Assembly: GCF_003150675.1 (NCBI RefSeq)
Contig: NZ_QGGB01000001.1
Coordinates: forward strand, 1-64,000
Length of the DNA stretch: 64,000 nucleotides
Direction of reading: 5' to 3'
Origin: Rhodohalobacter mucosus
GTDB taxonomy: Bacteria; Bacteroidota; Rhodothermia; Balneolales; Balneolaceae
Position 1 is the first letter of the stretch. Each line of letters begins with the position of its first letter. This document shows, in pieces, positions 1 through 64,000 of the stretch. A model generated the notes under the pieces. That model was not told the origin of the DNA. It did not search any database and saw only the letters and a list, made by a program, of their open reading frames with translations. The position numbers and the translations under genes are program-made.

Positions 1-124
1 CCCCGTAGGTCTTCGCCATTACATTAGTAATCGCTGCCGTTAACGTCGTCTTGCCGTGGTCTACGTGACCAATCGTACCGATGTTTACGTGCGGCTTGGT
101 ACGCTGAAATGTCTCTTTTGCCAT
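1..124 (-). CDS. tuf: Elongation factor Tu (N-terminal part, cut by window edge)
   Basis: EF-Tu is the GTPase that delivers aminoacyl-tRNA to the ribosome. Reading leftwards from the ATG at 124, the translation starts [20 protein letters not shown] and continues through the P-loop motif GHVDHGKTT, which is diagnostic of EF-Tu. Only about 41 residues are inside the window; the rest lies to the left. It is the last gene of the str operon (rpsL-rpsG-fusA-tuf), 24 bp after the fusA stop codon, so it is probably co-transcribed with the ribosomal protein genes. A second tuf copy elsewhere in the genome is possible but cannot be seen here. Confidence 0.97.
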
Positions 125-148
125 GGTGTTGGTTGGTTAATTAGTGTA

Positions 149-2293
149 TTAAGCTTGTTGTTCAATTATTTCCTGGGCCTTGGAATCGGGTACGGCGACA
201 TACTCTGAGAATTCCATAGCGTATGCGGCGCGTCCCTGTGTCAGAGACCGTAAGTCGGTTGAGTAGCCAAACATTTCGGATAGCGGCACCTGTGCTTTTA
301 CAACAGAGCCTTCCGCATTGTTGTCCATCTTCTGGATTATTCCGCGACGGCCGTTGATATCGCCAATTACATCTCCCATGTACTCCTCAGGAGTTGTTAC
401 TTCCACCGTCATTACAGGCTCAAGAAGCTCCGGAGCAGCTTTTTTTGCTGAATTCCTGAATGCCAGCCGGGCACACAGTTCGAAACTGAATGCATCCGAA
501 TCCACATCGTGATAGGAGCCGTCAAACAGACGCACGCCTATATTCTGTGCGGCGTAATTGGCCTGAATACCGTTTTTCATCGCTTCACGGAATCCTTTTT
601 CCACAGAGGGGATATATTCTCTTGGAATATTACCGCCTACGATTTCATTGATAAATTTGAAACCCTCGCTGGCCGTTACCTTCTTGTCATCATCCGCATA
701 CTGCTCGAAATGATCAATTGGCGCGATCTCAAAAGCGATATCGGCAAATTTACCACGACCACCGGTTTGCTTCTTGTACACTTCCCTGTGTTCAATAGGC
801 TGTGAAATAGTTTCACGATACGATACCTGTGGCTGACCTACATTAGCCTCCACTTTAAACTCTCGCTTCAGACGGTCGACAATAATTTCGAGGTGAAGCT
901 CACCCATACCGGCAATTGTGGTCTGACCGGTTTCTTCGTCGGTTGTCACCTTAAATGTAGGATCTTCCTCTGCAAGTTTAACGAGTCCGTTGGTCAGTTT
1001 TTCAGCATCCGCTTTTGACTTGGGCTCAACCGCAAGCTTAATAACGGGCTCAGGGAAGGTGATCTTCTCAAGCAGAATCGGGCTGTCCACATCACAGAAT
1101 GTATCGCCTGTATTTACCTGCTTCACACCCACTGCAGCGGCAATGTCGCCGGCACGTACTACGTCGATGTCTTTCTTATCGTTTGCGTGCATCTCCAGGA
1201 TACGGCCAACGCGTTCGCGCTGACCCGTCGTGGCATTAAGAATGTATGATCCTTTCTCAAGTACTCCCGAGTAAACTCTGAAGAATGTGAGTTTACCGAC
1301 GTAAGGATCGGTCATAATTTTAAATGCAAGAGCTGCAAAAGGCTCTTCCACGTCCGGATTACGCTTCATTTTCTTATCGGGATCGTTCGGATCCGTTCCG
1401 GTTACCGCTTCCACATCGAGCGGGCTCGGCAGGTACTCAATAACTTTATCGAGAAGAATCTGAACTCCTTTATTTTTCAGCGCAGTTCCGCACAGTACCG
1501 GGGTGATATCCCTTGCTAGCGTCGCTTTTCTGATAGCACCGTTAATCTCTTCTTCGCTGATCTCCTCTTCCATGAGGTATTTTTCCATCAACTCATCATC
1601 GTGATCAGCAATGGCTTCGAGCATGATTTTTCGATATTCCTCGGCTTTATCCTTCATCTCCCCGGGAATATCCACCACTTCATACTTGGCACCCAGCGAC
1701 TCATCATCCCAGACAATACCGTCCATATTAATGAGGTCAACAACGCCCTTGAAGTTCTCTTCTGCTCCGATCGGGATCTGGATAGGAATCGGGTTGGCGC
1801 TGAGCTTGTTTCTCATTTGCTCAATTACATTATAGAAGTCGGCTCCCGTACGATCCATCTTGTTTACAAATGCCATCCTTGGCACATTGTACTTGTTCGC
1901 CTGACGCCAGACCGTTTCAGACTGAGGCTGAACAGCCCCAACTGAACAGAATACACCGATTGCACCGTCGAGCACACGCAGGGAACGCTCCACTTCAACT
2001 GTAAAGTCAACGTGACCGGGTGTATCTATAATGTTAATTCGGTGATCTTTCCAATGGCAATGAGTTGCCGCAGAAGTAATGGTAATTCCGCGTTCCTGCT
2101 CTTGCTCCATCCAGTCCATGGTAGCGGCGCCGTCATGCACCTCACCCATACGATGGCTTCGTCCGGTATAGAACAGAATACGTTCTGTAACAGTCGTTTT
2201 ACCGGCATCAATATGCGCCATGATACCGATGTTCCGCGTCCTGCGGATGCGATCGATAATCTTCGGATCTGTTTTTGGCATTACTTCTGACAT
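149..2293 (-). CDS. fusA: Elongation factor G
   Basis: EF-G is the translational GTPase that drives ribosomal translocation and, with RRF, ribosome recycling. The 714-residue length is normal. Visible motifs are the G1 loop AHIDAGKTT (about residues 26-34), the switch-II region DTPGHVDF, and NKMD (G4). Domain IV/V sequence such as GRGKFADI follows, and the C-terminus is ordinary. The start at 2293 gives MSEVMPK; the internal ATG four codons later (MPKTDP) is an alternative. It lies 34 bp after rpsG and 24 bp before tuf in the conserved str operon. The gene looks intact and vertically inherited. Confidence 0.98.
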
Positions 2294-2327
2294 AATAACT
2301 GTGCTTTAAATAATTTCTTCGTTAAGC

Positions 2328-2795
2328 TTAGAATCTGAAATGGGCAAATGCCTTGTTGGCTTCGGCCATTCTGTGCGTTTCGTCTTTTTTACGGACAGCG
2401 CCGCCTTCATTTTTTGAAGCGTCAATAAGTTCACGGCTAAGGCGGATCGACATGGATTTATCGTTTCGCTGGCGTGAAGCGCGGATTATCCATCGCATAC
2501 CCAGCGCGGTTCCCCGATCACTTCTCACTTCAACAGGAACCTGATAGGTTGCACCGCCCACCCGGCGGCTCCTAACTTCCACAACCGGTGTAGCATTATT
2601 CAACGCCGTACGGAACACCTCGATGGGCGCCTCACCGGTTTTTTCTTCAATTATTTCAAATGCCTGATATAAGATCTTTCGCGCTACGCCTTTTTTGCCG
2701 TCCCGCATCAAGTTATTCACGAACCGGGTAACCAATTTATCCTGGAAAATCGGATCCGGTTGTATTTCTCTTTTTTCTGCCTTTCTTCTGCGCAT
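2328..2795 (-). CDS. rpsG: 30S ribosomal protein S7
   Basis: S7 nucleates assembly of the head of the 30S subunit by binding the 3' major domain of 16S rRNA. The 155-residue protein has the family N-terminus [17 protein letters not shown] and the conserved block [19 protein letters not shown]-like (here [17 protein letters not shown]), followed by RWIIRASR and the C-terminal [13 protein letters not shown]. Length and sequence are typical. It is the second gene of the str operon, 25 bp downstream of rpsL. In other bacteria S7 represses its own operon by binding the rpsL-rpsG spacer; the spacer here is too short to judge by eye. Confidence 0.98.
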
Positions 2796-2820
2796 AGTAT
2801 ATAAAGGTTAAAAATCCTTG

Positions 2821-3195
2821 TTACCCTTTTGGTTTCTTGGTACCGTAGTGGCTCCGCCCCTGCTTGCGGTCGTCAACACCGGCTGTATCCAGGGTTCCGC
2901 GTACGATATGATATCGAACGCCCGGGAGATCTTTTACCCGGCCGCCGCGGATCAGCACAATACTGTGCTCCTGCAGATTATGGCCTTCACCGGGTATATA
3001 AGCCGTCACTTCCATACCGTTGGTAAGTCGAACCCTTGCCACTTTTCGCAGCGCTGAGTTTGGCTTCTTTGGAGTGGTTGTATAGACACGGGTACATACT
3101 CCCCGTTTTTGTGGGCAGTTTTGCAGAGCTGGAGCAGTTGTTTTGCTCGTCTTGCTTTTTCTACCTTTGCGTATGAGTTGTTGTATTGTAGGCAC
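2821..3195 (-). CDS. rpsL: 30S ribosomal protein S12
   Basis: S12 sits at the decoding centre and controls tRNA selection accuracy; mutations here give streptomycin resistance. The 124-residue sequence carries the invariant segments [18 protein letters not shown] and [10 protein letters not shown] followed by [14 protein letters not shown]. The loop reads TPKKPNSA, the streptomycin-sensitive form with Lys at the equivalent of E. coli K42/K43. The start codon is GTG at 3195 ([12 protein letters not shown]), so no ATG is used. It is the first gene of the str operon and is preceded by a candidate Bacteroidota-type promoter in the 190-bp divergent region shared with recG. Confidence 0.98.
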
Positions 3196-3232
3196 GGATT
3201 TACCTGTTTATTTTCGTAAAATCAAGAGCTCA

Positions 3233-3265
3233 CTAAGATATGGATTTAACCTACACTAAAGCAAA
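3233..3265 (-). promoter_or_regulatory. Candidate Bacteroidota-type promoter of the str operon
   Basis: On the minus strand TTTG (3265-3262) is followed after 21 bases by TATCTTAG (3240-3233), close to the Bacteroidota sigma-ABfr pattern TTTG-N19-21-TAnnTTTG, with one mismatch in the -7 element. It ends about 38 bp before the rpsL GTG, a suitable leader length. The assignment is by eye only. Confidence 0.35.
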
Positions 3266-3385
3266 ATTTTCACTTCAATTTTTCTCTTTTACACGTAAAT
3301 CCTTTTATTCATTTCAAAACTGAGGTTTCAGGCGTCAATTGTGACGCTTTATATATTTTAACTGATATAAATCAGTATATCACTA

Positions 3386-5452
3386 TTGAAATTACTAGAT
3401 CTTCATAATCTGAGCCGTAAACGCCTCGAAGCCTTGCAGGCATCCGGGATTGAATATCCTGAAGAGCTGCTGCTGCTTTTCCCAAGGCGCTATATCGACA
3501 AATCCAATATCGTCCCCATTGCCATGCTGCGCGAATCCGGTGAACCCGTAACTGTAGTGGGCAAGGTTATCTCAAAAAATGTAACCGGATTTCGCAGAAG
3601 CAAACGGCTTGAAGTGACCATCCGGGATCAAAGCGGTGCAATGAAAGCTGTTTTTTTTAAGGGATGGAAGTACTTCATTACCCAGTTCAAGGAAGATGAG
3701 TGGGTAGCCCTTTACGGAAAGGCAAAACAGTTTGGCAGATCCATGAGTATGGCCCACCCGGAAGTAGATCCCGTTCAGGATCCGGATAACCTTGAACAGT
3801 TTGAAACCCTCATTCCCATCTACCCCGGCAACAAGTACTTTTCCAAAGCTTACATCTCCAATTCGCTTATTAAAAGCTGGACAGACCAGATTCTCTCATC
3901 AACCAGGGTGGCCGAATGTCTCCCTGAAAAGATCCTGAAGCGGCACTCGTTTCCTGAAAGGCACCGGGCCTTTCAGACCATCCATCAACCGCGGAGCCGG
4001 AAAGAGTCTCAGGATGCCCTTTTGCGCTTCAAATATGAAGAGTTTTTTCTATTTGAACTCAGCATGGCAAAAGTTAAAAATATCCGAATTTCGAGAGCGG
4101 AAGGCACCGTTCTGAAACCGGGCACGCTTACAAAAGCTTTTTTTAATGAAATTCTCCCTTTTTCACTGACAGATGGCCAGAAAGATGCCTTGGGCGACAT
4201 CAAAACAGATCTGCAGTCCGGCCTGCAGATGAATCGCCTGATCCAGGGTGATGTGGGAGCCGGAAAAACCGTTGTGGCCATCGGTTCGATGCTTATCGCA
4301 GTCGATAACGGCCTTCAGGCGGCACTCATGGCTCCAACCGAAATTCTTGCCGAACAGCACTATCAGACAATTCAAAAATATCTTGAACCCCTCGGCCTGA
4401 ATTTCCGGCTGCTCACCGGCGGACAAAAAACCGCCCTGCGCAGAGACATTCTCACGGATATTGAGGGAGGTACGTGCCAGATTGTTGTGGGTACGCACGC
4501 CATTTTTCAGGAGGCTGTAAAGTTCCACAAACTGGGCCTTGCCGTGATTGACGAACAGCACCGGTTCGGTGTAAAGCAGCGAAACGAGATGCTGCTCAAA
4601 GGCGATCACCCCCACCTGCTGGTGATGTCGGCCACGCCTATCCCCCGTTCGCTGGCCATGACCATTTACAGTGATCTCGATATCTCAATCATCAAGGATA
4701 TGCCAGCCGGGCGCAAACCGATCAAAACGGCCGTGCGAACTGACAAGGAGCGCGAAAATGTATACGATTTTCTGGAAGAGAGTATCCGTGCGGGCGATCA
4801 GGCCTATGTGGTTTTTCCGCTGATAGAGGAGTCGGAAGCGATGGACCTGAAAGACGCCACCATGGGATTCGAAAAGCTAAAGCGCCGGTTCCCTGAGTCC
4901 CATATCGATCTGCTTCACGGCAGGATGAAACCGGATGAGAAGGAGGGCATAATGAAACGGTTCGTGGAGGGAGAAACCCAGATATTGGTCTCTACCACCG
5001 TGATTGAGGTGGGAGTGGACGTACCAAACGCCTCCATCATGATCATTGAGCACGCAGAACGATTCGGGCTGTCGCAGCTGCATCAGCTGCGTGGCCGGAT
5101 CGGTAGGGGCGGTAAGCAGAGCTACTGCATCCTGATGCCGGACACAAAACTGAGTAAAGACGGACGTTTCCGGCTTAAAAAGATGATCGATACCAGCGAT
5201 GGTTTTGAAATAGCCGAGGCCGACCTGAAGCTTCGGGGCCCCGGCGACTTTCTTGGCACCAAGCAGAGCGGACTGCCCGAATTCAGGTATGCCGACATTG
5301 TAGAAGACCGGCTGCTGCTCGAACAGGCAAAAAATGACGCATGGAATATCATCAAAATTGATCCGGACCTTGAACTCCCTGAGCATCGGGAACTGAAAAA
5401 GGTGTTCGGGCCCTATTTTAAGGAGAGGGCTGAGTTCTTTGGGGTTGGGTAA
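3386..5452 (+). CDS. recG: ATP-dependent DNA helicase RecG
   Basis: RecG is a superfamily-2 branch-migration helicase that regresses stalled replication forks and processes Holliday junctions. The 688 residues match the family length (about 690). An N-terminal wedge/OB-fold region (about 1-170) precedes the helicase core with Walker A GDVGAGKT (residues 288-295), DEQH in VIDEQHRFG, motif III SATPIPRSL, and the second RecA-like domain with VIEVGVDVPNA and QLRGRIGRG. The C-terminal TRG-type region DLKLRGPGDFLGTKQSG is present. The start is TTG at 3386 (MKLLDLHNLS); the next in-frame Met would delete about 46 residues, so TTG is preferred although no clear Shine-Dalgarno site precedes it. The stop codon is embedded in a perfect hairpin (5451-5468). 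Confidence 0.96.
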   Translation: MKLLDLHNLSRKRLEALQASGIEYPEELLLLFPRRYIDKSNIVPIAMLRESGEPVTVVGKVISKNVTGFRRSKRLEVTIRDQSGAMKAVFFKGWKYFITQFKEDEWVALYGKAKQFGRSMSMAHPEVDPVQDPDNLEQFETLIPIYPGNKYFSKAYISNSLIKSWTDQILSSTRVAECLPEKILKRHSFPERHRAFQTIHQPRSRKESQDALLRFKYEEFFLFELSMAKVKNIRISRAEGTVLKPGTLTKAFFNEILPFSLTDGQKDALGDIKTDLQSGLQMNRLIQGDVGAGKTVVAIGSMLIAVDNGLQAALMAPTEILAEQHYQTIQKYLEPLGLNFRLLTGGQKTALRRDILTDIEGGTCQIVVGTHAIFQEAVKFHKLGLAVIDEQHRFGVKQRNEMLLKGDHPHLLVMSATPIPRSLAMTIYSDLDISIIKDMPAGRKPIKTAVRTDKERENVYDFLEESIRAGDQAYVVFPLIEESEAMDLKDATMGFEKLKRRFPESHIDLLHGRMKPDEKEGIMKRFVEGETQILVSTTVIEVGVDVPNASIMIIEHAERFGLSQLHQLRGRIGRGGKQSYCILMPDTKLSKDGRFRLKKMIDTSDGFEIAEADLKLRGPGDFLGTKQSGLPEFRYADIVEDRLLLEQAKNDAWNIIKIDPDLELPEHRELKKVFGPYFKERAEFFGVG

Positions 5453-5468
5453 CCGCGGAGTCGCGGTT
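5451..5468. repeat. REP-like hairpin overlapping the recG stop codon
   Basis: AACCGCG and CGCGGTT form a perfect 7-bp stem around the loop gagt. The left arm overlaps the TAA of recG. No T-tract follows on either strand, so it is not a classical intrinsic terminator. Similar GC-rich 'cgcgg/cgcag' remnants occur in the spacers near 8778 and 9490, which suggests a dispersed short palindrome family. Confidence 0.5.
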
Positions 5469-5524
5469 CAGATGGATACTCCCCGGAATCTTTTGATCAT
5501 GAAGAGAGAAACATGTATGCTAAT

Positions 5525-5561
5525 AAAAAAAGCCATTCCGGCAAAAAATCGGAATGGCTTT
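5525..5561 (-). terminator. Rho-independent terminator of the metalloprotease gene
   Basis: AAAGCCATTCCG (5529-5540) and CGGAATGGCTTT (5550-5561) form a perfect 12-bp stem with a 9-base loop. Read on the minus strand the stem is followed by TTTTTTTATTA, a proper T-tract, 24 bp after the stop codon at 5585. It may also slow plus-strand transcription leaving recG, but the T-tract on that side is poor. Confidence 0.88.
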
Positions 5562-5584
5562 CAAAGTTTTAGGACTATTAAATT

Positions 5585-8131
5585 TTAGGATTCCATCGCT
5601 TTGTCTATCAGCAAATGGATATGAGCCGTGTGTGCACGGGTTTCGTTATTTGCCGCCCCCCTGGCTCCTGTCATCTCTTTGATTTGCTGCAGGTTGTAAA
5701 GCGCAGCCGACTTTGCAATCCTGTCATGGGCATCGCTTCCAAGTATACCGATCAATCGCTCGGTGTATGCAATCTGCAGGTTCTGCCTGAACGTATTCAC
5801 GTTACTGTCCGCATCTTCCTCAAAGATGGCAGCGGTCAAATCTGCGGTCACATCAGCAACGGAATACTCATTTCCGTAGGTTCTGGAATCGGTTATGCGC
5901 TTCATTGTGGCCGGATGCATCAGATGATTCAGAACATTGGTTTGAGCTCCGAGAACCAAATCGTGAATTTTCGGGTCTTCCGTTGAAGAAAAGAAGTTAA
6001 ATCCGCGGCGCTGTATCTGAAGGTAGCTGTACACGTCATGCGATGAACTATACGCTTCCGGTGCAAAAAGATATTCTGCCAGGTAGCTCATGGCCTCCTT
6101 CTGCTTTTCAGCCGGTACTGGCGTAAATGGTCTGGAACCTCCGTCCTGACCGATAAAAGCTCGATCACGATACACACCTCCTATCTGGCGGGATATAACT
6201 CCGGCCTGGGTGGCCCTGCGCCCCATCAGGGTAAAAAAGGCATTTCTTAGCTCCTGATATGACTGTCCCTCACGGGTTCCGTATTTCTCGACAAGTCCAT
6301 TCTTTAATTCACCTGTCAGTTCGATCCTGTCTACGGCGTAAGCAACTGGATCACTTGACATATCATCAATCATCACACGGGGGTCAATTGCCTTGCCAGG
6401 TGAACGCATGTCATCGGCATCGTTTCCGAAAGCAAGTTCAGGTTCGGTTGACCTCGACAGTACGTCTTCCCTGTAATCTTCATCATCGAGTTCCGGGTTG
6501 TAACCAAATTCTATTGCCCAGATATCATAAGGACCCGGCTTGATATCATAGTACCGGCCCTGATTGCTGCGATCGCTGCTTACATTAACCGTTGAGTAAT
6601 CCATTACCGAACCGGTCAGCCCAATGGTATTTGCAAGTTCTTCGCTGTGTATATCAGCGGGTGAATGAAGCGTACTTGCCTGCATATTATGACTTAGACC
6701 CAGCGTATGCCCCACTTCATGCAAAATCAGCATGGTAAGAGCTTCCTTTTGAAATTCGGAAAATTCCTCCTCCGGGGCGCCCATCACGTGAAGGGCACTC
6801 ATTCCAAACTGGTTATTTTGTTGCATATGATGGCCAAACGTACAGTAGGATCCATTCATGGCTTCCCCCAGCCTCTCCCTCATGGCGATGTCGTCCGCAA
6901 AAATATCCTGCTCCCTCATTCGATTGGAGAAAAAGACCCACTCCAGCATCACATCCGCACCCAGTATTTGCCCGGTTCTCGGATTCACAAAACTGGGCCC
7001 GTACCCACCAAACGGGGGGATCGGAGAGGAAGTCCATCTGAGTACATTGTATCGGATATCGCCTGCTTCCCATTCGGCATCATCGGGCTGTACCTTAACC
7101 TCGATTGCATTTGTAAAGCCGGCGGCCTCAAAAGCTTCATTCCACGCAAGGGTTGCCTCCTTTATTGTTTCCCGGAATTCGAGAGGGGTGGTGTTTTCAA
7201 TCCACCAGACAATCGGCTCCACCGGATCAGACAGTTCAGCTTCTGGATTTTGCTTCACCAAATGCCACCTGTGAATCAGGTCGCGATAGGGCGTTGCATC
7301 CGTACTGACCTGATCATCCGTTTCCGTCATGAAATACCCGACACGCGGATCATCATATCTGGAACGGTAGTCATTCTCAGGCATTTCAATAAAGCTGTGC
7401 TGAAAGCGGATGGTCACAAACCGGTTATCCGTAACGGCATCGCTTGTGGCGCCCATTGAGAACGGTGAGTCGTACACGTACTCCACAACGACATCTGTAT
7501 TCTCGGGATAACTTCTGATCTCAGAATATTTGGTTTTTTCCCTGCTGAGGCTGCCCAGCGAAAAAGATCCCGGTCGCTGAGCCGGGCTCGGGCTTGGTTT
7601 AATCTGGTTGAAATTTTCCGATAAAAATATGGCATTACCGTCAATCAGCATGATACCGTTCTCTTTATCTTCGGCCTCAATTTTTGCAGAGACTAAGGTG
7701 GCCTCGGATATATTGGCTTCCGCTGCCCTGCTCAACGGACTATCCTCATCGAAATAGTAATTTGTGTTCTGAGCTACAAACTCAATCCGGTCATAATATT
7801 TACGCACCTTAAACACTTTATTGTCGCGGTAAGCGCCCCTGAAATGACCGGCTTCAAGAACCCCATCCTGTGACAGACCAAAATAGATGTACTCTTTATC
7901 GAGCTGATCTTCTTTAATAGCCAGTTTAGTTGAGCCGTTTGTGGTGTCCTGATAAACCGTGAACAGCCCTTCGTAGGCAATGGACTTCTCTATGGCTTTT
8001 TCAAATTCGGATGTTCCTTTTTCAGAAGTTTCCTGCTGAGCGGAAGCGGCATTTTGTGTTGTAGAACAGGCAACTGTGAATAACAGCCCACATGCTATTA
8101 ATCCATACCTGAATAAAATCCTAGTATTCAT
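5585..8131 (-). CDS. Zinc-dependent metalloprotease lipoprotein (DUF5117/DUF5118 type)
   Basis: A secreted, membrane-anchored peptidase of the DUF5118-DUF5117-DUF4953 family common in Bacteroidota; the substrate is unknown. An N-terminal signal segment LIACGLLFTVAC gives a lipobox Cys near residue 22, so the mature protein is probably lipid-anchored. The zinc motif HEVGHTLGLSH (about residue 470) is the extended HExxHxxGxxH of metzincins, and a Met-turn-like SVMDYS follows about 50 residues later. The reading frame opens with TTG at 8137, but the ATG at 8131 (MNTRILFRYG) is the better start and gives 848 residues. It is monocistronic, ending at a strong terminator, and faces away from the EVE gene upstream. 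Confidence 0.85.
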   Translation of the reverse strand: MNTRILFRYGLIACGLLFTVACSTTQNAASAQQETSEKGTSEFEKAIEKSIAYEGLFTVYQDTTNGSTKLAIKEDQLDKEYIYFGLSQDGVLEAGHFRGAYRDNKVFKVRKYYDRIEFVAQNTNYYFDEDSPLSRAAEANISEATLVSAKIEAEDKENGIMLIDGNAIFLSENFNQIKPSPSPAQRPGSFSLGSLSREKTKYSEIRSYPENTDVVVEYVYDSPFSMGATSDAVTDNRFVTIRFQHSFIEMPENDYRSRYDDPRVGYFMTETDDQVSTDATPYRDLIHRWHLVKQNPEAELSDPVEPIVWWIENTTPLEFRETIKEATLAWNEAFEAAGFTNAIEVKVQPDDAEWEAGDIRYNVLRWTSSPIPPFGGYGPSFVNPRTGQILGADVMLEWVFFSNRMREQDIFADDIAMRERLGEAMNGSYCTFGHHMQQNNQFGMSALHVMGAPEEEFSEFQKEALTMLILHEVGHTLGLSHNMQASTLHSPADIHSEELANTIGLTGSVMDYSTVNVSSDRSNQGRYYDIKPGPYDIWAIEFGYNPELDDEDYREDVLSRSTEPELAFGNDADDMRSPGKAIDPRVMIDDMSSDPVAYAVDRIELTGELKNGLVEKYGTREGQSYQELRNAFFTLMGRRATQAGVISRQIGGVYRDRAFIGQDGGSRPFTPVPAEKQKEAMSYLAEYLFAPEAYSSSHDVYSYLQIQRRGFNFFSSTEDPKIHDLVLGAQTNVLNHLMHPATMKRITDSRTYGNEYSVADVTADLTAAIFEEDADSNVNTFRQNLQIAYTERLIGILGSDAHDRIAKSAALYNLQQIKEMTGARGAANNETRAHTAHIHLLIDKAMES

Positions 8132-8271
8132 AAACAATTAACTTTTATACAGAGGTTATTAATGGGTGAAAAACTAAACAGAGAGGCAAACCCCGAACGA
8201 ACTTTTCCAGTAAAATCCGCTACTGAATCTCATTCGGATATTATAGCGCGAAAGTTTCAGTGCTTCAACAA

Positions 8272-8745
8272 TTATCCTTCCTTCACTCCCGCCAGTTCCA
8301 GAATTCTCCTGTACTCCTCTTCGGTTACTTCCGTGATGGAGAGTCTTTTTCGCTTGAAGAGCTGCATCTCCAGCAGGTCGTCGTGCTCCTTCAGCTCATC
8401 ACGGGTAACCGGATTGTCGAACTTGCGGATGAACTTAACGTCCACCAATTGCCAGCGCGGATCGCTTTCACTGCTTTTTTCGTCAAAGTATTTACTGTCG
8501 GGGTCAAACTGCAGAGGATCCGGATACGGCTCGGTGCATACTTCCATCTCACCCACGATAGCAGGAGGCTTTACGTTCGAGTGGTAGAAAAAGGCACGGT
8601 CGCCTACGTTCATGCGGTCTCTCATGATGTTACGCGCTTCGTAGTTGCGAACCCCGCTCCAGTGGATTTGTCCGTCGCGTTCCAGATCATCTATGCTGTA
8701 CGCATAGGGTTCGGATTTCATCAGCCAGTACTGTTTTTTACTCAT
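8272..8745 (-). CDS. EVE domain-containing protein
   Basis: EVE domains are PUA-like folds thought to read modified bases in DNA or RNA (the human relative is THYN1). The family hallmarks are KSEP near the N-terminus (WLMKSEPYAYSIDDL), then WSGVRNYEARN and MNVGDRAFFYHSN, which line the presumed nucleotide pocket. About 157 residues, the typical single-domain size. The ATG at 8745 (MSKKQYWLM) is preferred to the TTG one codon upstream. It stands alone: no modification or restriction gene adjoins it, so the ligand cannot be guessed from context. Confidence 0.9.
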   Translation of the reverse strand: MSKKQYWLMKSEPYAYSIDDLERDGQIHWSGVRNYEARNIMRDRMNVGDRAFFYHSNVKPPAIVGEMEVCTEPYPDPLQFDPDSKYFDEKSSESDPRWQLVDVKFIRKFDNPVTRDELKEHDDLLEMQLFKRKRLSITEVTEEEYRRILELAGVKEG

Positions 8746-8885
8746 CAATAAATAGGGTTTATATTCATGGTTTGATTACCGCAGAAGCGCTGAGGACGCG
8801 GAGTACTATTTTTTCATGCTCGCTTCTCGCTTCAGCGATACAACCAACGTGTTATATATTTTTTGCATTCCAAGGAATTTAACGG

Positions 8886-9476
8886 ATGACCGAAATCAAT
8901 CAAATACCAAAAAGGGACCTGTTATTCTGGAGCGGCGGAAAGGATGCTTTTCTGGCTCTACGCTATTACAAGGATGAATATAAAACCGATCCGCTTCTGA
9001 TCACCACATATGATGATGAGAGCAGACTGGTTCCTCACCAGCAAATACCGATTGAGAGAATCAGGCGGCAGGCTGCCGCGCTGAGTCTGATCCACTTCGC
9101 TGTACCCATCTCATATCCAGCAGATAATGACACCTATTTGAATGCTTTAAAAAATGCCTTTCAGGCAATTCCATATCAAATCGAAAGGCTGATATTCGGC
9201 GATCTGCACCTGAAGGATATCCGTAAATGGAGGGAGGAGCAGTTTCATGCCTTGGGGTATAACACTGCATTTCCCATCTGGGCTAAATCTGTTGACGAGC
9301 TGATTGACAGGCTTGAGAAAGAACCGGTAACCATTCGGGTGTCGGCGGTGATGCAGTCCTGCCGTGAGCATATAGCCCCCGGAGATCTGTATAACCGTGA
9401 TTATGCTTACTCACTCCCTGACCATATCGACCCGATGGGTGAGAATGGGGAGTTTCATACCGAAGTGGTTTTTTGA
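8886..9476 (+). CDS. PP-loop ATPase, diphthine-ammonia-ligase-like (ATP_bind_4/DUF71)
   Basis: Belongs to the adenine-nucleotide alpha-hydrolase (PP-loop) superfamily, DUF71 branch, whose eukaryotic member Dph6 amidates diphthine on eEF2. Evidence: the PP-loop LLFWSGGKDAFLALRYY near residue 13, the middle motif FGDLHLKDIRKWREE, and the C-terminal DPMGENGEFHTEV, all characteristic. The length of 196 residues is close to the bacterial short forms. Bacteria lack diphthamide, so the true substrate is unknown; a role in modifying a small metabolite is usually assumed. The gene is isolated, divergent from the EVE gene and convergent with rfbB. Confidence 0.82.
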   Translation: MTEINQIPKRDLLFWSGGKDAFLALRYYKDEYKTDPLLITTYDDESRLVPHQQIPIERIRRQAAALSLIHFAVPISYPADNDTYLNALKNAFQAIPYQIERLIFGDLHLKDIRKWREEQFHALGYNTAFPIWAKSVDELIDRLEKEPVTIRVSAVMQSCREHIAPGDLYNRDYAYSLPDHIDPMGENGEFHTEVVF

Positions 9477-9625
9477 TGTATAATAAATCCCTTTGCGTCC
9501 CTCTGAGGCCTTTGCGGTTTAACCTTTTGTGCACTGTACTTCTCAAATACCCGTGAACATAGGCTTAACATAACTCATCAATTAGCTTCTGCATGTCTGG
9601 CCAGGTCAACAATCCGACGAACTAC

Positions 9626-9647
9626 GCGCCCCGAAGTCTCGGGGTGC
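9626..9647 (-). terminator. Hairpin downstream of the rhamnose operon
   Basis: GCGCCCCGA (9626-9634) pairs with TCGGGGTGC (9639-9647), one G-T wobble, loop agtc. It lies 24 bp beyond the rfbB stop on the minus strand. There is no T-tract, so it could stabilise the mRNA 3' end or be a REP-like palindrome instead of a terminator. Confidence 0.35.
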
Positions 9648-9670
9648 CAAAAGACGCAAAGACAATGCCT

Positions 9671-10669
9671 TCAACTGTACCGATCAATGTACCACTTTAC
9701 GGTTTGGGTGAGCAGCTCATCGAAGTTTTTTGAGGGCGCCCAGTTGAGTTCCTCTTTGATTTTAGATATATCCACCGAGTAGCGATAATCGTGTCCGGGA
9801 CGATCGGTAACGAATGAAATCAGGCTCTTGTAATCGCCGTCGGGTCCCTCTCCCTTTTCGCGATTCAGTATCTCACAGATATGCCTCACAAGCTCGATGT
9901 TTTTCCATTCGTTCTCGCCTCCGATATTGTAATGCCCTCCAGCGGCACCTTCAAAAAACACGGTCACGAGTGCGCGGCAGTGGTCATCGACATGCAGCCA
10001 GTCGCGAACATTGTCACCTTTTCCGTACACAGGAATAGGTTGATGGGCCAGGGCTTTTCGTATCACTGTGGGGATAAGTTTCTCATCGTGCTGATGCCGC
10101 CCGTAGTTATTGGAGCAGTTTGTAATCACCGTGTTCAACCCATAGGTGTGGTAATACGACCTTACAAGCATATCACTCCCGGCCTTTGTGGCTGAGTAGG
10201 GTGAGTTCGGTGCATACGGTGTATCCTCACTGAAAGCTCCCTCATCGTCCAGCGTACCGTACACCTCATCCGTGGAGACATGAAGAAACCGCTTCACCTT
10301 ATTGTCATTGACCTCATCAAACCAAAGCTGACGGCACTCCTCCAGAATGTTGAACGTACCCACTACATTTGAGAGAACGAACGGCTCGGGCCCCAGTATG
10401 GAGTTGTCAACATGCGATTCTGCTGCCAGGTGAAAAACTCCATCGGGCTGCCAGGATTTCACCACATCCTTCACCCGGTTGCGGTCTGTGAGGTCCAGCT
10501 TCTTAAAGTGATAGCGCCTTGAATTCTTAAGCGGACTCAGAAAGTTTATGTCCGAAGCATAGGTCAGCTTGTCAATATTCAGGATTTCTATATCCGGATA
10601 GGTATCGTGAATATGCAAAATCAGATTTGACCCTATAAATCCGGCTCCCCCGGTTACAATCAGTTTCAT
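9671..10669 (-). CDS. rfbB: dTDP-glucose 4,6-dehydratase
   Basis: RmlB/RfbB converts dTDP-D-glucose to dTDP-4-keto-6-deoxy-D-glucose, the second step of dTDP-L-rhamnose synthesis in the cytoplasm. It is an extended short-chain dehydrogenase: the NAD-binding GGAGFIGSN is at residues 7-15, the catalytic Tyr-Lys pair is in PYSATKAG, and the conserved NCSNNYGRHQ and PVYGKGDNVRDWLHV segments are present. The 332-residue length is typical. It is the last gene of the rfbADCB operon, 48 bp after rfbC. The product feeds cell-surface polysaccharide, probably lipopolysaccharide O-antigen or exopolysaccharide. Confidence 0.96.
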   Translation of the reverse strand: MKLIVTGGAGFIGSNLILHIHDTYPDIEILNIDKLTYASDINFLSPLKNSRRYHFKKLDLTDRNRVKDVVKSWQPDGVFHLAAESHVDNSILGPEPFVLSNVVGTFNILEECRQLWFDEVNDNKVKRFLHVSTDEVYGTLDDEGAFSEDTPYAPNSPYSATKAGSDMLVRSYYHTYGLNTVITNCSNNYGRHQHDEKLIPTVIRKALAHQPIPVYGKGDNVRDWLHVDDHCRALVTVFFEGAAGGHYNIGGENEWKNIELVRHICEILNREKGEGPDGDYKSLISFVTDRPGHDYRYSVDISKIKEELNWAPSKNFDELLTQTVKWYIDRYS

Positions 10670-10717
10670 AACGGATACGCACTTTTATTTTGTTATCTCT
10701 TTTTACCCCTAAAGCAC

Positions 10718-11266
10718 TCAGAATAAGTCTTTAGTATCCATATCATCAATGTATGGCAGATTCCTGTCTTTTTCCGATAAAATCGGTTCATTCACCTGCC
10801 AGTCGATATTCAGCGCTGGATCGTCCCATCTAACACCGCGTTCAAGTTGTTTGTTGTAATAGGTATTGCACTTGTAATAAACCGCCGCTTCGTTTGAAAG
10901 CACTGAAAATCCATGAGCGAAGCCGGAGGGTATCAGCACCATGTGCCTGTTTTCGGCGCTTAACACTGCAGAGTAATATTGCCCGAACGTGGGGGAGCTT
11001 TCTCTCATGTCGACTGCTACATCAAGGATTTCTCCATGAACCACCATCACCAATTTAATCTGCGAAGCAGGCGGAAGCTGATAGTGCAGTCCTCGGATAA
11101 CTCCCTTTTTTGAAACAGACAGATTATCCTGAACAAATTCATAATCAAGGCCCTGGGTTTTGAGCCACTCCTGACGGAAAGTTTCCAGAAATAAGCCGCG
11201 ATTATCTTTATAAATATCCGGCTTAACGAGCAGAATGTTTTTTAACGGCGCCGGTTCAATCTTCAT
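10718..11266 (-). CDS. rfbC: dTDP-4-dehydrorhamnose 3,5-epimerase
   Basis: RmlC/RfbC epimerises the 4-keto-6-deoxy sugar at C3 and C5, the third step of dTDP-L-rhamnose synthesis. The cupin-fold signatures are RGLHYQLPP with the catalytic His, then GEILDVAVDMR and LIPSGFAHGFSVLS. At 182 residues it is a normal RmlC. It begins within the end of rfbD (11-bp overlap), which implies translational coupling. The C-terminal region WDDPALNIDWQ is conserved in true epimerases and argues against a sugar-ketoisomerase paralogue. Confidence 0.96.
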   Translation of the reverse strand: MKIEPAPLKNILLVKPDIYKDNRGLFLETFRQEWLKTQGLDYEFVQDNLSVSKKGVIRGLHYQLPPASQIKLVMVVHGEILDVAVDMRESSPTFGQYYSAVLSAENRHMVLIPSGFAHGFSVLSNEAAVYYKCNTYYNKQLERGVRWDDPALNIDWQVNEPILSEKDRNLPYIDDMDTKDLF

Positions 11267-12131
11267 AGGTTTCCTTTTTTAACTCCAGCAATTTACGCAG
11301 ACCATCCTTCCACTGAAGGGGTATAAGTCCTTCAGAACGTATTTTTTCCGTTGCAAGCAGTGAAAATGCTGGGCGGACGGCTGCAGTGGGATACTCTGCG
11401 GTTGTCACTCTTATAACACCCGTATCCATATTCAGCTGTTCAAAAATTTCTTCGGCAAAATCGGCCCATGAAACAACCCCTGTACAGCTAACATGGAATG
11501 TCCCTGTTCTTTCCTTTTCAAGTAATGTCATGGTTTTATCAACCACATCAAAGGTAAAAGACGGTGAACCGATCTGATCGTCAACTACGCTCAACTCTTC
11601 CCGCTCGTTGCCCAGTCTGATCATCGTGTTTACAAAATTGGTACCTGATGCACTGCAGAGCCATGATACGCGTACTAAAAGCCACTTGGCTTCTGACTTT
11701 TCAAGTTCCTGCTCCCCTGCAAGCTTCGAGTCGCCATAGCGGTTAACGGGTGCCCGGTTTGCAGTCTCGGGATATCCCTTCGGATATTTACTGCGGTCTT
11801 CCGCTTTGCCCGGAAAAACGTAGTCTGTGCTGTAGTGAACCAGCATAATGTCATTTTCGGCGCAGGCATCTGACAGATGTCTCACCCCGTCACGGTTCGC
11901 CCGAAATGCCGCTTCAGGTTCCGACTCAGCCTGATCCACCGCAGTGTACGCCGCGCAATTGACTACAACATCGGGTCTTTTCGCCTCCAGCATACTCATT
12001 ACACACTCCGGATCTGTGATGTCCATCTCGGATGATGTGAGGGCAATCGCTTTATGCCCTTCCGCCGCAGCTAAAAATTTAGCCCACTCACTGCCCAGCT
12101 GGCCACCAGCACCAGTTATCAGAAATTTCAT
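11256..12131 (-). CDS. rfbD: dTDP-4-dehydrorhamnose reductase
   Basis: RmlD/RfbD performs the final NAD(P)H-dependent reduction to dTDP-L-rhamnose. The protein (291 residues) shows the Rossmann motif GAGGQLGSEW at residues 7-16, NCAAYTAVDQAE, STDYVFPG and the catalytic YGDSK. It overlaps rfbA by 4 bp (ATGA type) and rfbC by 11 bp, so all three genes are likely translationally coupled. Sequence and length are ordinary for the family. Confidence 0.95.
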   Translation of the reverse strand: MKFLITGAGGQLGSEWAKFLAAAEGHKAIALTSSEMDITDPECVMSMLEAKRPDVVVNCAAYTAVDQAESEPEAAFRANRDGVRHLSDACAENDIMLVHYSTDYVFPGKAEDRSKYPKGYPETANRAPVNRYGDSKLAGEQELEKSEAKWLLVRVSWLCSASGTNFVNTMIRLGNEREELSVVDDQIGSPSFTFDVVDKTMTLLEKERTGTFHVSCTGVVSWADFAEEIFEQLNMDTGVIRVTTAEYPTAAVRPAFSLLATEKIRSEGLIPLQWKDGLRKLLELKKETYED

Positions 12132-12841
12132 TTTCCGACTGATTTGAAGATCAGATCGTTCGCCGCCCGGTAGGATTCATGCGTGCCCGCATCGGTCCAC
12201 CACCCCTCCAGTTCCGACCATACCATATTTCCCTCATGGATGTAGTAATTGTTTACCTCGGTGATCTCAAGCTCTCCTCTGTTTGAGGGTTCCAGGTTTT
12301 TAATAATCTCAAACACGGTAGAATCGTACATGTAAATTCCTGTAACAGCAAATTCAGAGCCGGGCTGATCCGGTTTTTCCTCAATGGAGACGATTTTTTC
12401 ACCATCCAGCACCGGCACGCCAAAGCGCCCCGGATCGGGTACTTTTTTGATCAGTATCTGCGCACCGCTTCCCGGGTAGTTACTCAGAGCCTGGCCAATC
12501 CCGGCTTCAAAAATATTATCACCCAATATGACCGTCATCGGCTCTGTTCCCGCAAAGTTCTGCGCCAGTCCGAGCGCCTGAGCTATACCTCCGGCCTCAT
12601 CCTGAACCTTGTAGGTAAAACGGCAGCCGAATTCACTCCCCGAACCAAGCAGGTTCACCACATCTCCCATGTGCTCGGTGCCTGTAACAATCAGTATTTC
12701 ATCAATTCCCGCTCCCGTAAGCTTTTCAATGGGGTAGTAGATCATCGGCTTGAAACCTATGGGAAGAAGATGTTTATTGGTTACTTTGGTGAGCGGATAC
12801 AGCCGTGAGCCTGTTCCACCTGCTAGAATAATTCCTTTCAT
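12128..12841 (-). CDS. rfbA: Glucose-1-phosphate thymidylyltransferase (short form)
   Basis: First step of dTDP-rhamnose synthesis: glucose 1-phosphate + dTTP to dTDP-glucose. The nucleotidyltransferase signature GGTGSRLYPLTKVTNKHLLP is at the N-terminus, and VILGDNIFE and GWWTDAGTHESY are also present. It is only 237 residues, against about 290 for the classical RmlA, so it lacks the C-terminal helical extension that forms the allosteric site in that form; short relatives are known in bacteria and archaea. Assignment rests on the signature and on its position as first gene of a complete rfb operon. A different sugar phosphate specificity cannot be fully excluded. Confidence 0.88.
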   Translation of the reverse strand: MKGIILAGGTGSRLYPLTKVTNKHLLPIGFKPMIYYPIEKLTGAGIDEILIVTGTEHMGDVVNLLGSGSEFGCRFTYKVQDEAGGIAQALGLAQNFAGTEPMTVILGDNIFEAGIGQALSNYPGSGAQILIKKVPDPGRFGVPVLDGEKIVSIEEKPDQPGSEFAVTGIYMYDSTVFEIIKNLEPSNRGELEITEVNNYYIHEGNMVWSELEGWWTDAGTHESYRAANDLIFKSVGK

Positions 12842-12988
12842 AGTTAATTATTAAAAATTTATCACTTACTAAATTACCGAAAGCCGTAATAAAAGTGCTC
12901 CGGAAGCGTCCTTAAATCGATTCTAATTCCCTAATAGAGTACATAATGATTATTTTAAGATAAATAAAAAATCAACACTACCATTTGC

Positions 12989-13009
12989 TTCACCTCCGCT
13001 TCAGGTGAA
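12989..13009 (+). promoter_or_regulatory. Hairpin covering the presumed ribosome-binding site of the T9SS cargo gene
   Basis: TTCACCT (12989-12995) and AGGTGAA (13003-13009) form a perfect 7-bp stem with loop ccgcttc. The right arm contains AGGTG, about 10 bases before the ATG at 13018, so the stem would hide a Shine-Dalgarno-like site. Confidence 0.45.
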
Positions 13010-13017
13010 AAATACAT

Positions 13018-16000
13018 ATGAGTAAGCCCCTATTCACAAAAATGTTTGTTTTTGGACTGGCATTATTGTCTGTGATAGGAGGGGTACGTGAAGCAGCTGC
13101 ACAGGATGTGATTCAGGCCTCGGGAGGAACCATTATTTCCATCGATACGGTGATTGACGGCGTTTTTACATCAATCAGCGGACCCACCATTCGTGAAACC
13201 AGCGCAGGTCAGCTTTCCAATAATGGAACCATCGTACTTACACTGCCCTCAGGATTTGAGTGGAATTCTTCACTCACAGGAACCAATATTATCGTGGATA
13301 TCGCACCTGTTGGAGCTCAGAATACCGGCTTAAACGTCGTATTTGAATCGATATCCGCAACGGAAGCAACATTTCGCGTAACATCCGAAAGCCGCAGCCG
13401 GGGCGCAGGGCAGGGGCCCGGTCGGGTGACCATCAGCGGCCTTGAACTTATTCCAACCACTACCAGCGTTCCAAATACCGGACAAATCACCAATACCGGC
13501 TCCACAGGCCCGACCGGCGTGAATTATGGCAGTTTAAGCACGATTCCGGGAAGTATTGAGGAGGTAAATGTTGAAACCGTCGCTGACGGAACCGGCAGTA
13601 TCGTATCGGCACAGTCGCTACTTGCAGCCGAGAGTCTTGAGGTATTTGCAATTGCACGAGATGCGGGAGGTAATTTTATTGAAAATATAGCACTTGGCGG
13701 AGCATCCGACTGGAGACTTATCAACATCACCGGGAACCTTGATCAAAGCAACCTGACCCCTGCCGCTAACCTTCGCAGTGCCACCTTTTCCTCCAATTTA
13801 ACCGGATCTGCGAATATTGAAGCATTTTTCAGCGGTGCTATTTTAAATCCCTCGGGCACAATCACTGTTCTTCCCAGAGAAGCCAGCCAAATGGTTATTC
13901 AAACTCAGCCTTCAGAAAATGCTGTTGCAGGAGTTCCATTTGACAGGCAACCGGTGATTGAACTGCTCGACTTTTTCGGAAATCGCGCAACAGTAGACAA
14001 CTCCACAAATGTATCAGCAGCCATTCTAAGCGGTGGAGGATCCCTTCTTGGCACGTTAACGTCTACCTCTGTGAACGGCCTTGTATCATTCGGCGATCTT
14101 GCACTAACGGCTGCCGGAAACATTACACTGGAGTTTTCGTCAGGCTCTCTGAGTTCGGTCATATCGGATCCGATCACGGTAGAAGCTGGAGCTCCATCAC
14201 AGATGCAGTTTTTAACACTGCCACAAAATGTTACAGAGGGAATCATTATATCACCTTCAATCACAGTCGGTCTGTATGATGCTTTTAACAATCCGGCTCC
14301 TGTATCCGGAATATCCATCAGCCTGGCTCTGGAAAGCGGGTCCGGCACCTTTACCGCCAGTGATCAGCTAACGAATGCAGCGGGTGTCGCTGCCTTTGAC
14401 GACGCCGTATTCGCTACGCAGGGAACCAAAACCATCAGGGCATCAGCAGCAGGCGGCTCCATTGCAGATCAGATTAGCGGTGATATCACGGTTTTGGGTG
14501 ACGATCAGGTCTCCAATTTTCTTATCGAAGCAACAGATGGTTCGGCAATCGGCACACAGACTGCCGGCGTACCTTTTGATGTGCGCATAACGGCTGTCAA
14601 CGGTTCCGGAACAACTATTACTGATTTTACGGGCACAGTGGATATTACGTCGACAAGCTCAATTGCAAGCGGGGGCGGAACCACAGCGGCTTTTACAGCT
14701 GGTGTACTGGCCGCCCATACCGTTTCCCTGACCACGTCTGGTGAGCATACCCTGACAGCAACTATTACAGGTGAAACCGTATCCGGCACATCGGAATTAT
14801 TCACCGTCAACCCTGCAGGTGTTGACTTCGCTTCCTCTGAAGTAACCGCAAATCCGGAACGGATTGTGGCAAACGGTACATCTACATCAGATCTCACGGT
14901 AACACTCAGGGACGAATTTGGGAATCAGGTGAACAGCGGCGGTGAAACCATCGAGTTAACCACGACATCCGGTCAGCTAAGTAACCAGAATGTGGCCGGT
15001 GAATCGTCTCTTTTTGCGGATGATAACAGTGACGGTACATATTCAGCGACACTCACATCCGCAGACTCGATTGATGTGGCAACCATCACGGCACTTGAAA
15101 ACAGCACAGCATTTGCTACTACCGATGTTGAGTTTGTTTCCGGTGAGATCAATGCATTTCTGATCACACTGCCAGAGAACGCAGGTGCCCCGGCTGTACA
15201 GACTGCCGGTATGCCATTTAACATCTCCGTTGAGGCCGTTGACATAAGCGGCAACCGGATAGTAAGCTTTTCCGGCAATCTCCAGTTTACATCCGAGGCA
15301 GACATCAGCAGTGGTGAGACTGCGGTCATTAATAACGGATTTCTTGAAAATCACCCCGTTACCATTACATCCACCGGAGACGATATCACACTCTCAGTCA
15401 CCGATCCCAGTCTTTTTGGCATCAGCGGTACAAGTGTTCCTTTTGTAGTTGTGGCAAACGATCCGGAACCATCCTTATCGCAGGTATCCGTAAATCCGGC
15501 CGTGATCAAAAATAACGGGGTGGATCAAAGCACTGTAACTGTCATTTTGAGGGATCAATTCTTAAATCAGGTATTCGCAGATTATACCTCATCCATTTCT
15601 CTATCGTCCATTCAAATTTCAGAAAATGGCATTCCAACCGGTGGAACGCCGGACGCAACGCTGGGTGCACTTACATTTTTCCCTCTCAGCGGGGAATACA
15701 AGGCAGACCTTTCGTCAACCACAACCCGGGAAGTAGTGGAAATATCTGCCGACTACAATGGCACCGCACTCCCGCAAAACCCACAGGTCAGCATCGTTGC
15801 ACCGAACACATGGCAGCCCAGCGGGGCACCTAATCAGCGAAATGACTGGACTCGCACCGAAAACTGGTCTTTGGGAACCGTACCCGGACCCACCGATTTC
15901 GTGATCATTCCGGGCGGAGCAGCAGATTATCCCGATCTGGATCTGAATGTCAGTATTGGAAGTATTGAGATAGAATCCGGTGGGGAACTGGTGCTTTTTG

Positions 16001-18144
16001 GGGGAAATTCAATAGACATATCCGGAAGCGCAGAAGTGAACGGAATCTTTGATATCGAAGACGACACGTTTCTCGATATTCGCGGCGACTTTACCGGCAC
16101 AGGCTCTTTTTCAACTGGGGTGTCCGTTGAGATTGATCTCGGCGGTGATGTGACCATTGACAGTTTTCTTGCCCGAACAAATGATTCCATCATCCGTTTG
16201 AATGGCGAATCGCAGCAGGTAGTTAATTCTCCGAACATTCTTGCCCAACGCCTTGAAGTGCTCAATAATGTTTTGGTTACCACCGGCGACCTGATTGATT
16301 CAAATGACATTTTTATATCTGACGGCAATACGCTGGAACTCCAGACCGGGGCTGGCATCACACTCGATGCCACAAATACCATAACAGGTGAAGGAACCCT
16401 TCTACTGAACGATAATACACTTGTAGTTCGGGGCAATTTTGATCTGAACCGCGTTGATGCAAGCGAAGGAACCGTCATTTTCGGAATCCGTCTCGACGAA
16501 AATTTTGTTGATTTTCCGGATCTTGAACAGCAGCAGATTGCCAACCTGAGTGAAATGAAGAATGTGATCATAAACAACATTAACGGCGTACGAACTTTTC
16601 AGGACATTTTGGTTGACGGTACCCTGGTACTTGAAAACGGTGAGCTGATCATTGCATCAGGCAGCAATTTTATAGCTCCAGACATCACGTATAACAACGG
16701 TTCACTTACTTTTCAGAGAACCATCAGTCAACCGGGCTGGCGGTTAATGAGTTCCCCCATAACGTCTACATTCGATGACCTTTTTGGAGAACTCACCGTT
16801 CAGGGAATCGGCGGAACAACGTTCATTGACCGGCAACCCAATATCCTGTGGTACGACGAATCGGTTGAGGGTACGGATAATCAGCGCTGGAGGGCTCCTG
16901 CCAACGTTGCTGACAATCTTGAAACCGGACGCGGTTATTTCTTCTATGTATTCGGCGATGTTCCCGGAGACAGCGACTACAATGATAATCTGCCAACCAC
17001 GCTTTCCGTTAACGGACAGGAAAACATTCCTGCAGCTGCGGATTTTACGTTTCCCGTTACCTACACCGCGGCAGCTGATACAGGCTGGAACATCGTAGGT
17101 AATCCTTTTGGTGCAACTCTGAATTGGGACGACGCGGGATGGACCAAGGAGAATATAGACAATGTGATTTATGTTTGGGACCGCGCGAGCAATCAATACC
17201 GATACTGGAACGGAGTAGCAGGCAATCTTGGAAATGGACTCATTGCGCCTTTTCAGGCTTTTTGGGTGAAGGCAAATGCAGAAGATCCGGAGCTCAGTGT
17301 GCAGACCGGCGCTAAAACTACCGGTGGTATCTTCAGAAAAGAGAACCGATATGAACAGATCCCTGTAATTGCCCTCGAACTTGAAACCGAGTTTCATTCC
17401 ACTTCCACTCATTTTTCATTTACTGAAAATGGAAGTTTTGCAACCGATTCGCAGGACGCGTACCGTCTGCTGCCTTTCGAAGCGGACACCTATCTGGAAA
17501 TCTATTCCCTTTTTGAAGACGGTACCGAACTGGCTGTAAATAACCTTCCCAGGGATTTTGGAAAAACCATTGAAATTCCTGTTCAGGTTGGTGCATTGCA
17601 GGATGCAACCTTTTACAATGGGCTGGTAACCATGACATGGTCTGAATTTGAAAACATTCCGGAAAGCTGGACTGTGGAACTTCAGGACAATCATACCGGC
17701 AATCGGATTAATCTGCGGGAGACAACGTTTTACGACTTCGAGGTAAGCGGCCAGGGCAAGTCGCTATATGCCATGAACACCGTTGAGAATTTCAGGCTTC
17801 TTGCCAAAGCAAAATCGAACTCATCCAATCCGCGTTTCAGTCTTCTGATAACGCCAGGAAGTGATGGAAGCGAGTTTCCTGAAGAGGTAATGCTTGATCA
17901 GAACTTCCCGAATCCATTCAATCCCGTTACCTCTATACGTTTCGGACTGCCGGCTGAAGACAGAGTAAGAATTGATGTTTACGATGTATTGGGCCGCAAG
18001 GTACTCACCCTTACCGATCAGCGATATCAGGCCGGATTCCATTCAGTTCAGTTTGACGGACGTTCCCTTTCAAGCGGCGTATATCTTTACAGGCTGATTA
18101 CGTCGGACCGTGTGATGAACAAAAAAATGACTTTTATCAAATAG
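13018..18144 (+). CDS. Giant secreted Ig-repeat protein with T9SS type A sorting domain
   Basis: A 1708-residue exported protein, probably displayed on or released from the cell surface. Residues 1-28 form a signal peptide ending around REAAAQ. Residues about 285-500 hold Ig-like repeats with the YDAFNNPA-type motif; invasin/Big_1-like repeats start near 602 (SEVTANPERIVANGTSTSDL) and 820 (SVNPAVIKNNGVDQSTVTV). From about 930 a NWSLGTVPGPTDFVIIPGG segment starts a beta-helix-like region rich in short G/S/D repeats. The last about 85 residues (LDQNFPNPFNPVTSIRFGLP ... SGVYLYRLITSD ... KKMTFIK) are a T9SS type A sorting domain. A hairpin covers its presumed ribosome-binding site. The neighbouring PorD is also T9SS-linked. 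Adhesion is plausible but unproven; it is convergent with porD with a 6-bp gap. Confidence 0.88.
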   Translation: MSKPLFTKMFVFGLALLSVIGGVREAAAQDVIQASGGTIISIDTVIDGVFTSISGPTIRETSAGQLSNNGTIVLTLPSGFEWNSSLTGTNIIVDIAPVGAQNTGLNVVFESISATEATFRVTSESRSRGAGQGPGRVTISGLELIPTTTSVPNTGQITNTGSTGPTGVNYGSLSTIPGSIEEVNVETVADGTGSIVSAQSLLAAESLEVFAIARDAGGNFIENIALGGASDWRLINITGNLDQSNLTPAANLRSATFSSNLTGSANIEAFFSGAILNPSGTITVLPREASQMVIQTQPSENAVAGVPFDRQPVIELLDFFGNRATVDNSTNVSAAILSGGGSLLGTLTSTSVNGLVSFGDLALTAAGNITLEFSSGSLSSVISDPITVEAGAPSQMQFLTLPQNVTEGIIISPSITVGLYDAFNNPAPVSGISISLALESGSGTFTASDQLTNAAGVAAFDDAVFATQGTKTIRASAAGGSIADQISGDITVLGDDQVSNFLIEATDGSAIGTQTAGVPFDVRITAVNGSGTTITDFTGTVDITSTSSIASGGGTTAAFTAGVLAAHTVSLTTSGEHTLTATITGETVSGTSELFTVNPAGVDFASSEVTANPERIVANGTSTSDLTVTLRDEFGNQVNSGGETIELTTTSGQLSNQNVAGESSLFADDNSDGTYSATLTSADSIDVATITALENSTAFATTDVEFVSGEINAFLITLPENAGAPAVQTAGMPFNISVEAVDISGNRIVSFSGNLQFTSEADISSGETAVINNGFLENHPVTITSTGDDITLSVTDPSLFGISGTSVPFVVVANDPEPSLSQVSVNPAVIKNNGVDQSTVTVILRDQFLNQVFADYTSSISLSSIQISENGIPTGGTPDATLGALTFFPLSGEYKADLSSTTTREVVEISADYNGTALPQNPQVSIVAPNTWQPSGAPNQRNDWTRTENWSLGTVPGPTDFVIIPGGAADYPDLDLNVSIGSIEIESGGELVLFGGNSIDISGSAEVNGIFDIEDDTFLDIRGDFTGTGSFSTGVSVEIDLGGDVTIDSFLARTNDSIIRLNGESQQVVNSPNILAQRLEVLNNVLVTTGDLIDSNDIFISDGNTLELQTGAGITLDATNTITGEGTLLLNDNTLVVRGNFDLNRVDASEGTVIFGIRLDENFVDFPDLEQQQIANLSEMKNVIINNINGVRTFQDILVDGTLVLENGELIIASGSNFIAPDITYNNGSLTFQRTISQPGWRLMSSPITSTFDDLFGELTVQGIGGTTFIDRQPNILWYDESVEGTDNQRWRAPANVADNLETGRGYFFYVFGDVPGDSDYNDNLPTTLSVNGQENIPAAADFTFPVTYTAAADTGWNIVGNPFGATLNWDDAGWTKENIDNVIYVWDRASNQYRYWNGVAGNLGNGLIAPFQAFWVKANAEDPELSVQTGAKTTGGIFRKENRYEQIPVIALELETEFHSTSTHFSFTENGSFATDSQDAYRLLPFEADTYLEIYSLFEDGTELAVNNLPRDFGKTIEIPVQVGALQDATFYNGLVTMTWSEFENIPESWTVELQDNHTGNRINLRETTFYDFEVSGQGKSLYAMNTVENFRLLAKAKSNSSNPRFSLLITPGSDGSEFPEEVMLDQNFPNPFNPVTSIRFGLPAEDRVRIDVYDVLGRKVLTLTDQRYQAGFHSVQFDGRSLSSGVYLYRLITSDRVMNKKMTFIK

Positions 18145-18150
18145 TATCTG

Positions 18151-19050
18151 TCACGGATTCTGCAGTCTCTGATATTCAGATGAGTGCGCCGGATCCACAT
18201 TCTGCAGAAGGGTGAGTGCACGGTTACGCACCTCCCGGTCTGCCTCCATCAGGATTGCCACGATCTCGGTGTACTTGGTTCCGAAGAACAGATCGTACAG
18301 ATAATTATTTGTTGTGGTTCGCTTGTTGTCGCGGATCAGCTCCAGCGCCGCAATCACCTCCTCTCTGGCCTCTGAAGGATCCGCCGTAAAACGGTCGAGG
18401 CCCTGACGGTGATAGCGATAGAGTGCCCTTCTGAAGTCACCGTAGGCGTTACCGGTCAGGTCATTAATAAGGCCGAACCGATTTCGCTGTGAACCGATCG
18501 ACCGGCCCCAGCCGAATGCGCCGGAATTCTGGCCCAGTTCAAAAATGTTCAGTGCACTGTTATAGAATTGCGTCCCTCCAAGCTCTGAAAACGTATCATA
18601 ATCCAGTCCCAGCAGCACATAAGCATAAAAATCCAGAAAACTGGTCAGTTCATCGAATAGCAGATCGTCCCGTATCAGGCTTCTGTTCCTGGAATAGTTA
18701 AACCGCCAGTTATTGTCACTGATAACCATCACGGTTGAAAACCGGTTACTGTCATAGATAGGCCTGCGTATAGATAGGATAGCTTCCGCACTGTAGTTGA
18801 ACTGACTGTCTACTCCCGTAAGAAGGATTTGAATGCTGCACTGTATTCGCTCCTGCTCCTGAAACCGGTCATTCGACCATCTGTTTTCATTGAGGTATCT
18901 CTCTATTTCCGGTTCCAGCTCCATCACATAGTCATAAGCTGAACCGCTGATCTGACGGTTGTTAACCGAAACGTCGCAGTCAAACTCCTGTGCCTGGGCG
19001 GCTAGCGTCCAGCCAAAAGTCAAAACAAATAGGATACAAACTCTGGGCAT
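18151..19050 (-). CDS. porD: Type IX secretion-associated protein PorD (DUF4835)
   Basis: Matches the DUF4835 family, which includes PorD, a periplasmic protein required for type IX secretion in Porphyromonas. The 299 residues start with a signal peptide (VCILFVLTFGWTLAAQAQEF), followed by the family opening FDCDVSVNNRQI and the central DDLLFDELTSFLDFYAYVLLGLDYDTFSELGG. The C-terminal part is helical (LYRYHRQGLDRF). In Bacteroidota the gene is commonly unlinked to the core T9SS genes, as here, but it abuts a large T9SS cargo gene. The role is by family; the exact biochemical function is not known. Confidence 0.85.
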   Translation of the reverse strand: MPRVCILFVLTFGWTLAAQAQEFDCDVSVNNRQISGSAYDYVMELEPEIERYLNENRWSNDRFQEQERIQCSIQILLTGVDSQFNYSAEAILSIRRPIYDSNRFSTVMVISDNNWRFNYSRNRSLIRDDLLFDELTSFLDFYAYVLLGLDYDTFSELGGTQFYNSALNIFELGQNSGAFGWGRSIGSQRNRFGLINDLTGNAYGDFRRALYRYHRQGLDRFTADPSEAREEVIAALELIRDNKRTTTNNYLYDLFFGTKYTEIVAILMEADREVRNRALTLLQNVDPAHSSEYQRLQNP

Positions 19051-19124
19051 GGTTCATTGGATTTTATGAAGTATTTGATCATAATAAATGCAGAGTATCA
19101 AGGGGAACATAGAAAATCGGAGAA

Positions 19125-19949
19125 ATGAATGTAAACGTCCATGCCGGAATATCGGCAATTCTGTGGACTGTATTGCTTTTCTTCACAGCAGAGGGCACAG
19201 TCTACTCTCAGTTCAGTATGGGTGCCGCGCCTGCCACAATGGGTCACACCGGCACCGCGTTGAAGCACTCTTCCTGGGCAGTGTTTAATAACCCTGCCTG
19301 GATATCAACGAAAGAGCAGACAGTTTCTTTTTTCGCCTATCGGTTTTCGGGACTTCATGAGCTGACCGATATGGCAGCAAGTGTCACAATCCATGTGCCG
19401 TTCGGGGCAGCCGCTGCGGGAGTTCACAGGTTCGGATTTGATCTCTATTCGGAGCAGCGAATCGCCGCAGCATTCAAAAAAGAGCTGGGTGCCCTCCATG
19501 CAGGGGTATCAGTGGTGTACCATCATGTATCTATCGGAGGCGGATATGGTACAGCGGGAACAACTGGTGTGCTGGCCGGCATTGGAATAGAGCTAACAGA
19601 ACAATTGCAGATTGCCGGACGCACAGGGTATCTGAACCGCCCTGAATTAGGCAGTTCCAATGAACCTGTTTATGCCTCAACAGCTGCAGGAATCAGGTAC
19701 TCTGTATCCGAAAGGGCTTATATCACAGCAGACTTCGTCAAGGACCCTGACTTTCCGCTTTCTGCAAGAGCCGGGATTGAATTCAGGCTGATTGAATCTC
19801 TGACAGTGCGCTCTGGCTTGTCAGGCCGGCCCTCCTCCTACGGCTTCGGATTTGGTTACGATCCAGGCCCAATCCGAGTCAATATGGGAGTTCAACAGAA
19901 TCAACCTCTGGGCATGAGTGCCGCGATGGATCTGATCGTTCCATTCTAA
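19125..19949 (+). CDS. PorV/PorQ-like outer-membrane barrel protein
   Basis: A 274-residue exported protein with a signal peptide (residues about 1-29, ending VYSQ). The opening FSMGAAPATMGHTGTALKHSSWAVFNNPAW matches, in two halves, the PorV/PorQ (FadL-like) pattern 'AAMGG.G.A..D..A.FWNPA'. Alternating hydrophobic strands with aromatic ends and a terminal Phe (IVPF) indicate a beta-barrel. PorV shuttles cargo in T9SS, but several paralogues have unknown roles. GGAG lies just before the ATG. It is 19 bp upstream of the helix-hairpin-helix protein gene, so the two form a likely operon. Confidence 0.7.
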   Translation: MNVNVHAGISAILWTVLLFFTAEGTVYSQFSMGAAPATMGHTGTALKHSSWAVFNNPAWISTKEQTVSFFAYRFSGLHELTDMAASVTIHVPFGAAAAGVHRFGFDLYSEQRIAAAFKKELGALHAGVSVVYHHVSIGGGYGTAGTTGVLAGIGIELTEQLQIAGRTGYLNRPELGSSNEPVYASTAAGIRYSVSERAYITADFVKDPDFPLSARAGIEFRLIESLTVRSGLSGRPSSYGFGFGYDPGPIRVNMGVQQNQPLGMSAAMDLIVPF

Positions 19950-19968
19950 CCCACTATATGAAAATAAG

Positions 19969-22032
19969 ATGCCGATAAAGCACTTTTCCTTATTAGTTCT
20001 ATCGGTCGTGTTATTGGTTCCTCTATGTTTGGCAGCGCGACAGGCAGATTCCGTCATGGTAAATCTGGAACGAGATCTTGAAAAAGCTGTAGAGAACCTT
20101 GAGCCGGATGATCCTGATTCCGATCCGGAATACATACTGACTTATCTGCAGGAGCTCGCGGCAAACCCGGTAAACATTAACCGGGCTGATTTGGACGAAC
20201 TGCTTCTTATACCCGGTTTAAATTTTCGACTGGCGTCGGCCATAGTAACCTACCGTTTGGAAAATGCACCCTTTGAATCAGCAGCAGATCTGATTCGCGT
20301 ACCCGGCCTGGGTAAAGCGACAGTGAAATCACTTCACCCCTATATCACGGCCGGCAGCAGACAGGAGCAGGCTCGCGATCTGTATCTGAACAGAAAATAT
20401 TGGCTGAATAACTTGCGCGGAGAGATGATTAGCCGTTACCGCTCCATACTGCAGAAACAGGACGGTTATATCCGTCCCGACAGTCTTGGGGGCTTTCGCG
20501 GGGGACCGGTTCATTATTATCAGCGCTTTAAATTTACCAGCAGCAAACTGTCTCTGAATATCACACAAGAAAAAGACCCTGGAGAAGCCGTTACGGGCAT
20601 CGGCGGCTTTGATTACAGCTCATGGCATATTGCCGTTCAGCAGGCCGGACAGCTGCAGAGTCTGGTTATCGGCGACTACAGCTTGTCATTTGGCCAGGGG
20701 CTGCTGTTATGGACAGGCGGCTCATTCGGCAAAAGCAGAGACGTGGTAAAATCTGTTAGCCGAAACGAGCGCGGGGTACGGCCCTATGGCTCAGCAGCTG
20801 AAGCTGCCGGGTTTCGCGGTGTGGCTTTCACATACGGAAACAGGCTTCAGATTTCCGGATTTTACTCAAACCGAAAGCGCACGGCTTCTGTCAGGGATTC
20901 TGTCCATATCCGGTTTCCTGGTGCATCCGGATACCACCGCACCATTTCCGAATTAAGCAGAAGGCATAATCTGACACAAAAAACCACAGGCGGACGTTTG
21001 CGGTACCGGTTCAGAAACGGTCATGCGGGAATAACCGGTTACACAAATCACTTTTCACGGCCTGTCGATCCCGGCAACCTGTCCTATCAGCAGTACCGTT
21101 TCAGCGGCCACAGACTCACCGGAATCTCAGCCGATGCCGGTTTGCTTATCCGGGGCTCCTACCTGTTTACCGAAGGGGCTTTTACCTCACATGGCGGAAA
21201 AGGCCTGCTTATCGGACTTGAACAGAATTTGGGTCCAAAGACCGACGCCGTAGTGCTGTTTCGCCGTTATGAACAAGACCTGCAGTCCATTTTTGGTGGA
21301 GCCTTTGGTGAACAGAGCGGACTGACTTCCAATGAATATGGATTTTACTCAGGTTTAATCCACAAGATTGGCTCGTTCCTGGAATTGCGTGCGTACGGAG
21401 ATATCTATCATTTCCCCGCCCCCCGATTTCGGACCAGCCGCCCCACATCAGGCAGCGATTATATGCTTCATGCAGATCTGGTTCCGCATCGTAAACTTTT
21501 CATCTCTGTTTTGGCGAGGGTTAAAGGGCGTCAGTCAGAATATTACGCCCGTGATGATTATGGCCGTGATGTGCGAATACTGGGCACGGCTGCAAGACAG
21601 ATTGCCAGAATACAGACGGAGTGGACCCCCACCGGTTTTCTTCGCACCCGGACACGACTGGAACGGGTTCGAGCTGAGACTCCTGAAGGTGTTTATTCCC
21701 GGGGAATTCTCTTTTTTCAGGATTTGAGACTGGTTCCCGACAGGCGGGTGAAACTGGATATGCGCATTACACTTTTCCGGACCGACGATTATCAATCCAG
21801 GGTTTATCAGTTTGAAAATGATCTGCTTTACGTGATGTCGAATACCATGCTTTACGGCCGGGGAGTTCGGTATTATGCATTGCTGAATCTGAGGACCTTT
21901 TCCATGCTCGATATATACGCGAAAGTGTCGACAACCGTGTACAGTGACCGGTCTGAAATAAGCAGCGGCAATTTACGAATCTCTGGCAATCGCAGAAGCG
22001 ATGCCGGCATTCAGGTACGGCTTCGGCTCTGA
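19969..22032 (+). CDS. Helix-hairpin-helix outer-membrane protein
   Basis: A 687-residue exported protein: a signal peptide (residues 1-22, VVLLVPLCLA), a short linker, then a ComEA-type helix-hairpin-helix pair at about 65-125 (NPVNINRADLDELLLIPGLN and PFESAADLIRVPGLGKATVKSL). The remaining 550 residues show alternating beta-strands (for example LVIGDYSLSFGQGLLLWTGG) typical of an outer-membrane barrel. The combination of a DNA-binding-type HhH module facing the periplasm and a barrel is conserved in Bacteroidota but poorly characterised. It follows the PorV/PorQ-like gene by 19 bp. DNA uptake is one idea; the HhH could equally be a protein-binding module. Confidence 0.72.
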   Translation: MPIKHFSLLVLSVVLLVPLCLAARQADSVMVNLERDLEKAVENLEPDDPDSDPEYILTYLQELAANPVNINRADLDELLLIPGLNFRLASAIVTYRLENAPFESAADLIRVPGLGKATVKSLHPYITAGSRQEQARDLYLNRKYWLNNLRGEMISRYRSILQKQDGYIRPDSLGGFRGGPVHYYQRFKFTSSKLSLNITQEKDPGEAVTGIGGFDYSSWHIAVQQAGQLQSLVIGDYSLSFGQGLLLWTGGSFGKSRDVVKSVSRNERGVRPYGSAAEAAGFRGVAFTYGNRLQISGFYSNRKRTASVRDSVHIRFPGASGYHRTISELSRRHNLTQKTTGGRLRYRFRNGHAGITGYTNHFSRPVDPGNLSYQQYRFSGHRLTGISADAGLLIRGSYLFTEGAFTSHGGKGLLIGLEQNLGPKTDAVVLFRRYEQDLQSIFGGAFGEQSGLTSNEYGFYSGLIHKIGSFLELRAYGDIYHFPAPRFRTSRPTSGSDYMLHADLVPHRKLFISVLARVKGRQSEYYARDDYGRDVRILGTAARQIARIQTEWTPTGFLRTRTRLERVRAETPEGVYSRGILFFQDLRLVPDRRVKLDMRITLFRTDDYQSRVYQFENDLLYVMSNTMLYGRGVRYYALLNLRTFSMLDIYAKVSTTVYSDRSEISSGNLRISGNRRSDAGIQVRLRL

Positions 22033-22123
22033 AGGTAATGGGCACGAGGGAGTAAACACATTCGGGATATTGCAGAGAGTACAGAGGAGCATTGGACAGA
22101 CAATTATGCAAGATTAATCTATT

Positions 22124-22157
22124 AAAGATTTTAGGCTAAAAATCTTTTACGCCTAAA
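22124..22157. promoter_or_regulatory. Overlapping inverted repeats upstream of gltB
   Basis: AAAGATTTT (22124-22132) and AAAATCTTT (22139-22147) are perfect 9-bp arms around aggcta. Overlapping them, TTTAGGC (22130-22136) and GCCTAAA (22151-22157) form a second, 7-bp inverted repeat with a 14-base spacer. Two mutually exclusive pairings in 34 bases suggest an operator or a weak AT-rich attenuator ahead of gltB. Confidence 0.4.
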
Positions 22158-22212
22158 TAATAAATTTAAAAGCGCTTCCATAAAAAATTTAATTGCGCCG
22201 TGCAACTTAAAT

Positions 22213-25200
22213 GTGATTATTAGTACAGCTAACAGTAATCAGCCTACCCGAATCCGTCCTGATATGCAAGAGTTTCAAAATGTGATTGAGAAGTCGTCGT
22301 GCGGTGTCGGTTTTGTCGCCAGCCGCACCCATCATTACAGCCACAAAAATCTGCAACGAGCGCTGTATGCACTCAGCTGTGTAGAGCACCGCGGAGCCTG
22401 CAGTGCGGACGGAATATCTAGTGACGGTGCCGGCATTATGGCCGATATCCCGTTTGAAATGTTTGGGTTTGAAAAAGGTGAAGTAGCCGTGGCAACCATT
22501 TTTGCTCCTATCGATAAAGAAAAGCGAAGAAAAGCACTGCGTGTATTCGAAGAGACGTTTCAGTTTTATGAACTGAAAGTACTTCATTACCGACAGGTGC
22601 CGATTGACACAACCGTACTTGGAGATACAGCAAAAAGCTCCATGCCGTGTATACTGCAGGCGTTTATCCAAAGGCCTGAACACTGCCGCACAGACAGCTC
22701 CTTCGACAGGCTGCTCTATACCGCCAAGCAGATGACGCGTACAAAGGAGAAGGATGCGGGAATTGTGCGTGATTTTTTCTTTGCATCCCTTTCGGCGAGA
22801 ACCATAGTCTACAAGGCTCTTACCAAATCGGAAGCTCTGAGTGACTTTTATCCCGATCTAAAGAATCCTTCCTTTAAAACCCGTTTTGCACTTTTCCACA
22901 GAAGGTTTTCGACCAATACCAGAACCTCCTGGGACAAAACGCAGCCTTTCAGAATTATAGCTCATAATGGTGAAATCAATACGATTACAGGTAACCGGTC
23001 GTGGGCCATTTCCAGGGAGAAATATCTTGGTGTTCCCAAGGATGAGCTGCTGACCCGTGAACAGATCAGTGATTCAGGCAGTCTCAATGAAATGGTCGAA
23101 TCGCTGACATACCGAAGCAGTATTCCATTTGTAGAGGATATCCTGGCCATCATGATTCCACCGGCCTCACAGGAGAACGATTATTACAAATTCTGGAGCC
23201 GTGCCATGGAACCCTGGGACGGACCCGCGCTCATCTCCTATTCGGATGGTTCATCCATCGGAGGGCGGCTTGACAGAAACGGCTTTCGTCCCTGCCGCTG
23301 GATGATTACACGCGATCACCTTTATGTGAGTTCCGAGGCCGGTTCGTTTGGAATAGATGAATCGATGGTTGAATCAAAAGGGTCGCTCCAGGCCGGAAAC
23401 GGTATCAAGATGGATCTGGATACCGGCAAAATTCATTTTCGTGACCCCAGCTATTCGCGCGAAAACTTTGATGCCGACTTTGAGCACAGACTTGAAAAGT
23501 TGTCAGCTATCCCCGTTGAAGAGACGGAACAAAGTTTCGCCAGCATGCATCTGTTCAGGTACACGCGCGAGGAGATTGACAAGCTGCTGGTACCCATGAT
23601 TACGGATGGTAAGGAACCGATAGGGTCTATGGGTGATACCGCCAGGCCGGCACTTTTTTCGGACCAGCCCCGGTCATTTTTCGATTACTTCTACCAGAAT
23701 TTTGCTCAGGTTACCAACCCTCCTCTCGATTACATCCGGGAAAAAATGGTAACCAATCTGAACATGTACCTTGGCAAGCGTCCCAATATATTCTCCCCAA
23801 AAGAGTTGATTCCACAGTTTCCCGGACTTGAAACTGAAAGCCCGATGCTTTCTCTGGGTCAGATGAAGATGCTAAGATCGATCAATGAGTCCGTATCCAG
23901 AATCAAAACGGCTGAATTTGACATGATATTCAACCGGGATCATGGCGAGGTAGGATTCCGGTCTGCCATAAGGGAAATCACAGAAAAAGCCATCAAGGCT
24001 GTTCAGAACGGCGCAACCATTCTCATCATATCCGACCGGAATGCAACCTGGCAGCACCCGCCCATTCCCAGCCTGTTCATGCTGCGAGCGCTCGTGAATG
24101 CGCTGAACCACTCGGGTTTGCGGCTCAATGCCTCTATCGTGGTTGATACCGCGGAAGTGAAAAACACTCACCATTTTGCCTGCCTGATCGGGTTTGGGGC
24201 AACCGCCGTATGTCCGTACAAAGCGCTGGAATATGCACGTTTCAGCGGCAACCGAAAGCTGAAGGGACTGGATGCTGATATAAAGGAAACCAATCTGATC
24301 AAGGCATTCAATACCGGCCTGCTGAAAATCATGTCGAAGTCGGGAATATCAGTTGCGCGCAGCTACCAAAGCTCCAAGCTGTTCACCGCACTTGGGATTG
24401 GCGATGAATTGCGAAAACACTTTTTCCCGGGACTCTACAGTCCGGTTAAAGGAATCGGCATCAAAGAGATTACGGCTCAGATTCTTGATTATGTGAAAGA
24501 GGCCGAACCCCGATCGGAAGATGACAAGCTGATTCACACCTATCAATGGAAAGAGCATAATCGCGACTCGGAAGGTGAAAAACACTCGATGACAAACACG
24601 CGCTCAAAGATCATCCATGAGCTGGTAATGAATGGAGGGCCGGGCCTTGATAACCCGGAACTTTACGATGCATATCTGAAGCTTGGAGAGGAATCCGCTC
24701 CGGTAAATTTCAGGCATCTGTTTGATTTCAAAATTCCTTTTGAATCCATCGATATTCAGAAGGTGGAAAACCGGAAAGCCATCATGCAGCGCTTTGGATC
24801 GGGAGCAATGAGCTTCGGTGCTATCAGTGCTGAATCCCAGCGTGATATATTTCTGGCTATGAAAGAGACCGGAGGACGCAGCAATAGCGGCGAAGGAGGA
24901 GAAAACCCCTATTATTATTCGCTGGGTGTTACAGGATCGGTTAAACAGGTTGCGAGCGGACGATTCGGCGTTACGGCAGAATATCTTGTTACCGGAGAGG
25001 AGATACAGATCAAAATTGCCCAGGGAGCAAAACCGGGCGAAGGCGGTCAGCTTATGGGCGTCAAGGTAACAGAAGATATCGCTTTTGCACGGCACAGCAA
25101 TCCTGGCTTCGACCTGATTTCGCCACCGCCTCTGCATGATATCTACAGTATTGAAGACCTCAAACAGCTCATATATGAGCTGAAGCAGATCAAACCCGGC

Positions 25201-26715
25201 ATGAAGGTGAATGTAAAACTGGTATCCGGTGAAAATATCGGTACCATTGCAGTTGGCGTGGCCAAGGCTGGTGCCGACATCATTCACGTATCAGGTGGTG
25301 ACGGCGGAACCGGAGCAGCAACCCTCACGTCGATGAAACATGCCGGGCTTCCATGGGAAATCGGCCTTCTGGAGGTTCATAAAACCCTCTGTGCACATGA
25401 TTTGAGAAAGTACGTAGAACTACGTACAGATGGAGCTCTGCATACCGGTGCTGATATTATCAGTGCGGCCATACTGGGAGCTGAAGGTTTCGACTTTGGC
25501 AAGCTTCTGCTAATTGCAGAAGGGTGCATCATGGCCCGAATATGTGAAAAAAACACCTGCCCGCGGGGTATCGCCACACATGATCCGAAATTCAAGGCCA
25601 AATACAAGGGCGATAAGGAGTATGTAGTTAAAATGATGGGGTACCTTGCAGAGGATGTTCGCAGACACCTGGCTCGTATGGGGTTTACCTCTCTTCAGGA
25701 ACTGACGGGACGAACCGATCTTCTTAAACTCAAAAAAATTCACCGGTCGCTTGTGGATGCCAGGAAACTGGATCTATCCTACTTCACCGATTATGATGAG
25801 TCGCTTCATCAGCAGAAATCTGAAGAGAATCCCTTTAACGAAGAGATCAGTGAATACAATCAGAACATCGTTTCCATATGCCGGTCTGCAGTGGAAGAGG
25901 AAGGAAGTATTGCCAGATCATTGAGTATAACGACACAAGACCGCGCTGTACTCTCCACAATTAGCGGTAAAATCGCGGGTAAAACAGCAAGCAAGCGAGC
26001 CGAAGAAATCCGCCAAAAGGGCAAATCGGAGACCGATCACAGATTCAACGGTAATATTGAACTCACTTTTGAAGGAAGTGCGGGCCAGGGATTTGGTGTA
26101 TTTATGACTGAGGGGCTTCACGTTCATCTGTGGGGTGAAGCCAACGATTCGGTATGCAAAGCCATGTCGGGAGGAAAAATGATTATAAATCCATCCAAAG
26201 AGGCTTCGTTTAACCCCGAAGATAATGCCATCATCGGCAATTGTGCCCTCTACGGTGCAACCGGTGGAAAGCTCTTTGTTCACGGCCTGGCGGGCGATCG
26301 TTTTGCTGTAAGAAACAGCGGATCCGTGGCTGTGGTTGAAGGTACCGGCCTGCATGCTTGCGAGTATATGAGTAACGGTACTGTGGTTATTCTGGGTAAG
26401 GTGAGCCGCAATGTAGGTTCGGGAATGACGGGCGGAGTACTTTTTATGCGAAAAAATCAGGCTCACCAGGTAAATGATGAGTACGTTACGCCTATGGCTC
26501 CCACCGAAAAGTCTTTCAGACTGCTAAAAAAACTTTTAAATGAATACCATAAAGGTACGGGAAGCCGTACGGCTGCCACTATTCTTGCAGACTGGCAGAA
26601 TCAGAAAGATAGTTTCCTGATGCTGGTTCCGAAAGGTGTTCTTAGTTCTCAGGAGCAGGTTGACTCAGGTAAGCACAAAGTTGCAACCAAAAGCAATCAG
26701 GTGAAATCATCCTGA
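22213..26715 (+). CDS. gltB: Glutamate synthase, large subunit
   Basis: GltB hydrolyses glutamine and transfers the ammonia to 2-oxoglutarate to give two glutamates; it is the main ammonia-assimilation enzyme with glutamine synthetase. Cys30 in SSCGVGFV is the N-terminal nucleophile exposed by propeptide removal. The FMN/2-oxoglutarate domain contains SGGDGGTGAATLTS; the 3Fe-4S cysteines are C1105, C1111 and C1116 (CIMARICEKNTCPRG); the C-terminal GXGXG beta-helix (EGTGLHACEYMSNG) ends the protein. The track start is GTG at 22213; ATG 22264 (MQEFQN) is as likely. No gltD follows: the neighbour is the convergent trmB, 16 bp away. The electron donor may be ferredoxin or an unlinked GltD. Confidence 0.95.
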   Translation: MIISTANSNQPTRIRPDMQEFQNVIEKSSCGVGFVASRTHHYSHKNLQRALYALSCVEHRGACSADGISSDGAGIMADIPFEMFGFEKGEVAVATIFAPIDKEKRRKALRVFEETFQFYELKVLHYRQVPIDTTVLGDTAKSSMPCILQAFIQRPEHCRTDSSFDRLLYTAKQMTRTKEKDAGIVRDFFFASLSARTIVYKALTKSEALSDFYPDLKNPSFKTRFALFHRRFSTNTRTSWDKTQPFRIIAHNGEINTITGNRSWAISREKYLGVPKDELLTREQISDSGSLNEMVESLTYRSSIPFVEDILAIMIPPASQENDYYKFWSRAMEPWDGPALISYSDGSSIGGRLDRNGFRPCRWMITRDHLYVSSEAGSFGIDESMVESKGSLQAGNGIKMDLDTGKIHFRDPSYSRENFDADFEHRLEKLSAIPVEETEQSFASMHLFRYTREEIDKLLVPMITDGKEPIGSMGDTARPALFSDQPRSFFDYFYQNFAQVTNPPLDYIREKMVTNLNMYLGKRPNIFSPKELIPQFPGLETESPMLSLGQMKMLRSINESVSRIKTAEFDMIFNRDHGEVGFRSAIREITEKAIKAVQNGATILIISDRNATWQHPPIPSLFMLRALVNALNHSGLRLNASIVVDTAEVKNTHHFACLIGFGATAVCPYKALEYARFSGNRKLKGLDADIKETNLIKAFNTGLLKIMSKSGISVARSYQSSKLFTALGIGDELRKHFFPGLYSPVKGIGIKEITAQILDYVKEAEPRSEDDKLIHTYQWKEHNRDSEGEKHSMTNTRSKIIHELVMNGGPGLDNPELYDAYLKLGEESAPVNFRHLFDFKIPFESIDIQKVENRKAIMQRFGSGAMSFGAISAESQRDIFLAMKETGGRSNSGEGGENPYYYSLGVTGSVKQVASGRFGVTAEYLVTGEEIQIKIAQGAKPGEGGQLMGVKVTEDIAFARHSNPGFDLISPPPLHDIYSIEDLKQLIYELKQIKPGMKVNVKLVSGENIGTIAVGVAKAGADIIHVSGGDGGTGAATLTSMKHAGLPWEIGLLEVHKTLCAHDLRKYVELRTDGALHTGADIISAAILGAEGFDFGKLLLIAEGCIMARICEKNTCPRGIATHDPKFKAKYKGDKEYVVKMMGYLAEDVRRHLARMGFTSLQELTGRTDLLKLKKIHRSLVDARKLDLSYFTDYDESLHQQKSEENPFNEEISEYNQNIVSICRSAVEEEGSIARSLSITTQDRAVLSTISGKIAGKTASKRAEEIRQKGKSETDHRFNGNIELTFEGSAGQGFGVFMTEGLHVHLWGEANDSVCKAMSGGKMIINPSKEASFNPEDNAIIGNCALYGATGGKLFVHGLAGDRFAVRNSGSVAVVEGTGLHACEYMSNGTVVILGKVSRNVGSGMTGGVLFMRKNQAHQVNDEYVTPMAPTEKSFRLLKKLLNEYHKGTGSRTAATILADWQNQKDSFLMLVPKGVLSSQEQVDSGKHKVATKSNQVKSS

Positions 26716-26731
26716 TTATGATGTTCACCGA

Positions 26732-27391
26732 CTAAGGAAGCTGAAACGATACATACCGGATCGTCCTGCCTTCCCGGAGGTGCATCTCTTCATAGAATGT
26801 CCGTATGGATAGCAATGCATCATCCGGCCGCTCTTTGTATATGTTATCACAGCGATCCACTATACGGCAGTTCTCCTGTTCAATCACTTCAAGCGTGTAG
26901 CTGAAGAGCTCGGGCGAGTCGGTTTTGAGATGAATTACAGAGCCGGGTTTAAGAATATTTTTATAGATGTTCAAAAATTTCGGGGATGTAAGCCGGTTCG
27001 ACTCCCTCGATTCGCGAAGAAAGGGATCCGGAAATACAATCCAGATTTCATCTACTTCACCCGGTTTAAAATACTCTTCCAGGTGATCGATGAAAATGCG
27101 CATAAAATGCGCATTGTTTAGATTCTCCTCAATTGCGGTCTTGGCACCCGTCCAGATACGCCACCCTTTTTTATCTATTCCTATGTAGTTACGTTCCGGA
27201 TTTCGTCTCGCCAGCTCAACGGTATACTCCCCTTTTCCACACGCCAGCTCCAGCGTTATCGGGTTCTCGTTTTTAAAGATATCTCCGTGCCAGCATCCGC
27301 GGGGCTTGGTCTTTTCATCGAAATCGGTGTACTCAAATACGTTTTGAAACCGTGCAACATCTTCAAATTTTTGAAGTTTGTTTTTAGCCAT
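26732..27391 (-). CDS. trmB: tRNA (guanine-N7-)-methyltransferase
   Basis: TrmB uses S-adenosylmethionine to make m7G46 in the tRNA variable loop. The 219 residues include the SAM-binding motif TLELACGKGEYTVELARRNP and the family segment IWIVFPDPF, plus SPKFLNIYKNILKPGS and HLKTDSPELFSYTLEVIE. The C-terminus RTIRYVSFQLP is of the usual type. It is convergent with gltB. No partner gene is needed for the bacterial monomeric/homodimeric enzyme. Confidence 0.94.
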   Translation of the reverse strand: MAKNKLQKFEDVARFQNVFEYTDFDEKTKPRGCWHGDIFKNENPITLELACGKGEYTVELARRNPERNYIGIDKKGWRIWTGAKTAIEENLNNAHFMRIFIDHLEEYFKPGEVDEIWIVFPDPFLRESRESNRLTSPKFLNIYKNILKPGSVIHLKTDSPELFSYTLEVIEQENCRIVDRCDNIYKERPDDALLSIRTFYEEMHLREGRTIRYVSFQLP

Positions 27392-27582
27392 ACATAAGAA
27401 ATTTAATATATCGTCAGATCTGCATAACCTTCTGCAAAAAAACGCCCTTTTTTCCGGATGGATTCCTGTTCGGAGCGGGGCTTTAAGTTCAATTCATTCT
27501 TCTGAACTCACGTCGATTTATCGCTGGCTTTGGTGAGGTTTTTGACAGGCTTGAAAATACACTATCGGCCCGGGATGCAGGG

Positions 27583-28224
27583 TCAGGGTGCAAGGCGCTG
27601 ACGGTTCCATTCACCCTTCTCCAATCTGTAGAGAATTCTGTCGTGCATACGGCCGGGACGACCCTGCCAGAATTCTATTTCGTTTACATGGATAGCATAA
27701 CCACCCCAATGATCCGGCCTTGGCACTTTTTTGCCATCAAACTTACGCTCAAACCGGCTAAACAACTCTTCCAGTTCTATCCGGGTATTCACCGGCCGGC
27801 TCTGGCTTGAGGCCCATGCCCCGATTTGGCTCTCACGCGGACGTGAGTCAAAATACTTTGTGCTCTCATCTTCTGACACCTTTTTTACAGGGCCAGAAAT
27901 ACGCACCTGCCTCTCAAGTTCAGCCCACCAAAAAGTACATGCGGCATGAGGAGTTTTTTCCAGCTCGGAAGCCTTGCTGCTGCCGTAGTTGGTATAAAAT
28001 GAAATGGAGTCTTCCTCAATCCCTTTCATAAGAACGATTCGAACACTCGGCTTACCGTCGGGTTTCACCGTAGCAAGTGCCATCGCATTGGGTTCCGTGA
28101 CCTCCGATTCAAGTGCTTCCCGAAACCACTGCCTGAACAATGGCATGGGTTCGCCCGGAAGACCGGCTTCAAGAAGTCCTGCTTTTGTGTACTGTTTTCT
28201 CAGATCTGCTACGTTCACAAGCAC
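27583..28224 (-). CDS. pdxH: Pyridoxamine 5'-phosphate oxidase
   Basis: PdxH is the FMN-dependent oxidase that forms pyridoxal 5'-phosphate, the cofactor also needed by the aminotransferase at 30663. The 213 residues begin VADLRKQYTKAGL and show PNAMALATVKPDGKPSVRIV, FYTNYGSSKASELE, SRPRESQIGAWASSQS, and end with the family-specific WNRQRLAP. Start is GTG at 28224; a second GTG two codons later is possible. It is 5 bp downstream of the redoxin gene, so the two are probably co-transcribed. Confidence 0.95.
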   Translation of the reverse strand: MLVNVADLRKQYTKAGLLEAGLPGEPMPLFRQWFREALESEVTEPNAMALATVKPDGKPSVRIVLMKGIEEDSISFYTNYGSSKASELEKTPHAACTFWWAELERQVRISGPVKKVSEDESTKYFDSRPRESQIGAWASSQSRPVNTRIELEELFSRFERKFDGKKVPRPDHWGGYAIHVNEIEFWQGRPGRMHDRILYRLEKGEWNRQRLAP

Positions 28225-28229
28225 TCCGT

Positions 28230-28811
28230 TTAACCAAAGTAGTCGGGTTCATTACCCGGTTTCCATTTAATATTGCAACCGATACTGGGGGTTTGATCTG
28301 TGGGTACGTCTTCTCCCGCAAGAACCAGATCCGTAGCCTCACGAAGATCACTTCCATCAGGATCCACGTCGTTGCCCGGACGCGCATCATCGAACTGACC
28401 GCGATAGACCAATTTCATGTTCTCATCAAACAGAAATAAATCGGGTGTACATGCAGCCTTATATGCTTTTGCCACTTCCTGAGTTTCATCATAGAGATAG
28501 GGAAACGGATAACCGAACTTCCTGGCATCTTCCTGCATATCCTTCGGTGAGTCATCAGGATACTTCTCAACATCATTAGAGCTTATTGCCACCATTCCGA
28601 CGCCTTTGGGCATATAGTCCTCAGCATAATCGACCAAAGCCTCTTTTATCAGTTTTACATACGGACAGTGATTGCACATGAAAACCACCAAAAACGCCTT
28701 ATTGCCCCGAAATCCCTCTTTTATGTAGATATTTCCAGAGATCGTATCCGGAAGTTTGAATGGAGGCGCATCTGTTCCAAGTTCCAGCATTGTAGAGTTC
28801 ACTGCAGACAT
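28230..28811 (-). CDS. Thioredoxin-like redoxin (AhpC/TSA fold) with CNHC motif
   Basis: A cytoplasmic thioredoxin-fold protein of 193 residues with no signal peptide. The active-site-like motif MCNHCPYVK (CxxC) follows a beta-strand KAFLVVFM, as in the redoxin family that Bacteroidota annotate as 'thioredoxin family protein'. Sequences such as MGVGMVAISSNDVEKYPDD and FPYLYDETQEVAKAYKAACTPDLFLFD show the AhpC/TSA fold, with the latter containing the conserved cis-Pro-like TPDLFL. Substrates are unknown; peroxide or thiol homeostasis is likely. It precedes pdxH by 5 bp. Confidence 0.85.
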   Translation of the reverse strand: MSAVNSTMLELGTDAPPFKLPDTISGNIYIKEGFRGNKAFLVVFMCNHCPYVKLIKEALVDYAEDYMPKGVGMVAISSNDVEKYPDDSPKDMQEDARKFGYPFPYLYDETQEVAKAYKAACTPDLFLFDENMKLVYRGQFDDARPGNDVDPDGSDLREATDLVLAGEDVPTDQTPSIGCNIKWKPGNEPDYFG

Positions 28812-28935
28812 AGATATCGTGATTTCATTTCAGATTTATATTCTGATGTTATCAACAAAATATAGTGAAAATTCAGTCCTGCTTCAGCAGTCAACTGCAC
28901 TTAAGCTCGCTGAGAAAAGGCTACAGGATATCCCT

Positions 28936-29297
28936 ATGTCCCGGGACTGTGAACTGCACGCGGCAGATGCGGGAAGCAATGAGTAGCATTGGACATTCCT
29001 CTGAGATCAACAATCGGCAATCTCCAATCGCATATCCCCCAGGCTTTCACCCGGGGCTATTGATGTTTAACGCCTCCGGCGTTGGAAGGCTGATCCACGT
29101 CCGGTGGCAACAGGCGACAGGCGACAGGCGACAACGGGAATGACGGGAAATTCTCCATAAATCGTCAATCACTCATCACCGGTCGCTTGTTTTCCGTCTC
29201 ACGTTTGACGTCTGACGTCTTAATTAAGCCTTCTGCCTTCTGCCTTCTGCCTTCTGCCTTCTGCCTTCTGCCTTCTGCCTTCTGCCTTCTGCCTTTA
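28936..29297. repeat. Composite dispersed intergenic repeat, copy A
   Basis: The 505-bp spacer between the redoxin gene and the radical SAM gene contains no credible gene. It shares the pattern 'gggactg..aact.cacgc.gcag' (28943-28970) with the spacer at 30479, a 24-base identical stretch (29195-29218 versus 30587-30610), and 'aatcactcatc'. It also holds a GC-rich hairpin AACGCC/GGCGTT (29069-29074 / 29078-29083) and three copies of CAGGCGA (29111-29131), and ends in a heptamer array. Confidence 0.6.
29228..29297. repeat. Heptanucleotide tandem array (GCCTTCT)9
   Basis: Nine perfect copies of GCCTTCT (29228-29290) plus a partial copy. It ends 20 bp from the stop codon of the minus-strand radical SAM gene, so the transcript would carry AGAAGGC repeats in its 3' tail. 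The unit resembles the short tandem heptamer repeats known from cyanobacteria. Confidence 0.9.
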
Positions 29298-29317
29298 AAA
29301 TGTGCCCTGTTTATAAA

Positions 29318-30367
29318 TTAAAACAATCTTAGCTGATCGGTTTCCGGGCGACTGAAAGCTGAAGTGTTCAGCGGCTTTTTTTCGGCATTCAGCCCCAGGC
29401 GCCGCGAGTTGATCGCTACAAGCTGACGAATTTGATCGGCGTAAGGTCCGATGCCGCGAAACCGTTCTCCAAATTCAGAGCGGTTCAGTTTTCCGTCTCT
29501 CATGCTTTTAATTTTATTGATCACCTTTTCTTTTCTGTTTGGGTGATGATCATCCAGCCACTTCACAAAGAGATCCTTTACACCATAAGGCAACCGCACA
29601 ATGTTGCAGGATACCGACTCCGCCCCGGCTTTCGAGGCTGCTTCCATAATCGGCACAATCTCGTCATCAGTCAGCCCCGGAATAACCGGAGCAATATTCA
29701 CGTGAACCGGAATTCCCGCTTCGCACAGCTCACGAACCGCTTGCAGCCGCTTATTGGGCCTCGAAGTGCGCGGTTCCATGGTGTCCGTAACGGATTTATC
29801 GAGTGACGTAATGCTAAGTACAACCCGTACAGCGTTCACTTCGGCCAGTTTTGACAACAGATCCATATCACGGGTTACAAGGTAGTTCTTGGTGATAATT
29901 ACCAGGGGATGTAAACACCCTGCGAGCACCTCAATACAGCCTCTTGTGATACGGAGCTTTTTTTCAACGGGCTGATAGGGATCAGTTACGCCGCTCATCA
30001 CGAGCGTTTGCGGTTTCCACGACTTTTTGGCCAGTGTTTCTCTTAAAAGGCGTGGGGCCTCATACTTCACAACAATTTTACTTTCAAAGTCCAGGCCAAG
30101 GCTCATTCCAAGAAATTCATGGGAAGGCCGTGCATAGCAGTACACACAACCGTGCTCGCATCCGCGATATGGATTCACGCTCACATCAAACCCGATGTCC
30201 GGACTGTTGTTGGTCGAAATAATGCTTCCGGTGTGATCTTTAAGAAGTGTGGTTTTTGGCTTGTTCAGCTGGCCGCTGTTTACATCGACCACATACTCAA
30301 CTTTTTCATCACGGAACCGGTTTTTTGGATTGGCGGCTGCTCCTCGCCCCCGTATTGGCTGACTCAT
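29318..30367 (-). CDS. Radical SAM protein (PA0069 / SplB-like family)
   Basis: A cytoplasmic radical SAM enzyme with the 4Fe-4S cysteines in [19 protein letters not shown]; it uses SAM to generate a 5'-deoxyadenosyl radical, but the substrate is not known. The N-terminus [15 protein letters not shown] is the family hallmark, as are [20 protein letters not shown] and [14 protein letters not shown]. The reading frame opens at 30388, but the ATG at 30367 ([10 protein letters not shown]) fits the family start better and leaves about 349 residues. A perfect palindrome (30383-30397) lies just upstream of it. Related SplB enzymes repair spore photoproduct, so a DNA-damage link is possible but not shown. 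Confidence 0.86.
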
Positions 30368-30382
30368 GCATTTACATATTTT

Positions 30383-30397
30383 GTACATATAATGTAC
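30383..30397. promoter_or_regulatory. Palindrome upstream of the radical SAM gene
   Basis: GTACAT-ATA-ATGTAC, perfect 6-bp arms with a 3-base centre, lying 16-30 bp upstream of the ATG at 30367. Its position over the probable promoter suggests a repressor operator. It also contains an alternative ATG (30388). Confidence 0.35.
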
Positions 30398-30478
30398 GAT
30401 ATGCCGGGTTGGGATTCAAGGCTTTCATGGTTCAGGGCACATGGTTCAGGGTGCAAGCTTCAGACTTGCCCTAAGCTT

Positions 30479-30657
30479 TGGGACTGCCAACTACACGCAG
30501 CAGGGTACAACGGGCAGGATTGTAAATTTTTCTTAAATCACAAATCACTCATCGTCCCGAATCTTTGAGACCAGTCGATATTTTCCCGTCTCACGTTTGA
30601 CGTCTGACGTTTCCCTTTTCCCTTTTGCCTTTTGCCTTTTGCCTTTTGCCTTTTGCC
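30479..30657. repeat. Composite dispersed intergenic repeat, copy B, with heptamer array
   Basis: Shares blocks with copy A: a gggactg..aact.cacgc.gcag pattern (30479-30505), 'aatcactcatc' (30544-30554) and 24 identical bases (30587-30610). It ends in a heptamer array of two TCCCTTT and four TGCCTTT units plus a partial one (30612-30657), which stops 5 bp before the end of the aminotransferase gene. Confidence 0.75.
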
Positions 30658-30662
30658 AAATG

Positions 30663-31853
30663 CTACACAAACTTCCGAACAGCAGAAAGAATGATGTCAA
30701 ACGCCTCCTCAAGCAGATCCGGCTCAATAATGAGCGGGGGGGCAATTCTGATGAGCGAATCGGAATGGAGAGTCCAGCCCAGAATGAGGCCGTTCTTAAA
30801 GCATTCTTCCACCACTTTTTGTGTAAGGACAGCATCACGAAGCTGCAGCCCAAGCATGGCGCCCCGGCCGCGAACTTCCACAATGCCATCGCCCCACAGC
30901 ATGTGGCAGGCCATCTCGGCAATGCTGTACGCTTTGGATGAAAAATCTCCACTCAAAAGGGTTTCCAGATTGGCGTGGGCCGCAGCACAGCAAACCGGGT
31001 GTCCGCCAAATGTTGTAACATGGTTCAGTGGCGGGTCTTTTTTAAAAACCTCAAAAATTTCAGATGATGAGACAAATGCACCCAGAGGCATCCCTCCACC
31101 CATTGCTTTTGCCAAACATAGAATATCCGGCACCACATCGTAGTATTCAAAAGCAAAGAGCGTACCCGTGCGAAAAAACCCTGTCTGGATTTCATCAAAG
31201 ATAAGGAGGGCTCCGTGCTCGTCACAACGCTTCCGCACCTCTTTAAGCCAAGCTTTCTGAGACGGTATCACTCCCCCCTCCCCCTGAATAGGCTCTAGAA
31301 TCACCGCAGCCGTGGAGTCGTCTATAATGCTTAGGCTTTCTTTTGAATTAAAAGCTGCAAAATGAACATCAGGAAGTAAAGGTTCATATGGGTCACGGTA
31401 CACATTGCGTCCCGTTACACTCAGGGAACCATGTGTATCACCGTGATAGCTGTTTTCGAATGCCACAAGCTTCGTACGGCCGGTATATTTCTTGGCGAGT
31501 TTCAGTGCTCCTTCCACAGACTCCGTCCCGCTGTTCACAAAATAAACCCTGTCGAGAGAATCGGGAAGCTGCCGTGTCAGCAGATCTGCAAAGCGGCTCT
31601 GCGGTTTCTGAATGTACTCTCCGTAAACCATTACATGTAAATGTTGATCAAGCTGCTCTTTAATGGCACGGATCACATTGGGATGGCGGTGACCCAGGCT
31701 GCTCACGGCAATACCGGATATCAGATCCACATACTTTTTGCCATCCGTAGTAAAAAGATAACATCCCGACGCACGGTCCACCTCCAGGCCCATCGGTTCA
31801 TCACTTGTCTGGGCAATATGGCGATAGAAAGAGTCCTTATCTTGTTTCATCAC
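30663..31853 (-). CDS. Class-III aminotransferase (acetylornithine/ornithine type)
   Basis: A fold-type I PLP enzyme of 396 residues. Signature segments are NSGTESVEGALKLAKK, ENSYHGDTHGS, EPIQGEGGVIPS, LIFDEIQTGFFRTG and the Lys in LAKAMGGGMPLGAF (about residue 249) that binds PLP. The substrate cannot be fixed: the family includes acetylornithine, ornithine and 4-aminobutyrate transaminases. No arginine or proline genes surround it. It lies 50 bp downstream of a thioredoxin-like gene and ends next to a heptamer repeat. A Bacteroidota protein of this type is often of unassigned function. Confidence 0.85.
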   Translation of the reverse strand: MMKQDKDSFYRHIAQTSDEPMGLEVDRASGCYLFTTDGKKYVDLISGIAVSSLGHRHPNVIRAIKEQLDQHLHVMVYGEYIQKPQSRFADLLTRQLPDSLDRVYFVNSGTESVEGALKLAKKYTGRTKLVAFENSYHGDTHGSLSVTGRNVYRDPYEPLLPDVHFAAFNSKESLSIIDDSTAAVILEPIQGEGGVIPSQKAWLKEVRKRCDEHGALLIFDEIQTGFFRTGTLFAFEYYDVVPDILCLAKAMGGGMPLGAFVSSSEIFEVFKKDPPLNHVTTFGGHPVCCAAAHANLETLLSGDFSSKAYSIAEMACHMLWGDGIVEVRGRGAMLGLQLRDAVLTQKVVEECFKNGLILGWTLHSDSLIRIAPPLIIEPDLLEEAFDIILSAVRKFV

Positions 31854-31902
31854 TCACAATTTCCGGAAAATACAAAAAAAAGGTTCCGGACCTGACTCAA
31901 TT

Positions 31903-32532
31903 TCAGCCATACATGGTCCAGCGGGTAAGAAGATCCACCCACTCTTTCTGGGTCGAAATGGTTTTATCAGCCGTATACCACTTGTGAAGCGTTTCGGCTA
32001 TCTGCTGATAAGGGATGTCTGTTTCTGACCGAAGCTCTTCAAAAAGCTCCTGTGCCTCAGCTGGCCGGGGGCCCCAGGTGCCAATTACATCCAGCGACTG
32101 CGCATCCAGCGCAATCAATACCGGTATGGATCGGCTTTTTCCCTGGTAGAGGAAGTCATCCATGATTTCACGGTTTTCATCACGCAAAATCAGTCGCAGT
32201 TCGATATGGTCATTTACTTCCGCCATTTTATGAAACAGCGGAATAATTTGTGCTGCATCTCCGCACCACGCCTCCGTCAGTACAAGCCAGATCATGTCAC
32301 GATCTACCTGTTCGAGCTTCTCTCTGAGTTCCGGTTTGAGAACAATCTGCTTATCGAGGCGTCTCATTCGGTGCGCATTCATCAATGTGTAATGAATCAT
32401 CGCTTCGGAGTGATTTTCGCCCGTGGTCTTGTTCTCAGACAGGAGTCGATCAATCAATGCCCGGTACTCCCGGTAGGTGAATGCCGATTCAATAATCTCT
32501 TGTGTAATAGCCTCGGATTTTACTTCAGTCAT
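31903..32532 (-). CDS. Thioredoxin-like protein with WCGDA motif
   Basis: 209 residues with a central thioredoxin fold (about 70-170). The active-site region LTEAWCGDAAQIIPLF retains only the first Cys (CxxA), so it is unlikely to be a classical dithiol oxidoreductase; this is the pattern of the Bacteroidota 'thioredoxin family protein' group. The cis-Pro region SIPVLIALD is present. It stands between the UbiA-type gene upstream (12 bp) and the aminotransferase (50 bp downstream), in one direction, so the three genes may be co-transcribed. Function not known. Confidence 0.78.
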   Translation of the reverse strand: MTEVKSEAITQEIIESAFTYREYRALIDRLLSENKTTGENHSEAMIHYTLMNAHRMRRLDKQIVLKPELREKLEQVDRDMIWLVLTEAWCGDAAQIIPLFHKMAEVNDHIELRLILRDENREIMDDFLYQGKSRSIPVLIALDAQSLDVIGTWGPRPAEAQELFEELRSETDIPYQQIAETLHKWYTADKTISTQKEWVDLLTRWTMYG

Positions 32533-32544
32533 AAATAGTTTTTT

Positions 32545-33438
32545 TTAAAAATAGATGTCGAGTGAACTGATAGAAACCCAATCATGACGGATCAGGTTTG
32601 AAATAAAAAGGAAGATTACAAATGAGAGCGATGCCATAAATTTCAGGCGCATTACCGTACTGTACTCCTCTTCCTGCCCTGACAGCTTAACAACGATTTT
32701 ACCAATAATGATTCCCGACACTGCCCCTGCAACTCCCAGAGCAATGGAAGGAACGGGATAAAACTGAAGAAGAGCATAACAAAGAAGTAACAATCCCCCA
32801 AAATAACTCACGGAGTAAAACTTTTTCACTCCACTGAGTCCGTATACAGCGGCAAAAGTACGATCTCCCCGTCGAATGTCTTCCTCTATTTGAAATATCT
32901 GTGAAACGGGGTAGAGACTGAGCAGTATCAGGGACGCACCCAAAGCGGCGAGTGCGACGGTTGCTGTGATTTCTCCTCCTGCAGCAAGAACCCCAAGCAA
33001 AACGGAATTCAGGCCTGTACTGATACCAATAGCCACCATGCTAAGCAGCGGGTGGCCCTTCCACCGTGCTGCCGGAGTAGAATAGAGCCAAAAAAGCGCC
33101 AGGCTAATCGCAAAAACAGCTGCGTACCACCAACCTATCACAAGCGCCCATGCAAGTCCGGCCAGCATGAATATAATTGATACGGGATGCATCCATTTTG
33201 ACATGGCGGGTGGATTTTTGAGACCGCCAATCGGCCCCTCATCCTTGTCCCACCAGGAGTTGAACGCTGTAGCGCCACCGTACAGGAGAACATGTACATT
33301 CAAAAACTGCACCCAATATTGTCCGGAATCCATCGATCCAGCCATCAATCCGCCGAGCAGATAACCGCCTGACAGTATCAAGACCTGATAGTGCAGGCGT
33401 AAATGGAGGATAAAATTTCCGATTTCACGAAACATCAT
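32545..33438 (-). CDS. UbiA family prenyltransferase
   Basis: An inner-membrane enzyme with about eight or nine hydrophobic helices over 297 residues. The two Asp-rich motifs that hold Mg-prenyl diphosphate are FNSWWDKDEGPIGG (first, about residue 60) and FQIEEDIRRGDRTFAAVYG (second, about residue 195), in a UbiA/MenA-type arrangement. The acceptor is unclear: candidates are menaquinone or heme A/chlorophyll-like precursors. It is not next to a men or cta gene, so annotation stops at the family level. 12 bp before the thioredoxin-like gene. Confidence 0.85.
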   Translation of the reverse strand: MMFREIGNFILHLRLHYQVLILSGGYLLGGLMAGSMDSGQYWVQFLNVHVLLYGGATAFNSWWDKDEGPIGGLKNPPAMSKWMHPVSIIFMLAGLAWALVIGWWYAAVFAISLALFWLYSTPAARWKGHPLLSMVAIGISTGLNSVLLGVLAAGGEITATVALAALGASLILLSLYPVSQIFQIEEDIRRGDRTFAAVYGLSGVKKFYSVSYFGGLLLLCYALLQFYPVPSIALGVAGAVSGIIIGKIVVKLSGQEEEYSTVMRLKFMASLSFVIFLFISNLIRHDWVSISSLDIYF

Positions 33439-33516
33439 TGCGGATGGTTATTGATTTTTTATCAGTTTATGGGTTTCCGTTTCACATGGCAACCTCAGTT
33501 GTGATATTTTACAGAT

Positions 33517-34416
33517 ATGAGAACTGCACAACATATCAGTAAAACAGCTTTCAGCTGCTTATCGGCCGAAGAGTGGCTGCGACATAAGCACCTCCATGAA
33601 GAACAGCTCGATCGGGTACTGAATCCCTACCTGAAAAAACGATCACAGCAGGAAAAAGATCCCGTTCTGGACTTTCTCTTCGAATATTATCCCTTTCGCC
33701 CGTCGCACCTGAGGCGGTGGTCGCCTGGCATCGGTGTACTTCTTGAGCTGGATGGCAAAGCAGATCTGCCTGAGTTATCCGAACTGACTGTTGAGGATGG
33801 TCATGCCGTACTCAATCCTGCATTTTTCCCGGAGAAGCGTCTCTCATCCGTATCCTGGATTCTGAACCTGCTAAAACAGAGCATGCACAAAAAGCCGTTT
33901 TTCGGATGTTTTGGCATGCATGAATGGGCGATGGTTTACCGTGCGGAAAAGGTACGTCACAGTGCAATTCCCCTTCGCCTATCTGATGACGAAATAGCGC
34001 AATTTGTAGAGTCGCGGCCGCTGCTCTGTACCCACTTCGATGCCTTCCGTTTTTTCACGGAGAAAGCGCGTCCCCTGAACCGGAATGTTCTCAGCCGTGA
34101 TACCTTTGCGGAGATGGAGCAGCCAGGCTGTGTTCATACAAACATGGACCTCTATAAATGGGCTTTCAAGCTCTACCCCTGGATCTCCGGCGACACGCTT
34201 AGAAAAGCGTTCCTTAACGCATTGGTGGCACGGAAAATCGATATGCAGGCCAGCCCTTATGATGCCACCGCGTTCGGGCTGGAGCCGATTAAAATTGAAA
34301 CCGAAGCCGGTCGGAAGGAGTACCTTGAACGACAAACCGAAATTTACGAGAACTCCATGCCCATACGGATGCAGCTGACAAGGGAGTATGAGAAGGTGTT
34401 GGAGTGGGTTGGGTAA
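33517..34416 (+). CDS. Conserved protein of the '3-methyladenine DNA glycosylase' name group
   Basis: A 299-residue cytoplasmic protein. The segment DPVLDFLFEYYPFRPSHLRR followed by WSPGIGV resembles a family that many genomes label as 3-methyladenine DNA glycosylase, but I see no helix-hairpin-helix/GPD catalytic motif here, so the activity is only a name-based guess. It has many conserved aromatic and His residues (CTHFDAFRFFTEKARPLN, CVHTNMDLYKWAFKLYPW). It reads divergently from the UbiA gene and carries no signal peptide. A DNA-repair role is possible; it is not supported by neighbours. Confidence 0.55.
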   Translation: MRTAQHISKTAFSCLSAEEWLRHKHLHEEQLDRVLNPYLKKRSQQEKDPVLDFLFEYYPFRPSHLRRWSPGIGVLLELDGKADLPELSELTVEDGHAVLNPAFFPEKRLSSVSWILNLLKQSMHKKPFFGCFGMHEWAMVYRAEKVRHSAIPLRLSDDEIAQFVESRPLLCTHFDAFRFFTEKARPLNRNVLSRDTFAEMEQPGCVHTNMDLYKWAFKLYPWISGDTLRKAFLNALVARKIDMQASPYDATAFGLEPIKIETEAGRKEYLERQTEIYENSMPIRMQLTREYEKVLEWVG

Positions 34417-34446
34417 GGCCTTAGCGGATTTTGGTGACTGACTGTT

Positions 34447-34560
34447 TCTCGCAGAGTTTCGCAGATGGAACGCAGATTTGCACGGATTAAACACTGAGTT
34501 GCGCAGATTTTTATCCTTGTGCTACCAATAGAGTTTCACTCTACGGATAACTCTGCGAGA
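34447..34560. mobile_element. 114-bp MITE-like element with 12-bp terminal inverted repeats
   Basis: TCTCGCAGAGTT (34447-34458) and AACTCTGCGAGA (34549-34560) are perfect 12-bp inverted ends of a 114-bp block between a gene stop (34416) and the anmK stop (34564). Inside is the degenerate repeat 'cgcagatggaacgcagatt' and a hairpin TAGAGT-ttc-ACTCTA. No transposase gene is present and no flanking duplication could be verified. It looks like a non-autonomous element or a large REP-type repeat. Confidence 0.55.
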
Positions 34561-34563
34561 TCC

Positions 34564-35775
34564 TCATAGAGGAAAAGAAATTTTTCCGAAGTTGAGTTTC
34601 TGAATAGAACCGTCACCTCGTTCAAAATCAAACCCTTCCCCCGCCAGCATCTCGTTGGCCAGTACGGCGAAGATCATCGCCTCTTTAGCATCTGGATCAA
34701 AACCAAGTTCTGAGAAATCGTGGACTGTCGTATTCACAACATGCTCTTTCATTCGTGATACCAGATAACCATTATGTGCCCCGCCGCCGCTGACGTATAT
34801 CGCGCACTCTTCATATTCAGGCACGTTTTCCCGGATGTTTTGCGCAATCGTACGTGCAGTAAGCTCGGTAACGGTGGCAAGCTGATCCACAGGCGGGATC
34901 TTGTTAAGGCTCAGCCCCGCCTGTTCTGCCCTTACTGCCATCCATGCATAATGAAAATATTCAGGTCCTGTTGATTTTGGCGCTGATTCATTAAACCACG
35001 GGTCGCTGAATAAAGCGTCCAGCAGGTCCCTGTTTATTTTTCCCGAGGCAGCCAGGAGGCCTTCTTTATCAAACATTTTTTGAAAATAACGATTTGAAAG
35101 GGTGTCGATCAGCGTATTGCCCGGGCCCGTATCCGTCGTAAATGAATCGTATTCGCCCTGTCTCTCTGCAGGAATCCAGGTATAGTTCGCTATTCCGCCG
35201 ATATTCAGCAGAATTCGGGATTCCTTTTCGTCACCGAACAGAATACGGTCGACAAGTGCAGCCATCGGGGCTCCCTCACCACCGTGAGCCGTATGTTTTT
35301 GACGAAAATCGCTGATCGTCAGAATACCGGTACGCGCAGCGATCTGGTCGCCATCCCCGATCTGAAGCGTGGAGTTGAGTGATTTTATTCCGTGCCGCTG
35401 AACGCGCGCCGGAAGATGATAAACAGTCTGCCCGTGGCTGGCAATGCAGTCCACATCCTCCGGTTCCGTTTCCCATTCAGACAGTGCTTCCAGAATCAGT
35501 TCCGCATGATATGCGGCAAGACCGGTGTGCTGTTTGCATAGCTCCTGCATGTCGGCCAGTTTCACAGACGAAATGCTCCTGAGGCGTTCCCTTAGTTCTG
35601 CAGCGTACTTTTTTGTACAGAACTTAATGAGATGAACAGCCGTATCTGCTCCTGAACCGCTAATTCTGCACAGGGCGATATCCAGACCGTCAAGTGATGT
35701 GCCCGACATCAGACCAATGATGGTGCGGCTCCTCTTCCCCGCAATTGCCGTTAAGTTTTTAAAGGATGGATTCAT
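34564..35775 (-). CDS. anmK: Anhydro-N-acetylmuramic acid kinase
   Basis: AnmK phosphorylates and opens 1,6-anhydro-MurNAc, a product of peptidoglycan turnover, so it can re-enter the MurNAc 6-phosphate recycling pathway. The 403 residues show the nucleotide-binding GLMSGTSLDGLDIAL near residue 20, IASHGQTVYHLP, ILLNIGGIANYTW, DTGPGNTLID, and the C-terminal VSGGGAHNGYLVSRM. Length is slightly longer than the E. coli enzyme (369) but normal for Bacteroidota. Start is ATG at 35775. Other murein-recycling genes (murQ, nagZ) are not nearby. Confidence 0.95.
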   Translation of the reverse strand: MNPSFKNLTAIAGKRSRTIIGLMSGTSLDGLDIALCRISGSGADTAVHLIKFCTKKYAAELRERLRSISSVKLADMQELCKQHTGLAAYHAELILEALSEWETEPEDVDCIASHGQTVYHLPARVQRHGIKSLNSTLQIGDGDQIAARTGILTISDFRQKHTAHGGEGAPMAALVDRILFGDEKESRILLNIGGIANYTWIPAERQGEYDSFTTDTGPGNTLIDTLSNRYFQKMFDKEGLLAASGKINRDLLDALFSDPWFNESAPKSTGPEYFHYAWMAVRAEQAGLSLNKIPPVDQLATVTELTARTIAQNIRENVPEYEECAIYVSGGGAHNGYLVSRMKEHVVNTTVHDFSELGFDPDAKEAMIFAVLANEMLAGEGFDFERGDGSIQKLNFGKISFPL

Positions 35776-35876
35776 ATTTTCAGTTTAGAAAATGTTGCCC
35801 GGTAGTATCAACCGGTTTTTTGGGGTTACGGTTTATAGTTAGCCATTCACCCATTTCATTAAAAAAAGAAATTACA

Positions 35877-36131
35877 ATGGCGGAGAATAACGAACAGGAA
35901 GCAGAGTTTGAAGCGTGGCGTGAAGATGTGGATTATCTGGTCGCAATTCTGAAGGAGAGTTTTGAATCGACCGATGCCCGCTTCAGCGTGGACGAAATGA
36001 ACGACATTCTCTACGTAGAACTGGAAGGCCTGCACGAATATTCCGACGAGGAGATCGTTGAAATCGCAGAACCCATCCTGGACACGATAGAACTCGATTT
36101 TGAGGATATCATATTGCTGCCATTACAGTGA
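35877..36131 (+). CDS. Small acidic hypothetical protein
   Basis: 84 residues, strongly acidic (more than twenty Glu and Asp against a handful of Lys/Arg). The reading frame extends upstream to 35766, but the ATG at 35877 (MAENNEQEAEFEAWREDVD), preceded by a purine-rich aaaaaaagaaattac, is the likely start. The C-terminal half (LEGLHEYSDEEIVEIAEPIL) predicts helices and short strands without a motif I recognise. It could be a folded cytoplasmic binding protein; the acid richness fits a moderately halophilic organism. It is divergent from anmK. Confidence 0.6.
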   Translation: MAENNEQEAEFEAWREDVDYLVAILKESFESTDARFSVDEMNDILYVELEGLHEYSDEEIVEIAEPILDTIELDFEDIILLPLQ

Positions 36132-36189
36132 ACAGTATGTCAGGAGGACAGTGTCAACAGTATGTCAGTGGCAACAGTGTGTCAGGGGC
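36131..36189. repeat. Degenerate 17-bp tandem repeats
   Basis: Three variants of AACAGTATGTCAGTGGC (36131-36147, 36156-36172, 36173-36189) separated by one short insertion (acagtgtc). They start at the stop codon of the small acidic protein gene. No coding or regulatory role is evident. Confidence 0.6.
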
Positions 36190-36334
36190 AAGTGTAGTAA
36201 AGTTTTATCGTGTTAAAGTGTGAAGGAACCGGTTTGAAATACTTCTACGGTTCATCGGTTCGATGTTCGTCTGTTCATCTGTTCTTTTAAGCCTTATCAC
36301 TTCTGCTCCCTCGGCTCCGCTCGGGACATGCTTT

Positions 36335-36369
36335 TGCCTTCTCACTTCTCAAGGCTCACGACTCAAGAC
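36335..36369. repeat. Heptamer-type array overlapping the stop of the propeller lipoprotein gene
   Basis: Units TGCCTTC, TCACTTC, TCAAGGC, TCACGAC and TCAAGAC follow in 7-base register. The stop codon of the minus-strand gene (36356-36358, tca) lies inside the array, so the last codons (…ISLES) are written in repeat sequence. Confidence 0.55.
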
Positions 36370-37555
36370 TAATCCTGTACGCCACCACCTCTTGAACGCC
36401 GGTTTCCTCGTCGGTCTCAATGGTGTAGAGGGTTCCATTTTTTACTTCTTGGACAACCCTGCTGCGCGGCCAGGTAAATTTCGACAGCGGCTGCCCCCGG
36501 TCGTCCATCACCCACCAGTCGTAGGTTTCTGGGTCATCGGTTATCACGGAGACCCAGATGCGGTTTTCGCCATCCACAACCATATGTTCGATGGCTCTCC
36601 AGTAATCCGGGATTCCGTCACTCCGTATGGTCCGCTGAAAGGATTCCACTGAGGGACCCGTTCCGTAAAAATTGAGCGCTTCCGTACTTTCGAGCTGTGC
36701 CTTTTCAACCGGGTAGTAGAAGGCATAGAGATCGTTTCCGTCACGGTCCATTACCCGAATCAGAAAATCCTCCGACCAGTTATAGAAGATGCGGCCGTCA
36801 TCCGACACCGAGATCAGCCCCCTTCCGCCAAAAGGGTCATAATACGCCCGGCCCGATTCAACGGGGTCGCGCAGATGCCTTATATAATCAAGATCAGCCA
36901 AGCGCTCTGAACTCACACTTCCAGACTGATCAATTCTGTAAAGCAGCAACTTATCTGTTTCAAAGGTGAGATAGTTAAAGATACCCAAAAGCGAATCATC
37001 ACCATAAGCTTCAATGCGATGAGGAAATACGGCCGTATTCTCTCCCGAAATATCCCATTGCGAGGATGTCAGATCCGAGATCACCACGGGCTCAAACGAT
37101 TCCGTCGAAAACCCCTGAAACCGCTGTAAATTGTAGTCCAGTACGTAGATGAATCCTGCACCATGGGAAAGACTGAAGATGCTGCGGAATTCCCCGGGGC
37201 CGGCTCCGTTCCTCCCAAGCGTTGTAACCGGGGTTCCTTCTCTGTCGAAAACGTAAACGGTCTCCTGACCGCTGAAGCTTTCCGCAGCATAGAGATATCC
37301 ACGGTCATCCGCCTCAACCTCACTGATGCGGCTGAAGAGGACGGGTTCCCTGTTCCCGACCGAGTAGATCTCCTCGAATTTGATTAAATACTCCGGTTCC
37401 GCATTTGGATCCAACACGGATACATTTTCTAAAGATGCAGTACGTTCTGGAAGCTCTACATTTTCACTCCCGCTGCAGGCTGAGATGATTATTGAGATGA
37501 GCAATAACTGAATAAGTGCCGCGTGAGTGAGATACTTCAATTGTGTATTAGCCAA
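36356..37555 (-). CDS. Beta-propeller (NHL-like) lipoprotein
   Basis: A 399-residue exported protein. The N-terminal hydrophobic segment QLLLISIIISAC ends in a lipobox Cys (residue 27), so it is probably anchored in the membrane. Repeated blade-like segments (RGYLYAAESFSGQETVYVFD and TLGRNGAGPGEFRS) are typical of NHL / 6-bladed propeller proteins of the Bacteroidota type. No enzyme motif is seen. Start codon is TTG at 37555; no in-frame ATG gives a complete signal peptide. It is single, between the small acidic gene and sdaA. Role unknown. Confidence 0.72.
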   Translation of the reverse strand: MANTQLKYLTHAALIQLLLISIIISACSGSENVELPERTASLENVSVLDPNAEPEYLIKFEEIYSVGNREPVLFSRISEVEADDRGYLYAAESFSGQETVYVFDREGTPVTTLGRNGAGPGEFRSIFSLSHGAGFIYVLDYNLQRFQGFSTESFEPVVISDLTSSQWDISGENTAVFPHRIEAYGDDSLLGIFNYLTFETDKLLLYRIDQSGSVSSERLADLDYIRHLRDPVESGRAYYDPFGGRGLISVSDDGRIFYNWSEDFLIRVMDRDGNDLYAFYYPVEKAQLESTEALNFYGTGPSVESFQRTIRSDGIPDYWRAIEHMVVDGENRIWVSVITDDPETYDWWVMDDRGQPLSKFTWPRSRVVQEVKNGTLYTIETDEETGVQEVVAYRISLES

Positions 37556-37704
37556 GATTCTGATGTAACCTGTTGTTTATCAATGCAATAAATATAGTAA
37601 CCCCTTTTTTTTATCAAATCAATTTCCATTACTCGTCATTAATCTCACAAAAACATTGAGAAAATACGACGTCAGCTTCTGCCTCATGTCTGACATCTCT
37701 CTTT

Positions 37705-37736
37705 TCCCTTCTGCCTTTTGCCTTTTCACTTCTCAG
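37705..37736. repeat. Heptamer-type array abutting the sdaA stop codon
   Basis: Units TCCCTTC, TGCCTTT, TGCCTTT, TCACTTC and a partial TCAG run directly into the stop codon of sdaA (37733-37735). Upstream of it (37672-37700) is a degenerate version of the block shared by copies A and B (…gtctgacatct…). Confidence 0.65.
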
Positions 37737-39151
37737 CATTCGCTGAGGCTGATCGGAATATTCACCGCCAGTCCCCCGTCGGAGGTTTCCTTGTATTTGG
37801 AGTTCATATCCTGAGCCGTCTCCCACATGGTTTTAATTACGTCGTCGAGGTGAACTTTGGCATGCACCGGATCACTGTGAAGAGCAAGCTGCGAAGCGGT
37901 AATGGCTTTGATGGCCCCCATGGTGTTTCGCTCAATGCAGGGCACCTGAACCAGTCCGCCGATCGGGTCACAGGTCATGCCCAGATGGTGCTCCATGGCA
38001 ATTTCAGCCGCCATCAGGCATTGTTCCACATTGCCACCCAGGGCCTCGGTTAATCCCGCAGCAGCCATAGCTGACGAAACACCGATTTCTGCCTGACACC
38101 CTCCCATGGCAGCAGATATGGTTGCACATTTTTTGAAAATACTTCCAATTTCAGAAGCCGTGCACAGGAAGTTGAGCACCATCTCTTCACGATGGTCCTG
38201 GCGAAATGTTACCAGGTATTGAAGCACGGCGGGAATGACCCCTGCCGCCCCGTTGGTTGGTGCGGTTACCACGCGGCTGAACGATGCGTTCTCCTCATTC
38301 ACGGCCAGTGCAAAACAGCTGACCCAGTCGAGAATGTATGCAAACCCTTCACCGCCATCTTTAATCGCTTTACGCCACTCATGGTAATTGCTGTATTCAG
38401 CATCACCAATCAGCCTTCGGTTCAGTGTCGCAGCCCTGCGGCTCACCTGCAAGCCCCCCGGAAGAATCCCCTCGTGATGGCATCCACGATAGATACACTC
38501 ACGCATAACGTGCCAGATTTTCAGCACTTCCTCTATCGACTCTCCCCTGCTTCGCCACTCCATCTCGTTTTTCATCACCACACCAGAAATGGGAAGATTG
38601 GTTTCGTGGCACCATCTGGCAAGATCTTTTGCCGTATTAATCGGATGGGGAAGAGGTATATCCGGGGTTTCAGAACGATCTTCTTCCCCTTCTTTCACTA
38701 CAAATCCGCCGCCAACGGAATAGTAGGTTTTTTTATAAAGTGAGGCGTCATTCATTTCCGCAACAAACCGGAGCGCGTTCGGATGATATGGCAGCATCTC
38801 ACTCTTCAAAAAATGGATATCTGACGCCGGGCTGAATGAGAGTTCATGAGAACCGGCGAGCCGTATCGTTTTTTCGGCACGGATGCGGGCTACGGTTTCG
38901 TCAATTCTATCCACATCGAACGTAACCGGATCCGCTCCCTGAAGTCCCAATAGCAAGGCAACATCGGTACCGTGACCGTGGCCGGTTTTGGCAAGGGATC
39001 CATATAACTGAACTTCAAGCCGATTCACTTCTGAAAGCCTTTCGCCCAATTCATCCAGAAACCTCAGGGAGGCTTTCCAGGGGCCAAGCGTATGGGAACT
39101 GCTCGGACCGATCCCTATTTTAAACATGTCGAGTACCGAAATAGACTCCAT
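37733..39151 (-). CDS. sdaA: L-serine ammonia-lyase (iron-sulphur type)
   Basis: SdaA deaminates L-serine to pyruvate and ammonia using a labile 4Fe-4S cluster. The single-chain form (472 residues) has the beta-type N-terminal domain with [20 protein letters not shown] and the alpha-type C-terminal domain with [20 protein letters not shown] and [17 protein letters not shown], and ends with the cysteine-containing [18 protein letters not shown] region. It is oxygen-sensitive in other bacteria. The reading frame is intact. It stands alone, and its stop codon runs straight into a heptamer array. Confidence 0.94.
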
Positions 39152-39418
39152 GGCAGACGTTTTCTTATTTTAAATCGATGTTATGGCAGAACCGTATGTG
39201 TGATAACGGATTCAGACGGAATTTACTATATGCATTTCCATCTGAGGGGGCATGAAAATAGGGACTAATTATCATCCGTTCCATGACCGACGCCAAAACA
39301 TTTTTTCTCCGTAAAAAACCCGAAGTTGCCAGAAACTGTGCGACGGATTCTTCTTTTCCTATTTTAATCCGCATCTTTGTTCAGACAGAGGCCTCAATCG
39401 GACCCCGGTAATTCTGTA

Positions 39419-40045
39419 ATGATCCTAAAAGCTGAAAACATCTCCTTCTCATACCCCGGTGAAACGCTGTTCAGCGGACTCAGCTTTCAAATTGAGGAAG
39501 GTGAAAGTGTGGTATTCAAAGGCGAGTCCGGCAGCGGTAAATCCACTCTCTTCAGGCTGCTTTTGGGATTTGAAACACCCGATTCGGGACGTCTTGACTA
39601 CCGGGGAAAACCGCTCACCGGAGATCATCTGAAATCATTCCGTAAGGATACCGCATGGCTTCCGCAGGATTTAAACCTGGGTGAAGGCAGTGTGCGCCAC
39701 GTCATGGATTTTCCTTTTACATTTCAGTCGAGCCAGAATCATGTGCCCGATCATAAAACCCGCAAAGATGTGCTGAACGATCTGGGCCTTGACAGTGACC
39801 TGTATCAAAAAGAGTACCGCGATCTCTCTACGGGGCAGCGTCAGCGCGTGGGTATTGCCCTCTGCATTCTGCTTGATAAGCCGGTTTTGCTGCTTGACGA
39901 ACCCACCTCCGCACTGGATGAATCATCGAAGGAGCTGGCGTTTAAGCACCTGCGAAGTGACCATAAACGGACCCTCCTTTCAACCTCGCACGATCCCTGG
40001 TGGGTTGAGAGGTGCGATCGTGTTATCGATCTGGAAACCGCCTGA
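39419..40045 (+). CDS. fetA: ABC transporter ATPase, FetA-like
   Basis: The ATPase of an FetAB-type exporter that in E. coli lowers cellular iron. The 208-residue protein starts MILKAENISFSYPGETLF and shows Walker A GESGSGKST, the signature LSTGQRQRVGIAL, Walker B VLLLDEPTSAL and the H-loop LLSTSHD. The ATG at 39419 is preferred over the upstream in-frame ATG at 39377, whose extension is not family-like. It is followed after 22 bp by the permease gene, so the pair is an operon. Substrate by homology and context with FetB only. Confidence 0.88.
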   Translation: MILKAENISFSYPGETLFSGLSFQIEEGESVVFKGESGSGKSTLFRLLLGFETPDSGRLDYRGKPLTGDHLKSFRKDTAWLPQDLNLGEGSVRHVMDFPFTFQSSQNHVPDHKTRKDVLNDLGLDSDLYQKEYRDLSTGQRQRVGIALCILLDKPVLLLDEPTSALDESSKELAFKHLRSDHKRTLLSTSHDPWWVERCDRVIDLETA

Positions 40046-40067
40046 ATAATCAGAAAAAACATCAATC

Positions 40068-40859
40068 ATGGATATTATTGAACTATCATGGCTGCAGCTT
40101 TCGATCGGTTTTCTGAGCCTGCTCATTCCGGCAGCCATTCTTTGGTGGTATAAAACGGGACTCAACCGTCAGCTCGCAGTCGCTACCATTCGTATGACCC
40201 TTCAGCTGCTCTTTGTCGGGTACTATCTGGAGTATCTGTTCGAGCTCGACAACGCATGGATCAACCTGGCATGGATCATGATCATGGTGATTGTGGCAGA
40301 CTTTGCCACTCTTGGCCGGGCAGATCTTCAATCAAAGTGGTCTTTGGCGGTGCCGGTTTTTGGAGCCACCTTCATCGGTATTATTCTAATCGACCTCTTT
40401 TTTCTTGAATTTGTAATACAGCTCGACACCTTTCTGGAAGCACAGTATGCTATACCCATCACAGGAATGGTGCTGGGCAACTGTTTGCGCAGCAATGTGA
40501 TCGGGATCAACGATTTCTATTATAATCTGAAGGAGAACAGGGAAAGGTACAGGTTTTTCCTAGCGAGCGGTGCCAGCCGGTCTGAAGCTCTCTTTCCGTT
40601 TTTTCAGCGTGCTCTGAAGCGGTCGGCCAACCCCACACTGGCATCGATGGCGACCATCGGACTTGTGTCCCTGCCCGGCATGATGACCGGCCAGATTCTG
40701 AGCGGCAGCTCTCCCCTTACCGCCATACAGTATCAGATCATGATTATGCTGGCCATCTTCTCGGGCACCATCTTTTCCGTATTTCTGGCTATCCGCTTCT
40801 GCAATCTTACCGTCTTCGACAAAAACGACATGCCCGACACGTCTATCTACAAAGATTGA
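40068..40859 (+). CDS. fetB: FetB-like exporter permease (UPF0014)
   Basis: A membrane permease of the UPF0014 family, 263 residues with seven or so hydrophobic helices (LSIGFLSLLIPAAILWWYKT first). The family segments GMVLGNCLRSNVIGINDFYY, ASGASRSEALFPFFQRALKR and TIGLVSLPGMMTGQILSGSS are present; the latter contains the conserved SLPGMMTGQIL. With the adjacent ATPase it would form the FetAB transporter, whose E. coli member exports iron and protects against peroxide. Convergent with korB, 9 bp apart. Confidence 0.9.
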   Translation: MDIIELSWLQLSIGFLSLLIPAAILWWYKTGLNRQLAVATIRMTLQLLFVGYYLEYLFELDNAWINLAWIMIMVIVADFATLGRADLQSKWSLAVPVFGATFIGIILIDLFFLEFVIQLDTFLEAQYAIPITGMVLGNCLRSNVIGINDFYYNLKENRERYRFFLASGASRSEALFPFFQRALKRSANPTLASMATIGLVSLPGMMTGQILSGSSPLTAIQYQIMIMLAIFSGTIFSVFLAIRFCNLTVFDKNDMPDTSIYKD

Positions 40860-40868
40860 TCGGGTTAG

Positions 40869-41951
40869 CTACTCCACTACCCATGTTTCAGAACCGCGAA
40901 TGAGCTCATCAAGGTCGCCGATTCCCTTGCGGCTAACCACATCCTCCACCTGTGCATTTACGCCTTCATCGTAGCAGTTTCGGTTAACTGCATACAGTAC
41001 GCCAAATGGCCGCGGAAAATTTTGATTCCCATCTTGAGGCTGATCAAAAAAGCGCGACAGCAGATGCGCTTTTGTGCGATCCTGCTCATCGTGAATCCAC
41101 AGGTCGTCTTTGCTGTAGTTTCCGTCCTCCAGGGAAACCACCTCCGGTTTGTGACCGTCCAGCCTCACTCCTTTTTCATCCGATGAACCAAAAATCAGCG
41201 GTTTTCCGTGTTCGAGGTAGATCGCCTCATTGGGACGCGATTTCTTATCGGTAAAAAGCTCGAATGCTCCGTCATTAAATACAATGCAGTTCTGGTAGAT
41301 CTCCAGCATGGACGTGCCGCGGTGATTCCCGGCCCTCAGAAGCATCTCTTTCAGATGTCTGGGATCACGGTCCATTGCCCTGGCCACAAACGATGCATCA
41401 GCACCCAGGCTCAGCGCAAGCGGATTCACCGGATGGTCAATCGACCCGAATGGCGTGGATTTAAACACCGAACCTTCCGGACTGGTGGGCGAGTACTGAC
41501 CCTTTGTAAGCCCGTAGATCTGGTTGTTGAAGAGCAGGAAATTGACGTTCACGTTCCTTCTGAGGAGATGCAAAAAGTGGTTCCCGCCGATGGACAGTGA
41601 GTCACCGTCGCCGGAAATAACCCAAACACTTAATTCGGGACGCGTAATTTTGAGCCCGGTCGCAATGGCCGGTGCACGTCCGTGTATGGAGTGCATTCCA
41701 AACGTGTCCATGTAATATGGAAATCTTGCCGCACAGCCAATTCCGGAGATAAACACAATATCCTCCTTGCGGACGCCTATTTCAGGCATCGCGGTTTGTA
41801 CCTGTTTCAGGATGGTGTAGTCACCGCAGCCGGGACACCACCGAACATCCTGATCGGATGAAAAATCCTTGCCTGTATACGAAACCCCTTCGCTGTTTCC
41901 ATTTCCGTTACCGGTATGGCGATCGATCATGGTGTTAAGTGCTGATGACAT
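40869..41951 (-). CDS. korB: 2-oxoacid:ferredoxin oxidoreductase, beta subunit
   Basis: The thiamine-diphosphate subunit of a KorAB-type 2-oxoglutarate:ferredoxin oxidoreductase. It shows WCPGCGDYTILKQVQTAM, and the TPP-binding GDGDSLSIGGNHFLHLLRRN with FNNQIYGLTKGQ, and ends after 360 residues. KorAB replaces or complements the 2-oxoglutarate dehydrogenase step in the TCA cycle and gives reduced ferredoxin. Length and split (KorA = gamma+alpha) favour the 2-oxoglutarate enzyme, but other 2-oxoacids cannot be excluded. It is 21 bp downstream of korA in the same operon. Confidence 0.9.
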   Translation of the reverse strand: MSSALNTMIDRHTGNGNGNSEGVSYTGKDFSSDQDVRWCPGCGDYTILKQVQTAMPEIGVRKEDIVFISGIGCAARFPYYMDTFGMHSIHGRAPAIATGLKITRPELSVWVISGDGDSLSIGGNHFLHLLRRNVNVNFLLFNNQIYGLTKGQYSPTSPEGSVFKSTPFGSIDHPVNPLALSLGADASFVARAMDRDPRHLKEMLLRAGNHRGTSMLEIYQNCIVFNDGAFELFTDKKSRPNEAIYLEHGKPLIFGSSDEKGVRLDGHKPEVVSLEDGNYSKDDLWIHDEQDRTKAHLLSRFFDQPQDGNQNFPRPFGVLYAVNRNCYDEGVNAQVEDVVSRKGIGDLDELIRGSETWVVE

Positions 41952-41972
41952 AAAGTCCTCTGTAAATGTGAT

Positions 41973-43844
41973 TTATAGTTGTTCAGATTCCATACTGGAA
42001 ATGATCTCCCGGATTTCTTCCTTCAGCTCATCCACAAAAAACGGGCGGCCTTTTACCTTGTTAACCCCTTTAGCAGGCACCATAAATCTGTCCCTGATGA
42101 GACGAACAAGCTGCCCGCTGTTGATCTCGGGTACAATCACCGTATTGAAACCGCTTATCAGCTCACCAAGGTTTTTCGGGAACGGATTCAGGTATTTGAT
42201 GTGTGCATGAGACACATCCATGCCTTCATCAATAAGTTCCCGTACTGCGGTCCGGATCGACCCGTAGGTGGATCCCCAGCCCAGAACCAGCACATCGCCC
42301 GTCTCTTTTCCGCTATCGATGGTCTGATCCGGAATGAATTCAGCAATTTTATCCACTTTTGCCTGACGCATATCGGTCATTTTCTGATGGTTATCCGGAT
42401 CATAGGACACATCTCCCGTATTCTCCTGCTTCTCTAAACCGCCCACGCGGTGCTCAATTCCGGCCGTTCCGGGAATAGCCCAGGAGCGAACAAAGTTATT
42501 GTCGCGCTTGTAGGGCATAAACGGCTCGGACTCCTCCCCGTTACGTGCCGGTTCAAAGGAGATCTCTATCTTCCTCAGGTCATCCTGTTTTGGGAACTGC
42601 CAGGGCTCTGACCCATTACCCAGATAACCGTCTGAAAGGAAATAGACCGGCACCATATGCTGCAGTGCAATCCTGCACGCTTCAAATGCAGCGTCAAAAC
42701 AGTCGGCCGGTGTGGATGGTGCCACTATGGCAGCCGGACTTTCACCGTTACGTCCGTACATCGCCTGAAGAAGGTCTGCCTGTTCTGTTTTGGTGGGCAT
42801 TCCCGTTGAGGGTCCGGCACGCTGAACGTTTAAAATCACCAGAGGCAATTCCAGCATAACCGCTAGCCCGATGGCTTCTCCCTTAAGAGCAATTCCGGGA
42901 CCTGAGGAACTTGTAACTCCAAGGCTTCCTCCGAATGCGGCGCCTATGGCAGAAGAAACGGCTGCAATTTCGTCTTCAGCCTGGAAGGTGTACACTCCGA
43001 AATTTTTCAGTGCGGAGAGTTCATGCAGTATATCCGAAGCAGGTGTAATGGGATAAGAACCATAAAAAAGCGGCAAATTCGCCTGACGGGTCGCAGCCAC
43101 CAATCCAAGTACCGTTGCCTCATTTCCGGTTACGTTGCGGTACTCCCCTTTTCCGATATCGGCACTTTTTACCCTATAGGTTTCACCGAAAAGCTCCGTG
43201 GTTTCCCCGTAATGGTAGCCGTCTTTCAAAACTTTGATATTGGCTTTTGCAATGTCCGGTTTTTTGGCAAATTTCTGCTCAAGAAAACGGATCGTCGACT
43301 CCAGTGGACGGTTATACATCCAGTAGAGCAGGCCCAGTACAAACATATTTTTAGAGCGCTCTATATCCTTGTAGGAAAGACCGGAGTCAGAAAGGCTCTC
43401 CTTTGTCAGTTTGGTAATATCGACCTCAAGAACACGGTATTCTTTCAGGCTGCCGTCTTCAAGCGGATTGTTTTCCTCACCATATTTAGCCAGGTTCAGG
43501 TTTTTTTTGTCAAATCCGGCTGTATTTGCAATGATGGCTCCACCCTTTTTCAGCATAGAGAGGTTTGCCTTCAGCGCAGCAGAATTCATTACTACCAGGA
43601 CGTCGCATGCATCTCCCGGGGTCATGATCTCCCTGCTGCCAAAATGGAGCTGAAAAGAGGATACACCCGGTACTGTGCCGACCGGTGCGCGGATTTCTGC
43701 CGGAAATTCCGGCAGAGTGCGCAGATCGTTGCCCTCGAGGGCGGTGGTGTTGGTGAAAAGGGACCCGGTGAGCTGCATACCATCGCCGGAATCGCCTGCA
43801 AAACGGATGGTTACTTCATCGCGAATGAGGTCTGTCGCTTTCAT
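41973..43844 (-). CDS. korA: 2-oxoacid:ferredoxin oxidoreductase, gamma-alpha fusion subunit
   Basis: A 623-residue fusion of the gamma domain (about 1-180; IRFAGDSGDGMQLTGSLF, then RAPVGTVPGVSSFQ) and the alpha domain (about 220-620; YPITPASDILHELSAL, QAEDEIAAVSSAIGAAFGG, SSSGPGIALKGEAIG). It works with the KorB subunit encoded immediately downstream. The reaction oxidises a 2-oxoacid plus CoA to acyl-CoA and CO2, reducing ferredoxin. Its leader contains a long inverted repeat (43860-43931). No ferredoxin gene lies beside it. Confidence 0.9.
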   Translation of the reverse strand: MKATDLIRDEVTIRFAGDSGDGMQLTGSLFTNTTALEGNDLRTLPEFPAEIRAPVGTVPGVSSFQLHFGSREIMTPGDACDVLVVMNSAALKANLSMLKKGGAIIANTAGFDKKNLNLAKYGEENNPLEDGSLKEYRVLEVDITKLTKESLSDSGLSYKDIERSKNMFVLGLLYWMYNRPLESTIRFLEQKFAKKPDIAKANIKVLKDGYHYGETTELFGETYRVKSADIGKGEYRNVTGNEATVLGLVAATRQANLPLFYGSYPITPASDILHELSALKNFGVYTFQAEDEIAAVSSAIGAAFGGSLGVTSSSGPGIALKGEAIGLAVMLELPLVILNVQRAGPSTGMPTKTEQADLLQAMYGRNGESPAAIVAPSTPADCFDAAFEACRIALQHMVPVYFLSDGYLGNGSEPWQFPKQDDLRKIEISFEPARNGEESEPFMPYKRDNNFVRSWAIPGTAGIEHRVGGLEKQENTGDVSYDPDNHQKMTDMRQAKVDKIAEFIPDQTIDSGKETGDVLVLGWGSTYGSIRTAVRELIDEGMDVSHAHIKYLNPFPKNLGELISGFNTVIVPEINSGQLVRLIRDRFMVPAKGVNKVKGRPFFVDELKEEIREIISSMESEQL

Positions 43845-43859
43845 AGTCGTTCATGAAAT

Positions 43860-43931
43860 GGTTGATGAGAAACAAGACATTCGAAATGTGAGGTTTTTTT
43901 ATCTCAAATTCACATGAAATATTCATCAACC
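43860..43931 (-). promoter_or_regulatory. Long inverted-repeat leader upstream of korA
   Basis: On the minus strand GGTTGATGA (43931-43923) and TCATCAACC (43868-43860) are perfect 9-bp arms that enclose 54 bases; inside, ATGTG and CACAT can form a second stem. The lower arm ends 15 bases before the korA ATG at 43844, so the region is probably a structured 5' leader or a regulator site. Confidence 0.4.
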
Positions 43932-43966
43932 GCAACTGACTATAAAATAGGCACCTGTGTTCGGTT

Positions 43967-44434
43967 TCACATTTCGCAGCCTTCTGTGCGGCGTGTATCC
44001 GTGATACTGAAAATCTTCCAGCCGTCATCCGTCCTGATCAGGTTCATGGTATTGACCCCGCAATGGCTGAAATCCTCTCCCCGGTAAAATGAGTAGTTCA
44101 TCCAGGCCGTTGCAAGATTCCCATCAATGTGAACCTGAAGACCTGAAATCTGCTCATCCCAAACCTGATCTTTTGGCTGACCCACAGCATTCAGAAATCC
44201 TGTTATATCGGTTTGAGCAAGCTCCACGCTGCCGTTACGGTTTACAACCGTTGAAAGAGTCATGGTTTCATGAAACACCTCCGCCGCCTTTTCACGGTCG
44301 CTCTCACGCATGCCGTCAAACAGCTGCAGGATAATCCCTTCGATCTTTTGAGGATCATCATCAGGAGTTCCGGCATCAGGTTGAGGCCCGGTCACTACGG
44401 TGATCAAAAGAATGGAAACGAGTATTGATTTCAT
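43967..44434 (-). CDS. NTF2-like (SnoaL/DUF4440) exported protein
   Basis: 155 residues with a signal peptide (MKSILVSILLITVVTGPQPDAGTPDD; likely cleaved near residue 18). The rest fits a NTF2/SnoaL-type cone fold: IILQLFDGMRESDREKAAEV at the start, a central beta sheet (VHIDGNLATAWMNYSFYRGE) and the C-terminal TDDGWKIFSI. Such proteins bind small molecules or act as enzymes; no catalytic residues can be assigned. It lies 122 bp upstream of korA, in the same direction. Function unknown. Confidence 0.65.
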   Translation of the reverse strand: MKSILVSILLITVVTGPQPDAGTPDDDPQKIEGIILQLFDGMRESDREKAAEVFHETMTLSTVVNRNGSVELAQTDITGFLNAVGQPKDQVWDEQISGLQVHIDGNLATAWMNYSFYRGEDFSHCGVNTMNLIRTDDGWKIFSITDTRRTEGCEM

Positions 44435-44601
44435 ATGTGCGCCAATTGGTGAAAGTTCACGGCCACAGCCGGTTGCGTGCCTACGAAAGTCACGATAATT
44501 TGTTCAAAATGCACATAAATCCTGTCGCATCACAGCAAATATCCCGGCCTGGTACACACATCAACACGCACAAACTTAACTACGTAAACACTTTACCACG
44601 T

Positions 44602-47600
44602 CTACTCCTCCCCGAGCTGCTCCATGATATACTGAATCGCCCGGTTAAGCTGGGGATCGTCAGCACTCATACGATCAGAAAACGAGTTGTTGATCCGGAT
44701 ATCGGGTGCAACACCGGTTCTTTCCAGGTTCTCACCGGTAAGGGTATATACGCCCCAGGATGGCAGCCTGTAGAACGACCCGTCTACCAGCGACCGGCCG
44801 CTTGTGAAGATGATCCACCGGTAAGTCTCCATGCCTATGAGAGTGCCCAGGCCCAGCTCTCTGAAACCGGCGGCAGTCATCTCCGCATCGCTGAGGCTCT
44901 GCTGATTGATCAGCATCACAATGGGTTTCGCCGCCGGTGTAAAATTGGACTGCGTGGCAAGTTCTCCTTCGCGGTACCCCCAATAGAGATATGGACGCTG
45001 AGAAAGAAAACGGAGCACCTCGTCGTGCACATTGCCGCCGGTATTGTACCGAAGGTCCAGGATCAGAGCATCACGGCGCTTGCCCTCCGATACCATCTCT
45101 TCCTTGAAGTGCTGCAGTTCTCCGCCGCCCATGTTTTTCATATGCACGTAGGCAATTCGCTCATCTGAGGCTTCGTCCACAAGCTTCTGCCGTTCGTCAA
45201 TCCATTCGTCGTACAGCAGGTTGCGAATCGAAAAGTAGCTGGCCGGTTCCACTTTTATCTCATAAGAATTCCTGCCGCGATCAAAAGCCAGGGTGATCTC
45301 TTCATCGCCTGAAGGAGCCGAGAAGTACGACTCCCTGTTAACGTTCGGGTCCACGTCCGTTCCGTTTACACGCACCAGCCTGTCGCCGGGTTCGATCGTC
45401 TCGGCATGATGCCATGCGGGTGACTGCCGGACTATTCGCTTTACCACATAGGGATCATCCGGCTCAAACAGGATCCCGGTTGCCTGAGTCATGGTACCGT
45501 AATAGACATCCTCCTCATCTCCTGACGACGAAAATCCTACGTGTGATGAGTTGACCTCGCCAAGCATGTCGTTTTTAAGCTCCCGCAGGTTGTCGCGCGT
45601 GCGAACATGCGGCAAAAAGGCACGGTACTGTTCCCGAACCTCTTCCCAGTCGGTGCCGTGGAAGGTTTCAATGTAAAAGTTGGCTTCGAAGTTGGCCCAC
45701 ATCTCTTCGAACATCTGTGTGAACTCGTCGCGCAGGTTTCGCCTGAATGTGTGCCGGGTTTCAATTTTTTCAACGGTTCCGGCCGATACGTTCATCTTGT
45801 GAATCTCCCCTCCCAGGAGAACCCAGTGCGAACCTCCTGCCTCCACGATGGAACCGCTCCATGATTCCGTACCCCCGATTTTTTCCGTTTTTGGACTCTC
45901 GAAAGGCTCAAATGTCGTTTTCCACCATGCGGTGCGCCCTTCGTCGTGATTGGAGCGATAGAGTACCACCGTTTTTTCCCCGTCGAGCGTTACAAATGGC
46001 GACGACTGGGTGCCGAACGACTGCCCCACCTGCTCCCAGCGGTCGTCAAGGCCCTCTTCCCGGATGGTTACCGTAACCACGGAGTCCTTCTCTGATTCCT
46101 CACCATCCTCCTCAAACAGTTTGCTGATGCGATCGGACCTGAATTCGGGCTCAATCCGGTCCAGTGCAATCCGGTAGATGTCGGCATCGCGCATTCCGTA
46201 GGGGAAGGACGGTTCGGTGCGGTTGGTCTGAAAGTAAATATACCTGCCGTCGGGCGACCAAACCGGTGACGTTTCCGATACAAAGGTGTCCGTAATCTGA
46301 ATAACTCGCTCTTCCTCTGTATCGTACAAAAACAGGCTCTGCTCGAAATCCCTGTAGGCTGTGTAAAGGATGAAGCGATCATCCGGAGAGAAAGAAGGGG
46401 CTGAAGCCCTGATATCCCAAATCTCATCCTCAACCACCGTTTCGCTGTCACCGGTCTCCACATCCAGCAACCGCACCTCGCCTCGGCCGCTCAGATAGAC
46501 ACCCTTTGTGCGGTCGCCGTTTAGTGAAAGCGACCGGTTATTCTGCATGTCCTCCGTAAGCTGCTCCTCTGCAGCTGAGCCGTCTGCGGCAATCCGGTAC
46601 AGATTCTGATAACCATTCCAGGTTTGTGTAAACAGGAGGGTTTTGTTGTCGGCCTGCCACTTCACCTCCATCACGCGGCCCTCTTTTGCCGTATCAAGCC
46701 GGCGGATAAACCTGCCGTCCGCATCCGACACAAAAAGCTCGCCCCTTGATACAAACGCCAGCTTTTTCTTGTCGGGTGAAACGTCAAACCCGCTGATATT
46801 GCCGGATACCGAAAAATCCTGCATCTGCGACAACGTGGAATTCCCCGCCAGACGCACCTCTGCCAGTGAAGCTTCCGCAAGGGCTGTATCAAACACCCAA
46901 AGCCGGTAGTCGCGGGTAAACACCACCTTCTCCCCATTGGCGCTGACAGACGGGTGTTTGATGGAGGTTGGAAACGATGTCAAACGCTCCTTTCCGCCGG
47001 CAGTGAGCCGGTAGAGATTGTATTCTCCGTTATGCTCATCCGAAACAAAATAGATCGTCCCGGTACGGTCGATCGCTGGCCACATGTCTTTTCCGTTGAA
47101 GTCCGTATGAACCTCGTACTTCCCGGTTTCCGGATTCCAGGATTCTATCTGCGGTGCAAAGGAACCCCTGTAGCGCTTGCGGTGTGCCTGGTTTTTGCTC
47201 TCCCAGGAGGTGTTGAAAAAGATGCGGCCGTCGGGATGAGCGGCTGCATTATGGTCGGTATTGTGGTAGTGGCTGAAGACACGTGCAGGGGTGCCTCCGT
47301 TGAGGGAGATCTGCCATGTACTGAACCGGTTCTCACGGCTTGAGGTGAAATGGATGGTTTGCGAATCCCAGCTCCATCCCTCCACTTCATCTGCGGCCTG
47401 GTGGAACGTGAGCTGACGAATCTCGCCCCCCTCAATGGGCATTATATACACATCCATATTTCCGTACTGCTCTGATGAAAAGGCAACCCACTGTCCATCG
47501 GGCGACACTTCCGGCCGGGTTTCAATCCCATCCATGGCTGTGAGGCGAACGGCCTGCCCGCCCTGTGAGGGAACCATCCAGAGATCACTTTCGTAGCTGA

Positions 47601-47736
47601 AAAGAATGTGTTCACCGTCGGGCGTAAGGGTTGGGTGGGATGTGAAGTAGGGCGCATCGACCTGAGCGGCGGCCGGATTCATATTAATAAACAGGAACAA
47701 AGAGGCGGTAAAGATGGAAAAAAGAGTTCTGAACAT
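44602..47736 (-). CDS. Tricorn-like S41 serine protease
   Basis: A periplasmic protease. The ATG at 47736 (MFRTLFSIFTASLFL) is preferred to the TTG at 47748; the signal peptide ends around AAAQ. Residues about 30-560 hold WD40/TolB-like propeller repeats (for example LTPDGEHILFSYESDLWMV and FSPDDRFILYTA). A PDZ domain (VKRIVRQSPAWHHAETIEPG with GDRLVRVNG) follows, and then the S41/tricorn catalytic part: GEVNSSHVGFS (His), DLRYNTGG and INQQSLSDAEM (Ser). About 1044 residues fits the family. It probably trims peptides in the periplasm. No associated gene identifies a target. Confidence 0.88.
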   Translation of the reverse strand: MFRTLFSIFTASLFLFINMNPAAAQVDAPYFTSHPTLTPDGEHILFSYESDLWMVPSQGGQAVRLTAMDGIETRPEVSPDGQWVAFSSEQYGNMDVYIMPIEGGEIRQLTFHQAADEVEGWSWDSQTIHFTSSRENRFSTWQISLNGGTPARVFSHYHNTDHNAAAHPDGRIFFNTSWESKNQAHRKRYRGSFAPQIESWNPETGKYEVHTDFNGKDMWPAIDRTGTIYFVSDEHNGEYNLYRLTAGGKERLTSFPTSIKHPSVSANGEKVVFTRDYRLWVFDTALAEASLAEVRLAGNSTLSQMQDFSVSGNISGFDVSPDKKKLAFVSRGELFVSDADGRFIRRLDTAKEGRVMEVKWQADNKTLLFTQTWNGYQNLYRIAADGSAAEEQLTEDMQNNRSLSLNGDRTKGVYLSGRGEVRLLDVETGDSETVVEDEIWDIRASAPSFSPDDRFILYTAYRDFEQSLFLYDTEEERVIQITDTFVSETSPVWSPDGRYIYFQTNRTEPSFPYGMRDADIYRIALDRIEPEFRSDRISKLFEEDGEESEKDSVVTVTIREEGLDDRWEQVGQSFGTQSSPFVTLDGEKTVVLYRSNHDEGRTAWWKTTFEPFESPKTEKIGGTESWSGSIVEAGGSHWVLLGGEIHKMNVSAGTVEKIETRHTFRRNLRDEFTQMFEEMWANFEANFYIETFHGTDWEEVREQYRAFLPHVRTRDNLRELKNDMLGEVNSSHVGFSSSGDEEDVYYGTMTQATGILFEPDDPYVVKRIVRQSPAWHHAETIEPGDRLVRVNGTDVDPNVNRESYFSAPSGDEEITLAFDRGRNSYEIKVEPASYFSIRNLLYDEWIDERQKLVDEASDERIAYVHMKNMGGGELQHFKEEMVSEGKRRDALILDLRYNTGGNVHDEVLRFLSQRPYLYWGYREGELATQSNFTPAAKPIVMLINQQSLSDAEMTAAGFRELGLGTLIGMETYRWIIFTSGRSLVDGSFYRLPSWGVYTLTGENLERTGVAPDIRINNSFSDRMSADDPQLNRAIQYIMEQLGEE

Positions 47737-47873
47737 GAGCAGGTTCAATCGTTTTGTTAAAGGTCTACGACGGAATATAGCAGAAATCGGTTGGGGAGGA
47801 AATTCCTGTTCAAACCATACGCTGCGGGTACCCGTTGTTCCGTGGCAATGAAGCTTTACGTTGAAGGTTCAGG

Positions 47874-49109
47874 TCAGCTTATTTCTGTTTTTTCAGGGTC
47901 TATTTCACCTGCTTTGATCAGGGAATATTTCGCAGCCACGGGCCCCAAAAGCTCGTGGATTACCACGGCACCCATAATCACAGCCAGAAGTAAATCAGAG
48001 ATTGCGGTAAAAGTATCCTGCTGGTAAATGCTTAAAACCAACCCGATTACGATACCCCCTTGAGGCAGTAATCCGCCCGCTGTATATTTTTGTATTGCAG
48101 GTTTTGCGCTGACTATTTTTGCACCCAGGCCCGCTCCCAGAAATTTCGCGACCGTTCTGAGAATTACAAACAGTACTATCAACAGTGTTGCCTGAGGAAT
48201 AGTTGAAATATTGAGCTGCATACCGCTCAGCAGAAAGAAGAAAAGAAAGATAAGATCCTCCGTATAGCGCTCAATAATTTCAAATATCACTTTCTGATTC
48301 CCCGACTTATTGACAACCACAATCCCCATGGTCATTGTAGCCAGAAGAAGATCTGCATGTATCGCTTTCGCCAATCCAACACAAAAAATAATCAGCGAAA
48401 ATATAATCACCACCCATTGTCCCTCACCTTCTACCTTGAAAAACTTCGCAATCGGATCAATGAAAAGCGCAACCACAATCCCGATAAGAATGGCGATCAC
48501 TATTTCATAGAGACCATTTAGCGCAGGATTTCCAAACAATCCGGCTTCGCCCCCCGCAAAGAAGAAAATTACGGTAATCGTAAGGCTGAACATCAACACA
48601 CCGAGTACGTCATCAAGCGCCGCTACACCCAGAATCGTATCCGATACTTTCCCTTTGGCTTTATATTGGTGCATCACGGCAAAGGTTGCCGCTGGCTCTG
48701 TGGGAATGGCCACCGCGCCCAGCAGAAGAGCCAGCATCAGAAGTGCAGTGGTATCGAAAGGGAGCGATGATGGAAAAACCAGCCCAATCCCCAAAACACC
48801 ACCGGCAACCAAAAACAAAGGAACCATGCTTGCCATCATGGTGATGCTGATAATTTCCTTTTCATGTTTTTTCACTTTGGACCATCGCAGTGCTCCCCCT
48901 ACCTCAAATGTGATGAAAGCCAGGCACACTTCCATGAGTGGAAAGGTTCTCTCCATAATGTCTGCCGGAACAAAATCGAAGGTATTTGGGCTGAAAAGGA
49001 TCCCTGTGGCAATGTACCCGATGATCCTGGGTAAGCCCATTTTGTCAAAAGCCCATCCGGCGGTGTACCCAATGATAAGAATCAAGCCAATTGTGAGCAG
49101 AATATTCAA
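47874..49109 (-). CDS. Cation:proton antiporter (CPA2 type)
   Basis: A polytopic membrane protein of 411 residues with about twelve hydrophobic helices. The N-terminus FDKMGLPRIIGYIATGILFS and the Asp-containing helices (FITFEVGGALRWSK; LGVAALDDVLGVLMFSLTIT) match KefB/NhaS3-like CPA2 antiporters that exchange Na+ or K+ for H+. No C-terminal RCK/TrkA domain is present. The start is TTG at 49109, preceded by a good Shine-Dalgarno-like GAGGG; an inverted repeat leader lies at 49131-49181. A role in salt or pH balance fits a halophilic organism. Confidence 0.88.
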   Translation of the reverse strand: MNILLTIGLILIIGYTAGWAFDKMGLPRIIGYIATGILFSPNTFDFVPADIMERTFPLMEVCLAFITFEVGGALRWSKVKKHEKEIISITMMASMVPLFLVAGGVLGIGLVFPSSLPFDTTALLMLALLLGAVAIPTEPAATFAVMHQYKAKGKVSDTILGVAALDDVLGVLMFSLTITVIFFFAGGEAGLFGNPALNGLYEIVIAILIGIVVALFIDPIAKFFKVEGEGQWVVIIFSLIIFCVGLAKAIHADLLLATMTMGIVVVNKSGNQKVIFEIIERYTEDLIFLFFFLLSGMQLNISTIPQATLLIVLFVILRTVAKFLGAGLGAKIVSAKPAIQKYTAGGLLPQGGIVIGLVLSIYQQDTFTAISDLLLAVIMGAVVIHELLGPVAAKYSLIKAGEIDPEKTEIS

Positions 49110-49130
49110 TGTGTATCCCTCATTTGAATG

Positions 49131-49181
49131 AGCTGATGATTTAGTTTTATCAGGCCAAATAACCTGAATTCGTCATCAGCT
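49131..49181 (-). promoter_or_regulatory. Nested hairpin in the leader of the antiporter gene
   Basis: AGCTGATGA (minus strand, 49181-49173) pairs with TCATCAGCT (49139-49131); inside, CAGG and CCTG form an inner stem around ttatttgg. The structure precedes the GAGGG ribosome-binding site and the TTG start at 49109 by about 22 bases. No riboswitch class could be assigned by eye. Confidence 0.45.
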
Positions 49182-49398
49182 TAAGCACTCTCACGTTCCG
49201 ATTCATGAAATATACCAAATTCATGCACTACCCTTCTGCTAAGCTATGTAAGCTACAAAATGCTCCTGTAGTTTGGATCATTCTGAAGAAAAGAAAGTAC
49301 TTCGAAGGACACTGAAAACGCATTACTTACCCATATTTTTCTTTGAGAAGAGACCGCAGCAATTGTGCCTGCCGAAATGATAACCATATAACGCCTGT

Positions 49399-51609
49399 TT
49401 AAAACTCCCACCGGAGCATCACATTCACATTGCGGCCGGGCATGGGGGCGTTGCGGTTTTCAACGCGGCTGAGGTGGTCGCGGTAGCGCTCGTTGAGCAG
49501 GTTGTCGAGGCGCATGCTGAGGGTAACTCCGTGGCCAAGCCGGTAGCCGGCATCTGCACCGATCAGTACATAGCCATCTGTCGGACGTTCATTTGGTGCG
49601 ACACGGTCCTGCCGGCTCACAATCCGTACGCGCGGACCCGCATGCCATTTTCCCTGTTCGGCCCTGAGGGAAGCGTAAACCCGGAACGGGGGAATAAAGG
49701 TAAGATCGTTGCGGTTGCCGGTATACTCGTACCCGCGCACATAATCGGCTCCCGCTTCCGCCGACAATGTCCGGCTAAGCCTGAGGCCTGCCATTATCTC
49801 GAAACCATAAAGGATTGCATCTTTGGATCCATACTCGAAAATCGGAAGTCCGGAGGGTTGATGTGTCTCACCCGTGGGAAAGAAATCAACGTAGTTGCTG
49901 ATTCGATTGGCAAAAAGAGAGATCTGCCAGCTGATCCGCTCGCCGCTGTAGTCTGCAAAGGCATCCGCACCCAGGCTGATTTCATTTTGCAGATTCGGGT
50001 TGCCGCGATCGAACGATCCGGCCGCCGCATGCGGGGCGAAGGAGTAGAGCTCCTCGATGGTAGGCGTGCGATAGGCTCGCGCCACCTGGAATCCGGTCGT
50101 AAAACGGTCACTTCGTGAGTAGTTCAGCCCCACTGCACCGGAAAAGATCAAGTCGGTTCGGTCTTCGAATATGGATGCATCCCTGAACAGTTCATTGGTT
50201 TTCACGCGCGTATCTTTCCACTCCATACGCAGTCCGGTTTTCATGGAGAGTGCATCGGTAAGCCCGATCTCCTCATAGATAAAGCCCGCCAGAAACGTAC
50301 CCGCTGCATTGGGAGTGAGTGCATCCCCTCCCCCAAGCTGCAGGGCCGACCGGTTAAAACTCAGCCCCAGGGCTCCCTCGAATGGGCCGGTTTTGCGATG
50401 GCGCAGGAGAAGGGAGCTGCTCAGCGTCTGCTGGGCAAAGGTTATCGCCACAAACTCCTCCACAGTGCCCTGCGGAACCCTGCTGATCTCCACTTCGTCG
50501 TGACTGTAGTCGCTGTAGTGCATACGCAGTTCCGCATGCTCAAAAAAGCGGTCCATATCCATGGTTGATATGCTCTGGATGTTGAGACGGTTCATGCGGA
50601 TTTCGATCGACTCGTTCAGATCATCAATCATTTCCGGCAGACCATAATCAAAGTTCATACCGGTGATAGAGAGGCCCGTCTCCACGGGGCCTAATCGATA
50701 TCCCAGCCCGCCTCCAAAGCTGAGGTTTCGAAGCGCCGTATCGGGAAGCGTACCATCCGGCGTGGTGAGATCACCGCCGTTTCGGTAGATCATGCGTCCG
50801 GTCACCGCAAACCGGTCGGTTCCGTAGCGCGTGCTTACGAGTCCTGCCCCCATGCTGTTCATGCTGGAAACGTGGGAGGCAAGCGCCGAACGGGAACCGG
50901 GATCCCACTCACGCGGCATATCGGCGCTAAATAGATTCACCACCCCGCCAATGGCGCCGGAACCATACATCAGGCTTGCAGGGCCGCGCACCACTTCCAC
51001 GCGGTCCATAGCCAGGGGATCCAGGCCTACGGCATGGTCAACGGCAGTACCCGAGAGGTCGCCCATGCGTTCACCGTTTTGCAATACAAGCACCCGGTCG
51101 CCATCAAAACCACGGATAACGGGACGTGCCGGGGCCGAACCGAAGGAGCGGGTAGTCACGCCCGGATTGCCGTCCAGGATCTCTCCCAAGCTGGGCGCAG
51201 CACGCTGCTGCAGCTGCTCAGCACTGAGCGACTGTGCCGGCTGGTACTGAACCGAGCGTCCGATCGGGGAGGCGGTTACGATGACATCGTCCGATTGTAC
51301 CACTGAGGCACGGAGTTCAAAGACAGCTTCTTCTTCCGAAGGATGACTGATCTCCACAATGAGCGGCTCAAAGCCCAAAGAGCGCACTTCTAAGGTCCAT
51401 TTTCCGTGATCCAGATTTTCCAGTGAAAACCGCCCGCTGTCATCAGCCGATGCGCCTTTTTGCAGAGCTTCAATGAAAACGGTGGCCCCCGGAACAGGCT
51501 CTCCGCTTCCGGTTTCCACAACGGTACCTGAAAAGGCTGTTTGTGCATGAGCACTGAACTCGTTAAGATTCAATAGTGTACAAAAAAGTAAAGCGTATAG
51601 CGGTTTCAT
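49399..51609 (-). CDS. TonB-dependent receptor, metal-uptake (ZnuD-like) type
   Basis: An outer-membrane TonB-dependent transporter. The ATG at 51609 (MKPLYALLFCTLL) is preferred over an upstream in-frame ATG at 51672; it gives 736 residues with a signal peptide ending SAHAQ. A CarboxypepD_reg-like domain (about 25-105; GTVVETGSGEPVPGATV) precedes the plug with QNGERMGDLSGTAVDHAVGL and DRVEVVRGPASLMYGSGAIG, which resembles zinc/copper receptors of the ZnuD group. A 22-strand barrel ends in FMLRWEF-type (VMLRWEF). The substrate is inferred, not proven. A candidate operator lies at 51685-51700 and a remnant of a regulator gene upstream of it. Confidence 0.85.
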   Translation of the reverse strand: MKPLYALLFCTLLNLNEFSAHAQTAFSGTVVETGSGEPVPGATVFIEALQKGASADDSGRFSLENLDHGKWTLEVRSLGFEPLIVEISHPSEEEAVFELRASVVQSDDVIVTASPIGRSVQYQPAQSLSAEQLQQRAAPSLGEILDGNPGVTTRSFGSAPARPVIRGFDGDRVLVLQNGERMGDLSGTAVDHAVGLDPLAMDRVEVVRGPASLMYGSGAIGGVVNLFSADMPREWDPGSRSALASHVSSMNSMGAGLVSTRYGTDRFAVTGRMIYRNGGDLTTPDGTLPDTALRNLSFGGGLGYRLGPVETGLSITGMNFDYGLPEMIDDLNESIEIRMNRLNIQSISTMDMDRFFEHAELRMHYSDYSHDEVEISRVPQGTVEEFVAITFAQQTLSSSLLLRHRKTGPFEGALGLSFNRSALQLGGGDALTPNAAGTFLAGFIYEEIGLTDALSMKTGLRMEWKDTRVKTNELFRDASIFEDRTDLIFSGAVGLNYSRSDRFTTGFQVARAYRTPTIEELYSFAPHAAAGSFDRGNPNLQNEISLGADAFADYSGERISWQISLFANRISNYVDFFPTGETHQPSGLPIFEYGSKDAILYGFEIMAGLRLSRTLSAEAGADYVRGYEYTGNRNDLTFIPPFRVYASLRAEQGKWHAGPRVRIVSRQDRVAPNERPTDGYVLIGADAGYRLGHGVTLSMRLDNLLNERYRDHLSRVENRNAPMPGRNVNVMLRWEF

Positions 51610-51684
51610 AATCCTTTCTGATGTGAATGAAGCAGTTTGTATACCGGAGGCTGCCGTCCGAATCATGCACAAATTTAAATAATA

Positions 51685-51700
51685 TTTAGCCTAAGCTAAA
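51685..51700. promoter_or_regulatory. Candidate metal-regulator operator of the TonB receptor
   Basis: TTTAGC-CTAA-GCTAAA is a perfect 6+4+6 palindrome in an AT-rich promoter region, 76-91 bp upstream of the receptor ATG (51609). It is similar in style to metalloregulator boxes (TTAGGCTAA-like half sites of DtxR/MntR-type proteins), but the responsible protein is unknown. Confidence 0.5.
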
Positions 51701-51800
51701 AATAAAATTTGAAAGACTAACACCTCGGTCTGGATATGAAATATGGCCGAAATAGGTCGCTTAAAGCAGGAAAAAGATAAGTGCGGAGCAGTGAACCCGT

Positions 51801-51911
51801 TTACGCAGTGTGGCTCTCGACACAGACCTGGCACTCCACCCACTCTTCGCCTGGAATGTGCTCGATGGCTTCCGGGCTGTTGCCCTTCTCAAATGCAGGT
51901 TTAAACAGAAC
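51801..51911 (-). pseudogene. Truncated remnant of the RHH-zinc-ribbon regulator gene
   Basis: The minus-strand frame ending at the TAA at 51801-51803 reads VLFKPAFEKGNSPEAIEHIP, then GEEWVECQVCVESHTA. It matches residues 76-107 of the regulator encoded at 60812-61144 with 28 of 32 identities (differences V/A, S/G, T/Q, R/V), including one CxxC pair of its zinc ribbon. An in-frame stop lies a few codons upstream and no start exists, so about 75 N-terminal residues with the DNA-binding domain are missing. It is a decayed duplicate located just upstream of the TonB receptor promoter. Confidence 0.8.
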
Positions 51912-51962
51912 ATCTCTAAATCGCTTTTAATGATCAATCGCCAGAACAACACGATGATCACG

Positions 51963-52007
51963 CTGAGTGTCCTGAGTGTCCTGAGTGTCCTGAGTGTCCT
52001 GAGTGTA
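51963..52007. repeat. 9-bp tandem repeat CTGAGTGTC
   Basis: Four perfect copies of CTGAGTGTC (51963-51998) plus a fifth ending in A (51999-52007). A 12-bp perfect palindrome, CGACACGTGTCG, lies at 52062-52073. The stretch is in the gene-poor region between the regulator remnant and a truncated gene. Confidence 0.85.
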
Positions 52008-52161
52008 TTTTAAAAAACATGTCAAAATAGACCTTTGCTAAAGTGCATCTTTACGATCGAACGACACGTGTCGATTTGTAACGATATATCAGGGCTGCCT
52101 TTCTAATCAGTTCATACATTTTTCATTTTACCTCCGAGGCCCTCCTTCAAACGTCGTTTAG

Positions 52162-52614
52162 CTAATCACTGAGGCAGTACAGGAAGCATGGGGACAAGGG
52201 ATTGTAGAAATTGGGCAGGCTTACAAGAACAATGAAGATTATCGTGAAGTGGCATCCAACCACGTACGGGAATTCTACGCCTATGGAGATGAAACCATTC
52301 TGTTCAAACCTACTCTGGCATCAGAAGATCAGTTCCGTGAAGATTTTGATCAGGCACTGAGTTATTTCGTCGGTACTGAGGGTACGGAGGATGGTGGGTT
52401 TGCCATTGCTCCATATACCAATGTGCGATGGGAAAATGAGGGTACGGTTATTGACGAAGATGGAGACATGGCGGTGGCCATGGGCAACTATTTCTTAACC
52501 GGAACCGACGGTAGCGAAACCAAAGATGAGTATTCATTTGCCTATATGAAAGATGATGATGGCAACCTGCGAATAATCCTTCATCATAGATCATTACACT
52601 ACTCTCCAAGCTAA
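52162..52614 (+). pseudogene. 5'-truncated exported NTF2-like gene
   Basis: In-frame coding homology starts directly after a TAG at 52159: LITEAVQEAWGQGIVEIGQA continues into YKNNEDYREVASNHVREFYA. This matches a family of about 170 residues often labelled 'phosphoribosyl-AMP cyclohydrolase' in databases but looking like an NTF2-type fold (C-terminus RIILHHRSLHYSPS). No start codon precedes it within the open frame; the first possible start, GTG 52249, would cut the homology by about 29 residues. No signal peptide can be found in other frames upstream. So either the 5' end was lost or the start is non-standard. Confidence 0.6.
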
Positions 52615-52846
52615 TAATTTTCAGATTTACTGTATGATCACATTGGGCGCGGTTCCTTTTTAAAGGCATCGCACCCATTATTACAACATCTGAATAACAT
52701 CTGAGATCAGAACTTTCGCAACCCGAAAAGTAAAATTCGGTTAATAGATTGAACAATTCGTCGGAAATTGATTCAAATTTGAACGCTGTGCCTTATTTTC
52801 GACTTTTAAATTTTGACGTAAATCCTTCAACCAAATCAACTACCTC

Positions 52847-55234
52847 ATGAAGAGTTTATCCATGTTCCTTTTTATGTTTCTTACACCGATGCTTACGCTT
52901 TCGGCACAAACGATGGCAGGCGGACAATTCAGCGAGATGCGAGGCTTTGCTCAGGCCGTGGCGGTGTCAGATGGGAATATTTTTATAGGTGAACCCCAGA
53001 ATGTGCACAGGGCGGGTGTTGTCTATGTGTTTGGCCAAGCTGAGGGTGAATGGATCTCTCAGGCCGAATTGATGGCATCGGGCGGCGAGATTGAAGACCG
53101 CTTTGGCACCTCACTCTCGGTTGACGCCAACCGGATTTTTATTGGAGCTCCCGGCCTGAGTGGAAGCGATGGTGCAGCCTACCTGTTTGAAAACGCGGAG
53201 GGTTCATGGAGTGAAACGGCACGAATGGCGCTGCCATACGGAGCCAATGGAAGCCGGTTTGGAGAAAGCGTTCTGATTCACGGAGATCACGCATTTGTCG
53301 GTGCACCCGGCTACAATGAAGAACTTGGAGCCGTCTTCGTATACCGTCTCGGAGATGAAGGCTGGTCGCAGACGTCAATCATTGCTAGCCCGGATACATC
53401 TGCCGAAAGTGGTTTTGGCTCCACACTATCTTTTGACGGTTCAAATCTGGCAATAGCCGCTCCACAACAGGGTGGCGGTGCCGTTTATATCTACAGTGAA
53501 GAGGGCAATACGTGGAACGAGAGGACGATGCTCACAAACAATCAACCAGACAGCAGGGCACGATTCGGGTCAGCTATGCTGATGCGCGACTCCCACCTGT
53601 TTATCGGCTCACCACGGGAAAATACAGCTTCAGGTGCAGTTTATCACTATCAGAAAGATGAGGAGTCGGGTAACTGGACACAGACAGGGCGCCTGCTTGC
53701 ATTTGATGCTCAGCCACGATACCAGTTTGGAAGCTCAATTACATGGACAAACAATGGACTCTGGATCGGAGCTCCCAACGCTGACGGAGGCCGCGGACTT
53801 GTTTATCAATTCAGCCAAAATGAGGAGGCAGATGGATGGTCTGGTGTTCAGGTAGTGACGCTCCCGGAGAGTTCACCCGGCGACGATTTCGCCGCGACAC
53901 TGGCTGCCGATAGATCACTTGCCGTAGCAGGCTTGACGGGCGCTGACTACGGTGCAGGTTCGGCCGCAATTCTTCAGCAAAGCGAGAATGGAGAGTGGAT
54001 TGCACAGAACATCGTGATTGGCACCTCAGATGCGGTACTGCAGCGTGTAACAAACGGCAGAGTTGAATGCCAGGATGGACAGGCCACTCTCTTCGGATGC
54101 GATAATGTGGATCTGATCTCATTCCTGCCGGTACATGAAATTGGCGGTAACCGCGGCGTTCGCCTGAACGATATGTGGGGCTGGACAGATCCGTTGACTG
54201 ATCGCGAATATGCTATCGTTGGGCGCAACGAGGGAACCTCTTTTGTGGATGTAACCGATCCGTACAATCCGGTTTACATCGGCAACCTTCAAATGCCGGA
54301 GACGGCCGTTCAGAGCGTGTGGCGCGACATGAAGGTATATAAAGATCATGTGTTTATTGTGGCCGATAATGCCCGCGATCACGGAATGCAGGTGCTGGAC
54401 CTGGCGCTGTTGCGAGAGTTTAGCGGCGAACCGATCGAATTTGAGGAGACAGCACACTACCGCAATATCCGAAGTGCACACAATATTGTGATCAATGAGG
54501 ATACGGGCTATGCTTACATCGTAGGCAGCAGCGGCGGGGGCGAAACCTGTGGCGGCGGACTGCACATGGTAAATATTCAAGATCCCGTGAATCCCACTTT
54601 TGAGGGTTGCTTTGCCGATGCCACAACAGGACGAAGCGGAACGGGCTACAGCCATGATGCGCAGTGCGTGATTTATGACGGACCGGATGAGGAGCATAAG
54701 GGCAAGGAGATCTGCATCGGATCCAACGAGACCGCAATCAGCGTTGCGGACGTGACCGATAAAGATAACCCGATTCCGCTCTCAACGGCCTCTTACCCGG
54801 ATTACGGTTACGTGCACCAGGGCTGGCTGACCGAAGACCACCGCTACTTTTTTCAAAACGATGAGCTGGATGAGCTGACGGGTGCGGTAGACAGAACCCG
54901 GACACTGGTTTGGGATCTTGCCGATCTGGATGATCCACAGTTTGTTCGTGAATTCTTTATCGATACACCTTCATCTGATCACAACCTTTACATCAAGGAC
55001 AACCTGATGTACCAATCCAATTACGTGAGCGGACTGCAGGTTGTAGATGTCTCGGATCCTGCCAATCCGAAGCATGTGGCTTCATTCGATACCCATCCGT
55101 TTACACCAGACAGCCCCGGTTTCTCCGGAACCTGGAGCAATTATCCTTATTTCAAAAGCGGAATCGTTGTTATGACCAGCGGAAGGGAGGGGCTCTTTAT
55201 CCTGGACGTACAGCCACAGGTAAATCTACCCTAA
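52847..55234 (+). CDS. Secreted choice-of-anchor B protein with N-terminal FG-GAP-like repeats
   Basis: 795 residues with a signal peptide (residues 1-21, ending TLSAQT). The first half (about 25-400) consists of six or so repeats of about 50 residues with FGTSLSVDANRIFIGAPG-type sequence, a beta-propeller resembling FG-GAP domains. The second half (about 420-790) is the 'choice-of-anchor B' LVIVD-type propeller, with ISFLPVHEIGGNRGVRLNDM, GTSFVDVTDPYNPVYIG and SYPDYGYVHQGWLTEDHRYF. The sorting domain normally attached to this family is absent at the C-terminus (…DVQPQVNLP). First of three propeller genes. Function unknown. Confidence 0.75.
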   Translation: MKSLSMFLFMFLTPMLTLSAQTMAGGQFSEMRGFAQAVAVSDGNIFIGEPQNVHRAGVVYVFGQAEGEWISQAELMASGGEIEDRFGTSLSVDANRIFIGAPGLSGSDGAAYLFENAEGSWSETARMALPYGANGSRFGESVLIHGDHAFVGAPGYNEELGAVFVYRLGDEGWSQTSIIASPDTSAESGFGSTLSFDGSNLAIAAPQQGGGAVYIYSEEGNTWNERTMLTNNQPDSRARFGSAMLMRDSHLFIGSPRENTASGAVYHYQKDEESGNWTQTGRLLAFDAQPRYQFGSSITWTNNGLWIGAPNADGGRGLVYQFSQNEEADGWSGVQVVTLPESSPGDDFAATLAADRSLAVAGLTGADYGAGSAAILQQSENGEWIAQNIVIGTSDAVLQRVTNGRVECQDGQATLFGCDNVDLISFLPVHEIGGNRGVRLNDMWGWTDPLTDREYAIVGRNEGTSFVDVTDPYNPVYIGNLQMPETAVQSVWRDMKVYKDHVFIVADNARDHGMQVLDLALLREFSGEPIEFEETAHYRNIRSAHNIVINEDTGYAYIVGSSGGGETCGGGLHMVNIQDPVNPTFEGCFADATTGRSGTGYSHDAQCVIYDGPDEEHKGKEICIGSNETAISVADVTDKDNPIPLSTASYPDYGYVHQGWLTEDHRYFFQNDELDELTGAVDRTRTLVWDLADLDDPQFVREFFIDTPSSDHNLYIKDNLMYQSNYVSGLQVVDVSDPANPKHVASFDTHPFTPDSPGFSGTWSNYPYFKSGIVVMTSGREGLFILDVQPQVNLP

Positions 55235-55300
55235 GCACCGGCAGCTGCAAAAACCGGCTTCGGGACCACGGAGCCGGGCAACCCATAACATTCAACAGAT

Positions 55301-56407
55301 ATGAATTCACTCCTGAGTTACTTCAATCTCAACATGGGTCTGCTTAGCGGACTACTGACATCATTTTCGCTGATTATTTTACCGCTGCAGCTCAATGCAG
55401 AACCGGCCAATGACAACAATCAGCGTATTTATGCAACCAACCAGGGTAGCGCCAGCGTGACTGTGATTGATGCCGTGACCCTTGAAGTTGTGGAGACTGT
55501 GGATCTGAGGGAATTTGGATTCTCAGCGATGGCACGTCCGCATCACGCCATCGCGGAGCCGGACGGGTCGCACTGGTATGTAACGCTGATTGGTGAAAAC
55601 CGCGTGCTCAGATTCAATCGCGACAATGAGCTGATGGAACAGGCGGAGATTGAAGTACCCGGTCTGATGGCCATGGCTCCGGAATCAGGAAAACTCTTTG
55701 TGGGCCGGTCAATGAGCGCAGTGAACCCGCCCCAAAGCTTTACTGAAGTAAATTTTTACGGCATGACCGATCAGGAGGAGGTCGACCTCTTTTTCACCCG
55801 CCCTCACGCCATTGCGGTATCCCCCGACGAGGAGTGGATCTACGTTTCAAGCCTCTCTTCCAACCAGATTTTGGCTCGAAACATTATAACCGGCGAGGCC
55901 GACCTTATTTCACTTGAGGGCGACACACATGTTTTTATCAATTTTGCCATATCACCGGATGGAAACACAATGATACTTACCGGACAGGTATCCGGGTATG
56001 CACTCATTTTCGACCTTTCTGACCCGATGGCACCCCTCCTCACCGATACAGTTGATGTAAACCCGATGCCATGGCACCCCGTCTTTTCACCAGACGGAAA
56101 GTTTGTCTACTTTGCGAACAAAGGCAGCAATACCGTAACGGTTCTAAATATGGAAAACCGGACGGTGGATGCGGTAATCGAAGGAAATGGCCTTGCCCAG
56201 CCGCATGGCGCCGCACTTTCCTCAGACGGCAAATACCTGTTTGTCACCAGCAATAATTTAAATGGAAGCTACAGGCCCGAAGGTGCATCAGATGATGAAA
56301 CGGATCTGCCGGGAACCGTTACGGTGATCGACACGGAGAAGCGCGAAATCGTGAAGGTGATTGAAACGGGCAAAAACACAACAGGTATCGGAACCGGAAA
56401 CTGGTAA
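55301..56407 (+). CDS. Secreted YncE-like (YVTN) beta-propeller protein
   Basis: 368 residues with a signal peptide (about 1-32, LIILPLQLNAEPA). Five or six blades carry YVTN-like motifs: RIYATNQGSASVTVIDAVTL, EWIYVSSLSSNQILARNIIT, KFVYFANKGSNTVTVLNMEN and KYLFVTSNNLNGS. YncE-type propellers bind DNA, carbohydrates or proteins in the periplasm; no catalytic residues are visible. It lies 66 bp downstream of the choice-of-anchor B gene and 52 bp upstream of the FG-GAP gene, probably one transcript. Its role is not known. Confidence 0.78.
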   Translation: MNSLLSYFNLNMGLLSGLLTSFSLIILPLQLNAEPANDNNQRIYATNQGSASVTVIDAVTLEVVETVDLREFGFSAMARPHHAIAEPDGSHWYVTLIGENRVLRFNRDNELMEQAEIEVPGLMAMAPESGKLFVGRSMSAVNPPQSFTEVNFYGMTDQEEVDLFFTRPHAIAVSPDEEWIYVSSLSSNQILARNIITGEADLISLEGDTHVFINFAISPDGNTMILTGQVSGYALIFDLSDPMAPLLTDTVDVNPMPWHPVFSPDGKFVYFANKGSNTVTVLNMENRTVDAVIEGNGLAQPHGAALSSDGKYLFVTSNNLNGSYRPEGASDDETDLPGTVTVIDTEKREIVKVIETGKNTTGIGTGNW

Positions 56408-56459
56408 TTTAAAATTCTGAATCAATCGTTTGAAGGTCGAAGAAGATACGCACTTATTG

Positions 56460-58265
56460 ATGGTATGTCCCATAAGGTTTTGTATGCTCATGATGGCTGC
56501 GTTCGTGCTCTTCACGGCATGCCGGTCTGCAGGACCACTTCAAAAAGGTGAGCCAGAAGATCAATTTATAAGAGACGTAACCGCCTACCCGGTATTTAAT
56601 TCGGAAGGAGACCGGATCTCTTTTCCATTTATGGGTGGCTTCAATGCCCCCCGTCCGCAGTTTACGGACATTGACGGGGATGGCGATACTGATCTCTTTG
56701 TGCAGGAGAACACAGACGAGGTGATCTTTTTTGAATATGCTGAAACTGAAGAAGGATTCCCATTGGTCTGGAGGAGTGACGAGTTTTTGGATCTGAGTGT
56801 TGGAGAGTGGTTTCGGTTTGTGGACCTGGATCAGGATGGAGACCCAGACTTATTGGCCGAGCAGCCCTACAGCTACATTCGGTACTATCGAAATGAGGGT
56901 ACAGCGAAAAATCCCGTCTTCGTGCCTGCGCGCGATTCTCTCCGTGATGTAAACGGCGAACCGATCTTTTCCGACCGGCAAAATATTCCCAATGTTACCG
57001 ATATCGACTGTGATGGTTTTCTGGACCTCTTTATAGGCCGTCTTGACGGTACGCTGACCCGGTATGAATCGATCGGACTGGATGATGAGGGAGTGCCGCA
57101 ATTTGAACTTGTGACCGACCGGTTTGAGAACATTGAGATCGTACAACAGTTCGGCACCATGCACGGAGCCAACAGCATGGCGTTTCAGGACATCGATGGA
57201 GACGGCGACCAGGATCTGTTTTGGGGCGATTTTTTTGAGCCCAGCATCTTGCTGCTCGAAAATGAGGGCAGCTGCGGAGATCCGAGATTTCAGAACGAGC
57301 CGCGTCCGTTTCCGATCGGTAATCCTGCCAGCACCAGCGGCTACAATGCCCCCACTCTCACCGACTGGGATAACGACGGTGATACCGATCTCTTCCTGGG
57401 CGTGCTTGGCGGGGCCTACAACGCCATTGAAACCACGGCCGAGAATTTTCTCTTTTTTGAACAGGAAAACGGTGATTTCACACTTCAAAGTGAACAATTT
57501 CTCACAATGATCGACATCGGGGAGGAGTCGATCCCCGCAGCCGGAGACATCGATGGAGACGGGGATATCGACATCCTGCTGGCAAACAAGATTGACCCCT
57601 CGGACCGGCGCTCCTCTTATGTTTACATTCTCGAAAACCGCGGCACGGCTGCCGCACCCGAATTTCATCTGGCCGGTACACTCAACTTTCCGGACGCCTA
57701 CCACTACGCCCCGGCACTGGCCGACATGGACGGAGACGGACTGGACGATCTCATTTTAGGCAACTGGAAAGGTAATATCGCGCTTTACCGCAACAACGGC
57801 TCGGGATTTGATCTGGCACAGGAAACACTCGCTGAGCTTCCAAGGGGAAGCAACGCCGTTCCGGTGACTGCAGATATTGATGCGGACGGAGATTTGGACC
57901 TGCTAGTGGGCGAATCGGGAGGAGGTTTACTCTTTTTCCGAAATACCGGAACACCTGAAAACCCCGGGTTTGTACTGGAGCAAGACGCCTTTTCAAACGT
58001 AGAAGTAACGCACCGTAGCGCACCTTCCCTTTATGATATTGATGCTGACGGCGACCTGGACCTGTTTCTTGGTTCCAAGCAGGAGGGTGTTCAATTCTAC
58101 CGAAATACCGGTAATCCGCAGGAAGCCGTTTTTCAAAAAGAGCCACTGCCCTTTCATGTGGTCTCCACACAATTTATCACCCCAAGGTTTGCCGACCTGA
58201 ATGGTGATGGCGATATGGAGCAGCTTTTAGGCGGACGAAGCGGAGGGGTTTATTTATATCGGTAG
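56460..58265 (+). CDS. FG-GAP/VCBS repeat lipoprotein with many calcium loops
   Basis: About 601 residues from ATG 56460 (MVCPIRFCMLMMAAFVLFTAC); the upstream TTG at 56430 is less likely. The hydrophobic segment ends in LFTAC, a lipobox. About ten Ca-binding loops such as DIDGDGDTDL, DLDQDGDPDL, DWDNDGDTDL, DMDGDGLDDL and DIDADGDLDL are spread through VCBS/FG-GAP blades, giving an eight-bladed propeller-like surface protein of the CRTAC1 style. It closes the run of three propeller genes. A calcium-dependent surface adhesin is a plausible guess. Confidence 0.75.
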   Translation: MVCPIRFCMLMMAAFVLFTACRSAGPLQKGEPEDQFIRDVTAYPVFNSEGDRISFPFMGGFNAPRPQFTDIDGDGDTDLFVQENTDEVIFFEYAETEEGFPLVWRSDEFLDLSVGEWFRFVDLDQDGDPDLLAEQPYSYIRYYRNEGTAKNPVFVPARDSLRDVNGEPIFSDRQNIPNVTDIDCDGFLDLFIGRLDGTLTRYESIGLDDEGVPQFELVTDRFENIEIVQQFGTMHGANSMAFQDIDGDGDQDLFWGDFFEPSILLLENEGSCGDPRFQNEPRPFPIGNPASTSGYNAPTLTDWDNDGDTDLFLGVLGGAYNAIETTAENFLFFEQENGDFTLQSEQFLTMIDIGEESIPAAGDIDGDGDIDILLANKIDPSDRRSSYVYILENRGTAAAPEFHLAGTLNFPDAYHYAPALADMDGDGLDDLILGNWKGNIALYRNNGSGFDLAQETLAELPRGSNAVPVTADIDADGDLDLLVGESGGGLLFFRNTGTPENPGFVLEQDAFSNVEVTHRSAPSLYDIDADGDLDLFLGSKQEGVQFYRNTGNPQEAVFQKEPLPFHVVSTQFITPRFADLNGDGDMEQLLGGRSGGVYLYR

Positions 58266-58277
58266 ATTAGCATTGCA

Positions 58278-58402
58278 GAGGGCTTTGCAAAACCTCATCA
58301 AACCTCATCCCGTATACTGATACTGGATCTTCAAACCGCCATTCAGTTTTTACGGCAATCAAAATCCTGTACTTACAAAAAGCACAGGTATGCAAAGCCC
58401 TC
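58278..58402. repeat. Long-range 12-bp inverted repeat
   Basis: GAGGGCTTTGCA (58278-58289) is repeated inverted as TGCAAAGCCCTC (58391-58402), about 101 bases apart, in the convergent spacer between the FG-GAP gene and the S46 gene. The right arm is followed by A8 on the plus strand, that is, preceded by a T-tract on the minus strand. It could bring the two mRNA ends together; no simple terminator is seen. Confidence 0.45.
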
Positions 58403-58450
58403 AAAAAAAAGTATCCCTTTTACAGGAGAGCATAGTTAAAAATTATCGAA

Positions 58451-60622
58451 TCAGTTTCTGGCGTTTTCCAGCTCTTCCACAATCCGGGTGGCGTTATAGA
58501 CATTCCTTAGGGATTCCAGCATGCCGCGGACGTCAACAGAAACGGCACGTGCGCTGCGATCGTCCAGAATAAAGGTACTTGACCCCATACTTTCCACATT
58601 GCCGTCGAATGCCAATCCAACGACCTCAAGATCGATATTTACTACCGGTGATCCCGAATTTCCGCCGATGATATCATTGGTGGAGACAAAGTTTACGGGC
58701 GTAGAAAGATCGAGTGATGAAGACGGAGTTGCCCATCGCTCCGGCAAGTCCCACTCGGGCTCGCCTGTGTGTGAATAATGACGATCATACATACCATAAA
58801 ACGTTGTGTAAGCAGGTGCTACGGTTCCGTTATATTCATATCCGTTCACTACACCATCCTGAATTCTGGGCGAGAAGGTTGCGTCAGGCGGAATCGATGT
58901 TCCGTAAACGGCGAACCAACCGCGGCCAAGTCTCGTTTGCAGCTCACTTTCTTCCTGTGACAGTTCCCTGAAGCGTTCGATGTTCTCAAACAGAGTCTCC
59001 CCGAATGTTTTGAAATAGGCTACAGCCGGATCTGATGATGCTGACTCACTGCTTTCAAGTAGTTCATCTGTTTTTTCTGCAGTCGCAAAGCCACTATTCT
59101 CTATCAAATTGTCAGCCACAGTTTCATAATCCTGCCCGTTTGTAATCTTCATCAGGTATGGGTGGTCAGTACCGAGACCATCTGCAAGATAGTTAAGGTG
59201 AGATATGATCAACTGCTTTTCCAGAAATGGCGGTTTGTCCTGGATGTTTTGTATCTGGTTAAGAATCGATGATTTTCTCTGCTCATTATCTTCAATTTGC
59301 TCCATCATGGCGTAAAAATAACCGCGTTGCAGTATTGCGGCAGAAGCAATAGAGTTTGGAGCAATTCCAAGCGTTATATACGGGTACGGCGCAAGTGCAG
59401 CCTTCTCTTCCTGAATCTCCGCAATACGATCAATGATAGGTATATATGTGTCGCGCAGCTCAGGCGACTCATTAAGTGCGTCTCGAAATTTCTGCTGGTT
59501 ATCAACCTTTCGTCCCATCAGATATTCATTATTGTGGGCTTCAATTTGTCCGCTAAGCAGTTTTTGTGAGTTTTTAAGGCCAAAAATGGTATTTCTTAGC
59601 TGTTGAGCTTCGGGCGATTCGGGAGCATAATCAAAATAAGCCTCAAGACCTTCGATGAGTCGCGTAAACAAGCTGTGCCTGAACGGAAGGTCGTATGTAC
59701 CGCTGTAAGCCAGCTGAGAAACCGTATTGAGCCTGGTTGTACGCCCGGGGTTGCCAATCATGAAAACACCATCCCCTTCTTCCGCTCCTGTTTCAGAAAA
59801 TGGAAAGTAAAACTCCGGCTGATAGGGTTCATCATCCACATATACGCGGTAAAACGTCATATCCAGGTTGTATCTCGGATAGGTAAAATTATCTGAATCG
59901 CCGCCGAAATAACCAATTTGCAGTTCAGGCGCCATCACCATTCGCACATCCGTAAAACGTCGGAAAATGTACGCGGAATAACGACCGCCATTAAAAAGAG
60001 AAACCACCTGAACCTGACGGTCTCCATATTCAGCCACCTCTTCGCTGATTTCAGACTGCACCCTGCTGATAGCTTGCTGACGTGCTTCTGCCCGATTTTC
60101 AACCGGAACAGCATCCACATCACTCAAAATCCGATCCGTTACATCACGAATTTCAACAAGTTGATCTACATAATAATCCTCGATTTTGCGCTCATCAGAT
60201 AGTGTAGATGCATAAAATCCATTATCAAGAGTATTCTCCCCTTCCATACCGATCTGGGTAATTGAACTTCGGGCACAGTGATGGTTGGTCATCACCAACC
60301 CCATATTTGACACAAACGAGCCGGAGCATCCGGGGATCCGAACCGCGCTCATTCGGGCATGCTCAAACCAGGCACTGTCGGGATCGAAATTATAGGTCTC
60401 GGCAAAATAGTCGACCGGCGCGTACTCGAATGTCCACATGCGGCCGTTGTCCAGGATAGACGATTCAACAGGCTCAAATTCGGGCAGCGTTGAGGCCGGT
60501 GCCTCCTGGGAGAGGGTTTGCTGTTGCCGGACTGTTTCTGTTGTATGTTGAGGAGCTGCACAGGCCGAAACCAGAAATAAAACGGTGATTATTGAGGCAA
60601 GTTTATTGAAGTATCGTTTCAT
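58451..60622 (-). CDS. S46 family dipeptidyl-peptidase (DPP7/DPP11-like) lipoprotein
   Basis: S46 peptidases remove dipeptides from peptide N-termini in the periplasm or at the cell surface. The 723-residue protein has the signal/lipobox LFLVSAC (Cys21), catalytic His in MTNHHCARSS, and the catalytic Ser in DIIGGNSGSPVVN followed by GLAFDGNVESM. Whether the S1 pocket prefers hydrophobic (DPP7) or acidic (DPP11) residues cannot be read by eye. It is convergent with the FG-GAP gene and has no partner genes. Peptide feeding fits the other peptidases in this window. Confidence 0.9.
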   Translation of the reverse strand: MKRYFNKLASIITVLFLVSACAAPQHTTETVRQQQTLSQEAPASTLPEFEPVESSILDNGRMWTFEYAPVDYFAETYNFDPDSAWFEHARMSAVRIPGCSGSFVSNMGLVMTNHHCARSSITQIGMEGENTLDNGFYASTLSDERKIEDYYVDQLVEIRDVTDRILSDVDAVPVENRAEARQQAISRVQSEISEEVAEYGDRQVQVVSLFNGGRYSAYIFRRFTDVRMVMAPELQIGYFGGDSDNFTYPRYNLDMTFYRVYVDDEPYQPEFYFPFSETGAEEGDGVFMIGNPGRTTRLNTVSQLAYSGTYDLPFRHSLFTRLIEGLEAYFDYAPESPEAQQLRNTIFGLKNSQKLLSGQIEAHNNEYLMGRKVDNQQKFRDALNESPELRDTYIPIIDRIAEIQEEKAALAPYPYITLGIAPNSIASAAILQRGYFYAMMEQIEDNEQRKSSILNQIQNIQDKPPFLEKQLIISHLNYLADGLGTDHPYLMKITNGQDYETVADNLIENSGFATAEKTDELLESSESASSDPAVAYFKTFGETLFENIERFRELSQEESELQTRLGRGWFAVYGTSIPPDATFSPRIQDGVVNGYEYNGTVAPAYTTFYGMYDRHYSHTGEPEWDLPERWATPSSSLDLSTPVNFVSTNDIIGGNSGSPVVNIDLEVVGLAFDGNVESMGSSTFILDDRSARAVSVDVRGMLESLRNVYNATRIVEELENARN

Positions 60623-60764
60623 CAGACAGATATTAGTTTAGATTTTAAAACTTTGAAGCTACTGCAAAATCGCAAGTCTCATTACGTTGAGTATCGGTTT
60701 CTTTTGCTTTCGGTAATCATCTGCAAATCTTCTATGTGCAGCTCAAGTTCGGTCATCGATAGTG

Positions 60765-60779
60765 ACGTTTAGTAAACGT
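60765..60779. promoter_or_regulatory. Palindrome downstream of the RHH regulator gene
   Basis: ACGTTTA-G-TAAACGT is a perfect 15-base palindrome, 33 bp beyond the stop codon of the regulator gene (60812). It lies between that gene and the S46 gene, both on the minus strand. It has no T-tract. It could be a site for the S46 promoter or a stabiliser of the MerC operon transcript. Confidence 0.3.
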
Positions 60780-60811
60780 AGTAATCCAGGGCTCCCAGGC
60801 TCAGCATTGCT

Positions 60812-61144
60812 TTATCGGGCCTGTTCAACACACCTGGTGCACTCAACCCACTCTTCGCTTGGAATGTGCTCGATGGCTTCCGGGCTGTTTCCTTTTTCAA
60901 ACACGGGCTTGAAGAGAACATTGCCTTCAGAATGTTCGGTGCCGCAGGAGTGGCAGCTTACCTCATGGTCCATGCGTATCGGCGTATAGCCTGTGATAAC
61001 CCAGCCGTCATGCCCCTGGTGGGCGGCCAGGCTCTCAAGTGCTGCTCGTACCGTCAGCGATTTGTTTCCTTTGTAATATTTTTCCGACAACTTGTCCAGA
61101 AGGTCGACGGTCGCATTGTCGAGCGTAAAATTGAGCCGTTTCAT
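60812..61144 (-). CDS. Ribbon-helix-helix regulator with a C-terminal zinc ribbon
   Basis: 110 residues. The N-terminal 45 residues (RLNFTLDNATVDLLDKLSEK and SLTVRAALESLAAHQ) form a CopG/Arc-type ribbon-helix-helix that binds DNA as a dimer. The C-terminal half carries two CxxC pairs (C64/C67 and C102/C105), a zinc-ribbon-like metal site. It overlaps the MerC gene by 4 bp (ATGA), so it is made with it, and a perfect palindrome upstream of the operon is its probable operator. This layout suggests a self-regulating metal-responsive repressor, possibly sensing Zn or Hg; metal sensing is inferred. A truncated copy lies at 51801-51911. Confidence 0.75.
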   Translation of the reverse strand: MKRLNFTLDNATVDLLDKLSEKYYKGNKSLTVRAALESLAAHQGHDGWVITGYTPIRMDHEVSCHSCGTEHSEGNVLFKPVFEKGNSPEAIEHIPSEEWVECTRCVEQAR

Positions 61145-61584
61145 GGTTTCTCCTGCTGATTATCCGGATCGCTTGCAACCGGATGATGTTTATGTGATGC
61201 AATGTTACAGGTACGATGATGCCTGTAATTTAACCAATGCCCCCATATCAATACAATACTTCCTGCAACGGTCACTCCGGTTTCGAACCAAAGGCCGATA
61301 AGGTAGTGGCCAACCAGCCATCCGATCAGGATCAAAGCAAAACCGCCCATAAGCAGGCCGGTGATCTTTTTGTCGTAGTGGCTTCGTCTGGATGCAAAGT
61401 AGACCGTAGGCGCTATGAGAGCTGCAAAGATGGGGTGGGCCAGCTCGTGCATGAACGTGGCAGAAGCCACAGGTAAAATTGCGATCAGGACAGGGAAAAA
61501 CAGACAATGAACGGCACAAATGGTGGACACGCTCAGCCCGAATCGGTCCCATAAAATAGAAGCGGTGATACTCTTTTCAGCCAA
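61141..61584 (-). CDS. MerC domain membrane protein
   Basis: A 147-residue inner-membrane protein with four hydrophobic helices: STICAVHCLFFPVLIAILPV (with the Cys pair CAVHC), IFAALIAPTVYFAS, LLMGGFALILIGWLVGHYLI and VTVAGSIVLIWGHWLN. The helix/Cys pattern fits the MerC family, in which the pair binds Hg(II) in mercury-resistance operons; related Bacteroidota genes occur with zinc-uptake regulators. The C-terminal His-rich tail (HRTCNIASHKHHP) is another possible metal site. The start is TTG at 61584. No merA or merR is present, so a general metal role is more likely than mercury resistance. First gene of the two-gene operon. Confidence 0.78.
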   Translation of the reverse strand: MAEKSITASILWDRFGLSVSTICAVHCLFFPVLIAILPVASATFMHELAHPIFAALIAPTVYFASRRSHYDKKITGLLMGGFALILIGWLVGHYLIGLWFETGVTVAGSIVLIWGHWLNYRHHRTCNIASHKHHPVASDPDNQQEKP

Positions 61585-61609
61585 TTTAATTTAAATCATT
61601 TACATATTC

Positions 61610-61631
61610 AGTGTGTATTAATATACACACT
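61610..61631. promoter_or_regulatory. 22-bp palindromic operator of the MerC-RHH operon
   Basis: Arms AGTGTGTAT (61610-61618) and ATACACACT (61623-61631) are perfect inverted repeats around TAAT, 26-47 bp upstream of the MerC start codon. Ribbon-helix-helix repressors bind such two-fold sites, and the only such regulator gene here is the second gene of the same operon. Confidence 0.65.
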
Positions 61632-61758
61632 TTAATGAAACAGGTGCAAGGATCGGGCTCATTCTTCTTCATTTGATGGAGCAGACGGGTATGAACCGAC
61701 GCTGCGGCACTTTGGACTGGGGGCACTCTATGTTTATTGTCCCAATTAAATAAACCCT

Positions 61759-61785
61759 GACCTACTTGCCATTTTTCGGCAGGTC
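61759..61785 (-). terminator. Candidate terminator downstream of scpB
   Basis: On the minus strand GACCTGCC is followed by a short loop and GGC-aagt-AGGTC (bulged stem, 61785-61759), then TTTATTTAATT. It lies about 7 bp beyond the scpB stop codon (61792). The bulge makes it a weak but plausible intrinsic terminator. Confidence 0.35.
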
Positions 61786-61791
61786 GCTGTC

Positions 61792-62613
61792 CTAATCACC
61801 TCCCTTTTTTTCCCTGTTCTCTTCATCCCGCTCCTCTTGTCCTGCATCATCTTCGGCTTCAGCTTCAGCTGCAGGGTTGGACCCAGACTCGGCAAAATCA
61901 TCATCCGCGACATCATCAAGATCCACACCTTCCGCCTCTGCCCTGAATTTTTCGATATACTCTTCAATTATTTCATCCGCATTTTCATCTTCATCGAGCT
62001 CCATCTGTCGCTCCATGAGCAGCCGCCGGTGTTCCGCCATGTCGTCGTCCTTCAGGATCTCATCAATCTCCCGGGGTTTGGGAAGCTCATCCACCGCATT
62101 GATCCCGAAATGCTTCAGAAAGTACGTTGTGGTTTTATACAGAAGTGGCTTTCCGGGCGAATCAGCGCGTCCCGAGACCTTCACAAGCATTTTTTCGAGC
62201 AGCTGACGAAGGATATATCCTGAATCCACACCCCGAATCTGGTCCACTTCCGGTTTGGTGATCGGCTGCCGGTAAGCCACAATAGCAAGCGTTTCAATAG
62301 CGGGCTGAGACAGCTTGCGATATGCGTTTTCGTGCTGAAAAATACTTAGCCAGGGATGGAAACGGGGCTGGGTTACGAAGGTAAAGCCACCTCCGGTCTC
62401 TTCAATCCGGAACGAGAGGTCGTTCTCTTCGTACCGTCCGTTGAGCTGCTCCACAATCCTCTCAATTAAGGGCCGGTCAAGTTCCAGCTCTTCCTCACTT
62501 TCTTTTACGATCTCCGAAAGCTTTTCCCAGGATATGGGTTCGGGACTTGCAAAAATAAGCGATTCAATCACGGATGTGAGTCGTGTGCCATCAACAAAAC
62601 GGTAATCGAGCAT
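61792..62613 (-). CDS. scpB: Segregation and condensation protein B
   Basis: ScpB is the winged-helix kleisin partner of the SMC-ScpA condensin that compacts and segregates chromosomes. It begins MLDYRFVDGTRLTSVIESLIFASPEP, in two helical halves, with the family block RKLSQPAIETLAIVAYRQPI and IRGVDSGYILRQLLEK. Residues beyond about 200 form an acidic C-terminal extension rich in Asp, Glu and Ala (SNPAAEAEAEDDAGQEE) that is low-complexity and probably unfolded; it makes the 273-residue protein longer than a typical ScpB (about 190-200). No scpA gene is next to it. Confidence 0.93.
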   Translation of the reverse strand: MLDYRFVDGTRLTSVIESLIFASPEPISWEKLSEIVKESEEELELDRPLIERIVEQLNGRYEENDLSFRIEETGGGFTFVTQPRFHPWLSIFQHENAYRKLSQPAIETLAIVAYRQPITKPEVDQIRGVDSGYILRQLLEKMLVKVSGRADSPGKPLLYKTTTYFLKHFGINAVDELPKPREIDEILKDDDMAEHRRLLMERQMELDEDENADEIIEEYIEKFRAEAEGVDLDDVADDDFAESGSNPAAEAEAEDDAGQEERDEENREKKGGD

Positions 62614-62747
62614 TCAGATCGGATGTGGTGAATGAAAAGTGGGTTGGAAGATAGAGTGAAAAGGGAAAAGTAGAAAGCTTTTTGAGATTGCTGCTTCTCG
62701 TGCAGAGAAGCTGGAAGTCGAACTGAGAGGAGGTCAGGGGTGAGTCC

Positions 62748-63914
62748 CTACCGTCGGTAGCAGATAAGCGTACTTCGGTCTTTTTCGGTGACTCTGTATC
62801 CCAGAAGGTGAAAAATTTCTTTCACGAAAAAGAGTGCAATATCCAGGTTCACTATGAACTCCTGCTTATCTGAGCGGGTAACTCCGGGCAGATAGGCAAG
62901 AAGACTGTGAATCGAGCTGTCCCGGAGCCAGGCTGAAAATGTGAGCCAGAACGGTGACACTTCACGAATAATCAAAAAACCATCATTTCCGCTTTTCTGA
63001 TAGAGTGGCATAAAGATTCGACCCTCTTCCGGCGCTTTAATTACCTCACCCTCATCTATAGCAAGCGGTTCACCTTTCTCAACGGTATCAAAGTTCCTGT
63101 ATCCAGGATACATGTTAAAGTTATTTATATCCTCAATGTAATGGTGGTATCTGATTTCGTAATAGGAATTGGGCATACCCGAATTGTCCACCATTTCGAT
63201 TTCGTACTGCTCCAGATCGGGATAGCCGGCTTTGACCAGGCCGATATGGTGCAGAAGGAGTCTGATAAACGCTTTGCTTCGCTCTATGGATTCGAACGAA
63301 CTGTGAGCACCCGCTTCAAAACCGATGGCGCGGCATCCCAGGTTGTTGATATAGCTAAGAAGTGTTCCGTGTATATTTTCCTCTATTCCCAAAATCTGAG
63401 GCACAGGAAATTTCTGTGCAAGCTCCCGATTGGCAAGGGTGTCGTTCAGCAAAATAAATGCGCAGCTTTCAGAAGAGGTGGTGTGGAGGTCGGCAAATAG
63501 GATATCCGGCCGGTCCTGTTCATGGGCATGCAGAATATTGTCAATCTCCGACTTGATTTCGAGACTCTCAAAGTATTCAGACGGCAGGGATTTCCCGGAT
63601 TCAGCCAGTTCGGTAAAATCCTGGTCAGTATTGAATTTTTCCCAAAGGCGGTTCAGGTCCGTATCGACATAGCGCACACCCCGTTCCAGTGCTTCCAGGT
63701 TACCTGTAATGACATATATTTTTCCATCAGGCTCAATTCCGGAATTCATATACTCCTCCAGAATATTCTGTATGGCAACCACCCCGGCACGTTCATTTCC
63801 ATGTATCCCGACAAAAAAAACAACAACGGGATATCCGGGCTTTCCTGCCCCGATACTTCGAACTCTTTTTGAAATAGTCGCTTGTGGTAAGTCTGTTTCA
63901 GAACTCTTAATCAT
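62748..63914 (-). CDS. M14-type succinylglutamate desuccinylase/aspartoacylase family protein
   Basis: A 388-residue zinc hydrolase of the AstE/AspA group. Metal ligands are seen in FVGIHGNERAGVVA (His and Glu) and LFADLHTTSSES (His). The central TGNLEALERGVRYVDTDLNR also matches the family. Such enzymes cleave amide bonds in small N-acyl compounds; the exact substrate cannot be told because no arginine-degradation genes surround it. Start is ATG at 63914; the last 8 bases of the upstream CBS gene overlap this start (coupled translation). Confidence 0.85.
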   Translation of the reverse strand: MIKSSETDLPQATISKRVRSIGAGKPGYPVVVFFVGIHGNERAGVVAIQNILEEYMNSGIEPDGKIYVITGNLEALERGVRYVDTDLNRLWEKFNTDQDFTELAESGKSLPSEYFESLEIKSEIDNILHAHEQDRPDILFADLHTTSSESCAFILLNDTLANRELAQKFPVPQILGIEENIHGTLLSYINNLGCRAIGFEAGAHSSFESIERSKAFIRLLLHHIGLVKAGYPDLEQYEIEMVDNSGMPNSYYEIRYHHYIEDINNFNMYPGYRNFDTVEKGEPLAIDEGEVIKAPEEGRIFMPLYQKSGNDGFLIIREVSPFWLTFSAWLRDSSIHSLLAYLPGVTRSDKQEFIVNLDIALFFVKEIFHLLGYRVTEKDRSTLICYRR

Positions 63915-64000
63915 TCTGATGCTTCATTTTTTCCCAGATTTCACGGGTGTCATGATCTGTTATAATACCCACCAGCCGGTTATCTTCCACGACGGGGAGG
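63907..64000 (-). CDS. CBS domain protein (C-terminal end, cut by window edge)
   Basis: The last 31 codons of a minus-strand gene that enters from the right edge: LPVVEDNRLVGIITDHDTRE followed by IWEKMKHQND and TAA (63909-63907). The VVEDNRLVGIIT-D pattern is the second half of a CBS domain, which senses adenosyl ligands in many enzymes and transporters. It overlaps the start of the AstE/AspA-like gene by 8 bp, so the two are one operon. Which protein carries the domain cannot be told. Confidence 0.75.
   Translation of the reverse strand, partial: LPVVEDNRLVGIITDHDTREIWEKMKHQND

Follow-up and report, generated by a model that had tools for sequence, protein, structure and literature searches.

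The 110-residue protein encoded directly after merC in Rhodohalobacter mucosus is probably a zinc-dependent repressor of zinc uptake, Zur-like in role, which would act as a ribbon-helix-helix (RHH) dimer with a C-terminal Cys4 site. On balance, the combination of RHH and Cys4 is also considered to represent a previously undescribed structural class of zinc sensor. Equipped with an operator and a regulon of its own, this sensor would have replaced Zur across much of Balneolaceae and related families, in alternation with a Fur-family regulator at the position beside merC, and a branch of MerC would serve as a zinc uptake protein. The evidence was obtained by comparison of related genomes and comprises a protein family, its invariant Cys4, a putative operator that is conserved and tied to the protein, overlap of this operator with a predicted promoter, gene company of a zinc type and the alternation with the Fur-family gene. 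The features found in the window, i.e., the whole stretch of 64,000 nucleotides that was analysed, are given in Table 1.

Table 1. Features of the merC-regulator locus and of the receptor locus in the window
Feature	Position	Strand	Basis or remark
merC-like membrane protein	61141..61584	-	TTG start, CxxHC motif, His-rich; Pfam PF03203, E=5e-19
110-aa RHH + 2xCxxC regulator candidate	60812..61144	-	ORF, family profile, conservation
Ribbon-helix-helix domain, residues 1-43	61016..61144	-	RHH_1 matches, NikR match, conservation
Cys4 element C64-x2-C67 ... C102-x2-C105, presumed zinc ribbon	60830..60955	-	Invariant in 56 distinct sequences
22-bp operator palindrome AGTGTGTAT-N4-ATACACACT = AGTGTGTATTAATATACACACT	61610..61631	.	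Conserved upstream in 52/60 family loci
Predicted -35 element TTGCAC	61644..61649	-	TTG spacing conserved in related operators
Predicted -10 element TATATT	61620..61625	-	Inside operator; spacing to -35 = 18 bp
ZnuD-like TonB-dependent receptor	49399..51672	-	Pfam TonB receptor + plug; by eye same kind as L069 receptor
Remnant of second regulator copy, residues 71-107 only	51816..51926	-	Directly upstream of ZnuD-like receptor

The merC operon and the candidate regulator family

The anatomy given in the preliminary description, namely a MerC protein with the motif CAVHC, a 4-bp overlap with the gene of a 110-residue protein and a 22-bp palindrome with 9-bp arms, proved to be exact in its coordinates. 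The overlap is formed by ATGA. The MerC domain was matched across its full length (PF03203, 69 bits against a cut-off of 27.6). The C-x-x-H-C motif, which occurs once and reads CAVHC in the window, was kept together with several histidines in the MerC of 33 relatives. A TTG start codon (61584) is apparently used by merC and was kept in most relatives.

When searched by itself against Pfam, the 110-residue protein of the window matched no RHH model and no named family. Among its relatives, 16 of 26 matched RHH_1, with a best value of 3.9e-4, and the family profile found NikR of E. coli over the RHH region (E=6e-4) in an alignment spanning residues 1-74. Helices were predicted at residues 10-23 and 28-42 in an AlphaFold2 model. 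With an N-terminal strand and two helices recognised by profiles, the family may be placed in the RHH (MetJ/Arc/CopG/NikR) superfamily, as had been claimed earlier. In an alignment of 56 distinct regulator sequences, R3, N5 and T7, which lie in the strand presumed to contact DNA, were invariant, and the operator is conserved as well; as is usual for the superfamily, a dimer would bind the palindrome through this strand.

All four cysteines of the two CxxC pairs were likewise invariant in this alignment. The zinc ribbon proposed in the preliminary description was borne out as regards these cysteines and less so as regards its fold: the AlphaFold2 model, built from 12 close sequences, was of low confidence (pLDDT 72, pTM 0.47), a Foldseek search of the PDB with it gave no significant match, and the zinc-finger matches of the family in Pfam were weak. 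The model being too weak to name it, the C-terminal fold was left unassigned, and a zinc ribbon is regarded as plausible from the cysteine pattern.

The regulator was present in 47 of 92 Balneolaceae genomes and in 65 of 244 genomes of the class, distributed over 24 genera. When 394 genomes sampled from the phylum were searched, a single weak match came from outside the class, and it was interrupted by stop codons. The regulator gene was nearly always close to merC. In three genomes merC was absent and its slot in the operon was filled by a ZIP-like gene (L078, L080 and L090), and at L236-L238 the regulator gene and an exporter or receptor operon were divergently oriented. At two loci (L058 and L061), an unrelated gene of approximately 204 aa with an HTH/transposase-like N-terminus lay on the opposite strand between rhh and the TonB receptor, at about +425 to +1200 from rhh.

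Gene company and alternation with a Fur-family gene

The module had been described as self-contained. This did not hold, since the operator was also found upstream of a second operon elsewhere in the same genome (C4:53453) and in relatives; this operon encodes a small secreted protein, a lipoprotein and a TonB receptor. The best NCBIfam model of this receptor was ZnuD, below its cut-off, as it was for the receptor frequently encoded after rhh. Also scoring below their cut-offs were a neighbouring COG0523 GTPase (top model ZigA, E=5e-90) and a neighbouring ZIP-like protein (PF02535, 1.3e-5). An ABC ATPase with an FtsX/MacB permease and a DUF3299-like protein, as well as GTP cyclohydrolase I, were frequent neighbours, and an Fe/Mn SOD was found in some neighbourhoods. 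The ABC/FtsX/DUF3299-like neighbours resemble PA4063-PA4066 of P. aeruginosa, which include a MacB exporter and are under Zur control (PMC11481552). COG0523 proteins, ZnuD-type receptors and folE2 are members of Zur regulons (PMC6103462). Judged by these sequence matches, the neighbours and the second operon resemble zinc-starvation genes; zinc would be the metal indicated by this company, several families of which also serve other metals.

A second line of evidence came from the neighbours of merC. At the merC loci of Balneolaceae, merC adjoined the RHH gene in 41 cases, a short Fur-family gene in 12, neither in 35 and both in none. The RHH gene was absent from all 12 genomes in which merC had a Fur-family neighbour. 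A hypergeometric probability computed by hand for this alternation was approximately 1e-4, with relatedness of the genomes ignored. The Fur-family proteins beside merC matched the Zur model weakly, and a role as Zur may be presumed for them. Two observations count against the preferred reading here: the 35 merC loci with neither neighbour, and the extra Fur-family genes that some RHH carriers possessed besides Fur. Those of the latter that were read mostly adjoined metal-efflux ATPases, but L180 (G059) had folE and a COG0523 gene as neighbours. Fur-family and P-type ATPase genes that are almost identical occurred in different genera (L165, L174 and L178), and mercuric reductase above cut-off lay on the same contig in several such cases (e.g., G021:C13, G027:C3 and G045:C37). 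These contigs look like a recently shared metal-resistance island.

Both lines of evidence bear on the reading in which the regulator binds the operator while the Cys4 site is a redox switch or purely structural, as it could be, and the true signal is oxidation or another ligand. The protein has one obvious candidate metal site only, Zn-Cys4 sites can serve as thiol switches, and the SOD gene in some neighbourhoods would fit. Nevertheless, this reading is unlikely, since the broader neighbourhood is that of zinc uptake and the RHH gene is exchanged with a Zur-like gene beside merC.

The soft-metal reading, which the preliminary description had derived from MerC, fared worse than its account of the regulator. 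According to it, the RHH repressor would sense a soft or toxic metal (Hg, Cu or Cd), release the operator on metal binding and induce a MerC-based resistance or detoxification operon. The name of the MerC family speaks for this, Cys4 sites bind soft metals too, and a gene for a MerA-like flavoprotein is divergent to the second operator. However, this flavoprotein lacks the terminal Cys pair and scores under the MerA cut-off, and it was rejected as evidence for mercury. MerA did not track the regulator: it was found above cut-off in 4 of 47 carriers versus 7 of 45 non-carriers, and it was absent at that threshold from the genome studied here. No MerR, MerA, MerT or MerP was recognised in the neighbourhoods that were read. 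The genes nearby point to import and starvation rather than to efflux, and MerC here has a single CxxHC and many conserved histidines. The mercury reading of the module is accordingly disfavoured, and sensing of a soft metal in general is judged improbable.

The palindrome and the predicted promoter

The palindrome, with arms of 9+4+9, lies approximately 26 bp upstream of the merC start codon. A lone palindrome of this kind in 64 kb is within chance by itself, but its conservation is beyond chance. Of the 60 upstream regions examined in the family, 52 held a copy matching at least 16 of 18 positions, and none of 1200 shuffled controls reached 15 of 18; the genomes and loci of the family are related and not independent, so that such counts overstate the number of events. 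A palindrome unconserved upstream of homologous operons had been named beforehand as the outcome that would speak against the module, and the result came out in its favour. The operator of the family has the form AGTGTGTAT-N3/4-ATACACACT, with 21- and 22-bp versions. Eight loci, which count against the preferred reading, had no good operator: one was cut short, some had a degenerate copy, and none was present at L233 and L234.

Genome-wide scans for the operator were performed as pattern searches. The operator was retained in the ZIP-like operons that have no merC (L078, L080 and L090) and in the divergent operons (L236-L238), and it was not found around the merC genes of RHH-less genomes. When up to two mismatches were allowed, 45 RHH-less Balneolaceae genomes gave conserved coding sequence, scattered single sites and two true-looking sites; both of the latter came from incomplete MAGs, and one was just upstream of a truncated merC. 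Because the site is kept without merC and is nearly absent without the regulator, it may be concluded that it tracks the regulator and not merC. A recurrent near-match, AGTGTCYACAAAAGTRCACACT, lay within a conserved reading frame (L129 and L130) and also occurred in regulator-less genomes; it was discarded, as were the sites C6:168539 and C5:2622 of this genome, which are inside reading frames.

The operator also coincides with a predicted promoter. With the -10 box taken as the TATNNN of the operator, a TTG was found 17 bp (19 loci) or 18 bp (19 loci) upstream of it at 38 of 51 loci, whereas no other spacing that was tried occurred at more than 4 of 51; these loci are related, and the counts are not independent. 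Since the operator covers the -10 box, repression by occlusion of the promoter is favoured, and this is the natural reading that the sequences suggest.

These observations leave little room for two further readings. That another factor binds the palindrome, with the RHH gene as a passenger, is very improbable: binding by the RHH protein is itself deduced, and the length of the site varies between 21 and 22 bp, yet the operator accompanies the RHH gene across genera, disappears from merC where that gene is missing and persists where merC is missing. A toxin-antitoxin pair of an RHH antitoxin and a MerC membrane toxin, of which a small two-gene operon with a 4-bp overlap, an RHH protein and a palindrome would be typical, is hardly credible given that merC is widely found without the RHH gene, that the RHH gene occurs without merC and that the operator also stands before a second, unlinked operon.

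Proposed action, known regulators and a second regulator copy

For the preferred reading, a zinc-responsive repressor, the following mechanism is proposed. When zinc is ample, the Cys4 site would be filled, and the regulator would bind AGTGTGTAT-N3/4-ATACACACT over the -10 box and silence merC-rhh, its own operon, together with the other operons bearing the palindrome. When zinc is scarce, the regulator would lose zinc and leave the DNA, and the resulting derepression would allow production of MerC-like and other uptake proteins. In this scheme we infer that the regulator physically binds and represses, that it responds to zinc, that it is active when loaded with zinc and that this MerC transports zinc. 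The comparative evidence supports the earlier proposal of an autoregulatory palindrome and of an RHH regulator that is linked to metal and carries a Cys4 element at its C-terminus.

The protein was placed as a candidate metal-responsive repressor of the RHH superfamily, outside Zur and NikR. With Zur it shares its apparent targets (ZnuD-like receptor, COG0523 GTPase, MacB-type exporter and ZIP-like transporter), a palindrome over the promoter and, in related genomes, the same position beside merC. However, Zur has Fur winged-helix and dimerisation domains, whereas the regulator studied here has RHH and Cys4 and a different operator; PF01475 (FUR) was not matched by any family member tested. 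With NikR it shares the RHH N-terminus and the logic of a metal-linked repressor. The ACT domain and nickel site of NikR are missing from this protein of 110 aa, no member of the family matched the ACT domain, and the C-terminus carries the two CxxC pairs instead; its operator and zinc-type targets differ as well. AdcR, a MarR-family zinc uptake repressor, is likewise a non-Fur protein in the job of Zur (PMC6103462), although it belongs to an unrelated fold family. The MerC of mercury resistance operons shares the full-length Pfam MerC domain with the protein of the window, which differs in being His-rich, in its zinc-type company and in having no other mer genes alongside.

The sensors that control zinc uptake have been reviewed as Fur-family Zur and MarR-family AdcR (PMC6103462). 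In the open literature, neither an RHH zinc sensor nor a described class with the layout of RHH and C-terminal Cys4 was found, which agrees with the preliminary description; many subscription papers were outside the scope of this search. If confirmed, an RHH protein would be a third family controlling zinc uptake, beyond Zur and AdcR (PMC6103462). RHH metal sensing would be extended beyond NikR, and some MerC proteins would handle zinc and not mercury. Regulons could also be predicted for a group that is common in the environment but has little genetics.

The window contains, in addition, a ZnuD-like receptor gene preceded by the remnant of a second regulator copy. The best NCBIfam model of the L069 receptor, to which this receptor was likened, was ZnuD, and in many genomes relatives of the receptor are encoded directly downstream of an intact regulator. 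It seems that a regulator-receptor operon was split or duplicated in this genome. Upstream of the remnant, a short tandem repeat of CAGGACACT units (51960-52022) adjoins an operator-like half site.
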